From Emticicia oligotrophica DSM 17448 (lineage in GTDB: Bacteria > Bacteroidota > Bacteroidia > Cytophagales > Spirosomataceae): a stretch of DNA of 64,000 nt. The DNA is taken from the NCBI RefSeq assembly GCF_000263195.1, contig NC_018748.1, positions 1,736,001 through 1,800,000 of the forward strand. Reading direction: 5' to 3'. A program made the position numbers and the translations under genes. Positions 1-64,000 of the stretch are shown here, piece by piece. Below the pieces are notes generated by a model. The model made no database searches. It was not told the origin of the DNA and was given only the letters and a program-made list of their open reading frames with translations. Numbering within the stretch: the stretch's first letter is position 1; every line of letters begins with the position of its first letter.

Positions 1-289
1 GATGGTAGTTTAAGGCACATTCTACCGTAAGCAAACGAATAAGATTTGCAAAGGTTGGCTTTTGAATCATCGTATTTTCAGTGGCATACATTTGGTCATC
101 CCAATTGACGAAACCATTTGAGAAGCCTCCAACAAAGGCCAGTAACACAGCAATTCCTAAAATGATATAGGCCGTAGTTGGGCTCAATGAAAAACCTTCT
201 TTGAGAGGGGCTTGTTGAACTACCACCCGAGAATTTATTGAAGTATGTGGGGTTTGATTTTGTTTGGTTGTGTATTTGTTTTTTGCCAT
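1..289 (-). CDS. Membrane protein N-terminus, probably GT-C/TPR type (partial)
   Basis: This is the first ~96 codons of a gene that continues beyond the left edge. The frame opens at an ATG (287-289) and has no stop to base 1. A basic, polar stretch of about 45 residues precedes one hydrophobic segment (TAYIILGIAVLLAFVGGF). After it comes NGFVNWDDQMYATEN, which resembles the first periplasmic loop of multi-spanning Bacteroidota proteins that join a GT-C-like membrane domain to TPR repeats; an acidic WDD pair just after the first helix is usual there. The family assignment is an inference from this short fragment. The gene is co-directional with the large gene at 402-5177 but separated from it by a strong terminator. 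Confidence 0.55.
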   Translation of the reverse strand, partial: MAKNKYTTKQNQTPHTSINSRVVVQQAPLKEGFSLSPTTAYIILGIAVLLAFVGGFSNGFVNWDDQMYATENTMIQKPTFANLIRLLTVECALNYH

Positions 290-349
290 TTTTTTATGAG
301 TTTGAGTTCTCAATTAGCGAATATAGCAATTTCTTTGCCAACCAAAAAA

Positions 350-381
350 ATAAAAAGAGAAGCCTATAATAGGCTTCTCTT
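350..381 (-). terminator. Intrinsic terminator of the 402-5177 gene
   Basis: A perfect 11-bp stem (356-366 with 370-380) has a 3-nt loop. On the minus strand it is followed by a T-rich run. It lies 21 bases past the stop codon of the large secreted protein gene. Confidence 0.8.
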
Positions 382-401
382 TCTCAACTATGGATTTATA
401 A

Positions 402-3400
402 TTACTCAAAACCATCTTTTTCATCTTCTGGCTTTTTCTTTTTATCCTCTTTCTTTTGTGCCTCATCTTTTGGTACATCGGCCAATTTCTTAGCATCTGT
501 TGGTTTTGCACCAGCTGCTTTCGGTTTTTCCTTAATTCCTCTATAAGTTTCTAAGAAGCTCTTTCTAAAAAGCATTGCTTCCGCAAAATCAACCGCAATT
601 ACTTGGTAATCTTTCCCTTTCTTTTTATCAGCTTTGGCTGTAATAGCATTAAAAGAATCATCTGAAGAAATTAAGCCCATTTGTCCATCTTTATAACCCA
701 TATAATACCAGTTTTCGCCCGAAAGCTCCAAGAAAATATACATTTCATCGCCATCAATTGGGTTTTTACGAATTTCAACGTATCCATTTACTTTGGCGTT
801 AATATCTGTTTCTCCAATATTTGAGATAGCTAATTTTCCTACACTTCTATATGAGTTGTATTTAGGCGACCAAAGTAATTTTAAATCACTAAATACGATT
901 GTATTGATAAATTTCGGTGAAAACTTAAACAATGGCACATATTCTCTTGCCGACTTTGCCTTGTACTCATCAATATCTTTATCGCCCACAAACTTGGCTA
1001 TTTTACTAATTAATTCAGGTGAATTTAATTCAATGGCAGCCTCATTTACACCTAAATCAAGGTTCGTTTTCACAATTTTCTCGGCCATATTCGCCAACAA
1101 AGGCTGAGCAATTGGGAAGTTGACGAGCATCATCGTATTAAATTCGTGATTGGCAGTATCTAATCTAATTTTTGCAAAACCAGATGTTTGAACATACTGT
1201 GCAAGTTTCTCATTTAAGAGATTAAACTTACCTTCTAAATAAATTATACCTTTCTCGTCTAAAAGCTCATATTTGTTTGCCATCAGGGAGCGTCCTTCTT
1301 CAGGAATAATGTTGAAAAGCTTATTCGGCTCATCTCTTCTAAAAACGCCACTCGCTAAAAATACATCTTGGTCTTCATCAACTTCTTTGGCAGAGAGGAA
1401 AGTTGGGTATAATCCATTAGAAGAAGTTGTCGTTCGGAAATGTAGTCCAGCAAAAATAGGAGTATCTCCACTTTTTAAGTTTTTATCAACGTTAATCCGA
1501 ATTTCTTCCGATTTATCTCCTTTGTAGGTTATCCAGTAGCCACCCAGTTTTGGATATTTTTTAAGTTCTGGAATAATATAACCATCAAGAGAGAGGTTTT
1601 TAATTGGTGCAAGCATGGTTATTTCACCTTTGTAAAGCATTTTTGGCGAAAGGTACACACCATCACGCTCTGTTACCATTGCTCGAGCCATTGTCGAAAA
1701 CCCTGTATTTTTGCCTTTCCTAGCAGCTTCTCCCTCCATTGCCATTTCACTCAATTCGAAATTGCCCATTTTAATATTGAAGGTATCCTTTCTTACATTC
1801 ACAAATTGATAAGTAGCATCACCTGTAAACTTATTTCTTGAAACTATCTGAATATTTCCATTGATTAAATTATGATACCCATTTAAGGTATCAATTGTCA
1901 AACGAGCATTTTTGAATGGTAACATATCAGCATCTCTACGAATGGCCACTTGTCCTTTATTAGGAATAATTTTAGCATCGGCTGATTTAATAAATGGTAC
2001 ACCACCAATGTTCAAGGTCATTTGGTCGATATCATAAACAGCCGAGTTTCCATTAAATGCCAATCCTTGTTGCAAGGCATTCATTGAAGTAAAGACAGAA
2101 GTCTCGACATCTCCCTTCATGCTAATTTTTTTGGCTTTAATATTCCATTCTGCCCTATCAATGTTGGTTCGGTATGCCGCATAAGGAAATTCAAGAGTAG
2201 AGCCTGTGCTATCATTAAAATTACCTTGATTTGTGGCGATATTAACGATACTATTAATGACATTGAACTTCACATCTACATTCTTACCCAAAAGAACCGA
2301 TTTTGCTGTTGCTTGAGTAGATTTTACATTAAACTGCGACTTATCGGCGATGAACCCTTCCTTATTAAATTTAAACTGGTCTGAAGCCGTTTCGGAGTCA
2401 GTACGAGTAAGTTTACCAATACCAAACAAACCCCCAGCACGGACGACTATTTTACCTTTCAATGAAGAAGTTCCTGTATAGAAATTAAATCCAGCTTTAG
2501 AAGCAATTATCATGCTATCTGCCTTTGGTTTCCATTTGAGAGTATAATCATTAATATCAACTTGTGGGAAATAAGCCCCTTTCAACACACCCTCATTTAC
2601 TTTTCCTAGCTGCCCTGAAGCTATTAAAGAATCAGTCATAAAACGAATCTCTTTGGCTGTAATGCTTGCTGCTAAGTGGTTGATACTTCCTTCGGCATGT
2701 AAACCTTTGCTATCCATAGCCAATACAGAAGAAAATTTCACAGAGGTCTCATTACCAAACACATTATACTTTCCATTAGGTACTTTATGCATAAAACCCA
2801 ATGTAGTATCTGGCATAATTCGTAGAACTTCCTTAAATGGTTTGAAGATATTTCCAGAATAAAAAGTACCCTCAAATTCAATGTCTTTGACAGACAAGCT
2901 ATCAAAATCGACTTTGGGTATTTCAAATCTCACGTCTCTGGCATATTTGCGTTCACCACGAGCTGGCTCATCGAAATATACCACTAGACCTTCATCAATT
3001 TTTAACCTTGGATATTGTGGTAAATATAACTTCCCTGATTTATTATCTGGGCGATTCAGAAATAATGTACCTGGTTTTAAGAAATTGATATGCCCTCCTA
3101 TTTCTATTTTTCCACCTTTTCGATAAACATCTTGAGGTATAAAAGTAATAGAGTCTATTTTATTGAAAGCTAGGGCGAATTTCTCATAATCAAATTGCAA
3201 ATCTTTTCCTGAGAAACGATAATTTTTAGTCTTAAACTGCCCACTAAACGTAAATGCTCGATTTTTGTATATCTTAACAATTCTGTCGTATGGTAAAACA
3301 TAGGCTTTCAGCGAATCACTTAAATTAAATCTACGAACACCTCTGATTATCAATGATTTGTCATTCAAATTTAAGGTTGCATTTGAGGTTGAATCTTTAC

Positions 3401-5177
3401 TATTACCATAAATTGAAGGAATCAAGAAATCATCGAAATCACGTTTTCCCGCAAAAGCTTGTAAATAATGTTGCCCTTTATTCGTAAGCTTAAATATATC
3501 ATCAGAAGGGTTATAATCTACAAATCCTTGTTGAACCGCTACCATTAGGCCACCCCTAATACTTTTCCCTTGAACCTTATTATAAGCAGCAATTTCATCG
3601 AGTGTAAAAACTACTTTATTATTTTTCTGCGTAAAGTTTCCAACCATCAATAGTGGGTTGAAACCTGCACTACTATTCAATGCCGTTACACGCCCTACAT
3701 CATAAAAATCAAATGATTCAAATACCGCAGGCACTTGAGTTTTAGCAGAAACGATATAGAAATCCATTCTGCCTTCATTCAAATTCCAACGCATCGCATC
3801 TGATTTGATATTCATTTGGTGGTAAGTATCTGAAAAAGTGCTCTCTTTAAACCCACCTACATCAATTTTATTTAAACGTAGAAGGTAATTTTTCTGATTA
3901 TAACTGAATTTAACGGCTGGATGATAAATCGAATCTTTTTCAATAAACGCAACAAAGCTGGTTAATTGTGAGGTAATCAAGGAGTCGCTTAATTCAAAGC
4001 GAGTACTACTTGCTTTAAAAAACAGCTTGCCATCTTTCTTGACCGTAATATTAGAATAACGATTTTGTACTGAAGATGAAAAAATCCTGCTCCCTACCAT
4101 TGAGAATCCACCTCGATATTCAATAGTTTTATCAATATTTTTAATCAGAGCATCACTCTGATACGACATAAACCTAGGATATGTTGGTGGAATATTCTTG
4201 TTTCGTTTTTCACTTTTATATTCGAAAACACCTTTAATAGGAGCTATCAAACGGTCTGTATAAGTTAAAGTTACCTCCTCCGCCGAAAATTTAGGATTCC
4301 GAATATCAAAGGCAAAATCAGTAAAAACCACTGAAATTTGTGGTAATTTGGCACTTTCAAATGTAAATGCACCCTCTTTCCCAACATAAATTCCATCTTT
4401 AAGAGAAACCGCCCCCGTTGTTTTTCTTATGGCAACCGAATCGCTGGCTGTGGCCATTACCAAATCAACATTATTAAGTAAAATTGCCAAACCACTAAGT
4501 GTGGGCATTGGTTTCTTATCTGAATTAAAGTTAAGATTAGCCGAAGGAATAACCGTTTCGGACGTAGGCGGGGTATCCCAGTCATCAAAGTATTTACTTT
4601 CTGCTAATGTGGCATCTCCTGCTTGCCCACTTTGAGGATTAGCAGGGGCATTGGTTGGAGTGGTTGTATCTGCTTTTTTATCTAAAAACTTAATTTCAAA
4701 TGTTCCTCCGAAAGCATATAACCTATTAAAGTTTGAGACATAAAGGCGGCGTTTTTCAAGAAAATCCTTCAGCAACTCCAACATTTTAGTTGAAGTTTTT
4801 AGGTCATAGCTATCGACATACTTTTGCGTAGTTTCAATAAAGCCACTTATTTTTTCATCTGAAAATTTTTCTTGCTCTATTAATTTTTCTAAGATATTGA
4901 AGAAAAAGTAAAATTGAGCCATTTTATGGCCACGCGTTCCCATAGTTCTACACGTGGTAATCAAGGCTTTTTTCTGTTCTGCACTAAACCTATTATTCCA
5001 ATAAGTTTCAAATTTTTTACCAGTAGCAATGGCAATTGAATTATTATCAATGGCCATTACATTCTGAATATCAGTGATAAAAGTTTCAGGTTTTTCTGAA
5101 AGCCTAATTAATTGTGCATTTGATACAAATGGTAACAAACTAATGAATATTGACCATACAATTTTAAATTGCCTCAT
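402..5177 (-). CDS. Very large secreted protein of unknown function (1591 aa)
   Basis: I do not recognise this protein. A clear signal peptide (residues 1-21, cut after SNA before QLIRL) sends it out of the cytoplasm. Residues 25-150 look helical. The remaining ~1350 residues alternate short hydrophobic and polar stretches, suggesting a long beta-rich exported or periplasmic protein, with recurring wording such as 'FTFESAKLPQISVVFTDF' and 'GEITMLAPIKNLSLDGYI'. The last 45 residues are a low-complexity Lys/Pro/Ala/Glu/Asp tail. No transmembrane barrel pattern, catalytic motif or type IX sorting domain is evident, and no Cys-based lipobox is seen. It follows prmA by 37 bases on the same strand, so co-transcription is possible. 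An AsmA/TamB-like or cell-surface scaffold role would be speculation. Confidence 0.85.
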   Translation of the reverse strand: MRQFKIVWSIFISLLPFVSNAQLIRLSEKPETFITDIQNVMAIDNNSIAIATGKKFETYWNNRFSAEQKKALITTCRTMGTRGHKMAQFYFFFNILEKLIEQEKFSDEKISGFIETTQKYVDSYDLKTSTKMLELLKDFLEKRRLYVSNFNRLYAFGGTFEIKFLDKKADTTTPTNAPANPQSGQAGDATLAESKYFDDWDTPPTSETVIPSANLNFNSDKKPMPTLSGLAILLNNVDLVMATASDSVAIRKTTGAVSLKDGIYVGKEGAFTFESAKLPQISVVFTDFAFDIRNPKFSAEEVTLTYTDRLIAPIKGVFEYKSEKRNKNIPPTYPRFMSYQSDALIKNIDKTIEYRGGFSMVGSRIFSSSVQNRYSNITVKKDGKLFFKASSTRFELSDSLITSQLTSFVAFIEKDSIYHPAVKFSYNQKNYLLRLNKIDVGGFKESTFSDTYHQMNIKSDAMRWNLNEGRMDFYIVSAKTQVPAVFESFDFYDVGRVTALNSSAGFNPLLMVGNFTQKNNKVVFTLDEIAAYNKVQGKSIRGGLMVAVQQGFVDYNPSDDIFKLTNKGQHYLQAFAGKRDFDDFLIPSIYGNSKDSTSNATLNLNDKSLIIRGVRRFNLSDSLKAYVLPYDRIVKIYKNRAFTFSGQFKTKNYRFSGKDLQFDYEKFALAFNKIDSITFIPQDVYRKGGKIEIGGHINFLKPGTLFLNRPDNKSGKLYLPQYPRLKIDEGLVVYFDEPARGERKYARDVRFEIPKVDFDSLSVKDIEFEGTFYSGNIFKPFKEVLRIMPDTTLGFMHKVPNGKYNVFGNETSVKFSSVLAMDSKGLHAEGSINHLAASITAKEIRFMTDSLIASGQLGKVNEGVLKGAYFPQVDINDYTLKWKPKADSMIIASKAGFNFYTGTSSLKGKIVVRAGGLFGIGKLTRTDSETASDQFKFNKEGFIADKSQFNVKSTQATAKSVLLGKNVDVKFNVINSIVNIATNQGNFNDSTGSTLEFPYAAYRTNIDRAEWNIKAKKISMKGDVETSVFTSMNALQQGLAFNGNSAVYDIDQMTLNIGGVPFIKSADAKIIPNKGQVAIRRDADMLPFKNARLTIDTLNGYHNLINGNIQIVSRNKFTGDATYQFVNVRKDTFNIKMGNFELSEMAMEGEAARKGKNTGFSTMARAMVTERDGVYLSPKMLYKGEITMLAPIKNLSLDGYIIPELKKYPKLGGYWITYKGDKSEEIRINVDKNLKSGDTPIFAGLHFRTTTSSNGLYPTFLSAKEVDEDQDVFLASGVFRRDEPNKLFNIIPEEGRSLMANKYELLDEKGIIYLEGKFNLLNEKLAQYVQTSGFAKIRLDTANHEFNTMMLVNFPIAQPLLANMAEKIVKTNLDLGVNEAAIELNSPELISKIAKFVGDKDIDEYKAKSAREYVPLFKFSPKFINTIVFSDLKLLWSPKYNSYRSVGKLAISNIGETDINAKVNGYVEIRKNPIDGDEMYIFLELSGENWYYMGYKDGQMGLISSDDSFNAITAKADKKKGKDYQVIAVDFAEAMLFRKSFLETYRGIKEKPKAAGAKPTDAKKLADVPKDEAQKKEDKKKKPEDEKDGFE

Positions 5178-5214
5178 ACGATTAGGGAGAAATCAGCGAT
5201 TTTACAAAATTTGT

Positions 5215-6039
5215 CTAACTTTTAAAAACGACTGAAGCCCATTGGTTCTTGCTTAACTGACCTACTTTTTTTAAACCAGCTTTTTCAGCAACCACTTGAA
5301 TATCAGCAATATCTGACTCGTAAAATCCGCTTATCACCAACGATGCTCCTTCCGACATAAAAGTTGCATAGATAGGAATTTGTTGTAAAAGAATATTTCG
5401 GTTGATATTTGCCAGTACGATATCATATTTATCCTTAGGCTCGTCTTCTATTGTGCCTAATCTAACTTCAATTTTGTTGGTATTGTTTAGACCGATATTT
5501 TCTGTTGTATTTTCTACCGACCATTCATCAATATCGAAAGCACTTACATAGCTAGCTCCTAGTTTTTCGGCCAAAACTGCCAAAATACCTGTACCTGTAC
5601 CTACATCAAGTACTTTTTTATTTTCGTGGGGAATATTCAATTGGTGTTCCATCACCATTGAAGTCGTTTCGTGATGGCCTGTACCAAACGACATTTTTGG
5701 CGTAATAATAATTTCATAACGATAGCCAAACTGTGGTTCATGGAAATCGGCACGGACATAAATATCCTTTCCTATCGAAATAGGTTGAAAATTTTTCTCC
5801 CATTCTTCATTCCAATTTTGCTTAGCCATTTGCTTGAAAGAATAAGAAATGGCAGTACGTTCGGCGTAAGTTTCGATTAGATTTTTTACAGCTAAATCAT
5901 CAAAAATATCTTCTTGAATATAAGCCTCTAGGCCATCCTCTGTTTCGATGAATGATTCGAATCCAAGTTCGGCTAACTCGGCCATCATGATTTCAGCAAA
6001 ATCGAGGTCAATTTGTAGTGAGAGTTCGATGTATGACAC
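5215..6039 (-). CDS. prmA: Ribosomal protein L11 methyltransferase PrmA
   Basis: This cytosolic enzyme uses S-adenosylmethionine to methylate lysines and the N-terminus of ribosomal protein L11. The N-terminal domain (about 1-95) is followed by the PrmA signature MSFGTGHHETT (116-126) and the SAM-binding motif KVLDVGTGTGILA (142-154). The usual NINR acceptor-site motif follows near residue 213. At 274 aa it is close to the family length (~290). The start is a GTG; an in-frame TAA lies two codons upstream and the next Met (18) would delete the first beta strand. It lies between the polysaccharide operon and the large secreted gene with short gaps on both sides. Confidence 0.95.
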   Translation of the reverse strand: MSYIELSLQIDLDFAEIMMAELAELGFESFIETEDGLEAYIQEDIFDDLAVKNLIETYAERTAISYSFKQMAKQNWNEEWEKNFQPISIGKDIYVRADFHEPQFGYRYEIIITPKMSFGTGHHETTSMVMEHQLNIPHENKKVLDVGTGTGILAVLAEKLGASYVSAFDIDEWSVENTTENIGLNNTNKIEVRLGTIEDEPKDKYDIVLANINRNILLQQIPIYATFMSEGASLVISGFYESDIADIQVVAEKAGLKKVGQLSKNQWASVVFKS

Positions 6040-6121
6040 TTTTTACGGATTTTTTGTTTATACAGTTAAACCGTAAAGTTCGGAATTTCTTTGCTACGAA
6101 CAACAAAAATTATTCATTGCA

Positions 6122-7321
6122 TTACTTATGTAAGTGTTTTTTGAAGGAGAATGTACTAATATCAAATACTAATGTATTATTATCACAGAAATCGTTATAA
6201 TTAAGATTCTCGAAAATTCGATGATTGACCGCTTTTATGACACAGGCGTACGGTTGCGTTTTTTCATCGAAATAATCAACTGTAATCAAATCATTAGGCT
6301 CTGCAAAGGGGTCAAACACATCAACTTTCAAAAACTTTTCCTGTAATTCATGAATAAGATTTGGAACCAAAGAGCCTTTAATACTTGGTGTATTGGGCTT
6401 ATAACTTATACCCAGTATCAATACTCGCAAATTTTCATTGGGTAGTTTTTGTTTAATGATGCTAGCTATTTTGCTTGGCATCGAATCATTGATTTCACGT
6501 GCCGCCGATAAGATATTATTCTTTTCAAGCGAAAGAAAATTGATATAACTAGAAGCTAAAGGTAGGCAATCTCCACCAACAAGACCCGTTGAAAATTTCA
6601 TAAAATTCCACTTCGTACTACTGGCTTTCCAGACTTCATCAAAAGGAATATTTTTTTCGGTAAGAATCACCGCCACATTATTGATGAAGGCAATATTTAT
6701 ATCTCTTTGAGCATTTTCAAGGATTTTTGATGCTTCAGCAACTTTTATTGAAGGGGCTAAGTATGTACCCACATTCACAATCGAACGATAGAGTTGGTCA
6801 ACTCTTTGTGCTACTTCGGGTGTAGAGCCAGAGGTTATTTTAATTGTATTTGAGAGCACATGAAGATTATCAGCGGTATTGATACGTTCGGGAGAGTATC
6901 CTACGGAGAAGTCCTTATTAAACGTCAAACCACTTTTTTCTAAGATTGGTACACAAACTTCTTCGGTACACCCAGCATAAACTGTAGATTCAAAAATGAC
7001 TAAATCACCTGTTTTTAAGATTTTAGCTACCGCCGTTGTGGCTGCTTTGAGTGCATCTAATTGGGGTTCGTAACTTTCTGTAACAAACGTAGCCACTGCA
7101 ATAATGTAGATATTGCAATGGCTAATATTATTAATAGTATCGGTAAAAGATAGATTTTCGTTAGAATGGCTATCCGAAAGAGACGCTATCTTTCTTGAAT
7201 CAATATCAAATCCAATTGTTGTAAATTTTTTAGAAAATTCAGTTGCTAAAGGCAAACCAACATTTCCTAAACCAATAACTGCAATGGTATTTTCTGATAA
7301 ATAATTACTAATTTCTTCCAA
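6122..7321 (-). CDS. Nucleotide-sugar dehydrogenase (UDP-HexNAc/UDP-Glc 6-dehydrogenase family)
   Basis: It probably oxidises C6 of a UDP-sugar to a uronic acid for surface polysaccharide. The N-terminal Rossmann motif IAVIGLGNVGLPLA (13-26) is followed by ESTVYAGCTE (111-120), YSPERINTAD (142-151) and KILENAQRDINIAFINN (199-215). The catalytic loop is VGGDC with Cys252. The N-terminus is most like TviB/WecC (UDP-N-acetylhexosamine dehydrogenases), but the loop GGDCLPL is neither the usual GGHCIGV nor the GGSCFPK of UDP-glucose enzymes, so the substrate is uncertain. The start is a TTG placed one base after the rfbA TGA; an in-frame TAG three codons upstream excludes anything longer. It is the last gene of the export operon. 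Confidence 0.88.
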   Translation of the reverse strand: MEEISNYLSENTIAVIGLGNVGLPLATEFSKKFTTIGFDIDSRKIASLSDSHSNENLSFTDTINNISHCNIYIIAVATFVTESYEPQLDALKAATTAVAKILKTGDLVIFESTVYAGCTEEVCVPILEKSGLTFNKDFSVGYSPERINTADNLHVLSNTIKITSGSTPEVAQRVDQLYRSIVNVGTYLAPSIKVAEASKILENAQRDINIAFINNVAVILTEKNIPFDEVWKASSTKWNFMKFSTGLVGGDCLPLASSYINFLSLEKNNILSAAREINDSMPSKIASIIKQKLPNENLRVLILGISYKPNTPSIKGSLVPNLIHELQEKFLKVDVFDPFAEPNDLITVDYFDEKTQPYACVIKAVNHRIFENLNYNDFCDNNTLVFDISTFSFKKHLHK

Positions 7322-7322
7322 A

Positions 7323-8183
7323 TCAAGCTATGAGATTTAATAAATATGAGCCATAGCCACTTTTAACCAAAGGTTTTGCAACCTCTGCTAATTGCTTGGC
7401 ATCAATAAAGCCCATTCGGTATGCTACTTCTTCTATACAACCTACTTTAAGACCCTGACGCTCTTCTATTACTTGTACAAATTGGCCAGCTTGCATTAAT
7501 GATTGAAAAGTTCCTGTATCAAGCCATGCAGTCCCACGATTCATGATACCTACTTGTAACTTCCCTTTTTCTAAATATACTCGATTAATATCGGTTATTT
7601 CAAGCTCTCCACGAGGAGAAGGTTTAATATTTTTAGCAATTTCTACAACCTTATTATCATAGAAGTATAAACCAGGAACAGCATAATTCGATTTAGGTTT
7701 TTGAGGTTTTTCTTCAATCGATATTGCTTTTTGGTTTTCATCGAACTCAACCACTCCGTATCTTTCGGGGTCATGTACTTGATAGGCAAAAACAACTCCT
7801 CCATCAGGATCGGTACTACTTTGTAAAAGCTTACTTAAGCCACTTCCATAAAAAATATTGTCGCCTAAAACTAAGGCTACGCTGTCATTACCGATAAAAT
7901 CTGCTCCAATAATAAATGCCTGTGCTAAACCATCTGGACTTGGTTGTTCGGCATAGCTAAAACTACACCCTATTCTCGAACCATCACCTAATAACTTTTT
8001 AAAGTGAGGGAGGTCATGGGGTGTAGAAATAATCAATATTTCTCTTATCCCTGCTAACATTAATATTGAAAGAGGATAATATATCATGGGTTTATCATAT
8101 ACTGGCATTAATTGTTTACTTACTGCCAACGTGAGTGGGTGCAACCTTGTACCCGAGCCTCCTGCTAGTATTATTCCTTTCAT
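7323..8183 (-). CDS. rfbA: Glucose-1-phosphate thymidylyltransferase RfbA/RmlA
   Basis: It joins dTTP and glucose-1-phosphate to make dTDP-glucose, the first step toward dTDP-L-rhamnose and related deoxysugars. The nucleotidyl-transfer signature [16 protein letters not shown] is at 3-18, with the conserved Lys in [16 protein letters not shown] and the metal-binding LGDNIFYG at 106-113. At 286 aa it is normal RmlA length. No rfbB, rfbC or rfbD partner lies in this window, so the rest of the pathway must be elsewhere. It sits 14 bases after the Wzz-like gene and is stop-coupled to the dehydrogenase that follows. Confidence 0.95.
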
Positions 8184-8197
8184 GGTGTCTATTAATG

Positions 8198-9235
8198 TTA
8201 ACTTATGAATAATTTATAATTTTTCTTTCTAACTAGGCTAACTATCATTCCAAAAACTATGCCTAAAATCGCAGAAATTAGCACAATTATCACTCGTTTA
8301 GGCTCTGTCTTTTTATTAGGTACGACAGGAGGTTCTAAAACCTTTATTACAGGTGTTTCTTGCTGAAGTTTTAACTTCGCTTCTTCGTACTTTTGTAACA
8401 GCGTATTATAAAATGTAGAAGAGATTCTATACTCAGATTCTATTCTTTCTCTTTGTAAATCAGCTGTTTGTAACTTCATCATAGAAAGCTGGTATTGGTC
8501 ACTATATTGTGCTTTTTTGGCTTGATTATTATAGTATTTTCCCTTAGCGGCATCAAGTCTTTCTGCTAAAAAGTTTAAATCTCTTTTTGCTTTTTCCGTA
8601 CGATAATTAGTGATGTACTGGGTCAGATAATTCATACTATAATTCGTAACCAAAGTTGCCACCACAGGGTCGGGAAATTTAGCATTTACTGTTATCAAAC
8701 CAGTTTTTTTATCGTACACAGCATTAATTCTTCTTCTTAGATCAACTATATTCTTTTCGGTCTGGTAACTTAAGGTAATATACTCATTGCTTTGAGGGTA
8801 CTGAATTTTAGTATTTTCTTGTTTTATTTTATTTTTCAAAACAAAAGTATCATAAAACTGGGCAAATGGTATTTCTTGGTTATCTTTTGTTTTAACTTTC
8901 ACCTTGAATAGACTCAAAAAAAACGGTGTACTTTTCAGTACGTCAGGGTATAAATCTGGTCTTACTGCATCTATTCCACTTCCAGAAGCACCACCAATAT
9001 CAAAACCAGCCAAACTAGCTAGTCCAGCTAATTGACCAAGATTACCTGTTTTTGATTGCATTTCAGGCAATATTTTACCTGAAGCTTCAAACTCTTCTCT
9101 TGCCAATAAGGCATAAGTAACGCCACCCGATGTAAAGATTAAAGTCGCTAATATAATTATTAAAATCTCTTTTTTGAAAACCGATAGTAGGGCACCGAAG
9201 TTAATATTTATCAGATCATCTTTTTCCTCTTCCAT
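8198..9235 (-). CDS. Wzz-type polysaccharide co-polymerase (chain-length determinant)
   Basis: This inner-membrane protein helps set polymer length or couple polymerisation to export. A transmembrane helix near 22-42 ([20 protein letters not shown]) is followed by a periplasmic part containing a coiled-coil-like stretch (~200-290, rich in Lys/Gln/Glu). A second helix near 316-338 follows a Pro-rich [13 protein letters not shown], the usual position of the Wzz proline motif. The protein ends after the second helix, so there is no cytosolic tyrosine-kinase domain of the Wzc type. It lies 13 bases downstream of the Wza-like gene, which fits a shared export machine. Confidence 0.9.
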
Positions 9236-9248
9236 ATTATTTTAATAA

Positions 9249-11588
9249 TTATAATGTTCTCAAAACTGTTACTAAAATTGTCGCAATTGATACCATGGCC
9301 GAACTTACTGCAATACGTTCTGCTGGTGTCCACTTATATTTTTTTCTTGCCGGAACAAATATTTCTGAGCCATTTTCAATTTTAGGGTATGATTTTATAA
9401 ACAAGAAACTTTTGGTACGGTCCATTCTACCATTTCCGTATCTCACATACGTTCTTTTTACAAATGCACTGTCAGTTACCCCACCCGCATAATCTAAATA
9501 TTTCTTTAGTTTTAGCCCCTCTCTAAAAGGTACAGATGTTGGATTATACACTTGCCCATTAATTGTAATCGTTTCTTTCTTTCGAGGTATTTCTAGCATA
9601 TCACCTGAATTTAAGACAAGATTATTTGCATCATTTCTATCCTTCAAGACTTTCAGAAGGTCAACACCTATGGTTTTTCCTCCTCTTATAAACTTAGCAC
9701 TACCCAAGTCAGCCTCGCTTTTCATACCTCCAGCTTTGTAAATAAGGTCTGAAATTTTTTCTGTCTTATCTCTTAGAGCATACGGGCCGGGATAAAATAC
9801 CTCTCCAACAATGGAAACATTTTTTTGTTCTTCATAACGTGGTAAGGTTCGTACGTATATTCTATCAAATGGTTTTAGCATTAGTTTTTTACTTTCTTTG
9901 CCTATCAGGTTTCTATCAATATCTATTGTTTCAATTTTTATTGATTGCTCTTTAGACACACCAGTGGTATCGCCTTTTATTCTTCGGGCAATTTCAATTT
10001 TTGAGGCCGAAGCACCATCTGAAAAACCTCCGGCTATCATTATCAAATCAGAAACTGTCATGTTATCTACAAACTCATAAACCCCTGCTTTATTAACAGC
10101 TCCACTGATTGAAACTGTCAAACGCTCACGTAAATCTTTATACGATTTAATGAAAACGGTATCTCTAAGTTTAAGACTAATATCTTCTTTTTTACCTAGT
10201 AAAATTTCAGATAAATTTACATTGATTATTTCAGGTTCAAGATTTTCTCTTTCTCTTTTTAGTAGAACTCGCTCTTTAAATGCATCTTCTTTTAACCCTT
10301 CAGCAATATTGATTAATTGCTTAAGTGTCATGCCTTTTTCCAACTCATAATTTCCCTCTCTATAAACTGCTCCCTTTATTGTAACCACATTTTCAAGACG
10401 ATTCAAAACTTTTCCAACTGTATATATATCTCCCTTTTGGGGTATAAAAGATGCTATTTCATTCTGAACAATTGTAATAATTCTTTTTTCTGTAGGTGTA
10501 ACTCTCTCTAAAGAGATACTCTTTGTATAAGCTAACTCTTTAAAACCACCTGCAAATGCGAATATATCTTTTAGGGTTTCACCTTGTTTTATCTCAAATA
10601 TTTTTGGATTTCTAATCTCACCTAACAATGACACTTGCCCTCCTACGTAGGGTATGTGTATAATATCTTGGTCTTGAAGAATAATATTATCTTTTTGGTC
10701 GCCACGAAGAAGAAAATCATACACATCCAATGTTCTGATCAATTTTCCATTTCTAAAAACCTCAATATTTCTCATTGATCCAATCTCCGATGGCCCACCG
10801 CAAGCGTAAAGAACATTAAAAACATTAGCTAATGATGGCACTGTAAAGGTTCCAGGCTGAACAGCTTCACCAATAACTGTTACCGATATACTTCTAATGT
10901 TACCTAAGGTCACATCTGCATACAAACCACCTCCTGTACTATTCAAACCAGCAAATCGGCTTTTGAGACGACTAATAATTCGCTCACGTGCCTGTTCTAT
11001 TGTTAAACCACTCACATAAATAGGGCTAAGAATATCTATCTGGATTGTACCCTCAGGCGAAACCTTTGCTTTATAATTCTGAACCGCAAAGCCCGTAATT
11101 GAAATATTGAGTTCATCGTCTGTGCCTAAAATATAATTTTTAGGAGTTGGAATTCTGAGATTAGGCTCAAATACAATTTTTTTATTAGTAAATAAATTCA
11201 GTCCAAAATACTTTTCTCGTCTGATGACACTGCTATCTTCTTTAATTGTTGTGCTCTTCAATTTCTGAAAATTTAATGTATCGTTTAGTTTACGTTCCGT
11301 ATTGGTTGTATTTACATTTCCTACCCCTTTCTTATCAGCCTGTAAACGCATCATTCTTTCTTTAAACTTGGCAATATCAGCAGAGCCAAATCCTTTGGCT
11401 GCCGCTGCCGCCATCAGTTGTTCTTCAGTCATACCACTTTCTTGGGCTTGCTTCATGAATTGTTGGATTTGTTCATCGGATATTTCATCTACGTTTTGAG
11501 CAAAAACTGAAGAAATACCACAGAAACCGAAGATTGCAATAAAATTAAGTTTAAGAATAAATCGTATGAGCTGTTTCTTTAGATTCAT
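9249..11588 (-). CDS. Wza-like outer-membrane polysaccharide export protein with six SLBB domains
   Basis: A signal peptide (1-30, cut near FAQ) has no lipobox Cys, unlike Escherichia coli Wza. A Gln/Met-rich helical region (35-90) precedes the polysaccharide-export domain (~150-225; SPEGTIQIDILSPIYVSG). Six SLBB-type repeats follow, starting at SVTVIGEAVQPGTF, QVSLLGEIRNPKIF, VVTIKGAVYREGNY, TVSISGAVNKAGVY, NVSIVGEVFYPGPY and TITINGQVYNPTSV. The C-terminus is a short hydrophobic helix (AVSSAMVSIATILVTVL), which could be the outer-membrane barrel-forming helix. At 779 aa it is about twice E. coli Wza, a length common in Bacteroidota. It is the first gene of the operon, with a promoter-like TAGATTTG about 45 bases upstream. 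Confidence 0.92.
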   Translation of the reverse strand: MNLKKQLIRFILKLNFIAIFGFCGISSVFAQNVDEISDEQIQQFMKQAQESGMTEEQLMAAAAAKGFGSADIAKFKERMMRLQADKKGVGNVNTTNTERKLNDTLNFQKLKSTTIKEDSSVIRREKYFGLNLFTNKKIVFEPNLRIPTPKNYILGTDDELNISITGFAVQNYKAKVSPEGTIQIDILSPIYVSGLTIEQARERIISRLKSRFAGLNSTGGGLYADVTLGNIRSISVTVIGEAVQPGTFTVPSLANVFNVLYACGGPSEIGSMRNIEVFRNGKLIRTLDVYDFLLRGDQKDNIILQDQDIIHIPYVGGQVSLLGEIRNPKIFEIKQGETLKDIFAFAGGFKELAYTKSISLERVTPTEKRIITIVQNEIASFIPQKGDIYTVGKVLNRLENVVTIKGAVYREGNYELEKGMTLKQLINIAEGLKEDAFKERVLLKRERENLEPEIINVNLSEILLGKKEDISLKLRDTVFIKSYKDLRERLTVSISGAVNKAGVYEFVDNMTVSDLIMIAGGFSDGASASKIEIARRIKGDTTGVSKEQSIKIETIDIDRNLIGKESKKLMLKPFDRIYVRTLPRYEEQKNVSIVGEVFYPGPYALRDKTEKISDLIYKAGGMKSEADLGSAKFIRGGKTIGVDLLKVLKDRNDANNLVLNSGDMLEIPRKKETITINGQVYNPTSVPFREGLKLKKYLDYAGGVTDSAFVKRTYVRYGNGRMDRTKSFLFIKSYPKIENGSEIFVPARKKYKWTPAERIAVSSAMVSIATILVTVLRTL

Positions 11589-11632
11589 TTTGTAGTTGCC
11601 TAAGTATTTTAAATGGGCGTTTATTAAAAACG

Positions 11633-11640
11633 CAAATCTA
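11633..11640 (-). promoter_or_regulatory. Predicted -7 element for the polysaccharide export operon
   Basis: The minus strand reads TAGATTTG, matching the Bacteroidota -7 consensus TAnnTTTG, about 45 bases upstream of the Wza-like start. No convincing -33 TTG is seen at the normal spacing, so this is a candidate only. Confidence 0.4.
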
Positions 11641-11716
11641 ATTATTATGTAGCAAAATTGATGTATTTAGTATTGTTAATTTATCTTTTGGTAATTCATA
11701 ATACTATTTTGACCAT

Positions 11717-11745
11717 AAAAAAAGGGGCTTTAAGCCCCTTTTTTG
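11717..11745. terminator. Intrinsic terminator after the superoxide dismutase gene
   Basis: AAAAGGGGC and GCCCCTTTT form a compact GC-rich hairpin with A and T runs on both flanks, 17 bases past the sod stop on the minus strand. It is symmetrical, so it could act in either direction. Confidence 0.8.
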
Positions 11746-11761
11746 TGCAAATAATGGATTT

Positions 11762-12388
11762 TTATGCATTTGGAATTACCCTTTTAGCATTCGAATAACG
11801 CTTTTGTACAGCGTCCCAATCTACCACATTCCAGAATGAATCAATGTAATCTGGGCGTTTGTTTTGGAATTTCAAATAGTATGCATGTTCCCAAACATCT
11901 AAACCTAATACTGGAATACCTTTCTTCTCAGCTACATCCATTAAAGGATTATCTTGGTTTGGAGTAGAAGTGATAAACAATTTTTCTTGGTCATCAACAC
12001 AAAGCCATGCCCAACCAGAACCGAAACGGCCAATAGCTGCTTTTTTGAACTCATCTTTAAATGCATCGAATGAACCCCAAGTTTCGTCAATAGCTGCACC
12101 TAAAGTACTTGCAGGAGCACCACCACCATTTGGTGAAAGGATATTCCAAAATAAATCATGGTTGAAATGGCCACCACCGTTATTACGAACTGGTGCTGGA
12201 TATTTGCTAATATTTGCTAATAACTCTTTCAATGATAAGCTTTCCATTTCTGTACCAGCAATAGCATTGTTAAGGTTTGTTACATATGCTTGATGATGAC
12301 GGTCATGGTGAATTTCCATGGTTGCTTTATCGAAGTGTGGCTCTAAAGCATCACTTGCGTAAGGCAGTGGGTCGAGTGTGTATGCCAT
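11762..12388 (-). CDS. sodA: Superoxide dismutase, Mn/Fe family
   Basis: It converts superoxide to oxygen and hydrogen peroxide in the cytosol. Counting from [10 protein letters not shown], the four metal ligands are His27, His77, Asp164 and His168 (in DVWEHAYY). The segment [13 protein letters not shown] (69-81) resembles the Mn-type enzyme instead of the AAQVWNH of Fe-type ones, so Mn or cambialistic use is likely; sequence alone does not settle the metal. At 208 aa it is normal length, with no signal peptide. A TTG four codons upstream would also open the frame, but the ATG at 12388 matches the family N-terminus. It appears to be a single-gene unit with its own terminator. Confidence 0.95.
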
Positions 12389-12475
12389 TTTTTGAAACAA
12401 ATTTTAAATATTAGAACTTATTTTATAGTGTCGATTGTACGAACTGTGTTATGCCTTTAACGCTAAGTTTGAATT

Positions 12476-12931
12476 TTATGTTCGCAAATCTTTGAAAAAA
12501 TTCTTTAATAATATTTCACAGTCTTTTTCTAAAACGCCCTTTACAACACTCGTTTTAGGATGAAGTATATTCGGAGTAACTCTCGAAAAACCTCGCTTAG
12601 TATCTGAAGCTCCATAAACTATGCGTTCGATTTGTGCCCAATGCAATGCTCCTGCACACATCACGCAGGGTTCGAGTGTAACGTATAGCGTACACTCTTT
12701 TAAATATTTTGCTCCTAAACTTTGACTTGCTGCCGTGATGGCAATTATCTCGGCATGAGCAGTAACATCAGACAATTGCTCAGTCTGGTTACTTCCTTTA
12801 CCAATTATTTTGCTTCCCCCTGCTACAACAATAGCTCCAACTGGAATTTCACCTGCCTCACCCGCTTTTATGGCTAAATCAAGTGCTTTTGCCATAAAGT
12901 ATTCATGAGAATATAAAGGATAATTTTTCAC
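12476..12931 (-). CDS. tadA: tRNA-specific adenosine deaminase TadA
   Basis: It deaminates adenosine 34 of the tRNA anticodon to inosine. The zinc and catalytic site is complete: HAE (59-61) with the proton-shuttling Glu61, and PCVMC (88-92). The N-terminal helix plus GEIPVGAIVV match TadA better than cytosine or guanine deaminases. At 151 aa it is normal length. The start is a GTG; an in-frame TGA lies six codons upstream, and the next Met (13) would remove the first helix. It is divergent from rpsA with a 256-base promoter region between them. Confidence 0.92.
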   Translation of the reverse strand: MKNYPLYSHEYFMAKALDLAIKAGEAGEIPVGAIVVAGGSKIIGKGSNQTEQLSDVTAHAEIIAITAASQSLGAKYLKECTLYVTLEPCVMCAGALHWAQIERIVYGASDTKRGFSRVTPNILHPKTSVVKGVLEKDCEILLKNFFKDLRT

Positions 12932-13064
12932 CTTATTTTGATTTTTTCACAAAGATAGTTCTTTATCATACCCTTCAAAGTTCTGAGAAACACTTGCCTA
13001 ATAAAAGCAAACGAGTTTTATGCTGAAAATCAGTTTTTTATATCAAAAAAAGGCTTCAAAAATA

Positions 13065-13107
13065 TTGTTTTTGCGAAAAAATCAGTACCTTTGCACTCCT
13101 TTTTGCA
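13065..13107 (+). promoter_or_regulatory. rpsA promoter with conserved initial transcribed region
   Basis: TTG (13065-13067), an 18-base spacer and TACCTTTG (13086-13093) fit the Bacteroidota sigma-A promoter well. The sequence from the -7 element to 13107 is repeated at 19748-19769 in front of uppS with a single difference, so conservation extends into the likely start of the transcript. The distance to the rpsA ATG is about 80 bases. Confidence 0.65.
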
Positions 13108-13187
13108 AAAACAAATTTTATCTATAACCATTTTCAACCGATTTAGCCCGATTGGTTGATGTATAAAGGGCTAATTTTCAATAAATT

Positions 13188-14987
13188 ATGGCAGCACAAA
13201 TTGCAGATTTTGACTGGGATAAGGTCACCAAAAGAGGTATTGGCGGAGGCTATTCAGCAACCGAAAAAGCTCAATTAGAAGCACTCTATAGCGAGACGCT
13301 TGCTAATGTAACTGAAAAAGATGTAGTAACAGCAACGGTAGTAGGTATCACTGACCGTGAAGTATTGCTTAACATCGGTTTTAAATCAGATGGTTTAGTT
13401 TCGATTTCTGAATTCCGTGACCTTCCAAACCTTGCCGTTGGTGACAAAGTGGAGGTTTTCATCGAGAAACAAGAAGATGCAATGGGCCAATTAGTTATCT
13501 CTCGCAAAAAAGCAAGAGTATTGACTGCTTGGAGTAACATCGAAAAATCATTTACTGAAGACGCTATCATCGACGCCTTGGTTAAACGCCGTACAAAAGG
13601 TGGTTTGATTGTAGATATTTATGGAATTGAGGCATTCTTGCCAGGTTCACAAATTGATGTGAAACCAATTCGTGACTTCGACATTTTCGTTGGTAAGAAA
13701 ATGGAAGTTAAAGTTGTGAAAATCAACCATACAAACGATAACGTGGTTGTATCTCACAAAGTTCTTATCGAGAAAGACCTCGAAACTCAACGCCAAGTTA
13801 TCCTTACTAACCTTGAAAAAGGACAGGTATTGGAAGGTGTTGTTAAGAACATCACTAACTTCGGTGTATTCATCGACCTTGGTGGCGTAGATGGTTTACT
13901 ACACATCACTGATATCTCTTGGGGTCGTATCAACCACCCTAACGAATTATTGAAACTTGACCAAAGAATTAAAGTTGTAGTTTTAGACTTTGACGAAGAC
14001 AAAAAACGTATCTCGTTGGGTATGAAGCAATTAGAGTCTCATCCTTGGGATTCTTTAGCAGCTGAACTTTCTGTAGGTTCGAAAGTTAAAGGTAAAATCG
14101 TTAACATCGCTGATTACGGTGCTTTCTTAGAATTGAAACCAGGTGTTGAAGGTTTAATTCACGTTTCTGAAATGTCATGGTCACAACACTTACGTAACCC
14201 ATCTGATTTCTTGAAAATCGGTGACGAAATCGAAGCAGTTGTATTGACTCTTGACCGCGACGAACGTAAAATGTCATTGGGTATTAAGCAATTAACTGAA
14301 GACCCTTGGACTAAACCAGACCTTATCAACAAGTATGCAGTGAATACAAAACACACTGGTACTGTACGTAACATGACTAACTTCGGTATCTTCTTAGAAT
14401 TAGAAGAAGGAATCGATGGTTTAGTACACGTATCTGATTTGTCTTGGACTAAGAAAATCAAACACCCATCAGATTTCGTTAAAGTTGGTGAGCCACTTGA
14501 AGTAATGGTATTAGAACTTGACGTTGAAAACCGTCGTTTAGCTCTTAGCCACAAACACCTTGAAGAAAATCCTTGGGATACATTCGAGCATATCTTCACT
14601 GTAGGTTCTGACCAAGAGTGTACTATTATCTCTAAAAACGATAAACAAGCTACCCTTGAGCTTCCATACGGTATCGAAGGATACGCATTATTGAAGCACT
14701 TAGCAAAAGCTGACGGTTCGGTAGCTGAAGTTGGTGAGAAATTGACATTCCAAGTATTGGAATTCCACAAAGAAGAGAAGAAAATCATGCTTTCTCACTC
14801 AAAAACTTGGGAAGCTCCAAAAGAAGAAGTGAAAGAAGCTAAGAAAAAAGGTGGAAAAGAAGTAGCTGCATCAGCTCCTGAAGAAAAATCAACTCTTGGT
14901 GACCTTTCAGCTCTTTCAGCATTGAAAGATGCAATGGTAGAAGGTGAGAAAAAGAAACTTTCTAAGAAGAAAGATTCTGAAGAGTAA
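13188..14987 (+). CDS. rpsA: 30S ribosomal protein S1
   Basis: This large RNA-binding protein of the small ribosomal subunit helps load mRNA. Six S1 (OB-fold) repeats can be read; four are classical: GVVKNITNFGVFIDLGGVDG, GKIVNIADYGAFLELKPGVE, GTVRNMTNFGIFLELEEGID and the weaker last one near CTIISKNDKQATLEL. The first two, near 40-110 and 120-190, are more divergent, as is usual for ribosome-binding repeats. The C-terminal 60 residues are a charged Lys/Glu/Ala tail. At 599 aa it is slightly longer than E. coli S1 (557), as is common in Bacteroidota. Codon choice looks more biased than in its neighbours, as expected of a highly expressed gene. Confidence 0.97.
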   Translation: MAAQIADFDWDKVTKRGIGGGYSATEKAQLEALYSETLANVTEKDVVTATVVGITDREVLLNIGFKSDGLVSISEFRDLPNLAVGDKVEVFIEKQEDAMGQLVISRKKARVLTAWSNIEKSFTEDAIIDALVKRRTKGGLIVDIYGIEAFLPGSQIDVKPIRDFDIFVGKKMEVKVVKINHTNDNVVVSHKVLIEKDLETQRQVILTNLEKGQVLEGVVKNITNFGVFIDLGGVDGLLHITDISWGRINHPNELLKLDQRIKVVVLDFDEDKKRISLGMKQLESHPWDSLAAELSVGSKVKGKIVNIADYGAFLELKPGVEGLIHVSEMSWSQHLRNPSDFLKIGDEIEAVVLTLDRDERKMSLGIKQLTEDPWTKPDLINKYAVNTKHTGTVRNMTNFGIFLELEEGIDGLVHVSDLSWTKKIKHPSDFVKVGEPLEVMVLELDVENRRLALSHKHLEENPWDTFEHIFTVGSDQECTIISKNDKQATLELPYGIEGYALLKHLAKADGSVAEVGEKLTFQVLEFHKEEKKIMLSHSKTWEAPKEEVKEAKKKGGKEVAASAPEEKSTLGDLSALSALKDAMVEGEKKKLSKKKDSEE

Positions 14988-15024
14988 TTAGCTATCATTT
15001 CTCGAAAGAGATAATATATCTTAG

Positions 15025-15057
15025 GCCGTAGTAACTTTCGTTACTACGGCTTTTTTG
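15025..15057 (+). terminator. rpsA terminator
   Basis: A perfect 11-bp GC-rich stem (15025-15035 with 15040-15050) has a TTTC loop and is followed directly by six T. It lies 37 bases after the rpsA stop. Confidence 0.9.
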
Positions 15058-15269
15058 TTGATACGTTTTCAATCAACCCTTTTAATTCTTAGCAACTTTA
15101 CTCATTTTTACTTCAACCGAAAAATCAAATATGATTAATTTTATTCACCTCTTTTTTCTATTTGATATTTTAAAGCAAATTCAATTTTAAAAACTATTTT
15201 GACAGTTTTTTTTGTAAAAAAATCACTTACTTGCATGTCAACTCAATCCATCTAAAGAACTGGGGTACT

Positions 15270-16664
15270 ATGAAAATACAATTTTTTGGAGCTGCACAGA
15301 GGGTAACTGGCAGCAAACACCTTATTACAACCAACAGAGGCACTAAGGTATTACTAGATTGTGGCCTTTTTCAAGGTATTGGCACAACAGAACTCAACCT
15401 TCAATTTGGCTTTGACCCCAAAGAAGTAGATTTTCTCATTTTAAGCCATGCACATATTGACCATACTGGTCTCGTACCAAGATTAGTCAGAAAAGGCTTC
15501 AAAGGCACTATCTACTGCACGCCCGCAACCAAAGACTTGTGCGAGATAATGCTCATGGATTCAGCACATATTCAAGAGAAAGACCTTGAACGCATCAATC
15601 AACGACGAATCAAACGTGACCAAGCACCATTTGAAGTGCTCTATGAAGAAGCAGATGTTGAAGAAGCCTTAAAACTATTCAAAACAGTTGATTATCATAC
15701 TCCTTTTTATATAGAAGAAGGTCTAAGAGTAGAGTTTTATGATGCTGGGCACCTATTAGGTAGTGCCGGTATCTATCTAACATTCGAAGACCCTCATCAT
15801 GATAAAACTCTTTTCTTCACTGGTGATATTGGTCGACCTGACGATAAGATTCTACGAAGCCCTGAACCTTTTCCTCAGGCCGATTATATAATTTGTGAAT
15901 CGACTTATGGTAGTAGAACCCATGAGTCAGAGATTGATGTGAAATCACATCTGCTCAAAATTGTTTATAAAACATGTATCGAGAAGCGAGGAAAACTTCT
16001 AATTCCTGCTTTTTCGGTTGATAGAACACAAGAATTAATTTATGCCCTTGACCAATTGGCTCACGAAGGTCTTTTGCCTAAAATTCCCGTGTATATAGAT
16101 AGTCCCTTATCGGTAAAAGCTACTATGGTTATGAAAAATAATGAGGAGTGTTTTAATCCAGAAATATTAGCCTACATTAAGCATGATGGAGATGCCTTTG
16201 CCTTTGAAAACTTACACTACATAAGTGATGTCATGGACTCAAAGGCTTTGAATGATAGTAAAGAACCATGTATTATTATTTCGGCATCAGGAATGGCAGA
16301 AGCTGGACGAATCAAACACCATATCAAAAATAATATTGAGAAACCCTCAACCACAATCCTTATGGTCGGGTACTGTTCACCCGGAAGCTTAGGTGCTATT
16401 TTAAAAACCCGACCGCCAGAGGTAAGAATTTTCGGTGAAACTTTTAAGGTTAGAGCAGATATCCAAATAATGGATTCATTTTCAGCTCACGCCGATTATA
16501 AAGAAATGATGAAACACCTTTCTTGCCAAGACACTTCAAAAGTGAAAAAACTTTTCTTAGTACATGGCGAAATAGATACGCAGTTAATATTTAAAAATCA
16601 TCTACAAAAAATAGGTTTTGAAAATATCCAAATTCCTGCACAAGGCGATAGTGTAGAATTATAA
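15270..16664 (+). CDS. Metallo-beta-lactamase/beta-CASP RNA-processing nuclease
   Basis: It belongs to the CPSF73-like bacterial beta-CASP group that cuts RNA. The zinc-binding motif SHAHIDHTG (59-67) is complete. The later His of the MBL fold is in YDAGHLLGSA, the Asp ligand is in FTGDIGRPDD, and the beta-CASP and RMMBL parts show SASGMAEAGR, GYCSPGSLG, SFSAHADY and LVHGE. At 464 aa it has normal length. The frame is open 13 codons further upstream, but MKIQFFGAAQRVTGS at 15270 is the conserved start. Whether it acts on mRNA 3' ends, rRNA or other targets cannot be told from sequence. It stands alone between rpsA and nadK. Confidence 0.9.
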   Translation: MKIQFFGAAQRVTGSKHLITTNRGTKVLLDCGLFQGIGTTELNLQFGFDPKEVDFLILSHAHIDHTGLVPRLVRKGFKGTIYCTPATKDLCEIMLMDSAHIQEKDLERINQRRIKRDQAPFEVLYEEADVEEALKLFKTVDYHTPFYIEEGLRVEFYDAGHLLGSAGIYLTFEDPHHDKTLFFTGDIGRPDDKILRSPEPFPQADYIICESTYGSRTHESEIDVKSHLLKIVYKTCIEKRGKLLIPAFSVDRTQELIYALDQLAHEGLLPKIPVYIDSPLSVKATMVMKNNEECFNPEILAYIKHDGDAFAFENLHYISDVMDSKALNDSKEPCIIISASGMAEAGRIKHHIKNNIEKPSTTILMVGYCSPGSLGAILKTRPPEVRIFGETFKVRADIQIMDSFSAHADYKEMMKHLSCQDTSKVKKLFLVHGEIDTQLIFKNHLQKIGFENIQIPAQGDSVEL

Positions 16665-16797
16665 GAGATGCTTTATTAAAATATAAAATTAAAAAGAAAC
16701 CACAGTTTAGTGTTTAAGAATTTAGTTTTTGAGTAAACCATTTGTATTTTTGCCACAAAATTAAGTATTTGCCTCAAATACAAATTCTACTCAAAAA

Positions 16798-16819
16798 CTC
16801 CCTCTTAGGGGCGGGGGAG
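16798..16819. repeat. GC-rich palindromic intergenic repeat before nadK
   Basis: CTCCC and GGGAG flank a G-rich core containing TTAGGGGCGG, only 10 bases before the nadK start. It stands out in base composition from the A+T-rich surroundings and resembles the C/G-rich element between ilvB and ilvN, so it may belong to a dispersed repeat family. Confidence 0.45.
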
Positions 16820-16829
16820 CGATTTTCAA

Positions 16830-17714
16830 ATGAAAATAGCTATTCACGGCCGAAAATTTAGCGTTGATTCTGTTAATTACATTCAACAGGTTTTTGATGG
16901 GCTACAACAACATAAGATAGATATTCAGGTTTCAGATACTTTCAAACGAATTTTATTACAGTCTGGTATTCGTGTAGATAGCAAGGCTATTTATGCTAGC
17001 CCTGATGAAATCTTTGATGCAGACCTTGCTTTTAGTCTTGGCGGTGATGGAACTTTTCTCGAAACACTTGCACATGTTGGTAAGCGAGAGATTCCAATTC
17101 TTGGTTTCAATTTTGGCCGATTGGGCTTCTTGGCTTCTATTGCTCCTGAAAAAATTCAACGAACAATCTATCAACTCATTAATGGCTATTATAGTATCGA
17201 TGAGCGAACCATGATTTCGGCAGAATCTCAGTCAGAACTTTTTGAGGAAGGCACGAATTTTGCCCTCAATGAAATAGCTATTTCAAAGACAGATACCTCC
17301 TCAATGATTGTAGTTCACGCCTACATCAATGGTGAGTTTTTAAACACTTATTGGGCAGATGGCTTGATGGTTGCCACTGCTACTGGCTCGACAGGCTATT
17401 CGCTCAGTTGTGGGGGGCCGTTGGTTATGCCCCACTCGGCCAACTTTATTATTACACCTATTTGTCCGCATAATTTGTTTGTACGGCCAATGATTGTCTC
17501 CGATGATAGTGTGATTTCTTTAAAAGTAGAAAGTAGAAGTAATAACTTTTTAGCTTCGATGGATTCCAGAGCAAAAATCATTGGCACCGACGATGAAGCT
17601 ACCATCACCATAAAGAAAGAAAACTTTAAAGCTAAGATGGTGAAAATGGAAGGCGATGATTTTCTGAGTACTTTAAGAAATAAACTAAAATGGGGTATAG
17701 ACTCCAGAAACTAA
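16830..17714 (+). CDS. nadK: NAD kinase
   Basis: It phosphorylates NAD to NADP in the cytosol. The catalytic GGDGTFLETL (71-80, Asp73) and the nucleotide-binding ATATGSTGYSLSCGGP near 183-198 are intact. At 294 aa it matches the family. It opens a co-directional run ending with the OmpH genes; nadK upstream of DUF6089, uppS and bamA is a recurrent Bacteroidota arrangement. The 55-base gap to the next gene gives no evidence of a separate promoter. A GC-rich repeat overlaps its 5' leader. Confidence 0.96.
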   Translation: MKIAIHGRKFSVDSVNYIQQVFDGLQQHKIDIQVSDTFKRILLQSGIRVDSKAIYASPDEIFDADLAFSLGGDGTFLETLAHVGKREIPILGFNFGRLGFLASIAPEKIQRTIYQLINGYYSIDERTMISAESQSELFEEGTNFALNEIAISKTDTSSMIVVHAYINGEFLNTYWADGLMVATATGSTGYSLSCGGPLVMPHSANFIITPICPHNLFVRPMIVSDDSVISLKVESRSNNFLASMDSRAKIIGTDDEATITIKKENFKAKMVKMEGDDFLSTLRNKLKWGIDSRN

Positions 17715-17769
17715 CAATATTTTATTTTAAGATTACGTTAAATAATTTGACAAACCTTACTAATACCGT

Positions 17770-18810
17770 ATGAAATTGTTAAAACCTAAGAGATTAATGT
17801 ATAGTATCCTATTGTGTTTTTCGGTAGTGATTTTATTCACACAAGAAAATTTCGCACAATCAGGTATTTTTAGTAAGAAAAATAAACTTAATCAATATTC
17901 TACTGTTGGTATCGGAGGAGGAACTTCGCACTATTTTGGAGATTTATCGCCCTATGGATACTTTTATTATGGTCTAATCACCAACGTACGTTGGAATGCT
18001 ACCATCAATTATACACGTCAATTCTCATCACAAGTTGGCGTTCGTGCCTCTTTCTCATGGGTAAGAATCTTAGGTGATGATTATACTTATTCACAGCATA
18101 ATCTTGCAAAATTCTATCAGCCTTTTTTGCGTAACCTACATTTCAGAAATGATATAAAAGAATTTACGCTTACAGGTGTGTATAATCTTTTACCACAATA
18201 TAGCAAAGGCCCTCAGGGTAGAAGTGCCCTTATGCCTTATGCATTTTTAGGTTTGGGTTTCTATGGGCATGCTCCTAAGGCTAAAGTAGAAGACCCTGCG
18301 AATCCTGGGGTTGTTAAGTGGACTACCTTAAAAGACAAACAAACTTCAGGGCAGGGTGTTAGCCCCAATGCTCCAAAAACATATTCTTTAATTCAGCCCG
18401 TTGTGCCTGTTGGTTTAGGTTTAAAAGTAAAAATCAATGAAAAATTTGATTTGAACTTCGAAGGCGGGCTAAGAATTACACCTTTCGATTATTTAGATGA
18501 CGTGGGTAAAGCTCCTTTTCCAGACCTAACCACACTTGCTGGTGTATCTCCACTAGGGGCTATTCTATCGAACCGAGCAGGCGAGGACTTTACTGCCCGT
18601 ACGGGGGCAAATCGTATAGCTGATTTTCAATATGTTTCTACCAATATCCTATTCCGTACGCCAGCAGGTACGCCATCTTCAGATGGTATAGCTGCATTTG
18701 GATACCCTAATTATGATAGAGGAACTGGCCGCTGGGATTCTTATTTTGTCACACAAATTACCCTTAGCTACGTTATTACTAGCCAAATAAAATGCCCGCC
18801 TATTAAATAA
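17770..18810 (+). CDS. DUF6089-type outer-membrane beta-barrel protein (first copy)
   Basis: A signal peptide (1-29, ending NFA before QSG) is followed by a beta-rich sequence with alternating aromatic residues, opening with the family motif GIGGGTSHYFGDLSPYG. Internal strands such as NYTRQFSSQVGVRASFSWVRILGDD and the C-terminal strand WDSYFVTQITLSYVITSQI fit a small outer-membrane barrel. The function is unknown; its constant position beside uppS-bamA suggests a link to envelope assembly, which is inference from context. The neighbouring gene at 18854 is a diverged second copy of the same architecture, so an ancient tandem duplication is likely. Residues ~195-300 are an extra loop region not obvious in the second copy. 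Confidence 0.82.
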   Translation: MKLLKPKRLMYSILLCFSVVILFTQENFAQSGIFSKKNKLNQYSTVGIGGGTSHYFGDLSPYGYFYYGLITNVRWNATINYTRQFSSQVGVRASFSWVRILGDDYTYSQHNLAKFYQPFLRNLHFRNDIKEFTLTGVYNLLPQYSKGPQGRSALMPYAFLGLGFYGHAPKAKVEDPANPGVVKWTTLKDKQTSGQGVSPNAPKTYSLIQPVVPVGLGLKVKINEKFDLNFEGGLRITPFDYLDDVGKAPFPDLTTLAGVSPLGAILSNRAGEDFTARTGANRIADFQYVSTNILFRTPAGTPSSDGIAAFGYPNYDRGTGRWDSYFVTQITLSYVITSQIKCPPIK

Positions 18811-18853
18811 CACTACTTTAATATTTTAAATTTAAGTATTAAACTAATCCTTA

Positions 18854-19642
18854 ATGATTATTTATAAGTTGGTAATAAGTAGAATTTTATGGGTGGGAAT
18901 TCTATTAATATTGTCACTCAACCTATTGGCACAAAAATGGGAAGTTGGAGGAAGTATTGGTGTAAATCAATATAAAGGAGATGTCGTACCTAAATTTAAG
19001 CCATTGATTGCTCGTCCTGCAGGAAGTGGGTTTGTAAGAATGAATCTCAGTCGAGCAGTATCAATTAAAGCTCAGGCTATGTATGGTAGTGTTATAGGAG
19101 ATGACCGATTCATGAGCTCTGACCCTTATCATCAAGCACGTGAATACCATTTTAAGGCTGATCTGGCCGAAGGAAGTGCACAAATTGAATACAATTTCTT
19201 GAATTTTCGTACTAACGCTTCGCGAATTGTCAATAACTGGACCCCCTACGTATTTGGAGGCTACGGAGCTACTTATATTCAATCAAAGGCTTTTTTGAAA
19301 ACTGATATTAATCCAACCGTTTTTACGCCTTATAGCACTCGAAAAGCTGAACAAGTCGCAATTTTAGGTATTGGTTTTAAAAAGCAGTGGAAAGATAGAT
19401 GGAATTGGGGTGTAGAATTTGGAGCAAGGCATACCACTAGCGATTATATTGATAATCTTGGTTATTCTGACGGAAAGTTTCAAATTCTTCTTCCTGCTGG
19501 TGTCGTTCCAAGCAACCCTAAATTTCAGTATTTATTAAAATACCAAATTCCAGGCACTAAGGCAAAAGACATTTATTACTACACCAATTTTTCAATTAGC
19601 TACATAATTTACAAAGTTTATTGTCCAAGACCTCGTAGATAA
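18854..19642 (+). CDS. DUF6089-type outer-membrane beta-barrel protein (second copy)
   Basis: It has a signal peptide (cut near LLAQKWEVG), then VGGSIGVNQYKGDVVPKFKP, matching the opening of the gene before it (GIGGGTSHYFGDLSPYG). Shared landmarks are a GDD motif after the third strand (VIGDDRF versus ILGDDYT), YVFGGYGATYIQ versus YAFLGLGFYGH, and a final strand ending KVYCPRPRR versus KCPPIK. At 262 aa it is shorter than its 346-aa neighbour. The 43-base gap suggests one transcript. The function is unknown; outer-membrane location is inferred from signal peptide and strand pattern. Confidence 0.82.
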   Translation: MIIYKLVISRILWVGILLILSLNLLAQKWEVGGSIGVNQYKGDVVPKFKPLIARPAGSGFVRMNLSRAVSIKAQAMYGSVIGDDRFMSSDPYHQAREYHFKADLAEGSAQIEYNFLNFRTNASRIVNNWTPYVFGGYGATYIQSKAFLKTDINPTVFTPYSTRKAEQVAILGIGFKKQWKDRWNWGVEFGARHTTSDYIDNLGYSDGKFQILLPAGVVPSNPKFQYLLKYQIPGTKAKDIYYYTNFSISYIIYKVYCPRPRR

Positions 19643-19747
19643 GCGTTTTTTGTACAAATACAAGGGCTTAGATAAAGTTTTTTAGATTAGTATCTTCATA
19701 ATCAACTACAAATCAATAAAATCTTAACAAACAACATACTTTTTTCC

Positions 19748-19769
19748 TACCTTTGCAGTCCTTTTTGCA
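19748..19769 (+). promoter_or_regulatory. uppS-bamA promoter (TACCTTTG) and conserved initial transcript
   Basis: TACCTTTG at 19748-19755 matches the -7 consensus, and the 22 bases from it match 13086-13107 before rpsA at 21 positions. A good -33 TTG is not visible. The predicted transcript starts 40-45 bases before the uppS ATG and would serve uppS, bamA and perhaps both ompH genes. Confidence 0.55.
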
Positions 19770-19801
19770 CATTTTACACAGGTGTGTGTTGATATTTGTA
19801 A

Positions 19802-20557
19802 ATGATAATTGATTTACCAGTGAAAGAAAACATTGATTTGGGCAATTTGCCATCTCATATAGCCGTTATAATGGATGGCAACGGTCGTTGGGCAAAACAA
19901 CAGGGTGCTTTACGTATTTTTGGGCATCATCATGGCGTAAAATCTGTTCGCGATACCGTAGAAGCATGCGTAGAATTAGGCATTAAGTATTTAACTCTTT
20001 ATACTTTTTCTACCGAAAACTGGAATCGTCCCAAACTTGAAGTAGATGGTATCATGCAACTTCTAGTAAAAACTATTGGTGAAGAAGTACCAGATTTACA
20101 CAAAAACAATGTAAGGCTTAAAACCATTGGTGAATTTAGTTCTTTACCTAAATCAGCACGTAAGAAATTAGAGGATTCGATTGAGCTTACTAAAAATAAT
20201 ACTGGTCTGACGCTTATTTTGGCATTAAGCTACAGTGGAAAATGGGAGATTGTACAAGCAACCAAGCAACTTGCAGCAAGAGTAAAGGCTGGAGAATTAG
20301 CCGTTGAACAAATTACGGAAGAGGCATTTGCCAAATGTTTAGCAACTGAAGATGCCCCCGATGTAGATTTAATGATTCGTACTGGTGGAGACCACCGTAT
20401 TAGTAATTATCTACTTTGGCAATTAGCTTATGCCGAATTATATTTTATCGACGATTTGTTTTGGCCAGAATTCCGTAAACAGCATCTTTTTGAAGCAGTT
20501 GCCTCTTATCAACAAAGAGAGCGTAGATTTGGTAAAACAAGCGAACAAATAAAGTAA
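19802..20557 (+). CDS. uppS: Isoprenyl transferase (undecaprenyl diphosphate synthase) UppS
   Basis: It adds cis-isoprene units to make the C55 lipid carrier for peptidoglycan and surface glycans. The catalytic MDGNGRWAK (24-32, Asp25) is complete. YTFSTENWNRP and RTGGDHRISNYLLWQLAY carry the other conserved diphosphate- and chain-binding residues. At 251 aa it is typical. It is followed after 93 bases by bamA, the order usual in this phylum, which ties lipid-carrier supply to outer-membrane assembly. Confidence 0.96.
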   Translation: MIIDLPVKENIDLGNLPSHIAVIMDGNGRWAKQQGALRIFGHHHGVKSVRDTVEACVELGIKYLTLYTFSTENWNRPKLEVDGIMQLLVKTIGEEVPDLHKNNVRLKTIGEFSSLPKSARKKLEDSIELTKNNTGLTLILALSYSGKWEIVQATKQLAARVKAGELAVEQITEEAFAKCLATEDAPDVDLMIRTGGDHRISNYLLWQLAYAELYFIDDLFWPEFRKQHLFEAVASYQQRERRFGKTSEQIK

Positions 20558-20650
20558 CAATTATACTCTATAACTAACATAACCCGATTAACCCAAGCCC
20601 CAAAAATGGCTTGTTCGTTAAACTGACTATTTTGATATTCTAAATATATT

Positions 20651-23254
20651 ATGCGTATCCTGAAGTTACTTTCCTTTTTTGTTTTATCACTCATTACTAC
20701 AAATCTTATGGCTCAGTTTCCACTGGGTCTTGGTCGTAAATATGACCAGCCGAAAGAAGCAGCCATAAGTTATGAGCGTCCGAAAGAGTACGTTATCTCA
20801 AAAATTACTGTTAGCGGTGTAAAGTTTTTAGACCCTAATACCCTTATTTCTGTTTCGGGTCTAAATGTCAATGACAAGGTTAGTATTCCTGGCGAACGGA
20901 TTAGTACAGCTATTCGCAGATTAATGGAACAAGGTATTATTGAAGATGTATCTATCAATGTTACTAAAATCGAAGTCGATAAAGTTGAATTGGACATCCA
21001 TCTACGAGAACGCCCTCGTTTGAATAAATTTGTGTTTAAGGGTATCCGAAAAGGAGAAATTGATGGAGTAAGTGAAAAAGTAAAAACCAATAAAGGGAAG
21101 GTAATTACTGATGCATTAATCAAGAATATCCAACTTACTATTAAGCGTATTTACATAGAAAAGGGCTTTTTGAATACAACTGTTCAGATTAAGCAGGTTT
21201 CTGATACCATCAGAGCCAATAATGCTGCCCTAATGGTATATATTGATAAAAAGAAAAAGGTAAAAATCGAAGATATTCAGTTGAATGGTGTCAAAGAAAT
21301 GCCTGATTACAAAGTTCTTTCTAAAATGAAAGCAACTAAAATCAAAGCACCACTTCGTATTTTTACTCCTTCAAAATTTATTCCTAAAAAGTTTGAAGAA
21401 GATAAGCAAAAGCTTGTTGAATACTATAATAAAAAAGGATATCGTGATGCTCAAGTTACTTCTGACTCAACCATCACATTACCTAATGGAAATATCAAAT
21501 TAGTTTTGAATGTCAACGAAGGAAATCGTTTTTATTATAGAAACATCACTTGGACAGGTAATTACCTTCGTAAAACCAAGGATTTAGAAACTATTTTAGC
21601 CATCAAAAAAGGTGATGTCTATAATCCTGAAGAATTAAATAAAAAAATTAATGGTATTCCACAAGGCGACGTAAGCTCTGCCTATATGGACGATGGTTAT
21701 TTATTCTTCCAATGTGAGCCCGTAGAAGTGGCTGTCGATGGTGACTCTATTGATATTGAGATGCGTATCCGTGAAGGTAAACAAGCTACCATAAACCGCA
21801 TTATCTTAAACGGAAATACCAAAACCAGCGACCACGTAGTAATGCGTGAATTATTGACTCGTCCTGGACAAAAATTCAGTAAAACTGACCTCATCGAAAC
21901 GCAACAAACGCTTTCGAGATTAGGATATTTCGACCCACAAAAAATCGAACCAAAACCAATTCCACAAGCCGATGGTACAGTGGATATTGAATATAATGTA
22001 GAAGAAAAACCAAGCGATAATATCGAGCTCTCAGGAGGTTGGGGAGGTTTACAAGGTTTTGTAGGTACTTTTGGGGTTGTATTTAATAACTTTTCGGCAA
22101 GAAATATTGGAAATTTAGATAAATGGAAACCACTTCCTGCGGGCGATGGACAACGTCTAGCCTTACGTTTGCAAGCTAGTGGACGTTTCTACCAAACCTA
22201 TTCACTTTCTTTTACAGAACCGTGGTTAGGTGGTAAAAAACCGAATTCATTTGCTGTAAGTATTTTCCATACTTCATCTGATAATAGAGGTTACCAAAGA
22301 GCTTTAGAACGCCAATATGGTTCGGCTTATGCCTCACTCTATGGTGGAAGTGCAGGTATTTACTCGGGGTATTTCAAAAACACTGGTGGTTCTATTACCT
22401 ACGGAAAACGCCTCAATTGGCCTGACCGTAACTTTAGTTTCAATGCTTCATTATCTTACCAAAGATATAATGTTGATAACAGTTACTTCATCCCTGGTTT
22501 CCAAAAAGGTGTAGCTAACGACCTCTCAATGGCTTTTGTAGTATCAAGATATAGCTTAGATAACCCACAGTTTACGCGTTCGGGTTCTCAGTTTACATTG
22601 AGTGCCACATTCAACCCACCATACTCTTTGTTTAGAGACGCTCCAGTAGTCGACAAATTTAAATGGGTAGAAGGCCACAAATGGATGTTCGATGGCGACT
22701 GGTACGTGCCAGTTGTTGGAAAGCTAGTCTTGCATGCGAAAGCAAATATGGGCTTCTTGGGTAAATATAGTGCTAAATCAGACTTCAGTCCGTTTGGTCG
22801 CTTTATCTTAGGGGGTGCGGGTATGGGTATGCAAAATGCCTATAACGTTGGTGCAGATTTGATTGGTCTAAGAGGCTATGATGAAGGTGTTGTACACGAA
22901 TTATCATTGGCTGAAGCTGAAAAGTTACGTACAAGCGATGGAACTGTAACACTCAGCCGTATGGGTGGAATTGTGTATAGCAAGTATGCTACCGAGCTTC
23001 GTTACCCAGTATCACTTAATCCACAAGCAACTATCTTTATCTTGGGCTTTGCCGAAGCGGGTAATAGTTGGGGGAGTTATAAAGATTTCAACCCATTCAA
23101 ATTACGTCGTACAGCAGGGGTTGGAGCCAGAATCTTTATGCCAGCATTTGGTATGATTGGTCTTGACTTTGGTAAAGGTTTTGACCCAATTCCGGGTATT
23201 ACGAATCGCGGTTTGAAATCGTTTACGTTTAGTATTGGTCAGCAAATTCGATAA
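20651..23254 (+). CDS. bamA: Outer membrane protein assembly factor BamA
   Basis: This is the central barrel of the BAM complex, which inserts beta-barrel proteins into the outer membrane. A signal peptide (1-22) precedes five POTRA-like segments in residues ~45-430 (for example VISKITVSGVKFLDPNTLI, NKFVFKGIRKGEI, VKIEDIQLNGVKEM and INRIILNGNTKTSDHVVMREL). From about 460 the C-terminal Omp85 barrel follows, with the lid-lock region GLRGYD and a final strand ending FSIGQQIR. At 867 aa it is slightly longer than the E. coli protein. Two OmpH/Skp chaperone genes follow, a functional pairing: Skp delivers barrel proteins to BamA. Confidence 0.96.
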   Translation: MRILKLLSFFVLSLITTNLMAQFPLGLGRKYDQPKEAAISYERPKEYVISKITVSGVKFLDPNTLISVSGLNVNDKVSIPGERISTAIRRLMEQGIIEDVSINVTKIEVDKVELDIHLRERPRLNKFVFKGIRKGEIDGVSEKVKTNKGKVITDALIKNIQLTIKRIYIEKGFLNTTVQIKQVSDTIRANNAALMVYIDKKKKVKIEDIQLNGVKEMPDYKVLSKMKATKIKAPLRIFTPSKFIPKKFEEDKQKLVEYYNKKGYRDAQVTSDSTITLPNGNIKLVLNVNEGNRFYYRNITWTGNYLRKTKDLETILAIKKGDVYNPEELNKKINGIPQGDVSSAYMDDGYLFFQCEPVEVAVDGDSIDIEMRIREGKQATINRIILNGNTKTSDHVVMRELLTRPGQKFSKTDLIETQQTLSRLGYFDPQKIEPKPIPQADGTVDIEYNVEEKPSDNIELSGGWGGLQGFVGTFGVVFNNFSARNIGNLDKWKPLPAGDGQRLALRLQASGRFYQTYSLSFTEPWLGGKKPNSFAVSIFHTSSDNRGYQRALERQYGSAYASLYGGSAGIYSGYFKNTGGSITYGKRLNWPDRNFSFNASLSYQRYNVDNSYFIPGFQKGVANDLSMAFVVSRYSLDNPQFTRSGSQFTLSATFNPPYSLFRDAPVVDKFKWVEGHKWMFDGDWYVPVVGKLVLHAKANMGFLGKYSAKSDFSPFGRFILGGAGMGMQNAYNVGADLIGLRGYDEGVVHELSLAEAEKLRTSDGTVTLSRMGGIVYSKYATELRYPVSLNPQATIFILGFAEAGNSWGSYKDFNPFKLRRTAGVGARIFMPAFGMIGLDFGKGFDPIPGITNRGLKSFTFSIGQQIR

Positions 23255-23414
23255 AAATACACCATTAATAGTTATTTGTTAAAATCTGTTAATGATGTAA
23301 TAATTAAATATATTTTGTGCGTTTTTAGCTCAGAGTAATCGAAACAGAAATTTAATCTATGCAGCCACTTAATAAAAACATTCAACAATTCACGCATTGA
23401 AAATTTATTTTTGA

Positions 23415-23972
23415 ATGAAAAAGACAATATTTTTACTATTTTTGGCTCTTCTTTCAGCACAAAGCTTTGCACAAAAGTTCGGGTACATTGATTCTGAATT
23501 TATTACAAGCAAGATGCCTGCGTATAAAAAGGCCCAAGAAGATATGGATAAATATTCTGAAAAATGGGTAAATGATATTCAAGGGAAATATGCCGAAATA
23601 GAAAAAATGCGTCAACAATTTCAGCAAGAAGAAATTTTGCTAACTGCTGAAATGAAACGTGAGCGGCAGAAAATAATTGATGAAAAAGAAGCAGAATTGA
23701 AAGAACTCAATAACAAGGTCTTTGGCATGAACGGAATGATTTTCACAAAAAAGAAGGAAATCATGAAACCCATACTCGACGATATCAATAAAGCCTGTGA
23801 GAAAGTAGCACGTCAGAAACAATTGATGTTTATTTTCGATAAAGCCTCAGATATGAGTATGATTTACACCGACCCACGCCACGATTACACAGATTATGTA
23901 ATGGAGGCTTTAGGAATTTCACTCAAAGAAGAGAAAACTCAAAATAACCAAGTAACCAAACCAAAAAAATAA
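23415..23972 (+). CDS. OmpH/Skp family periplasmic chaperone (first copy)
   Basis: It probably holds unfolded outer-membrane proteins in the periplasm. A signal peptide (1-19, cut SFA before QKFGYID) is followed by the family opening FGYIDSEFITSKMPAYKKAQEDM. A long Lys/Glu-rich coiled coil (~35-110) forms the tentacles, and a second strand-forming region (QLMFIFDKASDMSMIYTDP) closes the body. At 185 aa it is typical. The second copy begins 10 bases after this gene. The 160-base gap from bamA is A+T-rich and holds no clear promoter. Confidence 0.92.
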   Translation: MKKTIFLLFLALLSAQSFAQKFGYIDSEFITSKMPAYKKAQEDMDKYSEKWVNDIQGKYAEIEKMRQQFQQEEILLTAEMKRERQKIIDEKEAELKELNNKVFGMNGMIFTKKKEIMKPILDDINKACEKVARQKQLMFIFDKASDMSMIYTDPRHDYTDYVMEALGISLKEEKTQNNQVTKPKK

Positions 23973-23982
23973 GTATAAACAA

Positions 23983-24567
23983 ATGAAGACAAAATTTTTC
24001 GCCGCAATTATCACGGCATTTATGTTTGTAAGCATGGCTAATGCCCAAACAACAAAAATCGGATATACAAATGTTGACTATATCCTTAATAACCTTCCGG
24101 ACGCAAAAGACATCGAAAATAAATTAAAAACTGAAAAAGCTCAATACGATAAACTTTTGCAAGATAAGATTACTGCGTTCCAAACAAAGTATGAAGATTA
24201 TCAAAAAAATGGAGCTACGATGTCAGCAGTAATCAGAGCTGACCGTGAAAAAGAATTGCAAAGTGCTCAAACAGCTATTCAAGAGTTCCAACAAAACTCT
24301 GAGTCAGCTTTACAACAAAAACAACAACAATTGTTGGCTCCAGTTTTAGAGAAAATCGACAAAACTGTGAAAGATGTTGCTAAAGAAAATGGCTATGTAT
24401 ATGTATTTAACACTGATGCTGGCCCTGGTACAACTCCAATTCTTTTGGTTGCTCCAGATGCAGATAATATCTCTGATTTAGTATTCAAAAAATTAGGCGT
24501 AACTCCTCCTGCAAAAGCAGCGGCTCAAACAACACCAGCAGCTCCAGCAGCAGCACCTAAGAAATAA
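23983..24567 (+). CDS. OmpH/Skp family periplasmic chaperone (second copy)
   Basis: It has the same architecture as the gene before it: signal peptide (cut ANA before QTTKIG), KIGYTNVDYILNNLPDAKDIENKL, a Gln/Lys-rich coiled coil including ALQQKQQQLLAPVLEKIDK, and a closing segment GYVYVFNTDAGPGTTPILL. It ends in an Ala/Pro/Thr-rich tail that the first copy lacks. The two are clearly diverged in sequence, so functional specialisation is possible. It ends the bamA block and is followed by an exceptionally long terminator hairpin. Confidence 0.92.
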   Translation: MKTKFFAAIITAFMFVSMANAQTTKIGYTNVDYILNNLPDAKDIENKLKTEKAQYDKLLQDKITAFQTKYEDYQKNGATMSAVIRADREKELQSAQTAIQEFQQNSESALQQKQQQLLAPVLEKIDKTVKDVAKENGYVYVFNTDAGPGTTPILLVAPDADNISDLVFKKLGVTPPAKAAAQTTPAAPAAAPKK

Positions 24568-24580
24568 GCAATATTTTGTT

Positions 24581-24632
24581 TAGACCATAAAAAAACGCAA
24601 GTGAAAATACACTTGCGTTTTTTTATGGTCTA
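24581..24632. terminator. Bidirectional terminator with perfect 23-bp stem
   Basis: 24581-24603 and 24610-24632 are exact reverse complements around the loop AAAATA. The GC-rich upper stem (CGCAAGTG) is flanked by an A7/T7 tract, so the hairpin can terminate the ompH genes on the plus strand and the aldehyde dehydrogenase gene on the minus strand. Confidence 0.9.
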
Positions 24633-24741
24633 ACTTATACTTTAGCTATTCTAGCGTTACGACAAAAATGAGTTTTCCCGAATCCTGAGATAAAAGGGTC
24701 TTTTTAAAGTTCAGAACGACCCATGTATTTCTCAAAATATT

Positions 24742-26304
24742 TTATTTTTTCAACTCTCCATCTACTAATCTCCAAATTTCTAGAGGATTACTTTCTTTTA
24801 ATTCATCAATCAAAAGACTATCTGGAAAGTTCTGATAACACACTGGGCGAGTAAATCTTGTGATGGCCATTGTTCCAACCGAAGTACTTCTCGAATCTGT
24901 TGTTGCAGGGAATGGCCCACCATGCACCATTGCATGAGAAACCTCAACTCCTGTTGGAAAACCATTGATTAGAATCCTACCTACCTTTTGTTCTAAAATT
25001 TCAATCAATTCAGCATATTCTTCTAAATCTTCAGGTGTTCCATGAACGGTGGCTGTAAGATGCCCCGTCATACTTTGAGCAGCAGCTAAAATTTCATCCT
25101 TTGAATTTGCTTCAACAACTAAACTGGTTGGCCCAAAAATTTCTTCACTTAAATGCGGATTTTGTATAAACTCCTCAATATTAGTATGAAAAAATACAGG
25201 CTCAACGGCAGTAAATCCATCAGAAGCCTTTCCAACACCTATTACTTTAGTATAATTTTTTGCATGTTCTATTCCTCTCACATAGGCATCACGAATACCT
25301 GATGTAAGCATTACACCACCCTGACTATTACTTGTATGATGTTCGAGCGTTTCAATAAATGCGTCATTTTTTTCAATCAGAAGCATTCCCGGATTAGTAC
25401 AAAACTGTCCCACGCCAAGTGTCACTGAATTGATGAAGTTTTGGGCAATAGAAGCACCATTCGCTTCAAGTATTCGCGGTAGCACGAATACTGGGTTTAC
25501 GCTTCCCATTTCAGCATAAACAGGAATTGGCTCTGGTCTAGCAGCAGCAGCATCGAAAAGGGCTTTTCCTCCACGATAAGAACCTGTAAAACCAACGGCC
25601 TTTATAGCTGGGTGTGTAACTAATGCTAAACCTATTTCATGTCCATCATCAAATAATAAGGAAAATACGCCATCAGGCATTCCAGTAGCTTCAGCGGCTT
25701 TTTGTATCGCTTTACCTACGAGTTCTGAAGTACCTAAATGTGCAGGGTGTGCTTTAAAAATAACGGGGCAACCAGCAGCTAATGCCGAAGCGGTATCGCC
25801 GCCTGCCACAGAAAATGCTAAAGGGAAATTACTTGCTCCAAAAACACCCACTACTCCAATAGCACGCTCAACCGAACGAATATCTGGTCGAGGAAGTGGT
25901 TGGCGGTCTGGCAATGCAGTATCAATTCTTGCATTCACCCAAGAACCTTCTTTCAATAATTGAGCGAATAATCTAAGTTGACCCGTTGTACGGCCTCTTT
26001 CCCCTACTGCACGTCCTTGAGGCAAACCCGATTCAGCAATGTATCGCTCGGTGAGAAGGTCGCCTAAATTTTCTATTTCTTCTGCAATTTTCTCCAAAAA
26101 TTCTGCTTTTTTCTTACCCGAAGTCTTTCTATATATTTGAAAAGCCTTCTCTGCCTTTTCGGTAGCAAGATTTAATTCTTGAATGGTGGCTTTGTAGAAT
26201 AATGGAGCGAGGGTTTCGCCCGTCGCTGGATTAATGGCCTGAATTGCTACAGTACCTTCTGAGAAAGTTTCGAAGCCAATAATATTTCTTCCTGTAATTT
26301 GCAT
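24742..26304 (-). CDS. Aldehyde dehydrogenase, alpha-ketoglutaric semialdehyde dehydrogenase type
   Basis: It probably oxidises 2,5-dioxopentanoate to 2-oxoglutarate with NADP. The catalytic residues are Glu265 (in AEMGSVNP) and Cys302 (in GQFCTNPG); the NADP-binding Lys184 is in VIFKAHPAH and FTGSYRGGKAL is at 239-249. The opening TGRNIIG...AINPATGE and the segment ESGLPQGRAVGERGRTTGQLRLF are diagnostic of this subgroup, which acts in D-xylose, L-arabinose, glucarate and hydroxyproline breakdown. At 520 aa it matches. It lies 52 bases downstream of a fumarylacetoacetase-fold gene, as in Caulobacter xylX-xylA, supporting sugar-acid degradation. Confidence 0.88.
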   Translation of the reverse strand: MQITGRNIIGFETFSEGTVAIQAINPATGETLAPLFYKATIQELNLATEKAEKAFQIYRKTSGKKKAEFLEKIAEEIENLGDLLTERYIAESGLPQGRAVGERGRTTGQLRLFAQLLKEGSWVNARIDTALPDRQPLPRPDIRSVERAIGVVGVFGASNFPLAFSVAGGDTASALAAGCPVIFKAHPAHLGTSELVGKAIQKAAEATGMPDGVFSLLFDDGHEIGLALVTHPAIKAVGFTGSYRGGKALFDAAAARPEPIPVYAEMGSVNPVFVLPRILEANGASIAQNFINSVTLGVGQFCTNPGMLLIEKNDAFIETLEHHTSNSQGGVMLTSGIRDAYVRGIEHAKNYTKVIGVGKASDGFTAVEPVFFHTNIEEFIQNPHLSEEIFGPTSLVVEANSKDEILAAAQSMTGHLTATVHGTPEDLEEYAELIEILEQKVGRILINGFPTGVEVSHAMVHGGPFPATTDSRSTSVGTMAITRFTRPVCYQNFPDSLLIDELKESNPLEIWRLVDGELKK

Positions 26305-26356
26305 TACTCTTTATAATGGTAGTTTATATGGTAAATTTGATAAAATCTTAGGTACA

Positions 26357-27199
26357 TTATTTCATTTCAACAGTATTGACGAGTGTACCAATACCATCTA
26401 TTGTAATTTTTACTACATCACCTACTTCGAGTGTAAAATCATCGTGCGGCACTATCCCTGTACCTGTCATTAAAAAACAACCATTAGGAAAGGACATTTC
26501 TCTGAATAAATACTCAACCAAATCACTGTGCTTGCGTTTCATTCGATTAATTTCGATGGAATCACTAAACATTGGAATATCAAATCGAAGAATTTCGAGA
26601 TTTATTTTAGTGTTCTCATCAATTGTTGAATCAAAAACGGCAATCCCCGGCCCAATTGCAGCACTTTTATCGTAAGTTTTTGCTTGAGGTAAATAAAGTG
26701 GATTTTCCCCCTCAATATCTCTTGAACTCATATCATTCCCTACTGTATAGCCAGAAATTTGTCCTTTCGAATTAATAAATAAAGTCAATTCTGGTTCGGG
26801 TACATTCCATTTTGAGTCTTTTCTAATTCTTACTGCTTGACCAGACCCCACTACTCTTTGTGGAGTAGATTTAAAAAATAACTCTGGGCGTTCGGCATCA
26901 TAAACTCTATCATAAAAATTATCCCCTCCGGCACCCTTCGACTCTTCCATGCGAGCGTTACGGCTACGTAGATACGTAACCCCCGACGCCCAAACCTCCT
27001 GCGATTGAATCGGAGCCAGTAAACCATTGTCAATTAAGGATTTATATTCGGCAGCGGCTGGCAAAAGTTGAATTTCTCGCTGTAGCTCGAAAAACAAGTC
27101 TTCTCGATTGATGAATGTGTCCCAATCAGTGTGTCTTGAAATATAATAATACCCTTCGTGTTCGATTACGAATCCTTGTAATGTCTTGTAGATTTTCAT
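26357..27199 (-). CDS. Fumarylacetoacetase-family enzyme, probable 2-keto-3-deoxy-sugar-acid dehydratase
   Basis: The C-terminal part carries the FAH-fold metal site: Glu residues in [12 protein letters not shown] (~127-138), then [26 protein letters not shown] and GPGIAVF. The N-terminal ~90 residues, including [13 protein letters not shown], resemble those of 2-keto-3-deoxy-xylonate/arabinonate dehydratases and related hydrolases. Its pairing with a ketoglutaric-semialdehyde dehydrogenase suggests dehydration of a 2-keto-3-deoxypentonate to 2,5-dioxopentanoate. Fumarylpyruvate or acylpyruvate hydrolase activity is possible on sequence alone. It is 280 aa and divergent from the ilv operon. 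Confidence 0.8.
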
Positions 27200-27402
27200 T
27201 AGGATAAATAATGTGGTTTGCGATACTCAATATTAGACAAAAAGAAACAAAAAAGATATTTTTTAAAGAAAAACTTATGCAAAGAAAGGGAGTCTTGAAA
27301 TTTTTCAAAAAAATATTTGGATTTATAAATGAAAGTAGATTCATTTGTAATGAAAATGATTCGCATTCAGCGAATATTCGCAATAAGAGAATCTTTATCA
27401 AT

Positions 27403-27453
27403 ATGATATATACCAGTTTAGTTGTCCTCATCATTATTATTCTACTCGTCTAA
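27403..27453 (+). CDS. ilv leader peptide, MIYTSLVVLIIIILLV (16 aa)
   Basis: This short frame has ATG at 27403-27405 and TAA at 27451-27453. Its last eleven codons specify Leu-Val-Val-Leu-Ile-Ile-Ile-Ile-Leu-Leu-Val, all products of the operon downstream. Such a run fits an amino-acid-sensing leader peptide like E. coli ilvL, though its sequence is unrelated to IlvL. The stop codon lies 2 bases before antiterminator segment 2, the spacing needed for a terminating ribosome to cover that segment. The frame is open upstream to 27211, but nothing there looks conserved. The peptide itself probably has no function beyond ribosome stalling. Confidence 0.78.
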   Translation: MIYTSLVVLIIIILLV

Positions 27454-27491
27454 ACGGGTAGAAGAGGGCTCGCTATGCTTTAAAATAGAAG

Positions 27492-27524
27492 ACCTTCTTC
27501 ACCCACAGTGAAGAAGGTTTTTTT
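27492..27524 (+). terminator. Attenuator terminator upstream of ilvD
   Basis: ACCTTCTTCAC (27492-27502) pairs perfectly with GTGAAGAAGGT (27508-27518) around loop CCACA, followed by a T7 tract to 27524. It stands 51 bases before the ilvD start and after no full-length gene, so its only plausible target is the leader transcript. Confidence 0.88.
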
Positions 27525-27575
27525 CTGTAAATATTCTAAGTATTTATAACTACGTTTACAACAAAAGATTAACCA

Positions 27576-29255
27576 ATGGCATCATTAAACAAATTCAGCC
27601 GCACCCTTACACAAGAGATTCACAATCCTGCTGCAAAAGCAATGCTTTATGGCGTTGGCTTAACCGATGAAGACATGAACAAACCTCAAATTGGTATCGC
27701 AAGTACTGGATATGAGGGAAATACGTGTAATATGCACTTAAATGGTTTGTCAGTACACGTAAAAAAAGGCATTCAAGAAAACGGAATGGTGGGACTAATC
27801 TTCCACACAATTGGGGTTTCTGATGGCATGACTAACGGTAATAATGGAATGAGTTTTTCTTTACCAAGCCGCGATATCATTGCCGATTCAATCGAAGATG
27901 TTGTACAAGCCCAATGGTATGACGGTGTAATTGCTGTTGTTGGTTGTGATAAAAACATGCCGGGTGCTATGATGGCTATTGCTCGCCTCAATCGCCCAGC
28001 AATGTTGGTTTATGGGGGAACTATCCGTACTGGACAATACAAAGGAAAGAAACTCGATATTGTATCTGCCTTCGAAGCATTAGGGCAAAAATTTGCTGGA
28101 ACAATTTCTGACGAAGATTATAACGGAGTTATTAAAAATGCCATTCCAGGAGCAGGTGCTTGTGGGGGTATGTACACTGCCAATACAATGGCTTCTTCAA
28201 TGGAAGCAATGGGTCTTACGCTTCCAAACTCTTCTAGCTATCCAGCTACTCATGAAGGCAAGAAAGCAGAGTGTTTGGCTATCGGAGCAGCAATGAAGAA
28301 TATGTTAGAGAAAAATATCTGCCCACGTGATATTATGACTCGCAAAGCATTTGAAAATGCAATGACAATTGTAATGGCGATGGGTGGCTCTACTAATGCG
28401 GTTTTACACTATTTAGCAATTGCAAGTTCGGCGGGTGTTGAATTTACACTCAAAGATATTCAAGATATTTCTGACCGCACTCCGCTCATTGGCGACTTAA
28501 AACCATCTGGCAAATACTACATGGAAGATATGTTAGCCATTGGTGGAGTACCAGCATTAATGAAGTATTTACTTAAAAAAGGCCTAATTCACGGTGATTG
28601 TATGACCATTACAGGAAAAACAATCGCTGAAAACTTGGCTGATGTTCCAGATTTAGATTTCGAAGAACAAAAAATCATTCATCCAATCGAATCGCCAATC
28701 AAAGCATCGGGACACTTACAAGTCCTTTACGGAAACCTTGCATCTGGTGGTGCTGTAGCTAAAATTACAGGTAAAGAAGGTGAAAAGTTTGAAGGAATCG
28801 CTAAAGTTTGTGAAAGAGAAGAGGAAGTAATCGAATACTTAGAAAAAGGCGAAATCAAACCAGGACACGTCATTGTCATTCGCAATGAAGGCCCTAAAGG
28901 TGGCCCAGGTATGCCAGAAATGCTCAAGCCAACTTCAGCAGTAATGGGTGCAGGCTTAGGAAATAGCGTAGCCATGATTACTGATGGCCGTTTTTCGGGC
29001 GGAACCCACGGATTTGTCGTAGGTCACGTTACTCCAGAAGCTTTTGATGGCGGAACTATTGCCTTAGTGAAAGATGGGGATAAAATTACAATTGATGCTG
29101 TAGATAATAAGCTCATCCTTCATGTATCAGATGAAGAATTGGCTGTTCGTCGAGCAGCTTGGAAACAAATTCCATCAGAGCATACAAGAGGAGTTCTTCG
29201 TAAATATATCAAAAACGTAAGTTCGGCAAGCGAAGGCTGCGTAACTGACTTATAA
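27576..29255 (+). CDS. ilvD: Dihydroxy-acid dehydratase IlvD
   Basis: It dehydrates 2,3-dihydroxy-3-methylbutanoate and -pentanoate to the 2-keto acids of valine and isoleucine. The iron-sulfur cysteines are Cys51 (GNTCNMH), Cys124 ([10 protein letters not shown]) and Cys196 ([14 protein letters not shown]). The C-terminal segment has [22 protein letters not shown]. At 559 aa it is a normal bacterial DHAD. Its relatives include sugar-acid dehydratases, and the divergent neighbour cluster is sugar-acid related, but its place as first gene before ilvBNC behind a Leu/Val/Ile attenuator marks it as biosynthetic. Confidence 0.95.
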
Positions 29256-29307
29256 GACGGAGTACAACAAACCAAATAAAAACTTTATCCTAAAATATCT
29301 AAACGAT

Positions 29308-31068
29308 ATGGGAAATTTATTAGAAATTGAATTAAAGCAAGAAGCCGCTTCTGCTCCAATTGCAAAGAATGAAGAAAAAACAATTCTTTCTGGTGCACAA
29401 GCCATGATGGAGTGTTTACTTGCTGAAGGTGTAGATAATATCTTTGGATATCCGGGCGGAGCCATTATGCCAACCTACGATGCCCTCTATGACTACATGG
29501 ATAGACTCCACCATACTTTGGTTCGTCATGAACAAGGTGCGGGTCATGCTGCTCAAGGCTATGCACGTGTAAGTGGGCGTACAGGTGTATGTTTGGTAAC
29601 TTCAGGCCCTGGTGGAACAAACATGGTTACACCCATTGCCGATGCTATCATTGATTGCACGCCAATGGTTTGTATCGTAGGACAAGTGAAATCAACCTTG
29701 CTCGGCACTGATGCCTTCCAAGAAACTGATATGATAGGTGTAACAACACCTGTTTGCAAATGGAATTATCAGATTACCGACCCAGACGAAGTGCCAGAGG
29801 TAATGGCCAAAGCATTTTTTATTGCTAAATCTGGTAAGCCAGGCCCAGTAGTTATTGATTTTGCACGAGATGCTCAAGTAGCTAAAATGACAAAACCATT
29901 CTCTTACAAAAAAATTGAGAAAATGGTTAGCTACAACCCACGTGTAGTGCCCAAACAAGAACAAATCGAGCGAGCAGCCGAATTAATCAATAAAGCCAAA
30001 CGTCCTTATGTTCTATTTGGTCATGGAGTCTTGATTGCTGATGCTGTTCAAGAATTAATCGAATTCATCGAGAAAACCGATATGCCTTGTGCGAGTACTT
30101 TACTTGGCCTTTCGGCAATGCCTAATAATCACCCGAATTACATGGGCTGGTTAGGAATGCACGGAATGTATTCACCCAATGTGATGACCGATGAATGTGA
30201 TGTTTTGATTGCAATAGGTATGCGTTTTGATGACCGTGTAACGGGTGATGCAACCAAATTTGCCAAACAAGCAAAAATTATTCATATCGAAATCGACCCT
30301 TCGGAAGTAGAGAAAATCAAGAAAACCGAAGCTCCAGTAATTGGCGACGCCAAAGAAGCACTTAAAATGTTGCTTCCTCTTGTAAAAAAAGGAGACTTTA
30401 CTGGTTGGAAAAACGAATTCCGTAAGCTTGATGCGAAAGAATACGAAAAAGTAACACTACGTGATTTAAGCCAAGAAGGTAAAATCAAAATGGCTGAAGT
30501 GGTTGCCTTACTTTCTGATAAGACAAACGGCGAAGCTTGTATTGTAGTAGATGTAGGCCAGCACCAAATGGTAACGGCACGCTATTATCAATTCCGCAAA
30601 CCCAATTCATATATTGCTTCGGGTGGACTGGGTACTATGGGCTTTGCTATACCCGCCTCTTTTGGTGCAAAAGTAGGAGCTCCAGACCGTGAAGTAGTGG
30701 GTGTTATCGGTGATGGTTGTTTCCAAATGACTATTCAGGAACTTGGTACAATTGCCCAGAGTGGTTTGGCGGTAAAGATGATTATCCTTAACAACAATTT
30801 CTTAGGAATGGTACGCCAATGGCAGCAGTTATTCTTCGATAATCGCTATTCATTCGTAGAACTTCAAAACCCTGATTTCATTACCATTGCTAAGGGATTC
30901 GGAATTGCAGGACATACTTGTTCAGATAGAGAAAACCTAAGCGATTCATTGGATACATTATTAGCGTCTAAAAAAGCCTATTTACTAGAGGTAATCGTAG
31001 AAAAAGAAGAAAACGTATTCCCTATGGTTCCTGCTGGAACAAGCGTAAGCGAGATTCGCTTGGAGTAG
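29308..31068 (+). CDS. ilvB: Acetolactate synthase large subunit IlvB
   Basis: This thiamine-diphosphate and FAD enzyme condenses pyruvate to acetolactate, or with 2-oxobutyrate to acetohydroxybutyrate. The catalytic Glu is in VRHEQGAGHAAQGYARVSG. The central FAD domain has GMHGMYSPNVM and IAIGMRFDDRVTG. The C-terminal ThDP motif is GDGCFQMTIQELGT...LNNNFLGMVRQWQ. A ~25-residue N-terminal extension precedes the conserved SGAQAMMECL. At 586 aa it is the biosynthetic type. It lies 52 bases after ilvD. Confidence 0.95.
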   Translation: MGNLLEIELKQEAASAPIAKNEEKTILSGAQAMMECLLAEGVDNIFGYPGGAIMPTYDALYDYMDRLHHTLVRHEQGAGHAAQGYARVSGRTGVCLVTSGPGGTNMVTPIADAIIDCTPMVCIVGQVKSTLLGTDAFQETDMIGVTTPVCKWNYQITDPDEVPEVMAKAFFIAKSGKPGPVVIDFARDAQVAKMTKPFSYKKIEKMVSYNPRVVPKQEQIERAAELINKAKRPYVLFGHGVLIADAVQELIEFIEKTDMPCASTLLGLSAMPNNHPNYMGWLGMHGMYSPNVMTDECDVLIAIGMRFDDRVTGDATKFAKQAKIIHIEIDPSEVEKIKKTEAPVIGDAKEALKMLLPLVKKGDFTGWKNEFRKLDAKEYEKVTLRDLSQEGKIKMAEVVALLSDKTNGEACIVVDVGQHQMVTARYYQFRKPNSYIASGGLGTMGFAIPASFGAKVGAPDREVVGVIGDGCFQMTIQELGTIAQSGLAVKMIILNNNFLGMVRQWQQLFFDNRYSFVELQNPDFITIAKGFGIAGHTCSDRENLSDSLDTLLASKKAYLLEVIVEKEENVFPMVPAGTSVSEIRLE

Positions 31069-31154
31069 CACCTAAACCCCGATGGGGGTACAAAGAGGTA
31101 CATTTCTCGCTTTTATAAATTTATTTTTTATTCCCCACTGGGGGTTAGGGGCTG
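31069..31154. repeat. 86-bp element with imperfect terminal inverted repeats between ilvB and ilvN
   Basis: The end near 31069-31087 (CACCTAAACCCCGATGGGG) is complementary at about 15 of 19 positions to 31134-31152, which reads CCCCACTGGGGGTTAGGGG. A 46-base A+T-rich middle separates them. The C/G runs contrast sharply with the surroundings. The layout resembles a small non-autonomous palindromic repeat inserted in the spacer; it leaves the ilvB and ilvN reading frames intact and could form an RNA hairpin between them. Confidence 0.5.
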
Positions 31155-31156
31155 TT

Positions 31157-31696
31157 ATGACAACATACACTATTTGCGTATTTACCGAAAATAGCATCGG
31201 ACTACTCAACAAAATCACAATTATATTTACCCGCCGAAGAATCAATATTGAATCTTTGACGGTATCGGAAACTGAGCGTAAGGGTATTTCTCGATTCACA
31301 ATCGTAATTAAACATGAACGACGTGAAGAAGTAGAAAAACTCGTACGTCAGATTCGAAAAATTATCGAAGTTTTGGCGGTATTCGGTTACCTAAACGAAG
31401 ATATTGTTTATAATGAAATTGCGTTATTTAAAGTTTCTACGCCTTTGAATGGTAAATCTATTGATGTTGAAACAGTCAATAAAGTTTATAAAGCATGGGT
31501 TGTTTATTGGGGGCTTGATTATGTAGTTATCGAAAAAACAGGTACAGAAACTGAAATTTTTGAGTTCTTTAAATACATTAAACCCCACGGTATTATTGAG
31601 TTTGTTCGTTCGGGCCGAGTTGCAGTAGGCAAAACTCCAAAAGGATTAATCGAATATCTTCCAGAAGAAATCACCGAATGGGAGTATTATTTGTAA
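31157..31696 (+). CDS. ilvN: Acetolactate synthase small (regulatory) subunit IlvN
   Basis: It binds the large subunit and gives valine feedback. The N-terminal ACT domain reads TTYTICVFTENSIGLLNKITIIFTRRRINIESLTVSETE. The C-terminal domain ends with IKPHGIIEFVRSGRVAVGK. The chosen ATG at 31157 starts directly before the ACT domain and gives 180 aa, a normal length. The frame is open to an earlier ATG at 31082, but those 25 codons fall within the 31069-31154 repeat and have no family match. Confidence 0.94.
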   Translation: MTTYTICVFTENSIGLLNKITIIFTRRRINIESLTVSETERKGISRFTIVIKHERREEVEKLVRQIRKIIEVLAVFGYLNEDIVYNEIALFKVSTPLNGKSIDVETVNKVYKAWVVYWGLDYVVIEKTGTETEIFEFFKYIKPHGIIEFVRSGRVAVGKTPKGLIEYLPEEITEWEYYL

Positions 31697-31745
31697 TCAA
31701 CATATTTTTATTTAGTCGCATTAAACCAAAAACAAATCAATAAAA

Positions 31746-32789
31746 ATGGCAAAATTAAATTTCGGCGGTGTTGAAGAGGAAGTTGTAACCCGCGAAGAGT
31801 ACCCACTCGAAAAAGCAAGAGAGTTTTTGAAAGGTCAAACAATCGCTGTGATTGGCTATGGTGTACAAGGCCCTGGTCAAGCTATGAACATGCGTGACAA
31901 TGGTTTCAACGTAATCGTTGGCCAACGACCTGGTAAAACTTATGATAAAGCTGTTGCTGACGGTTGGGTTCCAGGAAAAACTCTTTTCAGCATCGAAGAC
32001 GCATTACAAAAAGGTACAATTATTTGTTTCCTTTTATCTGATGCAGCTCAAATTGCCTTATGGCCAACAGTGAAACAATACCTTAAAAAAGGTAAAACTT
32101 TATATTTCTCTCACGGATTCGGTATCACTTACAGCAAAAAAACTGGTATCAAACCTCCGAAAAATGTTGACGTTATCTTGGTTGCTCCTAAAGGTTCAGG
32201 TACTTCTCTTCGTCGTTTGTTCGTTGAAGGAAAAGGTCTTAACTCTTCATTTGCTGTTTATCAAGATGCTACAGGACAAGCTCGCGAAAAAGCAATTGCA
32301 ATGGGTATCGGTGTAGGTTCGGGCTACTTATTCGAAACTGATTTCTACCGCGAAGTAACATCTGACCTTACAGGTGAGCGTGGTACTTTGATGGGTGCTA
32401 TCCAAGGTATTTTCGCTGCTCAATATGAAGTATTGCGTGAAAATGGTCACTCTCCATCAGAAGCTTTCAACGAAACAGTTGAAGAATTAACACAATCGTT
32501 GATGCCTTTAGTTGCTGAAAACGGTATGGATTGGATGTACGCAAACTGTTCTACAACTGCTCAACGTGGTGCGTTAGACTGGTGGAAACCTTTCCATGAT
32601 GCTACTAAGCCAGTTTTCAAAAAGCTTTACAATAGCGTAAAAACACAAAAAGAAGCTGCTCAATCTATCGAGCGTAACTCACAACCTGATTACCGTGAGA
32701 AATTAGAGGTAGAATTAGCAGAACTTCGTGAATCTGAAATGTGGCAAGCAGGTAAAACTGTTCGTAGCTTACGTCCAGAAAGAAACTAA
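31746..32789 (+). CDS. ilvC: Ketol-acid reductoisomerase IlvC
   Basis: It isomerises and reduces acetolactate or acetohydroxybutyrate using NAD(P)H and magnesium. The Rossmann motif AVIGYGVQGPGQAMNMRDNG (about 34-53) has the GVQGPGQ form seen in Bacteroidota in place of the more common GSQGHAHA. Cofactor-choice loop residues follow in VGQRPGKTYDKA. The helical C-terminal domain includes DLTGERGTLMGAIQGIF with the metal-binding acidic residues. At 347 aa it is a class I enzyme. It lies 49 bases after ilvN. Confidence 0.94.
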   Translation: MAKLNFGGVEEEVVTREEYPLEKAREFLKGQTIAVIGYGVQGPGQAMNMRDNGFNVIVGQRPGKTYDKAVADGWVPGKTLFSIEDALQKGTIICFLLSDAAQIALWPTVKQYLKKGKTLYFSHGFGITYSKKTGIKPPKNVDVILVAPKGSGTSLRRLFVEGKGLNSSFAVYQDATGQAREKAIAMGIGVGSGYLFETDFYREVTSDLTGERGTLMGAIQGIFAAQYEVLRENGHSPSEAFNETVEELTQSLMPLVAENGMDWMYANCSTTAQRGALDWWKPFHDATKPVFKKLYNSVKTQKEAAQSIERNSQPDYREKLEVELAELRESEMWQAGKTVRSLRPERN

Positions 32790-32800
32790 TTCCTACAAGG

Positions 32801-32874
32801 AAGGTTTCACCTTGAGCGAAGTCTTTTTTTAATATAACAGAAGAAGCACAGAGGCAAAATCTCTGTGCTTTTTA
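32801..32874 (+). terminator. Terminator between ilvC and ilvA
   Basis: AGCACAGAG (32845-32853) pairs with CTCTGTGCT (32861-32869) and is followed by TTTTTATA. A smaller hairpin (AAGGT/ACCTT, 32801-32813) with GAGCGAAGTC and a T7 tract lies just before it. ilvA may therefore be transcribed mainly from its own promoter or by read-through. Confidence 0.75.
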
Positions 32875-32917
32875 TATATTTGAATTTGTTTGTGAAACAT
32901 CAGCAAATTATTTAACT

Positions 32918-34195
32918 ATGGCATCAACAAAAACAAAATCTGAACTGACCTTCCCAGATTTAGATAATATCTATCTTGCCGCCGAACGCCTACAAGGTGT
33001 GGCCACCCACACACCATTGATGCATAATTTAAACTTATCTGAGCATTATGGTGCCAATATTCATCTTAAACGAGAAGATTTACAGGTTGTCCGCTCTTAT
33101 AAAATAAGAGGAGCTTACAATAAAATGGCCACATTACCTAAAGACCAACTTTCTAAGGGCGTTGTATGTGCCAGTGCGGGTAATCATGCTCAAGGGCTTG
33201 CTTATGCTTGCCGAAAAATGCAGGTAAATGGCACTATCTTTATGCCAACTACCACACCTGCTCAAAAAATAAAACAAGTAGGGATGTTTGGCAAGGAATT
33301 CGTGAAAATTGAATTGGTGGGAGATACTTATGATGATGCCTATTATGCCGCCAAAAAATATTGTGAAGAACAAAACGCCACTTTTGTACATCCGTTTGAT
33401 GATTTACAAGTAATGGAGGGACAAGGCACTGTTGGGCTAGAAATATTCAAAGATGCCAACTTTAAGATTGATTACCTTATTTTTGCCATCGGTGGCGGTG
33501 GATTAGCTTCTGGGGTTTCTACGGTCTTTAAGCAACTTTCACCCAAAACCAAACTCGTAGCGGTTGAACCGTTAGGTTCGCCCACTATGAAAACAGCTAT
33601 CGAATTGGGTGAAGTTGTGACACTGGAGGAAATTGATAAGTTTGTTGATGGGGCGGCTGTCAAACGAGCAGGTGATTTAACCTTTCAAGTTTGTAGAGAA
33701 AACCTCAATCATGAAATTCTATTAATCCCTGAAGGAAAGGTTTGCTCAGCTATCTTACAACTCTACAACGAAGAAGCCATTGTAGCTGAACCTGCGGGGG
33801 CATTATCGGTAGCGGCTTTAGATTTTATTAAAGACGAGATTAAAGGGAAAAACGTCGTTTGTATTATCGGTGGAGGTAATAATGATATTACACGCACGGA
33901 AGAAATCAAAGAACGCTCACTACTCTACGAAGGCCTCAAGCATTATTTTATCATTCGTTTTCCACAACGTGCGGGGGCTTTTAAAACATTTTTAAACGAT
34001 GTATTAAGCCCTACCGACAATATTGTATTTTTTGAGTACTCTAAAAAGACAGCTCGTGAACGAGGGCCTGCATTAGTAGGAATCGAGCTCAAACAACAGT
34101 CTGATTTTCAACCGCTTATCGAGCGAATGAATGCCAACAATGTGCAATTTGAATATATCAACGACAAACCAGAACTTTTTGAGTTTTTGATATAG
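32918..34195 (+). CDS. ilvA: Threonine dehydratase (biosynthetic) IlvA
   Basis: This PLP enzyme makes 2-oxobutyrate from threonine, the entry step to isoleucine. The PLP lysine is Lys62 in VVRSYKIRGAYNKM, with SAGNHAQGLAYAC and the glycine-rich FAIGGGGLASG downstream. The C-terminal ~85 residues (EGLKHYFIIRFPQRAGAFKTFLND) are a single ACT-like regulatory domain, the shorter form (425 aa) as against ~514 aa in E. coli. Location after ilvDBNC supports the biosynthetic role over a catabolic one. Confidence 0.93.
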   Translation: MASTKTKSELTFPDLDNIYLAAERLQGVATHTPLMHNLNLSEHYGANIHLKREDLQVVRSYKIRGAYNKMATLPKDQLSKGVVCASAGNHAQGLAYACRKMQVNGTIFMPTTTPAQKIKQVGMFGKEFVKIELVGDTYDDAYYAAKKYCEEQNATFVHPFDDLQVMEGQGTVGLEIFKDANFKIDYLIFAIGGGGLASGVSTVFKQLSPKTKLVAVEPLGSPTMKTAIELGEVVTLEEIDKFVDGAAVKRAGDLTFQVCRENLNHEILLIPEGKVCSAILQLYNEEAIVAEPAGALSVAALDFIKDEIKGKNVVCIIGGGNNDITRTEEIKERSLLYEGLKHYFIIRFPQRAGAFKTFLNDVLSPTDNIVFFEYSKKTARERGPALVGIELKQQSDFQPLIERMNANNVQFEYINDKPELFEFLI

Positions 34196-34231
34196 TTTTG
34201 CATAAAATATGTCTTTTAAAATGGCTTTCAC

Positions 34232-34239
34232 TATCTTTG
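34232..34239 (+). promoter_or_regulatory. Predicted -7 element before the glycan cluster
   Basis: TATCTTTG matches TAnnTTTG and lies 26 bases before the ATG at 34266. The -33 region is a T run without a clear TTG. If real, it starts the six-gene cluster independently of ilvA. Confidence 0.42.
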
Positions 34240-34265
34240 CATCTTGAAAGCCTTTTTTTGACTCA

Positions 34266-36299
34266 ATGCATCTACTTTTCATACTTTTATTTCTTGGCTT
34301 TTTCTGGCAAATTCACCGAAATACTACGTATATCTCTGAAAATCTCAGCGATTATGCTATAAAATTCTTTTTAGGATTAGTTTCGTGTATCATCCCAACA
34401 GGATACCTACTTTCTGAATTCAACCAAATAGGGCAAGCAGTTTTTTGGGGCATTAGCGTTAATGTTTTTGCAATTATATTGTATTTTATTTTCCAAAAAC
34501 TTACTAATAGGCAATCTTTTTCACTCAAAAGAAGCCTTATAAACTTACCAAAAGAACTATCAAACTTGTGGTACCAACAAGGTTCAACAGGGAAAGTTAT
34601 ACTATCTATTTTATCCATTGGCCTTTTTATAGTAACTGTTCTTAATCTAATTATTTTCTTATTCTCCTACCCCAACGAATGGGATAGTATGACAGGACAT
34701 TTGGTAAAATGTGCTTATTACTTGCAAAACGGAAATATGAACCGAATGCAAGGTACAACTTGGACTATTGATTATTACCCGAACTCTTTGCCTACTTTAC
34801 AGATGTTTTTTTATCATCTATTGGGCGAACAAGGCTTTAAAATTATTCATTATTTAAGCTACTGGATGTTTTCCATTTCGGCTTACGGAATTAGCCTAAA
34901 AATTACAAACAATAAAACGGCTTCGGTTTTTGTATTCTTAGTTTCAGCACTTTTACCAACAGCTTTAGTGCAGGCAACAACCACCGAAACTGATATTGTC
35001 CTTTCGGCTTATTTAGGTTCTCTTACTTACTTTATGTTTGCCTTTAAAGCCTCTCCTACCCGCCTTAATCTTGGCCTTATTGCCCTCGTGGCGGGAATTT
35101 GGATAGGCCACAAAGTTACGTTCTTACTTATTGCTCCTGCGGCAGTAGTTGTGGCATTTCATACGATTCTTCTAAAGAAAGAGTTTTATACACACATTAA
35201 GTTATTCGTAATAGCATTTGTTTTAGCAGTAGGTATTTATGCTTTACCAACTGGCTATATTGGAAATATTAAAGAAGCTAAAAAGTTTAGTTTAGGAAGC
35301 CTTTCTGCTCCCGAAATGGTAATGAACTGGCACGGTATTGAGCATTATTCTGGCGAAGATAAAGTCGACAATTTTTTACTCAATATTGCTCGTTATTCTT
35401 CCGATTTCCTAAACCTTGATGGCTTTCGTAGCTCGCCAACAGGTAAGAAAATCAATGAAAAATTTAGAGTATTACCTAATAAACTTTTAAGTCCATTACC
35501 ACTCGAAGGTAACAGATTTACGGTTGTTTCATACTTTTCGTTCGAACACCCAGTCCGTTTTTATTTAGAACGCCCATTTTGGGGAGTCATTGGCTTTGCA
35601 CTGATTCTACCAATTATATTGTTTTTAGTATGGCAATTAATTAGAAATCCTAAAAAGCTTTCAATGGCAGAAAATAGTTTTCTAATATTGATACTTGCCG
35701 CCATTTTACACTTTCTATCACTCAGCTATTCTGCCCCCTACGACCCCATCAAGGCTCGTTATTTCCTAAATATGGCTGTATGGTGTATGCCCTTATTAAG
35801 TATTGTTTTCATTTCTTGGCAAAAACGTAAACTTTTTATCAAAGATATTTATCTAAAAATCGTTAGTTTATTGATAGTAGTTTCGGCCATTCCAACCATA
35901 CTTTATATACGCATACACCCTATTTTTGCTGAAAAGAATATATTTAATATGACTCGCTTAGAGCAGCTCTTAGTTGCTCGCCCCAATATCTATGAAGCCT
36001 ACCATAAATTTGATGAAATAGTACCTAAAGATGCCATCGTTGCTCTCGGAACTCAGCAAGAACACGAAGATTTTGAATATCCACTTTGGGGAGAAGATTT
36101 TAAGCGAAAGCTTATTCCAATTCATCCATTTAGAAGTGCTGTAAAGCCAATTCCTGCTGAAGCACAGTATCTATTTTATTCGAAAGGTGTCATTCCGTTT
36201 CAAGAGGGAGACATACAACTCAACGCTATCAAAAGTAAGCCTAATATGCCTGTACACGATAGTGAGTTTTTCTTGAGAAAATTAACCCCCAATCGCTAA
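34266..36299 (+). CDS. Multi-spanning membrane glycosyltransferase-like protein (GT-C type)
   Basis: It has about ten to twelve hydrophobic helices spread over 677 aa. The first long extracytoplasmic loop begins YPNEWDSMTGHLVKCAYYL (about 135-153); an acidic residue here (Asp140) is the hallmark of GT-C transferases, which take sugar from a polyprenyl-linked donor. It is followed by TWTIDYYPNSLPTLQMFFYHL, the usual 'PL/YYPP' type region. A soluble C-terminal part follows the last helix (~570-677). Donor and acceptor cannot be read from the sequence. It leads a run of six co-directional genes and is followed after 12 bases by a WbqC-family gene. Confidence 0.72.
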   Translation: MHLLFILLFLGFFWQIHRNTTYISENLSDYAIKFFLGLVSCIIPTGYLLSEFNQIGQAVFWGISVNVFAIILYFIFQKLTNRQSFSLKRSLINLPKELSNLWYQQGSTGKVILSILSIGLFIVTVLNLIIFLFSYPNEWDSMTGHLVKCAYYLQNGNMNRMQGTTWTIDYYPNSLPTLQMFFYHLLGEQGFKIIHYLSYWMFSISAYGISLKITNNKTASVFVFLVSALLPTALVQATTTETDIVLSAYLGSLTYFMFAFKASPTRLNLGLIALVAGIWIGHKVTFLLIAPAAVVVAFHTILLKKEFYTHIKLFVIAFVLAVGIYALPTGYIGNIKEAKKFSLGSLSAPEMVMNWHGIEHYSGEDKVDNFLLNIARYSSDFLNLDGFRSSPTGKKINEKFRVLPNKLLSPLPLEGNRFTVVSYFSFEHPVRFYLERPFWGVIGFALILPIILFLVWQLIRNPKKLSMAENSFLILILAAILHFLSLSYSAPYDPIKARYFLNMAVWCMPLLSIVFISWQKRKLFIKDIYLKIVSLLIVVSAIPTILYIRIHPIFAEKNIFNMTRLEQLLVARPNIYEAYHKFDEIVPKDAIVALGTQQEHEDFEYPLWGEDFKRKLIPIHPFRSAVKPIPAEAQYLFYSKGVIPFQEGDIQLNAIKSKPNMPVHDSEFFLRKLTPNR

Positions 36300-36311
36300 A
36301 GGATTGTAATA

Positions 36312-37049
36312 ATGATGGAAGAGACACTAAAGATAGAAAACGAGCCTAAACGTGTATTGGGAATCATGCAGCCTTATGTTTTCCCTTATATTGGTTATTT
36401 CCAGCTTATCAAGCGAGTAGATAAATTTGTTATTTATGATGATGTGGCATTTATCAACAAGGGTTGGATAAACAGAAATAATATTCTGATGAACGGAAAA
36501 GCCTCAATGTTTACGATTCCGCTCATTGGAGCCAGTCAGAATAAACTCATCAGAGAAATTGAAATTGACAATTTAGCAGCTTGGAGTAAGAAATTTTTCA
36601 AAACCCTTGAACAATCTTATAAAAAAGCTCCGTTTTATAAAGAGGCTTTTGGTTTGATAGAACAAGTTTTTAATTCCCCTGCCGAGAATATTTCCGCATT
36701 GGCCGTAAATAGCTTGAAAGAAACTTGCAAGTATTTAAAAATAGAGACAGAAATTATAGAAAGCTCGGTCATTTACCAAAATCAAGAGCTAAAAGCCCAA
36801 AATCGAATTTTGGATATCTGCAAACAAGAAAACGCCAACCACTACATCAACCCGATTGGTGGGATGGCTATCTACGACAAACAACTTTTTGCGGATAACA
36901 AAATCTTACTTAATTTTATCAAATCGAATGCCATTCAATACACTCAATTTAAAAATGAATTTGTGCCCTGGCTTTCGATAATTGATTTATTGATGTTTTG
37001 CTCGGTAGAAGAAATCAACGAACACTTAAATAAATTTGAATTAGTATAA
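36312..37049 (+). CDS. WbqC family protein
   Basis: The opening LGIMQPYVFPYIGYFQLIKRVDKFVIYDDVAF and the segment GWINRNNILMNGKASMFTIPL are characteristic of the WbqC family (PF08889), found in O-antigen and other glycan clusters. Its biochemical role is unsettled; conserved Asp, His and Gln residues suggest a small-molecule or sugar-modifying function. It is 245 aa. It sits 12 bases after the GT-C gene and 12 bases before an acyltransferase gene, so the three are almost certainly co-transcribed. Confidence 0.88.
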   Translation: MMEETLKIENEPKRVLGIMQPYVFPYIGYFQLIKRVDKFVIYDDVAFINKGWINRNNILMNGKASMFTIPLIGASQNKLIREIEIDNLAAWSKKFFKTLEQSYKKAPFYKEAFGLIEQVFNSPAENISALAVNSLKETCKYLKIETEIIESSVIYQNQELKAQNRILDICKQENANHYINPIGGMAIYDKQLFADNKILLNFIKSNAIQYTQFKNEFVPWLSIIDLLMFCSVEEINEHLNKFELV

Positions 37050-37061
37050 AAACCTCAAAAT

Positions 37062-37721
37062 ATGGCAAAAGTTGTAGTTTTCGGTACAGAATTGGTGGCA
37101 GAATTGGCACACTATTACCTTACAAACGATTCAGAACATGAAATTGTGGCGTTTACGGTCAATAAAGAATATATCAAAGAAGATACTTTCTGTGGTTTAC
37201 CAATCGTACCATTTGAAGACGTAACAACACTTTACCCGCCTACCGAATACAAATTTTTTGCTCCTTTGAGCGAACGAAAAATGAATCAAATTCGTGCAAA
37301 AGTTTATGCCGAAGCTAAAGAGAAAGGATATTCTTTTATTTCATATATCAGCTCGAAAGCAACAGTATTAACTGACCAAATTGGAGAAAATTGCTTCATT
37401 TTAGAAGACAATACCATTCAACCATTCGTGAAAATTGGCAATAATGTAGTGCTTTGGAGTGGCAACCACATTGGCCACCACGGCGAAATTAAAGACCACG
37501 TTTACTTTACGTCACACGTTGTACTTTCGGGCCGATGTGTGGTAGGTGAATATTCGTTTTTTGGTGTAAATGCTACTATTAGAGATGGTTGTACACTTGG
37601 CGAAGGCACATTAATTGCCATGGGTGCGAATCTTACAAAAACAAAAACCGAACCTTGGAGCATTTGGAAGGGAAATCCTGCCGTAAAAGCTGAGGTTTCG
37701 AGCAAAGATATTAATTTATAA
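37062..37721 (+). CDS. Sugar O-/N-acyltransferase with left-handed beta-helix (NeuD-like)
   Basis: An N-terminal nucleotide-fold domain (KVVVFGTELVAELAHYYL, 3-20) is followed by hexapeptide repeats from about residue 100 to 195 (for example IGENCFILEDNTIQPFVKIG, VLWSGNHIGHHGEIKDHVYF and VVGEYSFFGVNATIRDG). This is the NeuD/PglD layout, in which acetyl-CoA is used to acylate a sugar amine or hydroxyl. The His in GNHIGHHGEI fits the catalytic base position. It is 219 aa. The substrate is unknown. Confidence 0.85.
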   Translation: MAKVVVFGTELVAELAHYYLTNDSEHEIVAFTVNKEYIKEDTFCGLPIVPFEDVTTLYPPTEYKFFAPLSERKMNQIRAKVYAEAKEKGYSFISYISSKATVLTDQIGENCFILEDNTIQPFVKIGNNVVLWSGNHIGHHGEIKDHVYFTSHVVLSGRCVVGEYSFFGVNATIRDGCTLGEGTLIAMGANLTKTKTEPWSIWKGNPAVKAEVSSKDINL

Positions 37722-37827
37722 TTACCTTATTCTTGATAGATTCCGAACAACGTTTTTCAGGCACGACTTCGTAAACTTGTTAAATCTTTTCAAAAAAATA
37801 CTTCTCATTTAAGAAAAACATTAGATA

Positions 37828-38712
37828 ATGAATCAATTTTTTGACCAACTGATTTGCCCAAAAACACATACAAAACTTGTTTTATCGGCCGATGGCAAGA
37901 CACTCAATAATACTTCAACCGAAGAACCCGTAAGCTACGATGTTAACGACATCGTTGATTTAGTTTACCCTCGCGAACTTTTCGAACAAGACCGCAAAGA
38001 ACAAGTAGCTTATAATGATGCTCATGCTCGCTATGACCGTGGTGTTTCGTGGGTATTCGAATCACTTTACGCTAATGAAGCAGCTACTCGTAAACAAATG
38101 ATTAGCCTCCTAAAGTTGAAACCCGGCATGAAAGTACTTGAGGTTGGTGCAGGTACAGGAAAAGATTCAGCTTATATCATTGATAAAGTTACGCCTGGTG
38201 GTCATGCTGTTTTATCAGATTTATCGCCAGCCATGCTAAGCCATGCGAAGGAAAAATTCGCCGATAAAAAAGATGTAACTATTGATTATTTTATTGGTAA
38301 TGGTTCATATTTACCATTTGAAGATAACACTTTCGATGCCCTTTTTCATTTTGGTGGTATCAATACTTTTTCAGAAAGAGCCAAAGCTTTCGAAGAATTT
38401 AACCGTGTTGTAAAAGTTGGCGGACGAATCGTAGTAGGTGATGAAAGCGTTGGTGCATGGCTACGTGACCAAAAAACTTATCAAATCTTGATGGATGCCA
38501 ACCCAATGTTTGCCGACCAAGTTCCGCTTCAAGATTTACCTAAAAATATCAAAGATGTAAAACTCCAATGGATTTTCGGAAATGGCTATTATGTACTTGA
38601 TTTCCGCAAAACCAAAAAGGCTCCAAAGGTAAATGTAAACCTTCAAATTCCAGGAAAAGACTTCAAGGATAACTGGAAAATCAGAGCTGAACGCAATCGT
38701 AAGAATAAGTGA
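37828..38712 (+). CDS. Class I SAM-dependent methyltransferase
   Basis: The SAM-binding motif MKVLEVGAGTGKDSAYI (101-117) is followed by the acidic residue in VLSDLSPAMLSHAKEKF, then NTFDALFHFGGINTF and the post-motif RVVKVGGRIVVGDES. The first ~45 residues (LICPKTHTKL...NDIVDLVYP) resemble the Trm112-like leader found on some small-molecule methyltransferases, but with only one Cys. At 294 aa it most resembles UbiE/Coq5-type enzymes; its place among glycan genes suggests sugar methylation. Its TGA overlaps an ATG (TGATG) of the next frame. Confidence 0.82.
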   Translation: MNQFFDQLICPKTHTKLVLSADGKTLNNTSTEEPVSYDVNDIVDLVYPRELFEQDRKEQVAYNDAHARYDRGVSWVFESLYANEAATRKQMISLLKLKPGMKVLEVGAGTGKDSAYIIDKVTPGGHAVLSDLSPAMLSHAKEKFADKKDVTIDYFIGNGSYLPFEDNTFDALFHFGGINTFSERAKAFEEFNRVVKVGGRIVVGDESVGAWLRDQKTYQILMDANPMFADQVPLQDLPKNIKDVKLQWIFGNGYYVLDFRKTKKAPKVNVNLQIPGKDFKDNWKIRAERNRKNK

Positions 38713-38759
38713 TGGCTCGCATCTTATTGGGAGTTTTAAGCAAACAACACAGTAAAAAT

Positions 38760-39734
38760 ATGAGTAATATAAATAGTAATGAATTGGTAAATACTAGAGG
38801 CATTTGGCAAAAGAAAGGCCTAGTTTATAAACCAGATGGTAGCTTATCGCATAGTCGTTCGCATGCACAAGTGCCATACGCCTATAAACATGAAGACTTT
38901 CTGAGAGTTTATTTTTCTTCAAGAGATGATAGTGGCTACTCACGCCCAACTTTCATTGATGTAGATTACAATGACCCAAGCAAAATTCTTTACATCCACG
39001 ATAATTTTGTTTTAGATTTAGGTGGCCCCGGCGAATATGATGAAACAGGAGCCATGCCTTCATGGTTTGTTCCACAAGCCAACGGAGATATTTGGCTGTA
39101 TTACACAGGTTGGAATCGTACGCACAACTCGTATCGCCTTTCAATGGGCTTAGCCGTAAGTACTGACGGTGGCCTAAATTTCAAAAAAATGTTCCGTGGC
39201 CCAATCATGGACCGTTCTATTCATAACCCAATTTGGGCAGCACAACCTTCAGTCATGTATGTCAATGGTCAATGGATGATGTGGCATATTTCTGGTCAAA
39301 AATGTGAATACATTCATGGATACCCCGAACCATTCTATGATTGTAGAGTGGCTATTTCTGATGATGGTATTAACTGGAAATCTACAGGAGATGTAGCACT
39401 TCCTTTCGATGATTTCTTGCATGCGGTAGGTCGCCCGAGCGTTTTCCACGAAGATGGTATTTTCAAAATGTATTATTCTTATCGCCATACCCGTGACTAC
39501 CGTACAGACCGTAATCAAAGCTACCGTTTGGGCTATGCTGAATCAGTAGATGGATTTAAGTGGGAACGAAAAGATGACTTGGTAGGCATTCATAAATCTG
39601 AAAACCCAGCAGATTTCGACTACCAAATGATAAATTATGCTCATTGCTATGAACATAATGGCAAGAAATATTTGTTATATAATGGTAATGGTTTCGGAGC
39701 GGCTGGTTTTGGCTATGCTGTTTTAGAAAAATAA
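38760..39734 (+). CDS. Beta-propeller glycosidase-like protein (GH43/GH130-like fold)
   Basis: Repeated blade-like stretches with Trp/Tyr and Asp can be seen: FLRVYFSSRDDSGYSRPTF, IWLYYTGWNRTHNSYRLSMG, SVMYVNGQWMMWHISGQK, IFKMYYSYRHTRDYRTDR and KKYLLYNGNGFG. These match a five-bladed beta-propeller of the kind used by GH43, GH130 and related families. Acidic residues at blade starts could be catalytic, but I cannot name them with confidence. No signal peptide is present, so it would act in the cytosol. The ATG at 38760 has an A-rich leader; an alternative ATG at 38712 overlaps the previous stop and would add 16 residues. Confidence 0.7.
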   Translation: MSNINSNELVNTRGIWQKKGLVYKPDGSLSHSRSHAQVPYAYKHEDFLRVYFSSRDDSGYSRPTFIDVDYNDPSKILYIHDNFVLDLGGPGEYDETGAMPSWFVPQANGDIWLYYTGWNRTHNSYRLSMGLAVSTDGGLNFKKMFRGPIMDRSIHNPIWAAQPSVMYVNGQWMMWHISGQKCEYIHGYPEPFYDCRVAISDDGINWKSTGDVALPFDDFLHAVGRPSVFHEDGIFKMYYSYRHTRDYRTDRNQSYRLGYAESVDGFKWERKDDLVGIHKSENPADFDYQMINYAHCYEHNGKKYLLYNGNGFGAAGFGYAVLEK

Positions 39735-39781
39735 ATGCAAATAGCTGACCGATGTCATTCTTTCGAGAAAACATCAAAGGC

Positions 39782-39789
39782 TAATTTTG
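39782..39789 (+). promoter_or_regulatory. Candidate -7 element before the PhyH-family gene
   Basis: TAATTTTG matches TAnnTTTG 25 bases before the start at 39814. The upstream -33 region lacks a clear TTG, so support is moderate at best. Confidence 0.32.
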
Positions 39790-39813
39790 TAGCACCAAAA
39801 AGCAATATTTATC

Positions 39814-40620
39814 ATGAGAGAACAATTCAATAAAGACGGTTATATCATTATCAAGAATTTCTTTTCAAAAGAGGAAATCAACAGAATTTATACTGAAGCT
39901 CGTAGCCTTTTTGCATTGCAAATTGAACGTGTTTTGGGTAAAAAAGTAGATATTAATGACCGTGATACTTTCGAACAAGCGATGTTCGATTTATTTGAAG
40001 CCGATTTCAATACTTTTGTAAATACTGGAAAACAAGCCCAACATCTTATTTCGTTGCACCACTTAGGCACAGACCCTAAGATTATCAATGTTCTGAAAGA
40101 TTTAGGCTATGAATTCCCTAGCATCGGAGTTCGTCCAGCCATGCAATTCAATAGCCGTTATTTATCAAAAGGTGGTAGCCACTGGAAATTAGGTGCACAC
40201 CAAGACTGGCGTACAGGTCAAGGCTCACTAGATAGTGTGGTTATGTGGTTTCCAATGGTTGATTGTGCAGCAGATTTAGGTGCTTTGCAAATCGTACCAG
40301 CCAGCCACAAAGATGGCCTTTTGAAAGCAGATACTTCTGGCTATTTAGGTAGTATTCAAGAAGCTATTCCAGAAGAAGACTACGTACAAACACAATTTGA
40401 AGTAGGCGATTTATTGGTTTTCTCGGCATTCTTAGTACACCGCTCAGGTGATAATATTACTAGAAATATCCGTTGGTCTATTCAACTTCGTTATAACAAT
40501 ATGGCTGAGCCTACTTTCCAAGAAAGAGGTTTCCCAATGCCTTATATCTATAAGCCAGAAGCAGAATTAGTTACACCCGATTTTCCGAAAAAAGAACAGC
40601 TCGAAGAGGTTTTTGCATAA
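39814..40620 (+). CDS. Phytanoyl-CoA dioxygenase (PhyH) family protein
   Basis: This is an Fe(II)/2-oxoglutarate-dependent oxygenase. The iron triad is His129 and Asp131 (HQDW) plus His209 (LVHRSG), and a 2-oxoglutarate-binding Arg is likely near 216-220 (TRNIR). The opening FNKDGYIIIKNFFSKEEI is the standard PhyH start. At 268 aa it is typical. Family members hydroxylate many small molecules; here, last in a glycan cluster, a sugar or lipid-linked substrate is a reasonable guess but not shown by sequence. Confidence 0.85.
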   Translation: MREQFNKDGYIIIKNFFSKEEINRIYTEARSLFALQIERVLGKKVDINDRDTFEQAMFDLFEADFNTFVNTGKQAQHLISLHHLGTDPKIINVLKDLGYEFPSIGVRPAMQFNSRYLSKGGSHWKLGAHQDWRTGQGSLDSVVMWFPMVDCAADLGALQIVPASHKDGLLKADTSGYLGSIQEAIPEEDYVQTQFEVGDLLVFSAFLVHRSGDNITRNIRWSIQLRYNNMAEPTFQERGFPMPYIYKPEAELVTPDFPKKEQLEEVFA

Positions 40621-40650
40621 ACCCTTTCAGACAATTCTTTTAAAATAAGC

Positions 40651-40709
40651 AAAGCGTATCAAATCAAGACTAAAAGCATTATTTTATCTTGACTTGATAC
40701 GCTTTTTGT
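40651..40709 (+). terminator. Terminator at the end of the glycan cluster
   Basis: 40651-40669 and 40687-40705 pair along 19 bases with one mismatch. The stem ends in GCTTTTTG and encloses a 17-nt loop. It lies 30 bases after the PhyH gene. Confidence 0.82.
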
Positions 40710-40837
40710 GTATCTTCGCCATTATTGTTTCGAAAATTTATTGTGCACAATTAAAAAAATATTTTTTAATAAATTAAATTATAATAAATTTTTATATCTT
40801 TCAGCCTAAAATATGATGTTCGGAAATAAATAATTTT

Positions 40838-40845
40838 TACCTTTG
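40838..40845 (+). promoter_or_regulatory. Predicted -7 element of the nagB-like gene
   Basis: TACCTTTG matches the Bacteroidota consensus 46 bases before the ATG at 40892, in a very A+T-rich stretch. No good -33 TTG is found at 19-bp spacing. Confidence 0.45.
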
Positions 40846-40891
40846 TGAAATAATTTATTTTAGCGAACCAAACCTAAAACTACGACCAATA

Positions 40892-42814
40892 ATGGAGCAA
40901 CAGATTATTACAACTGACCCTATTGCTTACGAGAAGATTCCGACCAAAATTTTCAAAGACTCAAAAGAGGCCTCAAAAGCTGTGGCTGTTGAAATTGCCG
41001 ACCTAATCAGAGAGCGTCAACGCCAAAACCGCAGCTGTGTGTTAGGTTTGGCAACAGGTTCTTCGCCAAAATCAGTTTATGCTGAACTCATTCGTATGCA
41101 CCGTGAAGAAGGTTTGAGCTTCAAAAATGTAATCTCGTTTAACTTAGACGAATATTACCCCATGGAGCCTGATTCTTTGCAGAGCTACGTGCGATTCATG
41201 AAAGAGCAACTTTTTGACCATGTAGATATTCCAAAAGAAAATTATTTCATTCCAGACGGTACTGTACCACTCAGTAAAGTAAAAGACTTTAGTGAAGAAT
41301 ACGAAAGAAAAATTGATGCTGTTGGTGGATTAGATTTTCAATTATTAGGTATCGGAGCCAACGGACACATCGGCTTTAATGAACCAGGTTCTTTAGTAAA
41401 CTCACGTACTCGCTTGATGATGCTCGACCACTCTACTCGTGTAGCGGCCGCATCTGACTTCGGGGGTAGTTTAGTAAAAGTACCGAAGAAAGCCATTACC
41501 ATGGGCGTTTCGAAGATTTTGAGTGCTAAAAGAGTCGTTCTATTAGCTTGGGGCGAAAGAAAAGCACCTGTTATTGCCGAAGCCGTTGAAGGACGTGTAA
41601 CCGAAACTATACCTGCTTCTTATCTGCAAACACATCCTAATGCAATGTTTGTCATTGACGAGCGTGCTGCCCATGAGCTTACTCGTATGAAAACACCATG
41701 GCTCGTTGAAGATGTGGAGTGGTCAAGCAAGATGGTAAAAAAAGCAGTAACCAATTTAGCCTTATCGCTTGGTAAACCAATCTTAAAACTTACTAACAAA
41801 GATTATAACGATAACGGCCTAAGCGATTTATTGGCCCGTCATGGACAAGCTTATGACCTAAACATTGATGTTTTCAACCAATTACAACACAGTATTTCTG
41901 GTTGGCCGGGTGGAAAACCAAATGCCGATGATACAAATCGCCCAGAGAGAGCATTGCCCGTACAAAAACGTGTAATTATCTTTAGTCCACACCCAGATGA
42001 TGATATTATTTCAATGGGTGGTACTTTCCAACGTTTAGTTGACCAAGGGCATGATGTGCACATCGGTTATCAAACTTCGGGTAATATTGCCGTAGCCGAT
42101 GATGAAGCCATCCGTTTTATTGATTTCGTAGTTGATTTTAACGAAAAATTTGGCATTGATAACAAAGAAACGCAGAAGCTTTTTGCTGATGCGAAAGAAT
42201 TCTTGAAAAACAAAAAAGATAGTGATGTTGACACCGATGCGGTAAGATATGTAAAAGGCTTAATTCGTAGAGGTGAAGCGAAAGCAACTTGTCGTTTCGT
42301 TGGAATTCCGGAAGAAAATGTTCACTTCATGGATATGCCATTCTACGAAACAGGCCGAATTGAGAAAAAACCTTTAGGTGCAGAAGATATTGCGATTGTA
42401 GCTGATTTGATTGAATCAATCAAACCACACCAAGTATATGCCGCTGGCGATTTAGCTGACCCACATGGCACACACAAAGTTTGTTTAGATGCCATCTTTG
42501 CAGCCATCGAGCAACTCAAACACAAAAATTTCATGAAAGATTGTTGGGTTTGGTTGTACCGTGGAGCTTGGGCTGAGTGGGATATCCACGAAATTGAAAT
42601 GGCCGTTCCGATGTCGCCTGACCAAGTATTGCAAAAACGTATGGGTATCTTCAAACACCAATCTCAAAAAGATGGTGTGGTATTCCAAGGAACTGATGCC
42701 CGTGAATTCTGGCAACGTGCTGAAGAACGTAACAGTGGAACAGCCCAACTTTACAATAAGCTCGGTTTGGCCGAATATGAAGCCATGGAAGCATTTGTAA
42801 GATGGAAATTTTAA
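40892..42814 (+). CDS. nagB: Glucosamine-6-phosphate deaminase fused to a PIG-L/LmbE deacetylase-like domain
   Basis: Residues 1-270 are a NagB domain: LGLATGSSPKSVYAEL (51-66), NLDEYYPM (84-91) and LGIGANGHIGFNEPGS (152-167) supply the phosphate- and sugar-handling residues for converting glucosamine-6-phosphate to fructose-6-phosphate and ammonia. Residues ~355-640 are a PIG-L/LmbE-type domain with zinc motif SPHPDDD (365-371) and DPHGTH further on. This domain order is known in Bacteroidota NagB-like proteins. A single polypeptide could thus deacetylate a GlcNAc derivative and deaminate the product, although the second activity is inferred. It is a single-gene unit with its own terminator. 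Confidence 0.9.
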   Translation: MEQQIITTDPIAYEKIPTKIFKDSKEASKAVAVEIADLIRERQRQNRSCVLGLATGSSPKSVYAELIRMHREEGLSFKNVISFNLDEYYPMEPDSLQSYVRFMKEQLFDHVDIPKENYFIPDGTVPLSKVKDFSEEYERKIDAVGGLDFQLLGIGANGHIGFNEPGSLVNSRTRLMMLDHSTRVAAASDFGGSLVKVPKKAITMGVSKILSAKRVVLLAWGERKAPVIAEAVEGRVTETIPASYLQTHPNAMFVIDERAAHELTRMKTPWLVEDVEWSSKMVKKAVTNLALSLGKPILKLTNKDYNDNGLSDLLARHGQAYDLNIDVFNQLQHSISGWPGGKPNADDTNRPERALPVQKRVIIFSPHPDDDIISMGGTFQRLVDQGHDVHIGYQTSGNIAVADDEAIRFIDFVVDFNEKFGIDNKETQKLFADAKEFLKNKKDSDVDTDAVRYVKGLIRRGEAKATCRFVGIPEENVHFMDMPFYETGRIEKKPLGAEDIAIVADLIESIKPHQVYAAGDLADPHGTHKVCLDAIFAAIEQLKHKNFMKDCWVWLYRGAWAEWDIHEIEMAVPMSPDQVLQKRMGIFKHQSQKDGVVFQGTDAREFWQRAEERNSGTAQLYNKLGLAEYEAMEAFVRWKF

Positions 42815-42859
42815 GCTAAACCATTATTTTTCCTAAGTACTAATTTTCATTTGTCTATA

Positions 42860-42889
42860 AAAAAAGCCTCTACGTCAGAGGCTTTTTTG
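42860..42889 (+). terminator. Terminator after the nagB-like gene
   Basis: AAAAAAGCCTCT and AGAGGCTTTTTT form a symmetrical hairpin with loop ACGTC, 46 bases past the stop and 50 bases before the next start. Confidence 0.85.
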
Positions 42890-42940
42890 TTTTATTGGTT
42901 TTTCTACATTTCTTTGTTTGAAATATATAAACTTCTCGAC

Positions 42941-45487
42941 ATGAAAAAAAATTATATTCTCTACCTATTATTCGCTCTATTACTTGTCAATCAAGCCTTT
43001 AGTCAGGTTGCTGATAGCTATTATTTACCTCAAAATGTTAGCTATGACCCAAAAATTCCAACACCACAAAAATTCTTGGGTTATCAGGTGGGCGAACAAC
43101 ACGTAACGCCTTACGAAACAGTAAGCTACATGAAAGAGTTGGCTCGATTAACCAACCGCTTTAAAATTGAATCTTACGCTCGTACTTTCGAAAACCGTGA
43201 GTTAATCCTAATCACTGTTACTTCGCCTGAGAATCATGCACGTATCGACCAAATTAAGGCCGAGCACCAAAAATTGGTTAATCCTGCTCAATCTGGTAGT
43301 TTAGACATTCAAAAAATGCCAATCGTGGTTTGGATGGGCTATTCAGTACACGGCAATGAAGCCAGTGGAACAAACTCAAACCTAATGTCGGCATACTATT
43401 TAGCCGCTGCACAAGGAGCAAGTGTTGATTCTCTGCTCAATGAGGCAGTAATTCTTATCGACCCTGTTATAAATGCTGATGGTGGAAATCGTTTTGCCAC
43501 TTGGGTTAATATTAATCGTAGTACCAATTTAGTGAGTGATATCAACAGCCGTGAATTTAGTGAAACATGGCCAGGAGGACGCTCAAATCACTATTGGTTC
43601 GACCTTAATCGTGACTGGCTTTACCAACAAATGCCTGAAAGTAAGGGCCGTTTAACTAAATTTTATGATTGGAGACCTAATATTCTGACCGACCACCACG
43701 AAATGGGTTCGGCTTCAACGTTTTTCTTCCAACCCGGTATTCCTGCACGTACGCACCCACTTACGCCAAAGAAAAATATTGATTTGACTATTAAATTTGG
43801 CAAATTTCAAGCTGCGGGACTCGACAAAATTGGTTCCGCGTACTACACGCAAGAAAATTACGACGATTTTTACTACGGAAAGGGCTCTACATTACCCGAT
43901 GTAAATGGCTCAGTGGGCATTTTGTTTGAGCAAGCCTCTTCTCGTGGACATTTGCAAGAAACTGCTAATGGTGTTTTGAGCTTCCCATTTACTGTTCGTA
44001 ATCAGGTAACAGCAACTTTCTCAACACTACGTGCCGCACGTGAAATGCGAGTGGAATTGCTCGAACACATGAGAAATTTCTACAAAGAAGCTTCTACTGA
44101 TGCTGTAAAAGCCTACGTTTTTGGTGGAGGAAATGATGCTGTAAAAACTTGGGAGATGGTTAATATGCTTAAACGAAATCAGATTGATGTCTATCATTTA
44201 GCAAAAGACGAAACCCAAGATGGTATTACGTTTGGCAAAGGAAACTCATTCGCTGTACCAATGAATCAACCACAACATCGCTTGATTAAGTCGATGTTTG
44301 AGAAGCGTACGAAATTTGAAGATAGTTTATTCTATGATATTTCAGCTTGGTCTCTACAATACTGTATGAATGTGCCAACTGCTGAAGCAAAAACTGCAAT
44401 TTCATTAGGAGAAAAAGTAGAAAAGAATGAATTTCCGAAAGGAAAAGTCTACGGAAAAAGCTCGTATGCATATCTTTTCGAATGGAACAGTTACTACGCT
44501 CCACGTGCTGCTTACGAATTATTGAAGAAAGGTTATAATTTGAAAGTAGCAACCGAACCTCTTTCGGCAGTTGTAGAAGGCAAAGAGCGTTCGTTCGATT
44601 ACGGAACGATTCAAATTTTCAGTAATGGCTCTGACCCATCGGCACTTCTACAAACACTTGCCGAACGTGATGGTGTAGATTTCTACGCTGTTCCGACCGG
44701 TCTTACACCGCAAGGTATTGATTTCGGTAGTGAGAAATTCCGCAAAGTGCGATTACCTAAAGTATTAATGTTAGGTGGTGCTGGTGTACAATCAACGGAT
44801 GCTGGTGAAATTTGGCACTTACTCGACCAACGCATCAATATTCCTTTAACAATTGCTGATATCGAAACAGCTAATCGTACTGGCTTAGAGAAATACACGC
44901 ATATCGTATTGGCTGGTGGAAATTACAACGCACTTTCAGACGAAAAAATTAAACGTTTTGTACAAGGTGGTGGTGTTTTGGTAGCCATGACTGATGCTGT
45001 TGAGTGGGTTTCTGCTAAAAAAATAGCTAATATCACTATTAAAGAAAAACCAGACAATAATGGTAATGGCGAAAAACGCCCGTATAACCTCCAAGAAAAA
45101 TATACGGGAGCTTTAGAAACGGCAGGAACTATCTTTGAAGCTAAAATAGACCCTACACACCCACTCTGTTTTGGATATCAACAAGGCAAATTGGCTCTTT
45201 TTAAAGATAATAATATCTTCATGGAAGACACCAAAAACCCTTATAATACACCAATGGTATTTACGGCGAATCCTCTATTGGCTGGTTATGTTCATCCGAA
45301 AAACGAAAAACTAATCAAAAACTCACCTGCGGCAATTACATTAAATGTGGGTTCGGGTAAAGTAATTGCATTATCAGAAAACCCTAATTTTAGAGCATTT
45401 TGGTACGGCACAAACAAATTGTTTTTGAATACGCTTTTCTTTGGAAACCTCATAGGCGGCGGACGCTTCGGCGGTGAAGAGGAATAA
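42941..45487 (+). CDS. Secreted M14-family zinc carboxypeptidase
   Basis: A signal peptide (1-21, cut AFS before QVAD) is followed by an M14 peptidase domain. The first two zinc ligands are in YSVHGNEASG (His137, Glu140), and the third is probably a His in LTDHHEMGS. FEQASSRG near 325 is the likely region of the catalytic Glu. The last ~250 residues (LMLGGAGVQSTDAGEIWHLL and GGGVLVAMTDAVEW) resemble a class-I glutamine-amidotransferase-like domain that often follows M14 in this group. At 848 aa it is typical for the Bacteroidota form. The frame is open 30 codons upstream through the previous terminator; the ATG at 42941 starts the signal peptide. Confidence 0.9.
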   Translation: MKKNYILYLLFALLLVNQAFSQVADSYYLPQNVSYDPKIPTPQKFLGYQVGEQHVTPYETVSYMKELARLTNRFKIESYARTFENRELILITVTSPENHARIDQIKAEHQKLVNPAQSGSLDIQKMPIVVWMGYSVHGNEASGTNSNLMSAYYLAAAQGASVDSLLNEAVILIDPVINADGGNRFATWVNINRSTNLVSDINSREFSETWPGGRSNHYWFDLNRDWLYQQMPESKGRLTKFYDWRPNILTDHHEMGSASTFFFQPGIPARTHPLTPKKNIDLTIKFGKFQAAGLDKIGSAYYTQENYDDFYYGKGSTLPDVNGSVGILFEQASSRGHLQETANGVLSFPFTVRNQVTATFSTLRAAREMRVELLEHMRNFYKEASTDAVKAYVFGGGNDAVKTWEMVNMLKRNQIDVYHLAKDETQDGITFGKGNSFAVPMNQPQHRLIKSMFEKRTKFEDSLFYDISAWSLQYCMNVPTAEAKTAISLGEKVEKNEFPKGKVYGKSSYAYLFEWNSYYAPRAAYELLKKGYNLKVATEPLSAVVEGKERSFDYGTIQIFSNGSDPSALLQTLAERDGVDFYAVPTGLTPQGIDFGSEKFRKVRLPKVLMLGGAGVQSTDAGEIWHLLDQRINIPLTIADIETANRTGLEKYTHIVLAGGNYNALSDEKIKRFVQGGGVLVAMTDAVEWVSAKKIANITIKEKPDNNGNGEKRPYNLQEKYTGALETAGTIFEAKIDPTHPLCFGYQQGKLALFKDNNIFMEDTKNPYNTPMVFTANPLLAGYVHPKNEKLIKNSPAAITLNVGSGKVIALSENPNFRAFWYGTNKLFLNTLFFGNLIGGGRFGGEEE

Positions 45488-45509
45488 GTTTTAGTTTTGA
45501 TTCTTTAAT

Positions 45510-45565
45510 AAAATGGTTAAACTCGTTGGTCTCGACTTCGCTCAACCATCAAGTTTAACCATTTT
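45510..45565. repeat. Nested intergenic hairpin with GGTTGAGCGAAGTCGAGACC core
   Basis: A perfect 14-bp outer stem (45510-45523 with 45552-45565) encloses a second small palindrome at 45528-45547, whose minus-strand reading is GGTTGAGCGAAGTCGAGACC. The 12-base part GACTTCGCTCAA also occurs on the minus strand at 32812-32823 beside ilvC. It could terminate the M14 gene, but it lacks a T run directly after the stem and looks like a dispersed REP-type sequence. Confidence 0.5.
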
Positions 45566-45650
45566 AATTGGTCAATTTTTGAATTTATTTTTAATATTCA
45601 CGAAAATTAGACTAATTTCCCAATAACAAAATACTAATAACTAAAACGAG

Positions 45651-45992
45651 ATGTCTGATTTTTTGAAAATTGGTGAGTTAAAAGAAAACCTTATTAAACT
45701 CATCGAAGCAAAGTTTGAATTGACCAAACTCAACGTTCAAGATAAAATTGAGGGCATAGTAGTCAAAGCTGTTTACGCCCTTATGACTTTTATATTAGGT
45801 ATCGTCGTGCTTATCTTTTTAAGTATTCTTCTTGCACTCGGCCTCAATCACTTACTTCATACCACATGGTTAGGTTTTCTGATTATGTTTGGCGTTTATG
45901 CCCTAATCCTATCTATCTTCATTTTTGCTAAAGATTCAGTTCAGCATACTATCAAAAAACGCGTAGAAGAAATAGTTGATGAACATCTGTAG
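45651..45992 (+). CDS. Holin-X-like membrane protein (phage holin superfamily III type)
   Basis: This small protein (113 aa) has an amphipathic N-terminal region (KIGELKENLIKLIEAKFELTKLNVQDK), two hydrophobic helices (VYALMTFILGIVVLIFLSILLALGL and WLGFLIMFGVYALILSIFIF) and a charged tail. This matches the family annotated as Holin-X or 'phage holin family', which is common as a single chromosomal gene in Bacteroidota. No phage gene is nearby, so a lysis role is unlikely; an envelope function is more plausible but unknown. Its stop codon TAG is the second to fourth bases of a REP palindrome (45989-46011). Confidence 0.78.
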   Translation: MSDFLKIGELKENLIKLIEAKFELTKLNVQDKIEGIVVKAVYALMTFILGIVVLIFLSILLALGLNHLLHTTWLGFLIMFGVYALILSIFIFAKDSVQHTIKKRVEEIVDEHL

Positions 45993-46074
45993 GACAGGTT
46001 TTCAACCTGTCAAAAGTATAGAATTTGATTTATAATTTAACCACACAAATTGACAGGTTGCAAACCTGTCCTAC
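45989..46074. repeat. REP pair upstream of the RAYT gene
   Basis: Two 23-base copies lie in opposite orientation: 45989-46011 (GTAG followed by GACAGGTTTTCAACCTGTC, sharing one G) and 46052-46074 (GACAGGTTGCAAACCTGTC followed by CTAC). Each is itself a palindrome with 8-bp arms, and together they form a BIME-like unit with a 40-base spacer. The first copy provides the stop codon of the holin-like gene. Confidence 0.88.
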
Positions 46075-46082
46075 AACAAAAT

Positions 46083-46721
46083 ATGGATGAGTTTCATGAG
46101 AGGCATCTCCCTCATTTTCAGCCACTTGGAGGTTTGTTTTTTGTAACTTTCAATCTTTATGGGTGTATCCCCAAAGAAATTTATCAACAATGGGAACATG
46201 AATTTCAAGTGGAAAAAGAAAAAATAATGCTATTTTCGAAAAGTAAAAATGAAGATTTAGAGCGATTGAACAAAATAGCTTTTGCCAAAAAAGATAAATT
46301 TCTTGATACCTATTCTGGCGGAAAACATTTTCTTAAAAGTGAAACTTTAGCAAAAATTGTAGCAGATGCTCTGCATTTCTGGGATGGTAAACGCTTTGAA
46401 CTTTTTGCCTACTGCATTATGTCAAATCATGTACATGTAGTGCTAAGGCTATTCAATGATACAGAAATATCTACCCCACCATATCTCCAAGAAATCATGC
46501 ACTCAATCAAACGATTTTCTGCCCGTGAATGTAACAAGCTATTAGGAGAAACAGGTAAGTTCTGGCAAGATGAAAGTTATGATAGATTGATTCGTAATGA
46601 TGAAGAATTACATAAAATTTTAGTGTATGTTTTAAATAACCCTGTAAAAGCTGGTCTTTGCCAACAAATGAAAGATTGGAAATGGTCGTACATCAAAGAC
46701 GTTTACAATCATATCATGTAG
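46083..46721 (+). CDS. REP-associated tyrosine transposase (RAYT, Y1_Tnp family)
   Basis: A single-strand DNA transposase of the IS200-related family is predicted. The HUH motif is His116-Val-His118 in MSNHVHVVLR. The later segment SYDRLIRNDEELHKILVYVLNNPVKAGL holds the likely catalytic Tyr and the conserved NPxxAG signature of RAYTs. From the ATG at 46083 it is 212 aa and appears complete; an upstream frame extension lies inside the REP sequence. REP palindromes flank it on both sides, the arrangement expected for a domesticated RAYT that recognises its own repeats. The stop TAG falls inside the downstream REP copy. Confidence 0.92.
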   Translation: MDEFHERHLPHFQPLGGLFFVTFNLYGCIPKEIYQQWEHEFQVEKEKIMLFSKSKNEDLERLNKIAFAKKDKFLDTYSGGKHFLKSETLAKIVADALHFWDGKRFELFAYCIMSNHVHVVLRLFNDTEISTPPYLQEIMHSIKRFSARECNKLLGETGKFWQDESYDRLIRNDEELHKILVYVLNNPVKAGLCQQMKDWKWSYIKDVYNHIM

Positions 46722-46850
46722 GACAGGTTTTCAACCTGTCAAGGGCGTAGAAAATGCTTATTCCCAAAGATATTGGCAAGTTTTCAAGCTGTCAAATGTG
46801 TAAAATGTGTTTATTTCCAAAATTATTGACAGGTTACAAACCTGTCCTAC
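46718..46850. repeat. REP array downstream of the RAYT gene (three copies)
   Basis: Copy one (46718-46740) is identical to the upstream copy at 45989-46011. Copy two (46775-46793, GGCAAGTTTTCAAGCTGTC) is degenerate. Copy three (46828-46850) is inverted and ends in CTAC, like 46052-46074. The outer pair are head-to-head around ~87 bases. Confidence 0.86.
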
Positions 46851-46944
46851 AGTTTTTTCGACTAAAAACCATAAATTTGTACATTATAAAGAATACAGTT
46901 TTCTAAATGGCATTTATTTGCCATTCCATAGATAAAAATCCTTC

Positions 46945-48390
46945 ATGAAATACGAAATTGTCATTGGCTTAGAAGTACACTGCCAACTTGCAACAGAGAG
47001 TAAGATATTTGCTTCAGATACCAATAAGTTTGGTAGCGAACCCAATACTAATATTAGTGTAATTACGCTCGGACACCCTGGTGTCTTACCAAAATTGAAT
47101 AAGAAAGCAGTCGAATACGCCATCAAAATGGGTTTGGCTTGTGGCTGCGAAATCAACCGCAATAATTATTTCGACCGCAAAAACTATTTTTACCCAGACC
47201 TTCCAAAAGGTTATCAGGTTTCTCAAGATAAATATCCAATTTGTAAAGGAGGAGCTATCAAAATTCGCCTTAAAGAAGGCAAAACTTTTAAAGAAAGAGC
47301 ATTAGAGCTTCACCATATTCACCTTGAAGAAGATGCAGGAAAATCAGTACATGATGGTAGCGATACTTTCACACTACTCGACTATAACCGTGCGGGAACG
47401 CCACTCGTGGAAATTGTTTCGGAGCCATGTATGCGTAGCCCAGAAGAAGCTGGTGCCTATCTGAACGAAATTCGTAAAATTGTACGTTATTTAGGTATCT
47501 GCGATGGTAATATGGAAGAAGGCTCAATGCGTGCCGACTTAAATATTTCAATTCGTGAAGAAGGTACAACAGAATTTGGAACAAAAGTTGAGATTAAGAA
47601 TATGAATTCGATTCGTAATCTTCAACACGCCGCCGAATACGAGTATAAACGCCAAGTAGCATTATTAGAGTCGGGTGGGAAAATTATTCAAGAAACACGT
47701 ATGTTCGATGCTGATAAAGGACAAACCTATAGCATGCGTGTAAAAGAAACCATGAACGATTATCGTTATTTCCCAGAGCCCGATTTAGCACCAATTCGAA
47801 TCTCGGATGAATGGATGAACGATATTCAATCAAAAATGCCAGCCCTTCCGAGTGAATTATTTGAGAAATTCACGAAAGAATTTGGTATTCTTGAAGAACA
47901 TGCCGTGACGATTACAGATAGCAAGGAAATGGCTGATTACTTTGTAGAAGCTTGTAAATACTCAGAAAACTACAAAGCAATATCGAATTGGCTTACCTCT
48001 ACAATCAGAGGATACCTAAACGAAACTGGCATAGAAATTACTGAATTTAGCCTCAAGCCAAGTCAGTTAGCGGAAATTATCGCTTTGGTAGATGCCAATA
48101 AGATTAGTAGTTCGGCAGCCGCTCAAAAGCTTTTCCCCCTGATGCTCGAAAACCCAACGGCTTCAGCATTAGCTTTAGCAGAAAGCAATAATTTGATTCA
48201 AGAAAGCAATACTGACACACTTCAAGCGTTAATCAACGAAGTTCTAGCAGCCAATGAAGCTAAAGTAAAAGAGTATAAAAATGGCAAAAAAGGCTTATTG
48301 GGTATGTTTGTAGGCGAAGTAATGAAGAAATCAAAAGGTTCAGCTGACCCAAAACGCACCAATGAATTATTGATGAAAGCCCTACAATAA
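46945..48390 (+). CDS. gatB: Aspartyl/glutamyl-tRNA amidotransferase subunit B
   Basis: With GatA and GatC it converts Glu-tRNA(Gln) or Asp-tRNA(Asn) to the amide forms. The opening YEIVIGLEVHCQLATESKIF, then YFYPDLPKGYQVSQ, HHIHLEEDAGKSVHDG, DYNRAGTPLVEIVSEP and RADLNISI are diagnostic. The C-terminal helical YqeY-like tail begins near 330 and ends KGSADPKRTNELLMKAL. At 481 aa it is typical. gatA and gatC are not in this window. A free-standing YqeY-domain gene lies at 52845. Confidence 0.96.
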   Translation: MKYEIVIGLEVHCQLATESKIFASDTNKFGSEPNTNISVITLGHPGVLPKLNKKAVEYAIKMGLACGCEINRNNYFDRKNYFYPDLPKGYQVSQDKYPICKGGAIKIRLKEGKTFKERALELHHIHLEEDAGKSVHDGSDTFTLLDYNRAGTPLVEIVSEPCMRSPEEAGAYLNEIRKIVRYLGICDGNMEEGSMRADLNISIREEGTTEFGTKVEIKNMNSIRNLQHAAEYEYKRQVALLESGGKIIQETRMFDADKGQTYSMRVKETMNDYRYFPEPDLAPIRISDEWMNDIQSKMPALPSELFEKFTKEFGILEEHAVTITDSKEMADYFVEACKYSENYKAISNWLTSTIRGYLNETGIEITEFSLKPSQLAEIIALVDANKISSSAAAQKLFPLMLENPTASALALAESNNLIQESNTDTLQALINEVLAANEAKVKEYKNGKKGLLGMFVGEVMKKSKGSADPKRTNELLMKALQ

Positions 48391-48421
48391 ATCAATGAAA
48401 AACTATATAATTATTATATTC

Positions 48422-49603
48422 ATGAAAAACATCATCATCGCTACGTGCTTGATTATCAGCGGAATGGCTTGCCAATCGCAACCTCAAGCTAATAAGCCTA
48501 CTGGTACCGAAAGTACTTATAGCATTAGTGGCAAGATAAAATCAGTTGTAAGTGGTAAGGTTTATTTAGAAAGAATGAACGACCGAAATATTGCTTTGAA
48601 AATTGACTCGGTTGCAGTTTCTCCTGATAATAGTTTTTCATTTAAAGGAAAAATGACCGAACCGGGTATCTATCAGCTAAACATTGCCAATCAACAAATT
48701 ATTGGTTTAATTTTAGATGGTGGCGAAACCCTAAACATTGTAGCGGATGGCTTCAATACGCCCGATAAACCTGGCACTTTTTCAGTAGATGGTTCACCTA
48801 CCATGGCTAAGTTTAATCAGGTAGTGAGTGAATCACAGAAGTTTCGTCAGACTCAGATGGATTTACAAAACCAGTTTGATGTAGCGACTCAGAAAAAAGA
48901 TGAGAAAAAGAAGAAAGATATTCAATTCAAATATCAAGCAGAAGAAGATAAATATAATGCCACCATCAAGCCAATTATTACTGAATTAGGGACTTCATTG
49001 GCTGGCTTAATTGCTATCAACAATTTCTTAAATCCTGAAAAAGATTTTGAAATTTTTGCTAATGCCGCAAATCAATTAGAAAAAGAAGGCAAAAACCATT
49101 TCTTCGCCAAACTTTTTATTCAAGATGTAAAGCGTAGAAGTGCTGGCTCTGTTGGTGCAGATGCTCCCGATTTCTCATTGGTTGATTTAGATGGAAAAAC
49201 CGTAAAGCTTTCTGATTTAAGAGGCAAAGTAGTCGTACTTGATTTTTGGGCAACTTGGTGCGGTCCTTGTATTATGTCGTTTCCAGGCATGAAAATGTCG
49301 ATGGATAAATTCAAAGATAATCCGAATGTGAAGTTCTTGTTTGTGAATACGTATGAGCGTGTAAGCACAGAACAATGGAAATCTACAGTTGCTAATTTTG
49401 TTAAACAACGTGGCTACACTTCGTTCCCAGTGATTCTAGATATTGGTGGAGATGTGGCTGGTAGCTATGGAGTGAATGGAATTCCAGCAAAATTCTGTAT
49501 TGATAAAGAAGGTAAAATCAAATTCAAAAGTACAGGTTATTTAGGCTCAAATGACGCAATTGTCAATGAAATGACACATTGGGTTGAAGAAGCAAGTAAG
49601 TAA
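48422..49603 (+). CDS. TlpA-type thioredoxin-fold lipoprotein with DUF4369-like N-terminus
   Basis: A lipobox (LIISGMAC) predicts a lipid-anchored, extracytoplasmic protein. Residues ~30-130 (YSISGKIKSVVSGKVYLERM...GIYQLNIANQQIIGLIL) match the DUF4369 domain common in Bacteroidota TlpA proteins. A charged helical middle precedes the thioredoxin domain, with active site WATWCGPC (Cys280, Cys283) and the cis-Pro in GVNGIPAKF. It probably reduces disulfides of exported proteins. The ATG at 48422 gives the best signal; one at 48395 adds nine residues. The gene starts 31 bases after gatB. Confidence 0.9.
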   Translation: MKNIIIATCLIISGMACQSQPQANKPTGTESTYSISGKIKSVVSGKVYLERMNDRNIALKIDSVAVSPDNSFSFKGKMTEPGIYQLNIANQQIIGLILDGGETLNIVADGFNTPDKPGTFSVDGSPTMAKFNQVVSESQKFRQTQMDLQNQFDVATQKKDEKKKKDIQFKYQAEEDKYNATIKPIITELGTSLAGLIAINNFLNPEKDFEIFANAANQLEKEGKNHFFAKLFIQDVKRRSAGSVGADAPDFSLVDLDGKTVKLSDLRGKVVVLDFWATWCGPCIMSFPGMKMSMDKFKDNPNVKFLFVNTYERVSTEQWKSTVANFVKQRGYTSFPVILDIGGDVAGSYGVNGIPAKFCIDKEGKIKFKSTGYLGSNDAIVNEMTHWVEEASK

Positions 49604-49621
49604 GTATCACTGTTTATATAT

Positions 49622-49654
49622 AACGACGGCATGGTTCAAAACCATGCCGTCGTT
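49622..49654. terminator. Bidirectional terminator between convergent genes
   Basis: 49622-49636 and 49640-49654 pair perfectly (15 bp) around the loop CAA, followed by T-rich sequence on the plus strand. It separates the TlpA-type gene from the convergent gene at 49681. Confidence 0.85.
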
Positions 49655-49680
49655 TCTTTTTCTAATTTAAAGCAAAAAAA

Positions 49681-50535
49681 TTATTTTTCATTCGATGGTA
49701 AAACTACACGTTTAACATTTCCATCTTCACCTTGCGTAATCATCACGAAAACTATTCCGCTTTTTTGCTTACCAATATTTATTTGTCCAACGTATTCGCC
49801 TGTAAAATCTTTGATTTCTTCCTTAGCAACTACATTACCTTTGATATCTAAAACCTTAATACTTACATCACCTTTTTGAGGGGCGTTGAAACGAACATTT
49901 AAAATTTCGGTCTTAGGGTTATTTGGATAAACTTCTACACCACGAATTGTTTTACTTCCTGAGCTAATATTTCTATCGAACATCATGATATTATCAGGAA
50001 TAGTACGGAACTCAAATTTCAAATCTTTGCCCATATCTTTCATGGTTTCTTTCAAACTTTCCATATTTCCATGTAGTTCATGCGAAAACTCTTCACTATC
50101 AAAAATCTCACCTTCTCCTTTACCACTTTTCTTATAAACTCTCACTTTAGGTCCTACTTCTCTTCTGATTACAATATCTTCATTGCCATTGCCTTCTCCT
50201 TTAAACTCATAACGTCGCTCAATACGTTTACCGTCATTTCTTTCGATATTGATATTTGAGTTTGAATTATTGTCTACTTCAATCTTTACCCCTTGTGCTT
50301 TACCTTTGTTAAGTGCCAAAACCGAATCTTTAAATTTCTCAATCATTTCCTCTTTTTGGCTACTCGATAAACCCGAGCCATTAAATACTTTTTCGCTAAT
50401 GGTTGTTTTTCCTTCAACTTCTTGTTCGATACGGACACGAATCTTCTCTTTTTTCTCCTGTGCAAATGAAATAATGGGTGCGGCACATAACATCAAAACT
50501 GTGCTTTTCTTCATAAGTGAAAATATAGCTTTCAT
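49681..50535 (-). CDS. Secreted protein with type IX secretion C-terminal sorting domain
   Basis: A signal peptide (cut near SFA before QEKKEK) is followed by ~180 highly charged residues, rich in Glu, Lys, Asn and Arg, with little predicted globular structure. The final ~80 residues (GVEVYPNNPKTEILNVRF...VSIKVLDIKGNVVAKEE...YVGQINIGKQKSGIVFVMI...) match the type A sorting domain read by the type IX secretion system. The mature part is unrecognised. A second ATG at 50514 (MKKSTVLML) gives a more standard signal peptide and may be the true start. It appears monocistronic. Confidence 0.82.
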   Translation of the reverse strand: MKAIFSLMKKSTVLMLCAAPIISFAQEKKEKIRVRIEQEVEGKTTISEKVFNGSGLSSSQKEEMIEKFKDSVLALNKGKAQGVKIEVDNNSNSNINIERNDGKRIERRYEFKGEGNGNEDIVIRREVGPKVRVYKKSGKGEGEIFDSEEFSHELHGNMESLKETMKDMGKDLKFEFRTIPDNIMMFDRNISSGSKTIRGVEVYPNNPKTEILNVRFNAPQKGDVSIKVLDIKGNVVAKEEIKDFTGEYVGQINIGKQKSGIVFVMITQGEDGNVKRVVLPSNEK

Positions 50536-50651
50536 AATTTTACTGTTTATATATTTTTAAATAATGGTTAAATGGCATACGGATAAACCAAATGTTATAC
50601 AAACATAGAGGTTATATGCTTACATTACTCGTTAAAAAGTCTTAAAATATG

Positions 50652-51668
50652 TTAAAAACTATCTATAAGTAGCTGAGCAGCAACTGATGGGTTATTTTCG
50701 GTGATAGAAATAGTAGTCACCTTTGAAGGCTCTCGCTTCGAAAGGCCATGAAGATATGTTTTGTCGTAATAGTTTAGAGCAATATCAACCCCAAGCTCAA
50801 AATCACTCTTTTCGAGGGCATCAACCGCAGCCTTATGGTTTTGTCCTCCTAAATGTTTCAATATTCGGTCGGTAGCAGCTTTTAAATCATTAGTAGAAAA
50901 CTGAGCATATTCTTGAACTAATCGCTTAATTCTAATTTCTTTCGAAACATCTATAAAAGCCACTCTGCTCGTACGCATAAGCTGCCAAAGAGGGTCTGGC
51001 ACATTACAACAACCAATGTTTCGACTTTCATCTTCAATCCAAATACGACGAGAAGGGTCTAACTGGCTCACGTGAGTAAAAAGCTCATTCTCAAACTGTT
51101 CGGTGGTAGGTTGGGGCTTTTGTCCAATCATTCCAAAAGAAGAGCCTTTATGATGTGCTAAGCCCTCTAAATCTATGATTTGTTCACCTTTTTTAGCTAA
51201 TTCGTATAAAATTTCAGTTTTCCCACTTCCTGTTTTTCCGCCTAAAACAATGAGGTCAAAAGGCTGGCTTAATTTTTCGAGTGCGTAAGTACGATATCTT
51301 TTATAGCCACCAATGAGAGTATATACTTGCATACCTGCCGAAGCCAGTAAAGTAGCAAAACTTCCACTTCGCATACCGCCACGCCAGCAGTGGACTAAAA
51401 CTTCGCCATTTGGAGCAACTTTTCTCGACTTTTTTACAAAACCCGATAACTTTGGTCCGACAATATCAAGCCCTAATAAAAAAGCAGATTCTTTGCCAAC
51501 TTTCTTGTAGCGAGTACCTACCTCTGCTCGCTCGTGATTTTCGAAAAGTGGAATATTGACAGCCTCAACGATGTGTCCACGCTCAAACTCTCCCGGCGAA
51601 CGCACATCAATAATTGGCAAAGTTTTCGACTTTTCAAGAAACTGCTCTACAGAGATAGGTTTTGTCAT
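50652..51668 (-). CDS. mnmH: tRNA 2-selenouridine synthase MnmH (SelU)
   Basis: It replaces sulfur in 2-thiouridine 34 of tRNA with selenium, via geranylation. The rhodanese domain (1-125) carries catalytic Cys94 in VHCWRGGMRSG. A P-loop domain follows with GGKTGSGKTEIL (143-154). WIEDESRNIG matches the family. At 338 aa it is typical. It lies 7 bases after pdxJ. The selenophosphate donor gene selD is not in the window, so selenium use cannot be confirmed here; 2-geranylthiouridine formation needs only this enzyme. Confidence 0.93.
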   Translation of the reverse strand: MTKPISVEQFLEKSKTLPIIDVRSPGEFERGHIVEAVNIPLFENHERAEVGTRYKKVGKESAFLLGLDIVGPKLSGFVKKSRKVAPNGEVLVHCWRGGMRSGSFATLLASAGMQVYTLIGGYKRYRTYALEKLSQPFDLIVLGGKTGSGKTEILYELAKKGEQIIDLEGLAHHKGSSFGMIGQKPQPTTEQFENELFTHVSQLDPSRRIWIEDESRNIGCCNVPDPLWQLMRTSRVAFIDVSKEIRIKRLVQEYAQFSTNDLKAATDRILKHLGGQNHKAAVDALEKSDFELGVDIALNYYDKTYLHGLSKREPSKVTTISITENNPSVAAQLLIDSF

Positions 51669-51675
51669 TATATTA

Positions 51676-52392
51676 TTATTCTAATTCACGCAGATAAAGT
51701 TGGATTGTATTCTCTAAACCAAAATAAAGTGCATCGCAAATCAAGGCATGCCCGATTGATACTTCCAATAGATTCGGAATACTTTCTTTAAAATAACGTA
51801 AGTTCTCAAGACTCAAATCATGTCCACCATTCACACCTAAACCTACATTTGCCGCCATTTGTGCTGCCTTCACATAATCTCTTACCGCTTCCTCACGATT
51901 TTTAGAATAATGGTGAGCATAGCTTTCGGTATAAAGTTCAATGCGGTCGGTACCTGTTTCGGCGGCTCCTTCAACCATTTTTTCGATAGGATCAACGAAA
52001 ATCGACACTCGACAACCCGCACTTTTAAAAGTAGCAACTAAATCTTTTAAGCGTTCTCTGTGAGTAATTGTGTCCCAGCCCGCATTTGAAGTAATCGCAT
52101 TGAGGGCGTCAGGAACGAGAGTCACTTGGGTGGGTTTGTTGGCTAAAACTAGCTCAACAAATTTCTTTTCGGTAGGATTTCCTTCAATATTAAATTCGGT
52201 CGTAATTACTTCTTTTAAATCATATACATCTTGGTATCTGATGTGGCGTTCGTCGGGGCGAGGGTGAACCGTAATCCCTTCCGCTCCAAATTTTTCGCAA
52301 TCAATCGCAACCTGCACCACATTCGGTTGGTTTCCACCCCGAGAGTTTCGCAAAGTTGCTATTTTATTTATATTGACTGATAGTTTTGTCAT
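51676..52392 (-). CDS. pdxJ: Pyridoxine 5'-phosphate synthase PdxJ
   Basis: It condenses 1-deoxyxylulose-5-phosphate with 3-amino-2-oxopropyl phosphate in vitamin B6 synthesis. The opening [20 protein letters not shown], then [16 protein letters not shown] with the catalytic His/Arg, [17 protein letters not shown] and [15 protein letters not shown] are all present. At 238 aa it is typical. It is the first gene of a two-gene unit with mnmH. Confidence 0.96.
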
Positions 52393-52844
52393 ACTGCTCT
52401 TTAATCTGTTTCTTTAAAATCATAATTTTCCAAACGAGTAGCAACCCCGATTTTAGGTATTAAAATAAGTAATTAGTAAAGCCTCATTTTACCTATCTAT
52501 TACCTTTACAAGTTTGATTTTTTGGTAATAGTAAGGATTTTCCCTTACTTTTGCCAAATTATTGCTCGGAACTTTGCTGACTGTGGTAAAGAAATAACTA
52601 ATTTGTAGCTAAAATCAGTTCCCTACTTTTACCAAAATAATGCTCATGTCTGATTTTTCCAGCCTCTCCGTGTGTTTGAGAAACGATTAATTCAATTCGA
52701 TTGTTTTACAAATAAGCTATAACCACATTTTTAAGACCTTGAACCAAAAATTTATACGATTTTAGTTGAAGGTACGCTAAAATTCATCAACGAAATAAAT
52801 AAAATAGTAAACACCGATTTTCATTAAAATTAAATATTAAAAAA
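52393..52844. promoter_or_regulatory. Divergent intergenic region between pdxJ and yqeY
   Basis: These 452 bases contain no credible gene. TACTTTTG at 52546-52553 matches the -7 consensus, with TTTG (52521-52524) about 21 bases upstream, pointing toward yqeY. An imperfect 25/26-base direct repeat is present at 52542-52567 and 52621-52645 (both contain CTTTT, CCAAA and TGCTC), so there may be a duplicated promoter or operator. The remainder is A+T-rich without recognisable structure. Confidence 0.4.
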
Positions 52845-53294
52845 ATGTCTTTAAAAACAGAAATCGACGGACAAATAAAAGCTGCGATGTTGGCTCGTGA
52901 AAAGGTAAGATTAGAAGCTCTTCGTGATATAAAAAAATTGATTCTTTTGGAAGAAACAAAAGAAGGAAAATCTGGAGAATTGACGGCTGATGAAGAAATG
53001 AAATTACTTACCAAAGCTGCCAAACAAAGAAAAGATTCTTCTGAAATCTATCGTCAACAAAATCGTGCTGATTTACTTGAAAAAGAATTAGCTGAATTGG
53101 CAGTAATTGAAGAATTTTTGCCGAAACAACTCTCAGAAGAGGAATTAAAAGCAAAATTACAAGAAATTATCACTCGTGTTGGAGCTTCTGCCCCTTCTGA
53201 TATGGGTAAAGTAATGGGTGTAGCAACTAAAGAATTGGCTGGCCTTGCCGATGGTAAAATAATCTCGGCTACAGTGAAAGCTTTGTTAGCTTAA
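52845..53294 (+). CDS. GatB/YqeY domain-containing protein
   Basis: This 149-aa protein consists of a single YqeY domain: KTEIDGQIKAAMLAREKVRLEALRDIKKL, then a charged helical middle (DSSEIYRQQNRADLLEKELAEL), and EEFLPKQLSEEEL...GASAPSDMGKVMGVATKELAG. The same helical domain forms the tail of GatB, where it contacts tRNA, so a tRNA-related role is likely but unproven. It stands alone, with a very strong terminator after it. Confidence 0.9.
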   Translation: MSLKTEIDGQIKAAMLAREKVRLEALRDIKKLILLEETKEGKSGELTADEEMKLLTKAAKQRKDSSEIYRQQNRADLLEKELAELAVIEEFLPKQLSEEELKAKLQEIITRVGASAPSDMGKVMGVATKELAGLADGKIISATVKALLA

Positions 53295-53345
53295 TCTAAC
53301 GTGAGTTAGGGTTAATATTACATAAAATACTCCGTGACTTCCTTG

Positions 53346-53397
53346 CCTCAAAAGCCCCAACGGGTCGAAATATTTTGACCCGTTGGGGCTTTTGAGG
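53346..53397. terminator. Bidirectional terminator with perfect 21-bp stem
   Basis: 53346-53366 and 53377-53397 are exact complements with a 10-nt loop. It contains AGCCCCAACGGGTC and lies between the convergent yqeY and acetyltransferase genes. Confidence 0.82.
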
Positions 53398-53455
53398 AGA
53401 TTATAGCATATATTTCTACCAATATTAAGTTCCTTTGAGGAAAATTAGACTCATT

Positions 53456-53980
53456 TTAATTCAAGTTTTTCTTCATCGTCACCATTCCCTTATATTCTTC
53501 TTTCATTTGCTCAAAAGTTAGTCGAGAAGTTCCGCATATTTCAAAACCTAAGCTTTCATAAAATCTGATTGCATTTTGGCTACTATCCATCGCCTTCAAC
53601 CAAACATAGTCTTTTTGCTGCTGGCGAGCCATTTCAATGGCAAAATCCATGAGTTTTCTACCAATGCCTTGTCCTGTTGCTTCATTTGTTAGATAAATCC
53701 GCTCAATTTCAAAGCCTACACCTTTTTGGTCGGCTAATTGATTTTGTGGGCGAAGCTTAAGAAAACCCACGGGTATTTCATTGACAATAGCGAAGAAAAA
53801 TAGATTTTTATCATCAGCCATTTCATCGCTTAATTGTTGGGTATTAAAACACCTTTGGGCATACCATTGACCATGGTCAAACCACAAATGTTTGTAGTGG
53901 TCGAAATAAGCACGGGTTGCTACTTCTGAAAAAACCTCAATATCTGAATTGTTTATCGTTTGTATTTTTAATGCTGTCAT
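53456..53980 (-). CDS. GNAT family N-acetyltransferase
   Basis: The acetyl-CoA-binding signature is IYLTNEATGQGIGRKLMDFAI, followed by VWLKAMDSSQNAIRFYESLGFEI, a standard GNAT ending. At 175 aa from the ATG at 53980 it is a normal single-domain enzyme; the frame is open a further 11 codons, without a better start. The substrate is unknown. Its closest-looking group acetylates small amines or protein N-termini. It is convergent with yqeY and divergent from the gene at 54188. Confidence 0.85.
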   Translation of the reverse strand: MTALKIQTINNSDIEVFSEVATRAYFDHYKHLWFDHGQWYAQRCFNTQQLSDEMADDKNLFFFAIVNEIPVGFLKLRPQNQLADQKGVGFEIERIYLTNEATGQGIGRKLMDFAIEMARQQQKDYVWLKAMDSSQNAIRFYESLGFEICGTSRLTFEQMKEEYKGMVTMKKNLN

Positions 53981-54156
53981 GATTGTAAAATTCATCATAA
54001 TGATTCTATGCAAATTCGCTTAGAAATTAATGTTACAAAAGTACATGTATTACGAAGTTTGCTCATTTTTGTTCGACATTCTACGCATAGATATAAAATT
54101 ATTTTTTGAAGAACTGAAAAACGCAAAAATCTTTTCGAATCATAATCGAAATTCAG

Positions 54157-54164
54157 TATATTTG
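54157..54164 (+). promoter_or_regulatory. Predicted -7 element of the HGSNAT-like gene
   Basis: TATATTTG matches the consensus 24 bases before the ATG. TTTTCG at 54132-54137 is near the expected -33 position but imperfect. Confidence 0.4.
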
Positions 54165-54187
54165 AAAATCACCCTAATCGACCTAAA

Positions 54188-55300
54188 ATGAGCTCTTCAA
54201 GTTCTACACAAAGACTTTATTCACTCGATGCCCTTCGTGGTTTTGATATGTTTTGGATTATGGGCGGAGAAGATTTTTTTCACGCTCTTAGCGAAGCTAC
54301 TCACCATCCGGCAGCCATTTGGATAGCCACTCAACTTTCGCACGTTGCATGGAATGGCTTCCGATTTTATGACCTCATTTTCCCATTATTTTTATTCATT
54401 TCTGGTGTATCTACCCCTTATTCGGTAGGCCGAGAAATAGAAAAAGGTATTGATAAACAAGCAATACTACGCCGAATCATCAAACGTGGACTAATATTAG
54501 TTTTACTTGGCGTCATCTACAATAATGGTTTACAAATAAAAGAACTCTCACAAATACGTTTCCCGAGTGTTTTGGGGCGTATTGGTTTAGCCTATATGTT
54601 TGCTTGTATTATTTATGTTTATGCAAGTCAACGTTGGCAATATGTGTGGTTTTCGGGTTTACTGATTGGTTATTATTTAATCATGAAATTTAATGCTGCA
54701 CCGGGTTTTGTTGCGGGTGATTTGACAATTCAAGGCAATTTTGCATCTTGGGTTGACAGAATGTTGGTACCGGGCCGATTACACTTAAAAATTCATGACC
54801 CTGAAGGGCTTTTCTCAACTATTCCTGCCATAGGTACAGGTTTATTGGGAATTTTTGCAGGAAATTACTTGAAGAATGTAACTACTAAAACACCCACACA
54901 GAAAGCAGCTACTTTAGCAATATTAGGTTTGGTTTGTTTGATTATTGGTGGGAGTTGGGGAATCGTTTTCCCGATAAATAAAAACCTATGGACAAGTTCG
55001 TTTATGCTTTATGCTGGTGGATGTAGCCTTTTACTGCTTTCTTTGTTTTATTTTATCATTGATGTGCTTCAATACCAACGTTGGGCGTTTTTCTTTACCA
55101 TCATCGGACTAAACTCAATTTTGATTTATATGTCTGGCCTTGTAATAAACTGGTATTATGCAGCTAATGGACTTTTCCGTTGGTTAGCTCAGTTGGTTGG
55201 CGAAAATTATCACGAGGTAATCATTGCTCTTGCCGTTATTGCCATCAAGTGGGCATTCCTTAGAGCCATGTATCATTATAAGATTTTCTTGCGAGTATAG
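54188..55300 (+). CDS. HGSNAT/DUF5009-like multi-spanning acyltransferase family protein
   Basis: The opening RLYSLDALRGFDMFWIMGGEDFF and the following FRFYDLIFPLFLFISGVSTPYS are characteristic of the bacterial relatives of heparan-alpha-glucosaminide N-acetyltransferase (DUF5009). About ten transmembrane helices span 370 aa. The conserved SLDALRG motif is shared with membrane acyltransferases that use cytosolic acetyl-CoA to modify extracytoplasmic sugars. A role in acetylating envelope or scavenged amino sugars is plausible; no substrate is evident. A DUF547 lipoprotein gene follows 67 bases later. Confidence 0.86.
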   Translation: MSSSSSTQRLYSLDALRGFDMFWIMGGEDFFHALSEATHHPAAIWIATQLSHVAWNGFRFYDLIFPLFLFISGVSTPYSVGREIEKGIDKQAILRRIIKRGLILVLLGVIYNNGLQIKELSQIRFPSVLGRIGLAYMFACIIYVYASQRWQYVWFSGLLIGYYLIMKFNAAPGFVAGDLTIQGNFASWVDRMLVPGRLHLKIHDPEGLFSTIPAIGTGLLGIFAGNYLKNVTTKTPTQKAATLAILGLVCLIIGGSWGIVFPINKNLWTSSFMLYAGGCSLLLLSLFYFIIDVLQYQRWAFFFTIIGLNSILIYMSGLVINWYYAANGLFRWLAQLVGENYHEVIIALAVIAIKWAFLRAMYHYKIFLRV

Positions 55301-55367
55301 TTTTAATCAAACTTTTTGTTCTTCTAAAACGTATATGAATAAAAGGTTTGAGATACTGAAAGAAAAA

Positions 55368-56147
55368 ATGATACAGAAAATGAAAATCACGAGCTTATTA
55401 GTAATTATACTCTTGGCGGTAAGCAGCTGTTTTGCTGTAAATGCTCCTACTTCAACGGCCGACCCAATTAGTCATGAAATTTGGAATGGCCTATTGAAAA
55501 AATACGTTGATGCAAAGGGCTTCGTGAATTACGGTGGTTTTAAGAAAGACCAAGCAGAGCTAAGAAAGTACCTATCTTTGCTAGAAAATAATGCCCCAAA
55601 CGAACGCTGGAGCAAAGAAGAGAAGTTGGCTTATTGGATAAATGCCTACAATGCGTTTACTGTACAATTGATTCTCGACCACACCGATGAAAAAATCAAG
55701 AGCATCAAAGATATTGGCAGCAAGGTAAAGATTCCGTTTGTGAATACTCCTTGGGATATTAAGTTTATTAATATTGGCGGAAAAAAACTGGATTTGAATA
55801 ATATCGAGCATGGCATTATTCGTAAGGATTTTGATGAGCCTCGTATTCATTTTGCCTTGGTTTGTGCCGCAAAATCTTGTCCACCGTTGCGAAATGAGGC
55901 TTTTATTGCTTCTAAATTAAACCAACAACTCGACGACCAAGGTTTTGACTTCTTGAATGATTCTTATAAAAATCAAGTTTCAGCCAAAGAAGCCAAACTT
56001 TCAAATATTTTCAACTGGTACGGTGGCGATTTTAAAGATAAAATGTCAGTAATCGATTGGGCGAATAAATACGCCAAAACAAAGGCAAACAAAGATGCCA
56101 AAATCTCATATATGGATTATAACTGGGAATTAAATGGGAAGTATTAA
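55368..56147 (+). CDS. DUF547 domain lipoprotein
   Basis: A signal with lipobox (LLAVSSC) predicts a lipid-anchored envelope protein. The DUF547 domain is clear: EKLAYWINAYNAFTVQLIL, then LDLNNIEHGIIRK and PRIHFALVCAAKSCPPLRNEAF, whose Asn, His and Cys residues resemble a papain-like catalytic set although activity has not been assigned. The chosen ATG at 55368 has an A-rich leader; earlier in-frame ATGs exist (55335, and 55224 within the previous gene) but would bury the signal peptide. It is 260 aa. Confidence 0.86.
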   Translation: MIQKMKITSLLVIILLAVSSCFAVNAPTSTADPISHEIWNGLLKKYVDAKGFVNYGGFKKDQAELRKYLSLLENNAPNERWSKEEKLAYWINAYNAFTVQLILDHTDEKIKSIKDIGSKVKIPFVNTPWDIKFINIGGKKLDLNNIEHGIIRKDFDEPRIHFALVCAAKSCPPLRNEAFIASKLNQQLDDQGFDFLNDSYKNQVSAKEAKLSNIFNWYGGDFKDKMSVIDWANKYAKTKANKDAKISYMDYNWELNGKY

Positions 56148-56162
56148 GTACTTCCTATTTTT

Positions 56163-57230
56163 TTAGAAACTTAATGTGAGCTGGCGACCAATCATCTCAT
56201 CTGCAAATTCGAGATTTGAGAAAGAAACCCCCATTAATCTCACTCCTTTAGGCAATGGAAACAAATTATTAAGCATTTCGTAGGAAACTTTAGCTAAAAA
56301 ATCTTTCTCAAAAACTGGTAAATGGGTAGTTCGGCTGCGAGTAATGGTATCAAAATCGGCAAATTTTATTTTTAGGGTAATACTTTTCCCGAAGGCATTG
56401 GCACGTTGCATTCTTCGCCAAAGCTGCTCGATGATATCATCAAGTTCGTGATAAAGGTCATCGGGTTCGGTCAAATCACGGTCGAATGTATTTTCTACTC
56501 CAACCGATTTTCTGATACTATCGGGGTTTACAGAACGGTTGTCAATTCCCCGAGCAATATCATGGTAATATCGCCCAACTTTTCCAAAATTATTCACCAA
56601 AAATTCTAAGCTTTTTTCTCGTAATTCCTTTCCTGTAAAAATGCCCATTTTGTGCATTTTTTCGGCGGTAACTCTTCCTATTCCATGAAACTTCGCGATT
56701 TCGAGTTTCTCAACAAATGCTTCTGCTTGCGATGGCTTGATAACAAATAATCCATCGGGTTTGCGGTAATCGGAGGCAATTTTGGCTAAAAACTTATTTA
56801 CCGAAACCCCTGCCGAAGCCGTAAGTGTTGTTTTCTCCTTGATTCGAACTTTAATTTCTTGTGCAATTTCAGTAGCAGTGGCAATTCCTTTCAGATTCTC
56901 AGTTACATCCAAATATGCCTCATCCAACGAAAGTGGCTCTACCAAAGGCGTATATTCTAAAAATATCTCTCTGATTTCTCTCGAAACTTGCTTATACACT
57001 TCAAACCTTGGCTTGACAAAAATCAGACTGGGGCATTTTTGTTTGGCAATACGTGAAGACATAGCCGAACGAACGCCAAATTTTCTGGCTTCATAACTGG
57101 CCGCTGCCACAACGCCCCGCTCGCTACTTCCGCCCACAGCTACGGGTTTCCCTCGTAACTCGGCAAAGTCACGCTGCTCAACCGAGGCAAAAAAAGCATC
57201 CATATCAATATGTATGATTTTTCGGTGCAA
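56163..57230 (-). CDS. dinB: DNA polymerase IV (Y-family)
   Basis: This translesion polymerase copies past damaged bases. Catalytic acidic residues are Asp9 (HIDMDAFFASVEQ) and Asp103-Glu104 (LSLDEAYLDVT). The fingers segment is YEARKFGVRSAMSSRIA, and the helix-hairpin-helix is KFHGIGRVTAEKMHKMGI. At 355 aa it is normal length, ending without an obvious beta-clamp peptide beyond GRQLTLSF, in which QLTLSF fits the clamp-binding motif. The start is a TTG: an in-frame TGA lies four codons upstream, and the next Met would remove Asp9. Confidence 0.95.
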   Translation of the reverse strand: MHRKIIHIDMDAFFASVEQRDFAELRGKPVAVGGSSERGVVAAASYEARKFGVRSAMSSRIAKQKCPSLIFVKPRFEVYKQVSREIREIFLEYTPLVEPLSLDEAYLDVTENLKGIATATEIAQEIKVRIKEKTTLTASAGVSVNKFLAKIASDYRKPDGLFVIKPSQAEAFVEKLEIAKFHGIGRVTAEKMHKMGIFTGKELREKSLEFLVNNFGKVGRYYHDIARGIDNRSVNPDSIRKSVGVENTFDRDLTEPDDLYHELDDIIEQLWRRMQRANAFGKSITLKIKFADFDTITRSRTTHLPVFEKDFLAKVSYEMLNNLFPLPKGVRLMGVSFSNLEFADEMIGRQLTLSF

Positions 57231-57297
57231 TGGTGTTTGTCAATTATTTTTTATGTTTATACAACTTATGGTTACTAAATCTCATTATGTAACTAAG

Positions 57298-57324
57298 GAA
57301 GCCTTCGCTTGAAGCGAAGACTTC
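57298..57324 (+). repeat. Hairpin in the leader of the 57351 lipoprotein gene
   Basis: CTTCGCTT (57303-57310) pairs with AAGCGAAG (57312-57319), and after one mismatch GAAG (57298-57301) pairs with CTTC (57321-57324); TTTTAA follows. It lies between dinB and the lipoprotein start. It may be a weak leader terminator or a small dispersed palindrome. Confidence 0.45.
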
Positions 57325-57350
57325 TTTTAACCATAAAACCAATTTTAAAA

Positions 57351-58028
57351 ATGAAAACGTTCAGCATAAATAAAAGCATTTTTGCACTCGGAATAATCAC
57401 CATGATTTTATCTAGCTGTGTCTCTTCAAAAGATTTTGTTTCTGAAAATTTCGCTAATGTAAAAAATAGGCACAAGAAAATAGCAATTCTACCTTTTGGT
57501 GTAGAGTTTCAGAATCCTCTGGCCTATTCAAAGCAAAAAAACGATACTCGTACTCGTCGCCAATACGATAAACGAGACCAAGAAGCAAGCCTTGATGCAC
57601 AAAAAGACTTATTTATCAATATCGCCAAACAAGTAGAAAAGGGTCACTATGAAATTGCCATTCAAGATTTTAACCGTACAAATAAATTACTCGCCGACAG
57701 CGGTATTCGTTTAGAAGATATACGTTATCAAAATAAAGCCGATTTAGCAAGATTATTAGAAGTTGACGCAGTGATTTTTGGCGAATTGACGGTAAAAATC
57801 AGCAGACCAACTGATAGAAATATGGTTATGTCTCCGTGGGCAATGAATAATGCTCGCTTTGACGATGGCGTAGCAACTGATATTAAACTTTTCGATGCTC
57901 AGAGTGGCGAAATGGTTTGGGCGACCGAACTTAGTAATCGACCGAACAATCGAATGGACACACCTCATCAACTCACTTCGAGTCTGATGAATCAAATTGC
58001 CAAGCATTTGCCTTATCGAACTAAATAA
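57351..58028 (+). CDS. Lipoprotein of unknown function
   Basis: A lipobox (TMILSSC) predicts an envelope lipoprotein of 225 aa. The mature part begins VSSKDFVSENFANVKNRHKKIAILPFGVEFQ; the phrase KIAILPF and the later VDAVIFGELTVKIS and ATDIKLFDAQSGEMVWATELS resemble the fold of curli-type/GNA1162-like lipoproteins that assemble at the outer membrane, but the match is weak. The ATG at 57351 has an A-rich leader; an earlier ATG at 57309 lies in a hairpin. It is divergent from dinB. Confidence 0.75.
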   Translation: MKTFSINKSIFALGIITMILSSCVSSKDFVSENFANVKNRHKKIAILPFGVEFQNPLAYSKQKNDTRTRRQYDKRDQEASLDAQKDLFINIAKQVEKGHYEIAIQDFNRTNKLLADSGIRLEDIRYQNKADLARLLEVDAVIFGELTVKISRPTDRNMVMSPWAMNNARFDDGVATDIKLFDAQSGEMVWATELSNRPNNRMDTPHQLTSSLMNQIAKHLPYRTK

Positions 58029-58214
58029 TTGAGCATAAGTGGCATTTATTTTATTGAAAAATTTCTCGTTAGTATTCATTACATTGAAAACTGCCAACTA
58101 TTAACTGTAAGCCGAAGACGGTTGATTAAAATATATTTGTGTGTTTTTACATAAAATTTCATAATTTCGCAGCAAAATTAAGACATACAAAATATTAGAT
58201 TTTTCATATAAAAA

Positions 58215-58934
58215 ATGGGAAGAGCGTTTGAATTTAGAAAAGCCCGCAAAATGAAGCGTTGGGGGCAAATGGCAAAAACTTTTACAAGGATTGGTAAAGA
58301 CATTGCGATTGCAGTAAAATCAGGTGGACCAGACCCAAATAGTAACTCACGCTTACGTGCGATTATGCAAAACGCCAAGGCAGCCAATATGCCAAAGGCA
58401 AACGTTGAGAATGCAATCAAACGTGCTTCTTCTAAAGACCAAGAAGATTACAAAGAGGTAGTATATGAAGGATATGGCCAGCACGGAGTAGCAATTTTAG
58501 TAGAATGTACTACTGATAATACGAATCGTACAGTTGCCAATGTTCGTAGCTATTTCTCGAAATGTGGAGGTAGTTTAGGAACTTCTGGCATGTTAGATTT
58601 CATTTTTGACCGTAAATCGGTTTTCAAAATTGCCAATGATGGTAAAACTGACATCGAAGAATTAGAACTTGAATTGATTGATTTTGGTGCTGAAGAAGTT
58701 TTCTTAGACGAAGAAGCTAATCAAATCAATATTTACGGTGAGTTTACGGCATTTGGTGCTTTACAAAAATATTTCGAAGAGAAAGGTTTTGAACTACTTC
58801 ATGCCGATTTCGAAAGAATTCCAACTGACACCAAACAATTAACCGATGAGCAAGCGGCAGATATTGAAAAGCTTATCGAAAAACTCGAAGAAGACGATGA
58901 CGTACAAAATGTTTACCACAATATGGTAAGCTAA
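58215..58934 (+). CDS. yebC: YebC/PmpR family protein
   Basis: The opening MGRAFEFRKARKMKRWGQMAKTFTRI is the Bacteroidota version of the family start, followed by KDIAIAVKSGGPDPNSNSRLR, MPKANVENAIKRAS and YEGYGQHGVAILVECTTDN. At 239 aa it is complete. Members have been described as transcription regulators and, for one branch, as translation factors that help ribosomes on proline stretches, so I leave the function open. CATAATTTCG about 50 bases upstream resembles a degenerate -7 element. Confidence 0.94.
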   Translation: MGRAFEFRKARKMKRWGQMAKTFTRIGKDIAIAVKSGGPDPNSNSRLRAIMQNAKAANMPKANVENAIKRASSKDQEDYKEVVYEGYGQHGVAILVECTTDNTNRTVANVRSYFSKCGGSLGTSGMLDFIFDRKSVFKIANDGKTDIEELELELIDFGAEEVFLDEEANQINIYGEFTAFGALQKYFEEKGFELLHADFERIPTDTKQLTDEQAADIEKLIEKLEEDDDVQNVYHNMVS

Positions 58935-58955
58935 TTTTCTAAAAATAAAGCATAT

Positions 58956-58985
58956 AATAGCCTCTTTTTGGGAGGCTATTTTTTT
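58956..58985 (+). terminator. yebC terminator
   Basis: AATAGCCTC (58956-58964) pairs with GAGGCTATT (58972-58980) around a 7-nt loop, followed by TTTTTA. It ends just before the next gene's start at 58995. Confidence 0.82.
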
Positions 58986-58994
58986 ATAAAATCC

Positions 58995-60392
58995 ATGAGA
59001 TACGCTCTATTTCTACTTCTTTTAATAAAAATCTCAGCCTTTTCGCAGCAACCCTCGCCCGATTCGCTTCGAAAAGATATAGAACGCAGCCTCAACTACT
59101 TAACTCAACACCAAACCACACAAACCATCGAAGGTAAACAATACGCTGGCGAATGGGAGGCCTTTATGCAAATGAAAGGATTCTTTTTCTTCTTGGGCGT
59201 AAAGAACCAATACCGAGACTCTAATTGCTTCACAATGGCGGGCATACATAATATTTTGGCCGAAATGTACTTAGCTGACACCACGCAAAAACAGATTTTG
59301 CCCATGTTAGCAAAAGTATATCCCGAAGTTTTAAGTTACGCCACCCCCACTCCCATTGGTTTACAATTCAATTTTTGGAAAAAACTCCCCCCACGCCGCG
59401 ATTTAAGCTGGGGGAAAGAGCCTAATCCTATACCATTGGTCAGACGACCAACAAACTTTATATTAGGAGAACGTTTTATCAATAATGCAGCGAATGTGGC
59501 CAACGATGCCGATGATACTGCCTTGGGAAATTTAGCAATTTGGTATCACCAAAAGATTTTCGGAAAAGATAGCAATCAAACCATTAAGCATAGCATTTTT
59601 GACCGTTATCTTGACCAAAATAGGCAAAACAGGCATTGGTATAATTATCTCTATCATGGTTTTAAAAAATCGGGAGCGTATATGACTTGGCTTGCCCAAG
59701 AATCAACCTTTGAAAATTGGCGTTTCCATAAAACTGTATTACACAATTTGGTTTTTTTCTTGCCTTTTAGTGTCTGTTATCCACACCCCTATATTCCTTA
59801 CATTCCATGGGGAACCAATGATGTTGATGTGGTAGTAAATGCCAATGTACTTACCTATTTAACAAAAAAAGGTACGCTAAATCAGAGCAAAGGTCACGAA
59901 GCAGCACACAAACTTATAGCAAAGCATACCAAACGTGGTCACTGGAATCGAATGGGTATTTATTATCCTAATCGTTATCATTTCCATTTTGCGATTAGTC
60001 GAGCCTTGGCAGCGGGCGACACCGCCTTAAAATCTTCTGCTCAGTTGCTTTTAAATCATTTGAGTCAAACACAAAATCCTGATGGAAGCTATCAAAGCTG
60101 GAAGCACGTAAACAAAAGAGATATATTACAATCTACCACTTATGCTCTGTTATCTATGCTTTATTTGAAAGAGTCAGGGCTTGAAGTTTCACAGGAAACA
60201 ATTAATCGAGCAGTTAAATATATTGATACTCAAAAGAAAATGGAAACCAACCAAAACTATTGGAAGGGAGGTGTGTTCTTTTCGGGAGGGACAGTTGTAC
60301 GCAATATTCTTTACTTTACTTCCGATGCCTATACAACGGCTTTAGTAGCAATGGCCTATCAGAAATATCTGAAAATACATAATAAAAAATAA
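58995..60392 (+). CDS. Secreted alpha-barrel protein with DxDDTA motif (terpene-cyclase-like)
   Basis: A signal peptide (1-19, cut AFS before QQPSP) is followed by ~445 largely helical residues. At 171-176 the sequence DADDTA reproduces the DxDDTA acid motif of class II terpene cyclases such as squalene-hopene cyclase, and NPDGSYQSW near 360 resembles the QW repeats of that alpha/alpha-toroid fold. Similar toroids also occur in prenyltransferase-type and polysaccharide-degrading proteins. At 465 aa it is shorter than squalene cyclases (~630). Secretion of a terpene cyclase would be unusual, so the motif may serve another reaction or be structural. It is the only gene on its transcript; an earlier ATG at 58968 lies in the terminator. 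Confidence 0.7.
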   Translation: MRYALFLLLLIKISAFSQQPSPDSLRKDIERSLNYLTQHQTTQTIEGKQYAGEWEAFMQMKGFFFFLGVKNQYRDSNCFTMAGIHNILAEMYLADTTQKQILPMLAKVYPEVLSYATPTPIGLQFNFWKKLPPRRDLSWGKEPNPIPLVRRPTNFILGERFINNAANVANDADDTALGNLAIWYHQKIFGKDSNQTIKHSIFDRYLDQNRQNRHWYNYLYHGFKKSGAYMTWLAQESTFENWRFHKTVLHNLVFFLPFSVCYPHPYIPYIPWGTNDVDVVVNANVLTYLTKKGTLNQSKGHEAAHKLIAKHTKRGHWNRMGIYYPNRYHFHFAISRALAAGDTALKSSAQLLLNHLSQTQNPDGSYQSWKHVNKRDILQSTTYALLSMLYLKESGLEVSQETINRAVKYIDTQKKMETNQNYWKGGVFFSGGTVVRNILYFTSDAYTTALVAMAYQKYLKIHNKK

Positions 60393-60734
60393 GAAACAGC
60401 ACCTTCTTTCAAAAAAGCCAAGATAAGGAGCTATGTATTACTGTATAAATTTCAGAATGTTCTCTAAGCATTATTTTCACAAATTTGCTATTCTAAAACT
60501 TAAAATAATAGTTTTTCCGCGGTTCATTTTACTTGTTCAAAATGCCTTTTTTTTCATAAACAAACTTTTTTTCGAAATATTTTAAGAATTTTATAAAAAA
60601 AATGGTTTTTCTCGAAACATAAATACAAACATTCTGTTAAACCTTTACTTTGCTTTGTAAATGAAAAGCGACTATGAACGTGTTATTTAATACACTATGC
60701 GGAGCTAAACTAAACTTTTCAATAAAGTCAAGAA
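60393..60734. other. Intergenic region before the MerR gene
   Basis: These 342 bases are A+T-rich, with runs of A and T and no credible gene or hairpin. TTACTTTG near 60645-60653 is one base short of the -7 consensus and is the only promoter-like match. A 22-codon frame overlapping the MerR start has nothing to support it. Confidence 0.4.
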
Positions 60735-61613
60735 ATGAGTAATTATTCCATTAAAGATTTAGAACAACTATCTGGTATCAAAGCCCATACTTTGCGTATA
60801 TGGGAACAGCGGTACAATATCATTAATCCAAAAAGAACTGATACCAATATCCGTACTTACGATGATAGTGATTTGAAATTGGTTCTGAATATTGCATTGC
60901 TCAAAGACCACGACTACAAGATTTCGGAAATTGCTAAACTTAGTTTAGAAGAACTCTCGAAAGAGGTATTGGCTATTTCGGATAAACAACTCAATTATCC
61001 CGACCAGATTCATGCTCTTACCATTGCCATGATTGATTTGGATGAGGAGCGTTTCGAAAAAATCATTGCTACAAATATTTTGCAATTTGGTTTCGAGAAT
61101 ACAATGGTTAACATCATTTATCCATTCCTTACTCGAATCGGTACTTTGTGGGTGACTGGTTCTATTGGCCCCGCACAAGAGCATTTTATTACGAATCTGA
61201 TTCGTCAGAAAATTATCGTGGCAATTGATGGCCAAGTCATTAAACCAGACGCAAATTCTAAGAAATACGTATTATTTACACCAGAAGGCGAGTTCCACGA
61301 AATTCCACTCTTATTTGCCAATTTTGTGCTAAGAGCAAGAAATAATAAGGTAATTTATTTGGGGCAAAGCTTACCATTTTCTGAACTACAATTTATTTGT
61401 GACCATCATAAGCCCGATTATTTATTTACTGTTATTACCTCTACACCGGGACAAGATGAAATACAGCAATATGTAAATAAGCTAGGAGAGACTTTTTCAG
61501 ATATAAATATTTTGCTTACGGGTTATCAAGTAATTGGACAAGGACTCGATATTCCACCAAATACTGATGTAATTAATAATGTAAGGCAATTAATGGAAGT
61601 AGCCACTAATTAA
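60735..61613 (+). CDS. MerR-family regulator with CarH/LitR-like cobalamin-binding region
   Basis: The N-terminal winged helix (YSIKDLEQLSGIKAHTLRIWEQRYNI...TYDDSDLK, 4-47) binds DNA. Residues 90-165 form a helical bundle holding the W-x9-EH motif of CarH photoreceptors: Trp139, then Glu149-His150. The C-terminal Rossmann part has EGEFHEIPLLF (184-194), where His188 matches the lower-ligand His of the B12 motif ExDxHxxG, although Asp is Glu and the Gly is Pro. The residue after Trp139 is Val, where Thermus CarH has the light-state His. It may therefore be a cobalamin sensor with altered light response, or have lost B12. No carotenoid genes are adjacent. Confidence 0.82.
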   Translation: MSNYSIKDLEQLSGIKAHTLRIWEQRYNIINPKRTDTNIRTYDDSDLKLVLNIALLKDHDYKISEIAKLSLEELSKEVLAISDKQLNYPDQIHALTIAMIDLDEERFEKIIATNILQFGFENTMVNIIYPFLTRIGTLWVTGSIGPAQEHFITNLIRQKIIVAIDGQVIKPDANSKKYVLFTPEGEFHEIPLLFANFVLRARNNKVIYLGQSLPFSELQFICDHHKPDYLFTVITSTPGQDEIQQYVNKLGETFSDINILLTGYQVIGQGLDIPPNTDVINNVRQLMEVATN

Positions 61614-61619
61614 TAAATA

Positions 61620-61661
61620 AAAAATTCGAGGCGGTTCAAATTGAATCGCCTCGAATTTTTT
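61620..61661. terminator. Bidirectional terminator between the MerR gene and lgt
   Basis: TTCGAGGCG (61625-61633) pairs with CGCCTCGAA (61647-61655). The stem is extended inward by five further pairs (one wobble) and outward by A-T pairs ending in a T run. It serves both convergent genes. Confidence 0.85.
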
Positions 61662-61678
61662 ACGAACCACTCAGCAAA

Positions 61679-62530
61679 TTATGCTGCTTCTTGGTTTTGT
61701 TTATTTTTGAAAGTATAAATCAAAACACCAATTCCGAGCAAAACCGCAGGAATACTCAGAATCTGACCCATATTTAATGCCATTTTATCTTCAAAAGCTT
61801 CTTGATTTTCTTTCAAAAACTCATAGCAAAAACGAAGCCCAAATACCCAAATCAAGAAAATTCCGAGCAAAAGTCCACGAGGTGTTTTTTCCTTAAACTT
61901 ATTCCAAATGCTATAAAGAATGACAAAAAGTATCAAGCAAGATAATGCTTCGTAAAGCTGAGCAGGGTGGCGTGCAAAAGGCTCAGGGGTCATGATTAAA
62001 TCGCCAGTTGGTGTTTGACTAAAAGCATTAAACCTGAAAGCCCAAGGTACATTAGTGGCCTTGCCAACTATCTCGTGATTCATCAAATTTCCCATACGAA
62101 TAAAAAATCCAGCTAAGGCTACCGTAATTACAATGCGGTCGGCCACCCACAAAAATGGTTGGTCTTTGTGGCTGCGAGCGTAGATAACCAAAGCGGTAAT
62201 GATACCCACTAAGGCTCCATGACTTGCCAAACCTTGATACGGTGGCGTAATCATATCAATCAGAAATTCGCCCGGATTTTTTAGAAAACTATCAAATTCA
62301 TAAAAAAAGTAATGTCCGAACCTCGCACCGATAACCGTTGCGATAATCATCACAAATAAAAGTGTATCGAGATCTTTTTCTGATTTGTGTTCTTTTCTGA
62401 AAACATTGAGCATAATTTGGTAGCCCAACAAAAAGCCCGAAGCAAACAAAAGTCCATACCAGCGTAATTCAAAACTGCCCAGTTTTGCTATAATCGGATT
62501 TACATTCCACGGAATTTCTAAAAGAGTCAT
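61679..62530 (-). CDS. lgt: Prolipoprotein diacylglyceryl transferase
   Basis: This inner-membrane enzyme adds diacylglycerol to the lipobox Cys of prolipoproteins; several lipoprotein genes lie in this window. Seven transmembrane helices are visible, with the signature RMGNLMNHEIVGKATNVPWAF and RHPAQLYEALSCL. The ATG at 62530 gives 283 aa and the expected start TLLEIPWNVNPII; the frame is open nine codons further. The C-terminus extends past the last helix by a short Lys/Gln tail. Confidence 0.95.
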   Translation of the reverse strand: MTLLEIPWNVNPIIAKLGSFELRWYGLLFASGFLLGYQIMLNVFRKEHKSEKDLDTLLFVMIIATVIGARFGHYFFYEFDSFLKNPGEFLIDMITPPYQGLASHGALVGIITALVIYARSHKDQPFLWVADRIVITVALAGFFIRMGNLMNHEIVGKATNVPWAFRFNAFSQTPTGDLIMTPEPFARHPAQLYEALSCLILFVILYSIWNKFKEKTPRGLLLGIFLIWVFGLRFCYEFLKENQEAFEDKMALNMGQILSIPAVLLGIGVLIYTFKNKQNQEAA

Positions 62531-62650
62531 GTATAATTGGGTTTGAAATTTCCTCAAAAATATGAGTTTTCTCTGAGAGGTTGCTTAATTTTGTGACAGA
62601 TTCTTGAAAAATGTTGTTGTATTATCAAATACAATCTTTTTTTCGAAATA

Positions 62651-62683
62651 GTTTATCGTTTAAATAGGCTTTAAACGATAAAC
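62651..62683. promoter_or_regulatory. 14-bp perfect inverted repeat between lgt and argC
   Basis: GTTTATCGTTTAAA (62651-62664) and its exact complement (62670-62683) are separated by TAGGC. There is no T run after it, so termination is unlikely. The position, about 60 bases before argC and 120 before lgt, fits an operator or an RNA stem in a leader. Confidence 0.5.
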
Positions 62684-62742
62684 CGCCTTTAATTATTAAC
62701 TTTTTAACGCCTTAAATTCATCCTCTTTGATTTAGGGCTTTT

Positions 62743-63717
62743 ATGCAAATGAAAATAAACATCGGTATCATTGGGGGAGCTGGCTACACAGGTGGCGAAT
62801 TGCTCCGTATTTTACTTAATCACCCAGCAGTAAATATTGGCTTCGTAAACTCGAAGAGTCAAGCAGGAAAACCTGTTTATGCTACTCATACCGATTTAAT
62901 TGGCGAAACAGAGATACTTTTCACCGACCAAATGCCTTTCGAAGAAGTTCAAGCTATTTTCTTATGTTCGGGGCACAACGAATCGAAAAAGTTCTTGGCC
63001 GAAAATAGTGTTCCTGACCACGTGAAAATCATTGACCTAAGCACTGATTTCCGTGACCAAAGTAATGGTTTTATCTATGGTTTACCAGAATTACAAAAAG
63101 ATTTAATCAAAACCGCTAATCGTATTGCCAACCCTGGTTGTTTTGCCACGAGTATCGAATTAGCACTTTTACCATTGGCTAGTACTGGTTTATTGAGTGA
63201 AGATGTGCATGTAAGTGCCGTGACAGGTAGTACTGGAGCGGGACAATCGCTTTCGGCAACCACCCATTTTAGTTGGAGAAATAATAATATTTCTATTTAT
63301 AAGGCTTTCACGCACCAACATTTAAAGGAAATCAATCAAAGTCTTAAAACCCTTCAACCCAATTTTGGCAAAGCTGTAAACTTCATTCCTTACCGCGGAA
63401 ACTTTAGTCGTGGTATCATGGCTAATGTTTACACCAAATTTGCCGGAACAATCGAAGAGGCCAAAGAACTTTATAAAAACTATTATGCATCGCATCCTTT
63501 TACACACTTAAGCGAGGCTAACGAAATAGATTTAAAGCAAGTTGTAAATACCAATAAGTGTATTTTACATCTCGAAAAACACGATGATAATTTACTCATT
63601 ACGAGTATCATTGATAACCTAACAAAGGGTGCATCGGGGCAAGCAGTACAAAATTTAAACCTCATTTTTGGATTAGACGAAACCACTGGTTTAAAATTAA
63701 AGCCAATCGGTTTTTAA
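62743..63717 (+). CDS. argC: N-acetyl-gamma-glutamyl-phosphate reductase ArgC
   Basis: It reduces N-acetylglutamyl phosphate to the semialdehyde in arginine synthesis, using NADPH. The Rossmann motif GIIGGAGYTGGELLRIL (8-24) and the catalytic Cys133 in ANPGCFATS are intact, with SGTGAGQS-type sequence present as TGSTGAGQSLS. At 324 aa it is typical. A second ATG two codons in (62749) is equally possible. No other arg gene is in view. A terminator lies directly downstream. Confidence 0.95.
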   Translation: MQMKINIGIIGGAGYTGGELLRILLNHPAVNIGFVNSKSQAGKPVYATHTDLIGETEILFTDQMPFEEVQAIFLCSGHNESKKFLAENSVPDHVKIIDLSTDFRDQSNGFIYGLPELQKDLIKTANRIANPGCFATSIELALLPLASTGLLSEDVHVSAVTGSTGAGQSLSATTHFSWRNNNISIYKAFTHQHLKEINQSLKTLQPNFGKAVNFIPYRGNFSRGIMANVYTKFAGTIEEAKELYKNYYASHPFTHLSEANEIDLKQVVNTNKCILHLEKHDDNLLITSIIDNLTKGASGQAVQNLNLIFGLDETTGLKLKPIGF

Positions 63718-63728
63718 AAGGAATATTC

Positions 63729-63770
63729 AAAAACCCATGCTTCTATTCAAGAAGCATGGGTTTAATTTTT
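63729..63770 (+). terminator. argC terminator
   Basis: AAACCCATGCTTCT (63731-63744) pairs exactly with 63750-63763 around ATTCA, followed by AATTTTTA. It starts 13 bases after the argC stop. Confidence 0.82.
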
Positions 63771-64000
63771 ACAAGCTTTTGATTCTCAACCTAATAGCCG
63801 TTTGGGTTTATAAAATCGCCTTTCAACAATATTCCGCCAGAAATTTTGTTATAAAACTGCCATAAAAGGTTAAATTTGTAGTTTAAAAAAATAAATTATT
63901 GATAATCAGGCTATAAATTTCTGTCAACCTGTCAGTTTTTAAGTTTTGGCTACATATTTGATAAAACTAAACTTCATAATTTCGAGAATTAACGAACAAG
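63771..64000. other. Right-edge intergenic region
   Basis: No gene is visible in the last 230 bases. TAAATTTG (63871-63878) matches the -7 consensus, and CATAATTTCG near 63976 repeats the sequence found before yebC, so promoters for a plus-strand gene just outside the window are likely. Confidence 0.35.

Follow-up and report, generated by a model that had tools for sequence, protein, structure and literature searches.

A probable ribosome-mediated transcription attenuator before ilvD of Emticicia oligotrophica, and comparable leaders in other Bacteroidota

How a member of the Bacteroidota matches the synthesis of branched-chain amino acids to their supply is the question raised by a short region upstream of ilvD in Emticicia oligotrophica DSM 17448. 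In the textbook attenuation systems of Escherichia coli, a leader peptide and a foldable RNA shut genes off when amino acids are plentiful; control of this kind requires early loading of a ribosome that stays close to RNA polymerase. To our knowledge, the tightness of transcription-translation coupling in Bacteroidota has been little studied. The DNA analysed here, called the window, is a stretch of 64,000 nucleotides; sequence comparison and folding calculations make it very probable that its ilv operon is preceded by a ribosome-mediated transcription attenuator.

The ilv leader and its alternative structures

The features of the locus are the following.

27316..27347, plus strand: probable promoter, with TTTG at 27316-27319, a 20-nt spacer and TTCATTTG at 27340-27347
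27360..27381, no strand assigned: palindromic element TTCGCATTCAGCGAATATTCGC holding GCGAATATTCGC (27370-27381), possible operator, from conservation judged by eye
27403..27453, plus strand: leader peptide frame MIYTSLVVLIIIILLV, from sequence and relatives
27418..27450, plus strand: control codons, eleven consecutive Leu/Val/Ile, from sequence and shuffles
27440..27463 with an extension, plus strand: 1:2 pause hairpin, from the fold; strong here, variable in relatives
27456..27504, plus strand: antiterminator 2:3, from duplex energy and covariation
27487..27524, plus strand: terminator 3:4, from fold and covariation
27576..29255, plus strand: ilvD, dihydroxy-acid dehydratase (NCBIfam TIGR00110)
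29308..31068, plus strand: ilvB, acetolactate synthase large subunit (NCBIfam TIGR00118)
31157..31696, plus strand: ilvN, acetolactate synthase small subunit (listed ORF from 31082; NCBIfam TIGR00119)
31746..32789, plus strand: ilvC, ketol-acid reductoisomerase (NCBIfam TIGR00465)
32918..34195, plus strand: ilvA, threonine ammonia-lyase (NCBIfam TIGR02079)

The upstream neighbour of the operon is divergent (26357-27199, minus strand), and in the stretch listed the nearest upstream plus-strand ORF of at least 100 aa ends at 24567. A terminator-like hairpin of 14 pairs (32841-32873) lies between ilvC and ilvA, so that ilvA may form a transcription unit of its own or be transcribed less. Elsewhere in this genome, a second protein of the IlvD/Edd family, 35% identical to IlvD, is encoded at G000:C5:406212-407771. 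The segment 27316-27347 resembles what we take to be the Bacteroidota TTTG / TAnnTTTG consensus, with five of the six defined bases in the second element; both the TTTG and the TTTG-ending element are kept in aligned relatives. A sigma-70 scan was uninformative (47 found, 45.9 expected).

The leader frame comprises 16 codons for the peptide MIYTSLVVLIIIILLV and ends with UAA at 27451-27453. Codons 6-16 all specify Leu, Val or Ile, eleven in succession, just as an earlier note on this DNA had read them. Two other Leu/Val/Ile runs, of 9 codons, occur in the six frames of the window, and none of at least eleven codons was found in the six frames of 20 window shuffles.

Three helices can be drawn in this RNA. 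The 1:2 pause hairpin, for which 9 bp had been proposed, is found where it was placed and is slightly larger, with 10 bp (27440-27449 with 27454-27463) and an extension (27423-27428 with 27464-27469). The antiterminator 2:3, likewise described as 9 bp, is also present and longer, pairing approximately 27456-27468 with 27491-27504 in a duplex of -20.5 kcal/mol. The terminator 3:4 pairs 27487-27502 with 27508-27523, A-U pairs included, and its T run occupies 27518-27524; the 11-bp core, the T7 run and the distance of 51 nt to ilvD reported before are correct. Sequence, fold and covariation thus point to an intrinsic terminator between the leader and the first gene. Segment 3 pairs either backward or forward, which makes antiterminator and terminator mutually exclusive, as the earlier note had claimed. 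The leader fold amounts to -45.5 versus a shuffled mean of -23.2 (z -6.5), a value equalled by none of 200 shuffles. A simple terminator scan reports this hairpin on the minus strand only, we think because the plus-strand stem runs into the T run; for the region the scan gives 13 versus 12.0, without excess.

We infer promoter activity, leader translation, termination and an amino-acid response. Transcription would start slightly downstream of 27347 and the leader of 16 codons would be transcribed; with charged Leu-, Val- or Ile-tRNA scarce, the ribosome would stall in the run (at codons 6-15, by the calculation described below) and cover segment 1, so that segment 2 (27456-27468) would remain available to segment 3 (27491-27504). 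The antiterminator so formed would block the terminator and ilvD onward would be transcribed. With ample charged tRNA, the ribosome would reach the UAA and mask segment 2, segment 3 would pair with segment 4 (27508-27523), and RNA polymerase would halt in the T run. If the leader were not translated, the 1:2 hairpin, unusually strong here, should also free the terminator.

This layout resembles that of E. coli K-12 ilvL, before ilvXGMEDA: a short frame with a long Ile/Val/Leu run, an exclusive antiterminator and terminator, genes of the same pathway and, in the stall calculation, a switch where the run ends. It differs in having ilvD as the first gene and in a frame that ends with the run, with segment 2 just past the stop; in ilvL another 12 codons follow, reaching into the paired region. 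The local alignment score between the leader and IlvL is attained by 2 of 1000 IlvL shuffles; we take it to reflect shared Leu/Val/Ile blocks and do not accept homology. As far as can be discerned the peptides share such blocks only, in line with the lack of sequence relation asserted earlier.

Calculated ribosome stalling, and covariation in relatives

In the stall calculation a ribosome is set on each codon, that codon and the 12 nt beyond it are hidden, and the rest, through the terminator loop, is folded; the readout, how far segment 3 pairs upstream, describes equilibrium folding and not kinetics. For the window leader, any of codons 4-15 in the A site gives 0.71-0.84, codon 16 gives 0.58 and the stop 0.13, a fall that agrees with the proposed masking of segment 2 by a ribosome at the stop codon; a footprint 3 nt shorter or longer moves the profile by one codon. 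When the stretch from stop to terminator is shuffled, 13 of 500 sequences give the switch pattern (mean stall value at least 0.6, stop value at most 0.2) and 3 of 500 attain the native stall value. Among the E. coli controls, the antiterminator disappears in ilvL as the Ile run ends, in leuL just past the Leu run (it partly recovers, to about 0.3, ahead of the stop), and in trpL two codons beyond the Trp pair. With these controls, the calculation predicts that stalling frees segment 2 and that a ribosome at the stop masks it.

The calculation was run on 68 leaders and 66 were kept; L124 and L222, with an antiterminator probability below 0.4 throughout, were dropped. In the 66 leaders, Leu, Val and Ile make up 613 of 1032 permissive codons versus 40 of 181 non-permissive ones, and how far the run end lies from the stop correlates with how far the switching point does (Spearman 0.85, n=66; 0.89 in 18 representatives chosen by hand). 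The antiterminator is lost at a median of 3 codons past the end of the branched-chain run, and the switching point tracks the run end also where a tail of other residues follows, e.g. MLSTVISLVIIRVIGI-syrsgkaic.

The close relatives were taken as the best 80 of 553 ilvD loci from a contig search with IlvD, in which the nearest records are from Emticicia and Cytophagaceae. A filter for a short frame with at least 7 Leu/Val/Ile in 10 codons, followed by a terminator, is passed by 29 of the 80 in sense and by 0 of 80 in antisense. A covariance model was made from an alignment of 28 leaders, those of the window and of 27 loci (alignment A1 omits L005 and L015, near-duplicates; L063 has almost no upstream sequence). 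Upstream of ilvD it matches 31 of the 80 loci, 27 of them used to build the model, so the leader expected in relatives is conserved at these loci and the remaining ones do not match; the match at L068 sits more than 640 nt upstream of ilvD. Matching records are named Emticicia, Flectobacillus, Arcicella, Pseudarcicella, Runella and Xanthocytophaga, with one labelled Cellulophaga; within the 80-locus set, no match was found at ilvD in records named Spirosoma, Larkinella, Fibrella, Aquirufa or Lacihabitans, nor at the ilvD locus of Emticicia sp. CRIBPO (L082). The model also yields weaker antisense matches over the same hairpin. Among the relatives the residues of the leader peptide drift, while Leu/Val/Ile content and frame position are kept. 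In L005, from a MAG, AGG replaces the leader ATG and the remaining leader is kept, which may represent decay, an assembly error or an alternative start.

In the whole-genome set, the model has a match somewhere in 86 of 222 members of the family, among them all 11 genomes of the genus. Twenty family-level sites were opened: 8 lie before ilvD, 7 before leuA and 5 before neither, therefore some of the 86 may be false. The five (L204, L207, L209, L210, L214) all have E-values of at least 1e-4. One of them, L209 (G542:C22:65035-65129; E 4.3e-4), is a weak match whose frame, MIAIQLNIWSLLLRSKS, precedes a gene that, by reading of its sequence, resembles an EamA-type membrane transporter.

Compensatory changes, also expected of relatives, were found for two of the three stems, antiterminator and terminator. 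Over the 28 leaders the covariation score is 0.297 versus 0.165 in shuffles for the antiterminator and 0.440 versus 0.226 for the terminator, with 0 of 500 shuffles as high in either case; the rows are related and such P-values overstate their independence. Slid-register controls score far lower for both helices; for counts of double-change pairs and of pair types the shuffles come closer (78, 24, 29 and 279 of 500). Columns 48/85/104, in segments 2, 3 and 4, are mostly G-C-G, A-T-A or T-A-T depending on the lineage (for instance Emticicia, part of the Arcicella group and Runella, respectively), and columns 47/86/103 and 49/84/105 likewise change together across the three segments. In 37 leaders, the distant rows being partly mis-segmented, native 2:3 segment pairs average -15.1 versus -10.8 (sd 0.5) with permuted partners, and native 3:4 pairs -17.9 versus -11.4 (sd 0.6). 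Conversely, the 1:2 duplex energy ranges from -19.0 here down to -5.2 among the 27 aligned relatives; the stem has bulges. In many relatives ribosome-free equilibrium folding still favours the antiterminator.

Leaders of leuA, trpE and distant ilv operons

As the ilv frame carries its eleven branched-chain codons, short frames with runs of the cognate codon precede leuA and trpE. In this genome, outside the window, the leuA leader has LLLLL and a TTG start (G000:C5:1706909-1707008; L196, about 1993-2110). All 11 genomes of the genus hold at least one further match to the model; in the three where it was opened, this one included, it lies before leuA, again with LLLLL and a TTG start. The trpE leader of this genome, also outside the window (L275, about 1294-1430, G000:C5), is MTQYSNIVKFWWWRPAK, with three Trp codons and a terminator, and GGATGAACAG, past its stop, is perfectly complementary to CTGTTCATCC of the terminator hairpin; its calculated switch is weak, with a drop from 0.58 to 0.48 at the stop. 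Leu- or Trp-run leaders before leuA or trpE are a feature shared with E. coli K-12 leuL and trpL; unlike these, the leuA leader starts with TTG, and Shine-Dalgarno initiation is not expected in this phylum (PMC6847099, available part). A His attenuator was rejected here, no His-run frame being seen before hisG of this genome.

Trp-run leaders are widespread. At trpE loci of the family they occur in 27 of 30, and for 25 of these the scan used there also gives a terminator; the three loci without a Trp-run leader all fall in the window's genus, where two of five loci have the leader. They are present at 21 of 21 trpE loci of genus g15 and, together with a terminator, at 18 of 21 of family f24. 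Overall, in the sampled Bacteroidota, a Trp run with a terminator is found at 66 of 72 trpE loci in sense versus 1 of 72 in antisense, the 72 being the best matches to this genome's TrpE per search and not a random draw. Some trp leaders of the family, e.g. MKQITNIAAKGWWRSSQKS, resemble E. coli TrpL; the Bacteroidota leaders may have an independent or a shared origin.

For ilv, an IlvD match is present in 277 of 392 Bacteroidota genomes searched. Among 109 more distant ilvD places, mostly from the top of the list of 277 genomes, 36 pass the filter in sense versus 3 in antisense; most have no leader by this filter, and 31 leaders were accepted by eye and stall profile. Several sequence types appear, MQISIIITSVVVVNVIHTSASGM in g15, MLSTVISLVIIRVIGI in f24, MNNVTITSISRLFTAVIIVVVVIIPV in f5 and the type of the window. 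With these unrelated-looking ilv types and the near-universal Trp-run leaders at trpE in the groups sampled, we find it rather likely that ribosome-mediated attenuation of ilv, leu and trp is general and probably old in Bacteroidota.

Competing explanations and significance

The hairpin before ilvD could be an ordinary terminator or pause site, and the short frame ahead of it a random ORF or the gene of some unrelated small protein. Neither short frames nor hairpins with a T tail are rare, and the scan finds no terminator excess in the region. Given the divergent upstream neighbour, the hairpin was rejected as the terminator of an upstream plus-strand gene, and a chance pairing does not fit the 29 versus 0 of 80 close loci that pass the filter, the peptide that drifts yet keeps its branched-chain content and frame position, or the covariation of segments 2, 3 and 4; this explanation is hardly credible. 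Alternative pairing is by itself no proof that the ribosome is the sensor, and a small molecule, uncharged tRNA or an RNA-binding protein could throw such a switch, in the manner of a riboswitch, a T-box or a TRAP-like system. A known Rfam family of riboswitch, T-box or leader was ruled out, since a search of the 64-kb window at gathering scores gave 0 matches; the alignments contain no large conserved aptamer between leader and terminator, the codon runs fit the pathway (mixed for ilv, five Leu for leuA, three Trp for trpE) and the end of the run tracks the switching point. A sensor other than the ribosome is accordingly most improbable.

The element GCGAATATTCGC, between the inferred promoter and the leader start, calls for closer weighing, as a factor bound there could control mainly initiation, with the attenuator minor or decayed. 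Close variants occur in other genera, and by eye, across several genera, the palindrome is better conserved than the leader peptide. The exact motif has 4 copies in this genome, and GCGAAWWTTCGC, its form in other genera, 2 to 4 per genome in seven genomes; the reversed control pattern gives 0 to 5, which makes the motif count alone weak evidence. Copies are found upstream of ilvD, of leuA in G457 and of fbp in this genome (G000) and in G401, between glmS and a malate-synthase-like gene in this genome, and near gltB-like and peptide-transporter-like genes in G396; others have no obvious metabolic gene nearby or fall within an ORF. Neighbours other than fbp and glmS are named here by our reading of their sequences. 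The palindrome is thus possibly a transcription factor site, with initiation control and attenuation combined, and the two can coexist. Most exact copies belong to other genes, and the leader has kept both its covariation and its codon content, so we regard control mainly at the palindrome as unlikely. A different family of palindromes, like TTCGCTTNAAGCGAA, occurs in the window (region 57308-57318) and at about 24 other places in this genome; its pattern TTCGCNNNNAGCGAA has 27 forward matches versus 2 for the reversed control, and the copy near 57304 in the window has the appearance of a hairpin.

Ribosome-mediated attenuation, the reading of the earlier note, is supported by the covariation of two stems and by the codon-matched leu and trp leaders; the codon match across ilv, leuA and trpE is its strongest additional evidence.

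Comparable systems have been described elsewhere. The Corynebacterium ilvB-II motif and ilvBNC attenuator share a branched-chain-rich upstream frame, a terminator stem and ilv genes, and differ in belonging to Actinobacteria and in gene order; the available part of that source covers ilvB attenuators of Corynebacterium, with further candidate motifs elsewhere, and does not mention Bacteroidota (PMC10272879). In the same phylum, short ORFs in long 5' UTRs of Bacteroides thetaiotaomicron are reminiscent of attenuation leader peptides; the example precedes the hypothetical protein BT_4401, with neither cognate codons nor validation stated in the portion available (PMC7366714). According to the accessible part of an earlier survey, leader peptide systems were previously known only in Proteobacteria and Actinobacteria, to which it adds Firmicutes (PMC2965389); the Rfam amino-acid attenuators, as given in a partial text, are those for His, Leu, Thr and Trp and may derive from gammaproteobacteria (PMC3766115). 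Bacteroidota lack Shine-Dalgarno sequences according to a study of F. johnsoniae translation whose main text, in the part available, has no words beginning with attenuat (PMC6847099). Among the titles and abstract openings listed, none describes an amino-acid leader attenuator in Bacteroidota; older surveys (Lopatovskaya 2010, Merino 2008) may cover part. The kind of control is old, while phylum and breadth appear new in the searchable literature.

With such leaders, Bacteroidota would join the phyla with leader peptide attenuation, and the leaders suggest amino-acid control of trp, leu and ilv operons in many genomes. That codon runs of conserved leaders stop at the point of the RNA switch speaks, on evolutionary grounds, for transcription-translation coupling in Bacteroidota, and each such leader would be a ready reporter for testing it. 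If attenuation is indeed general, the lead ribosome would trail RNA polymerase at a distance short enough to direct RNA folding, in a phylum that does not initiate by Shine-Dalgarno pairing.
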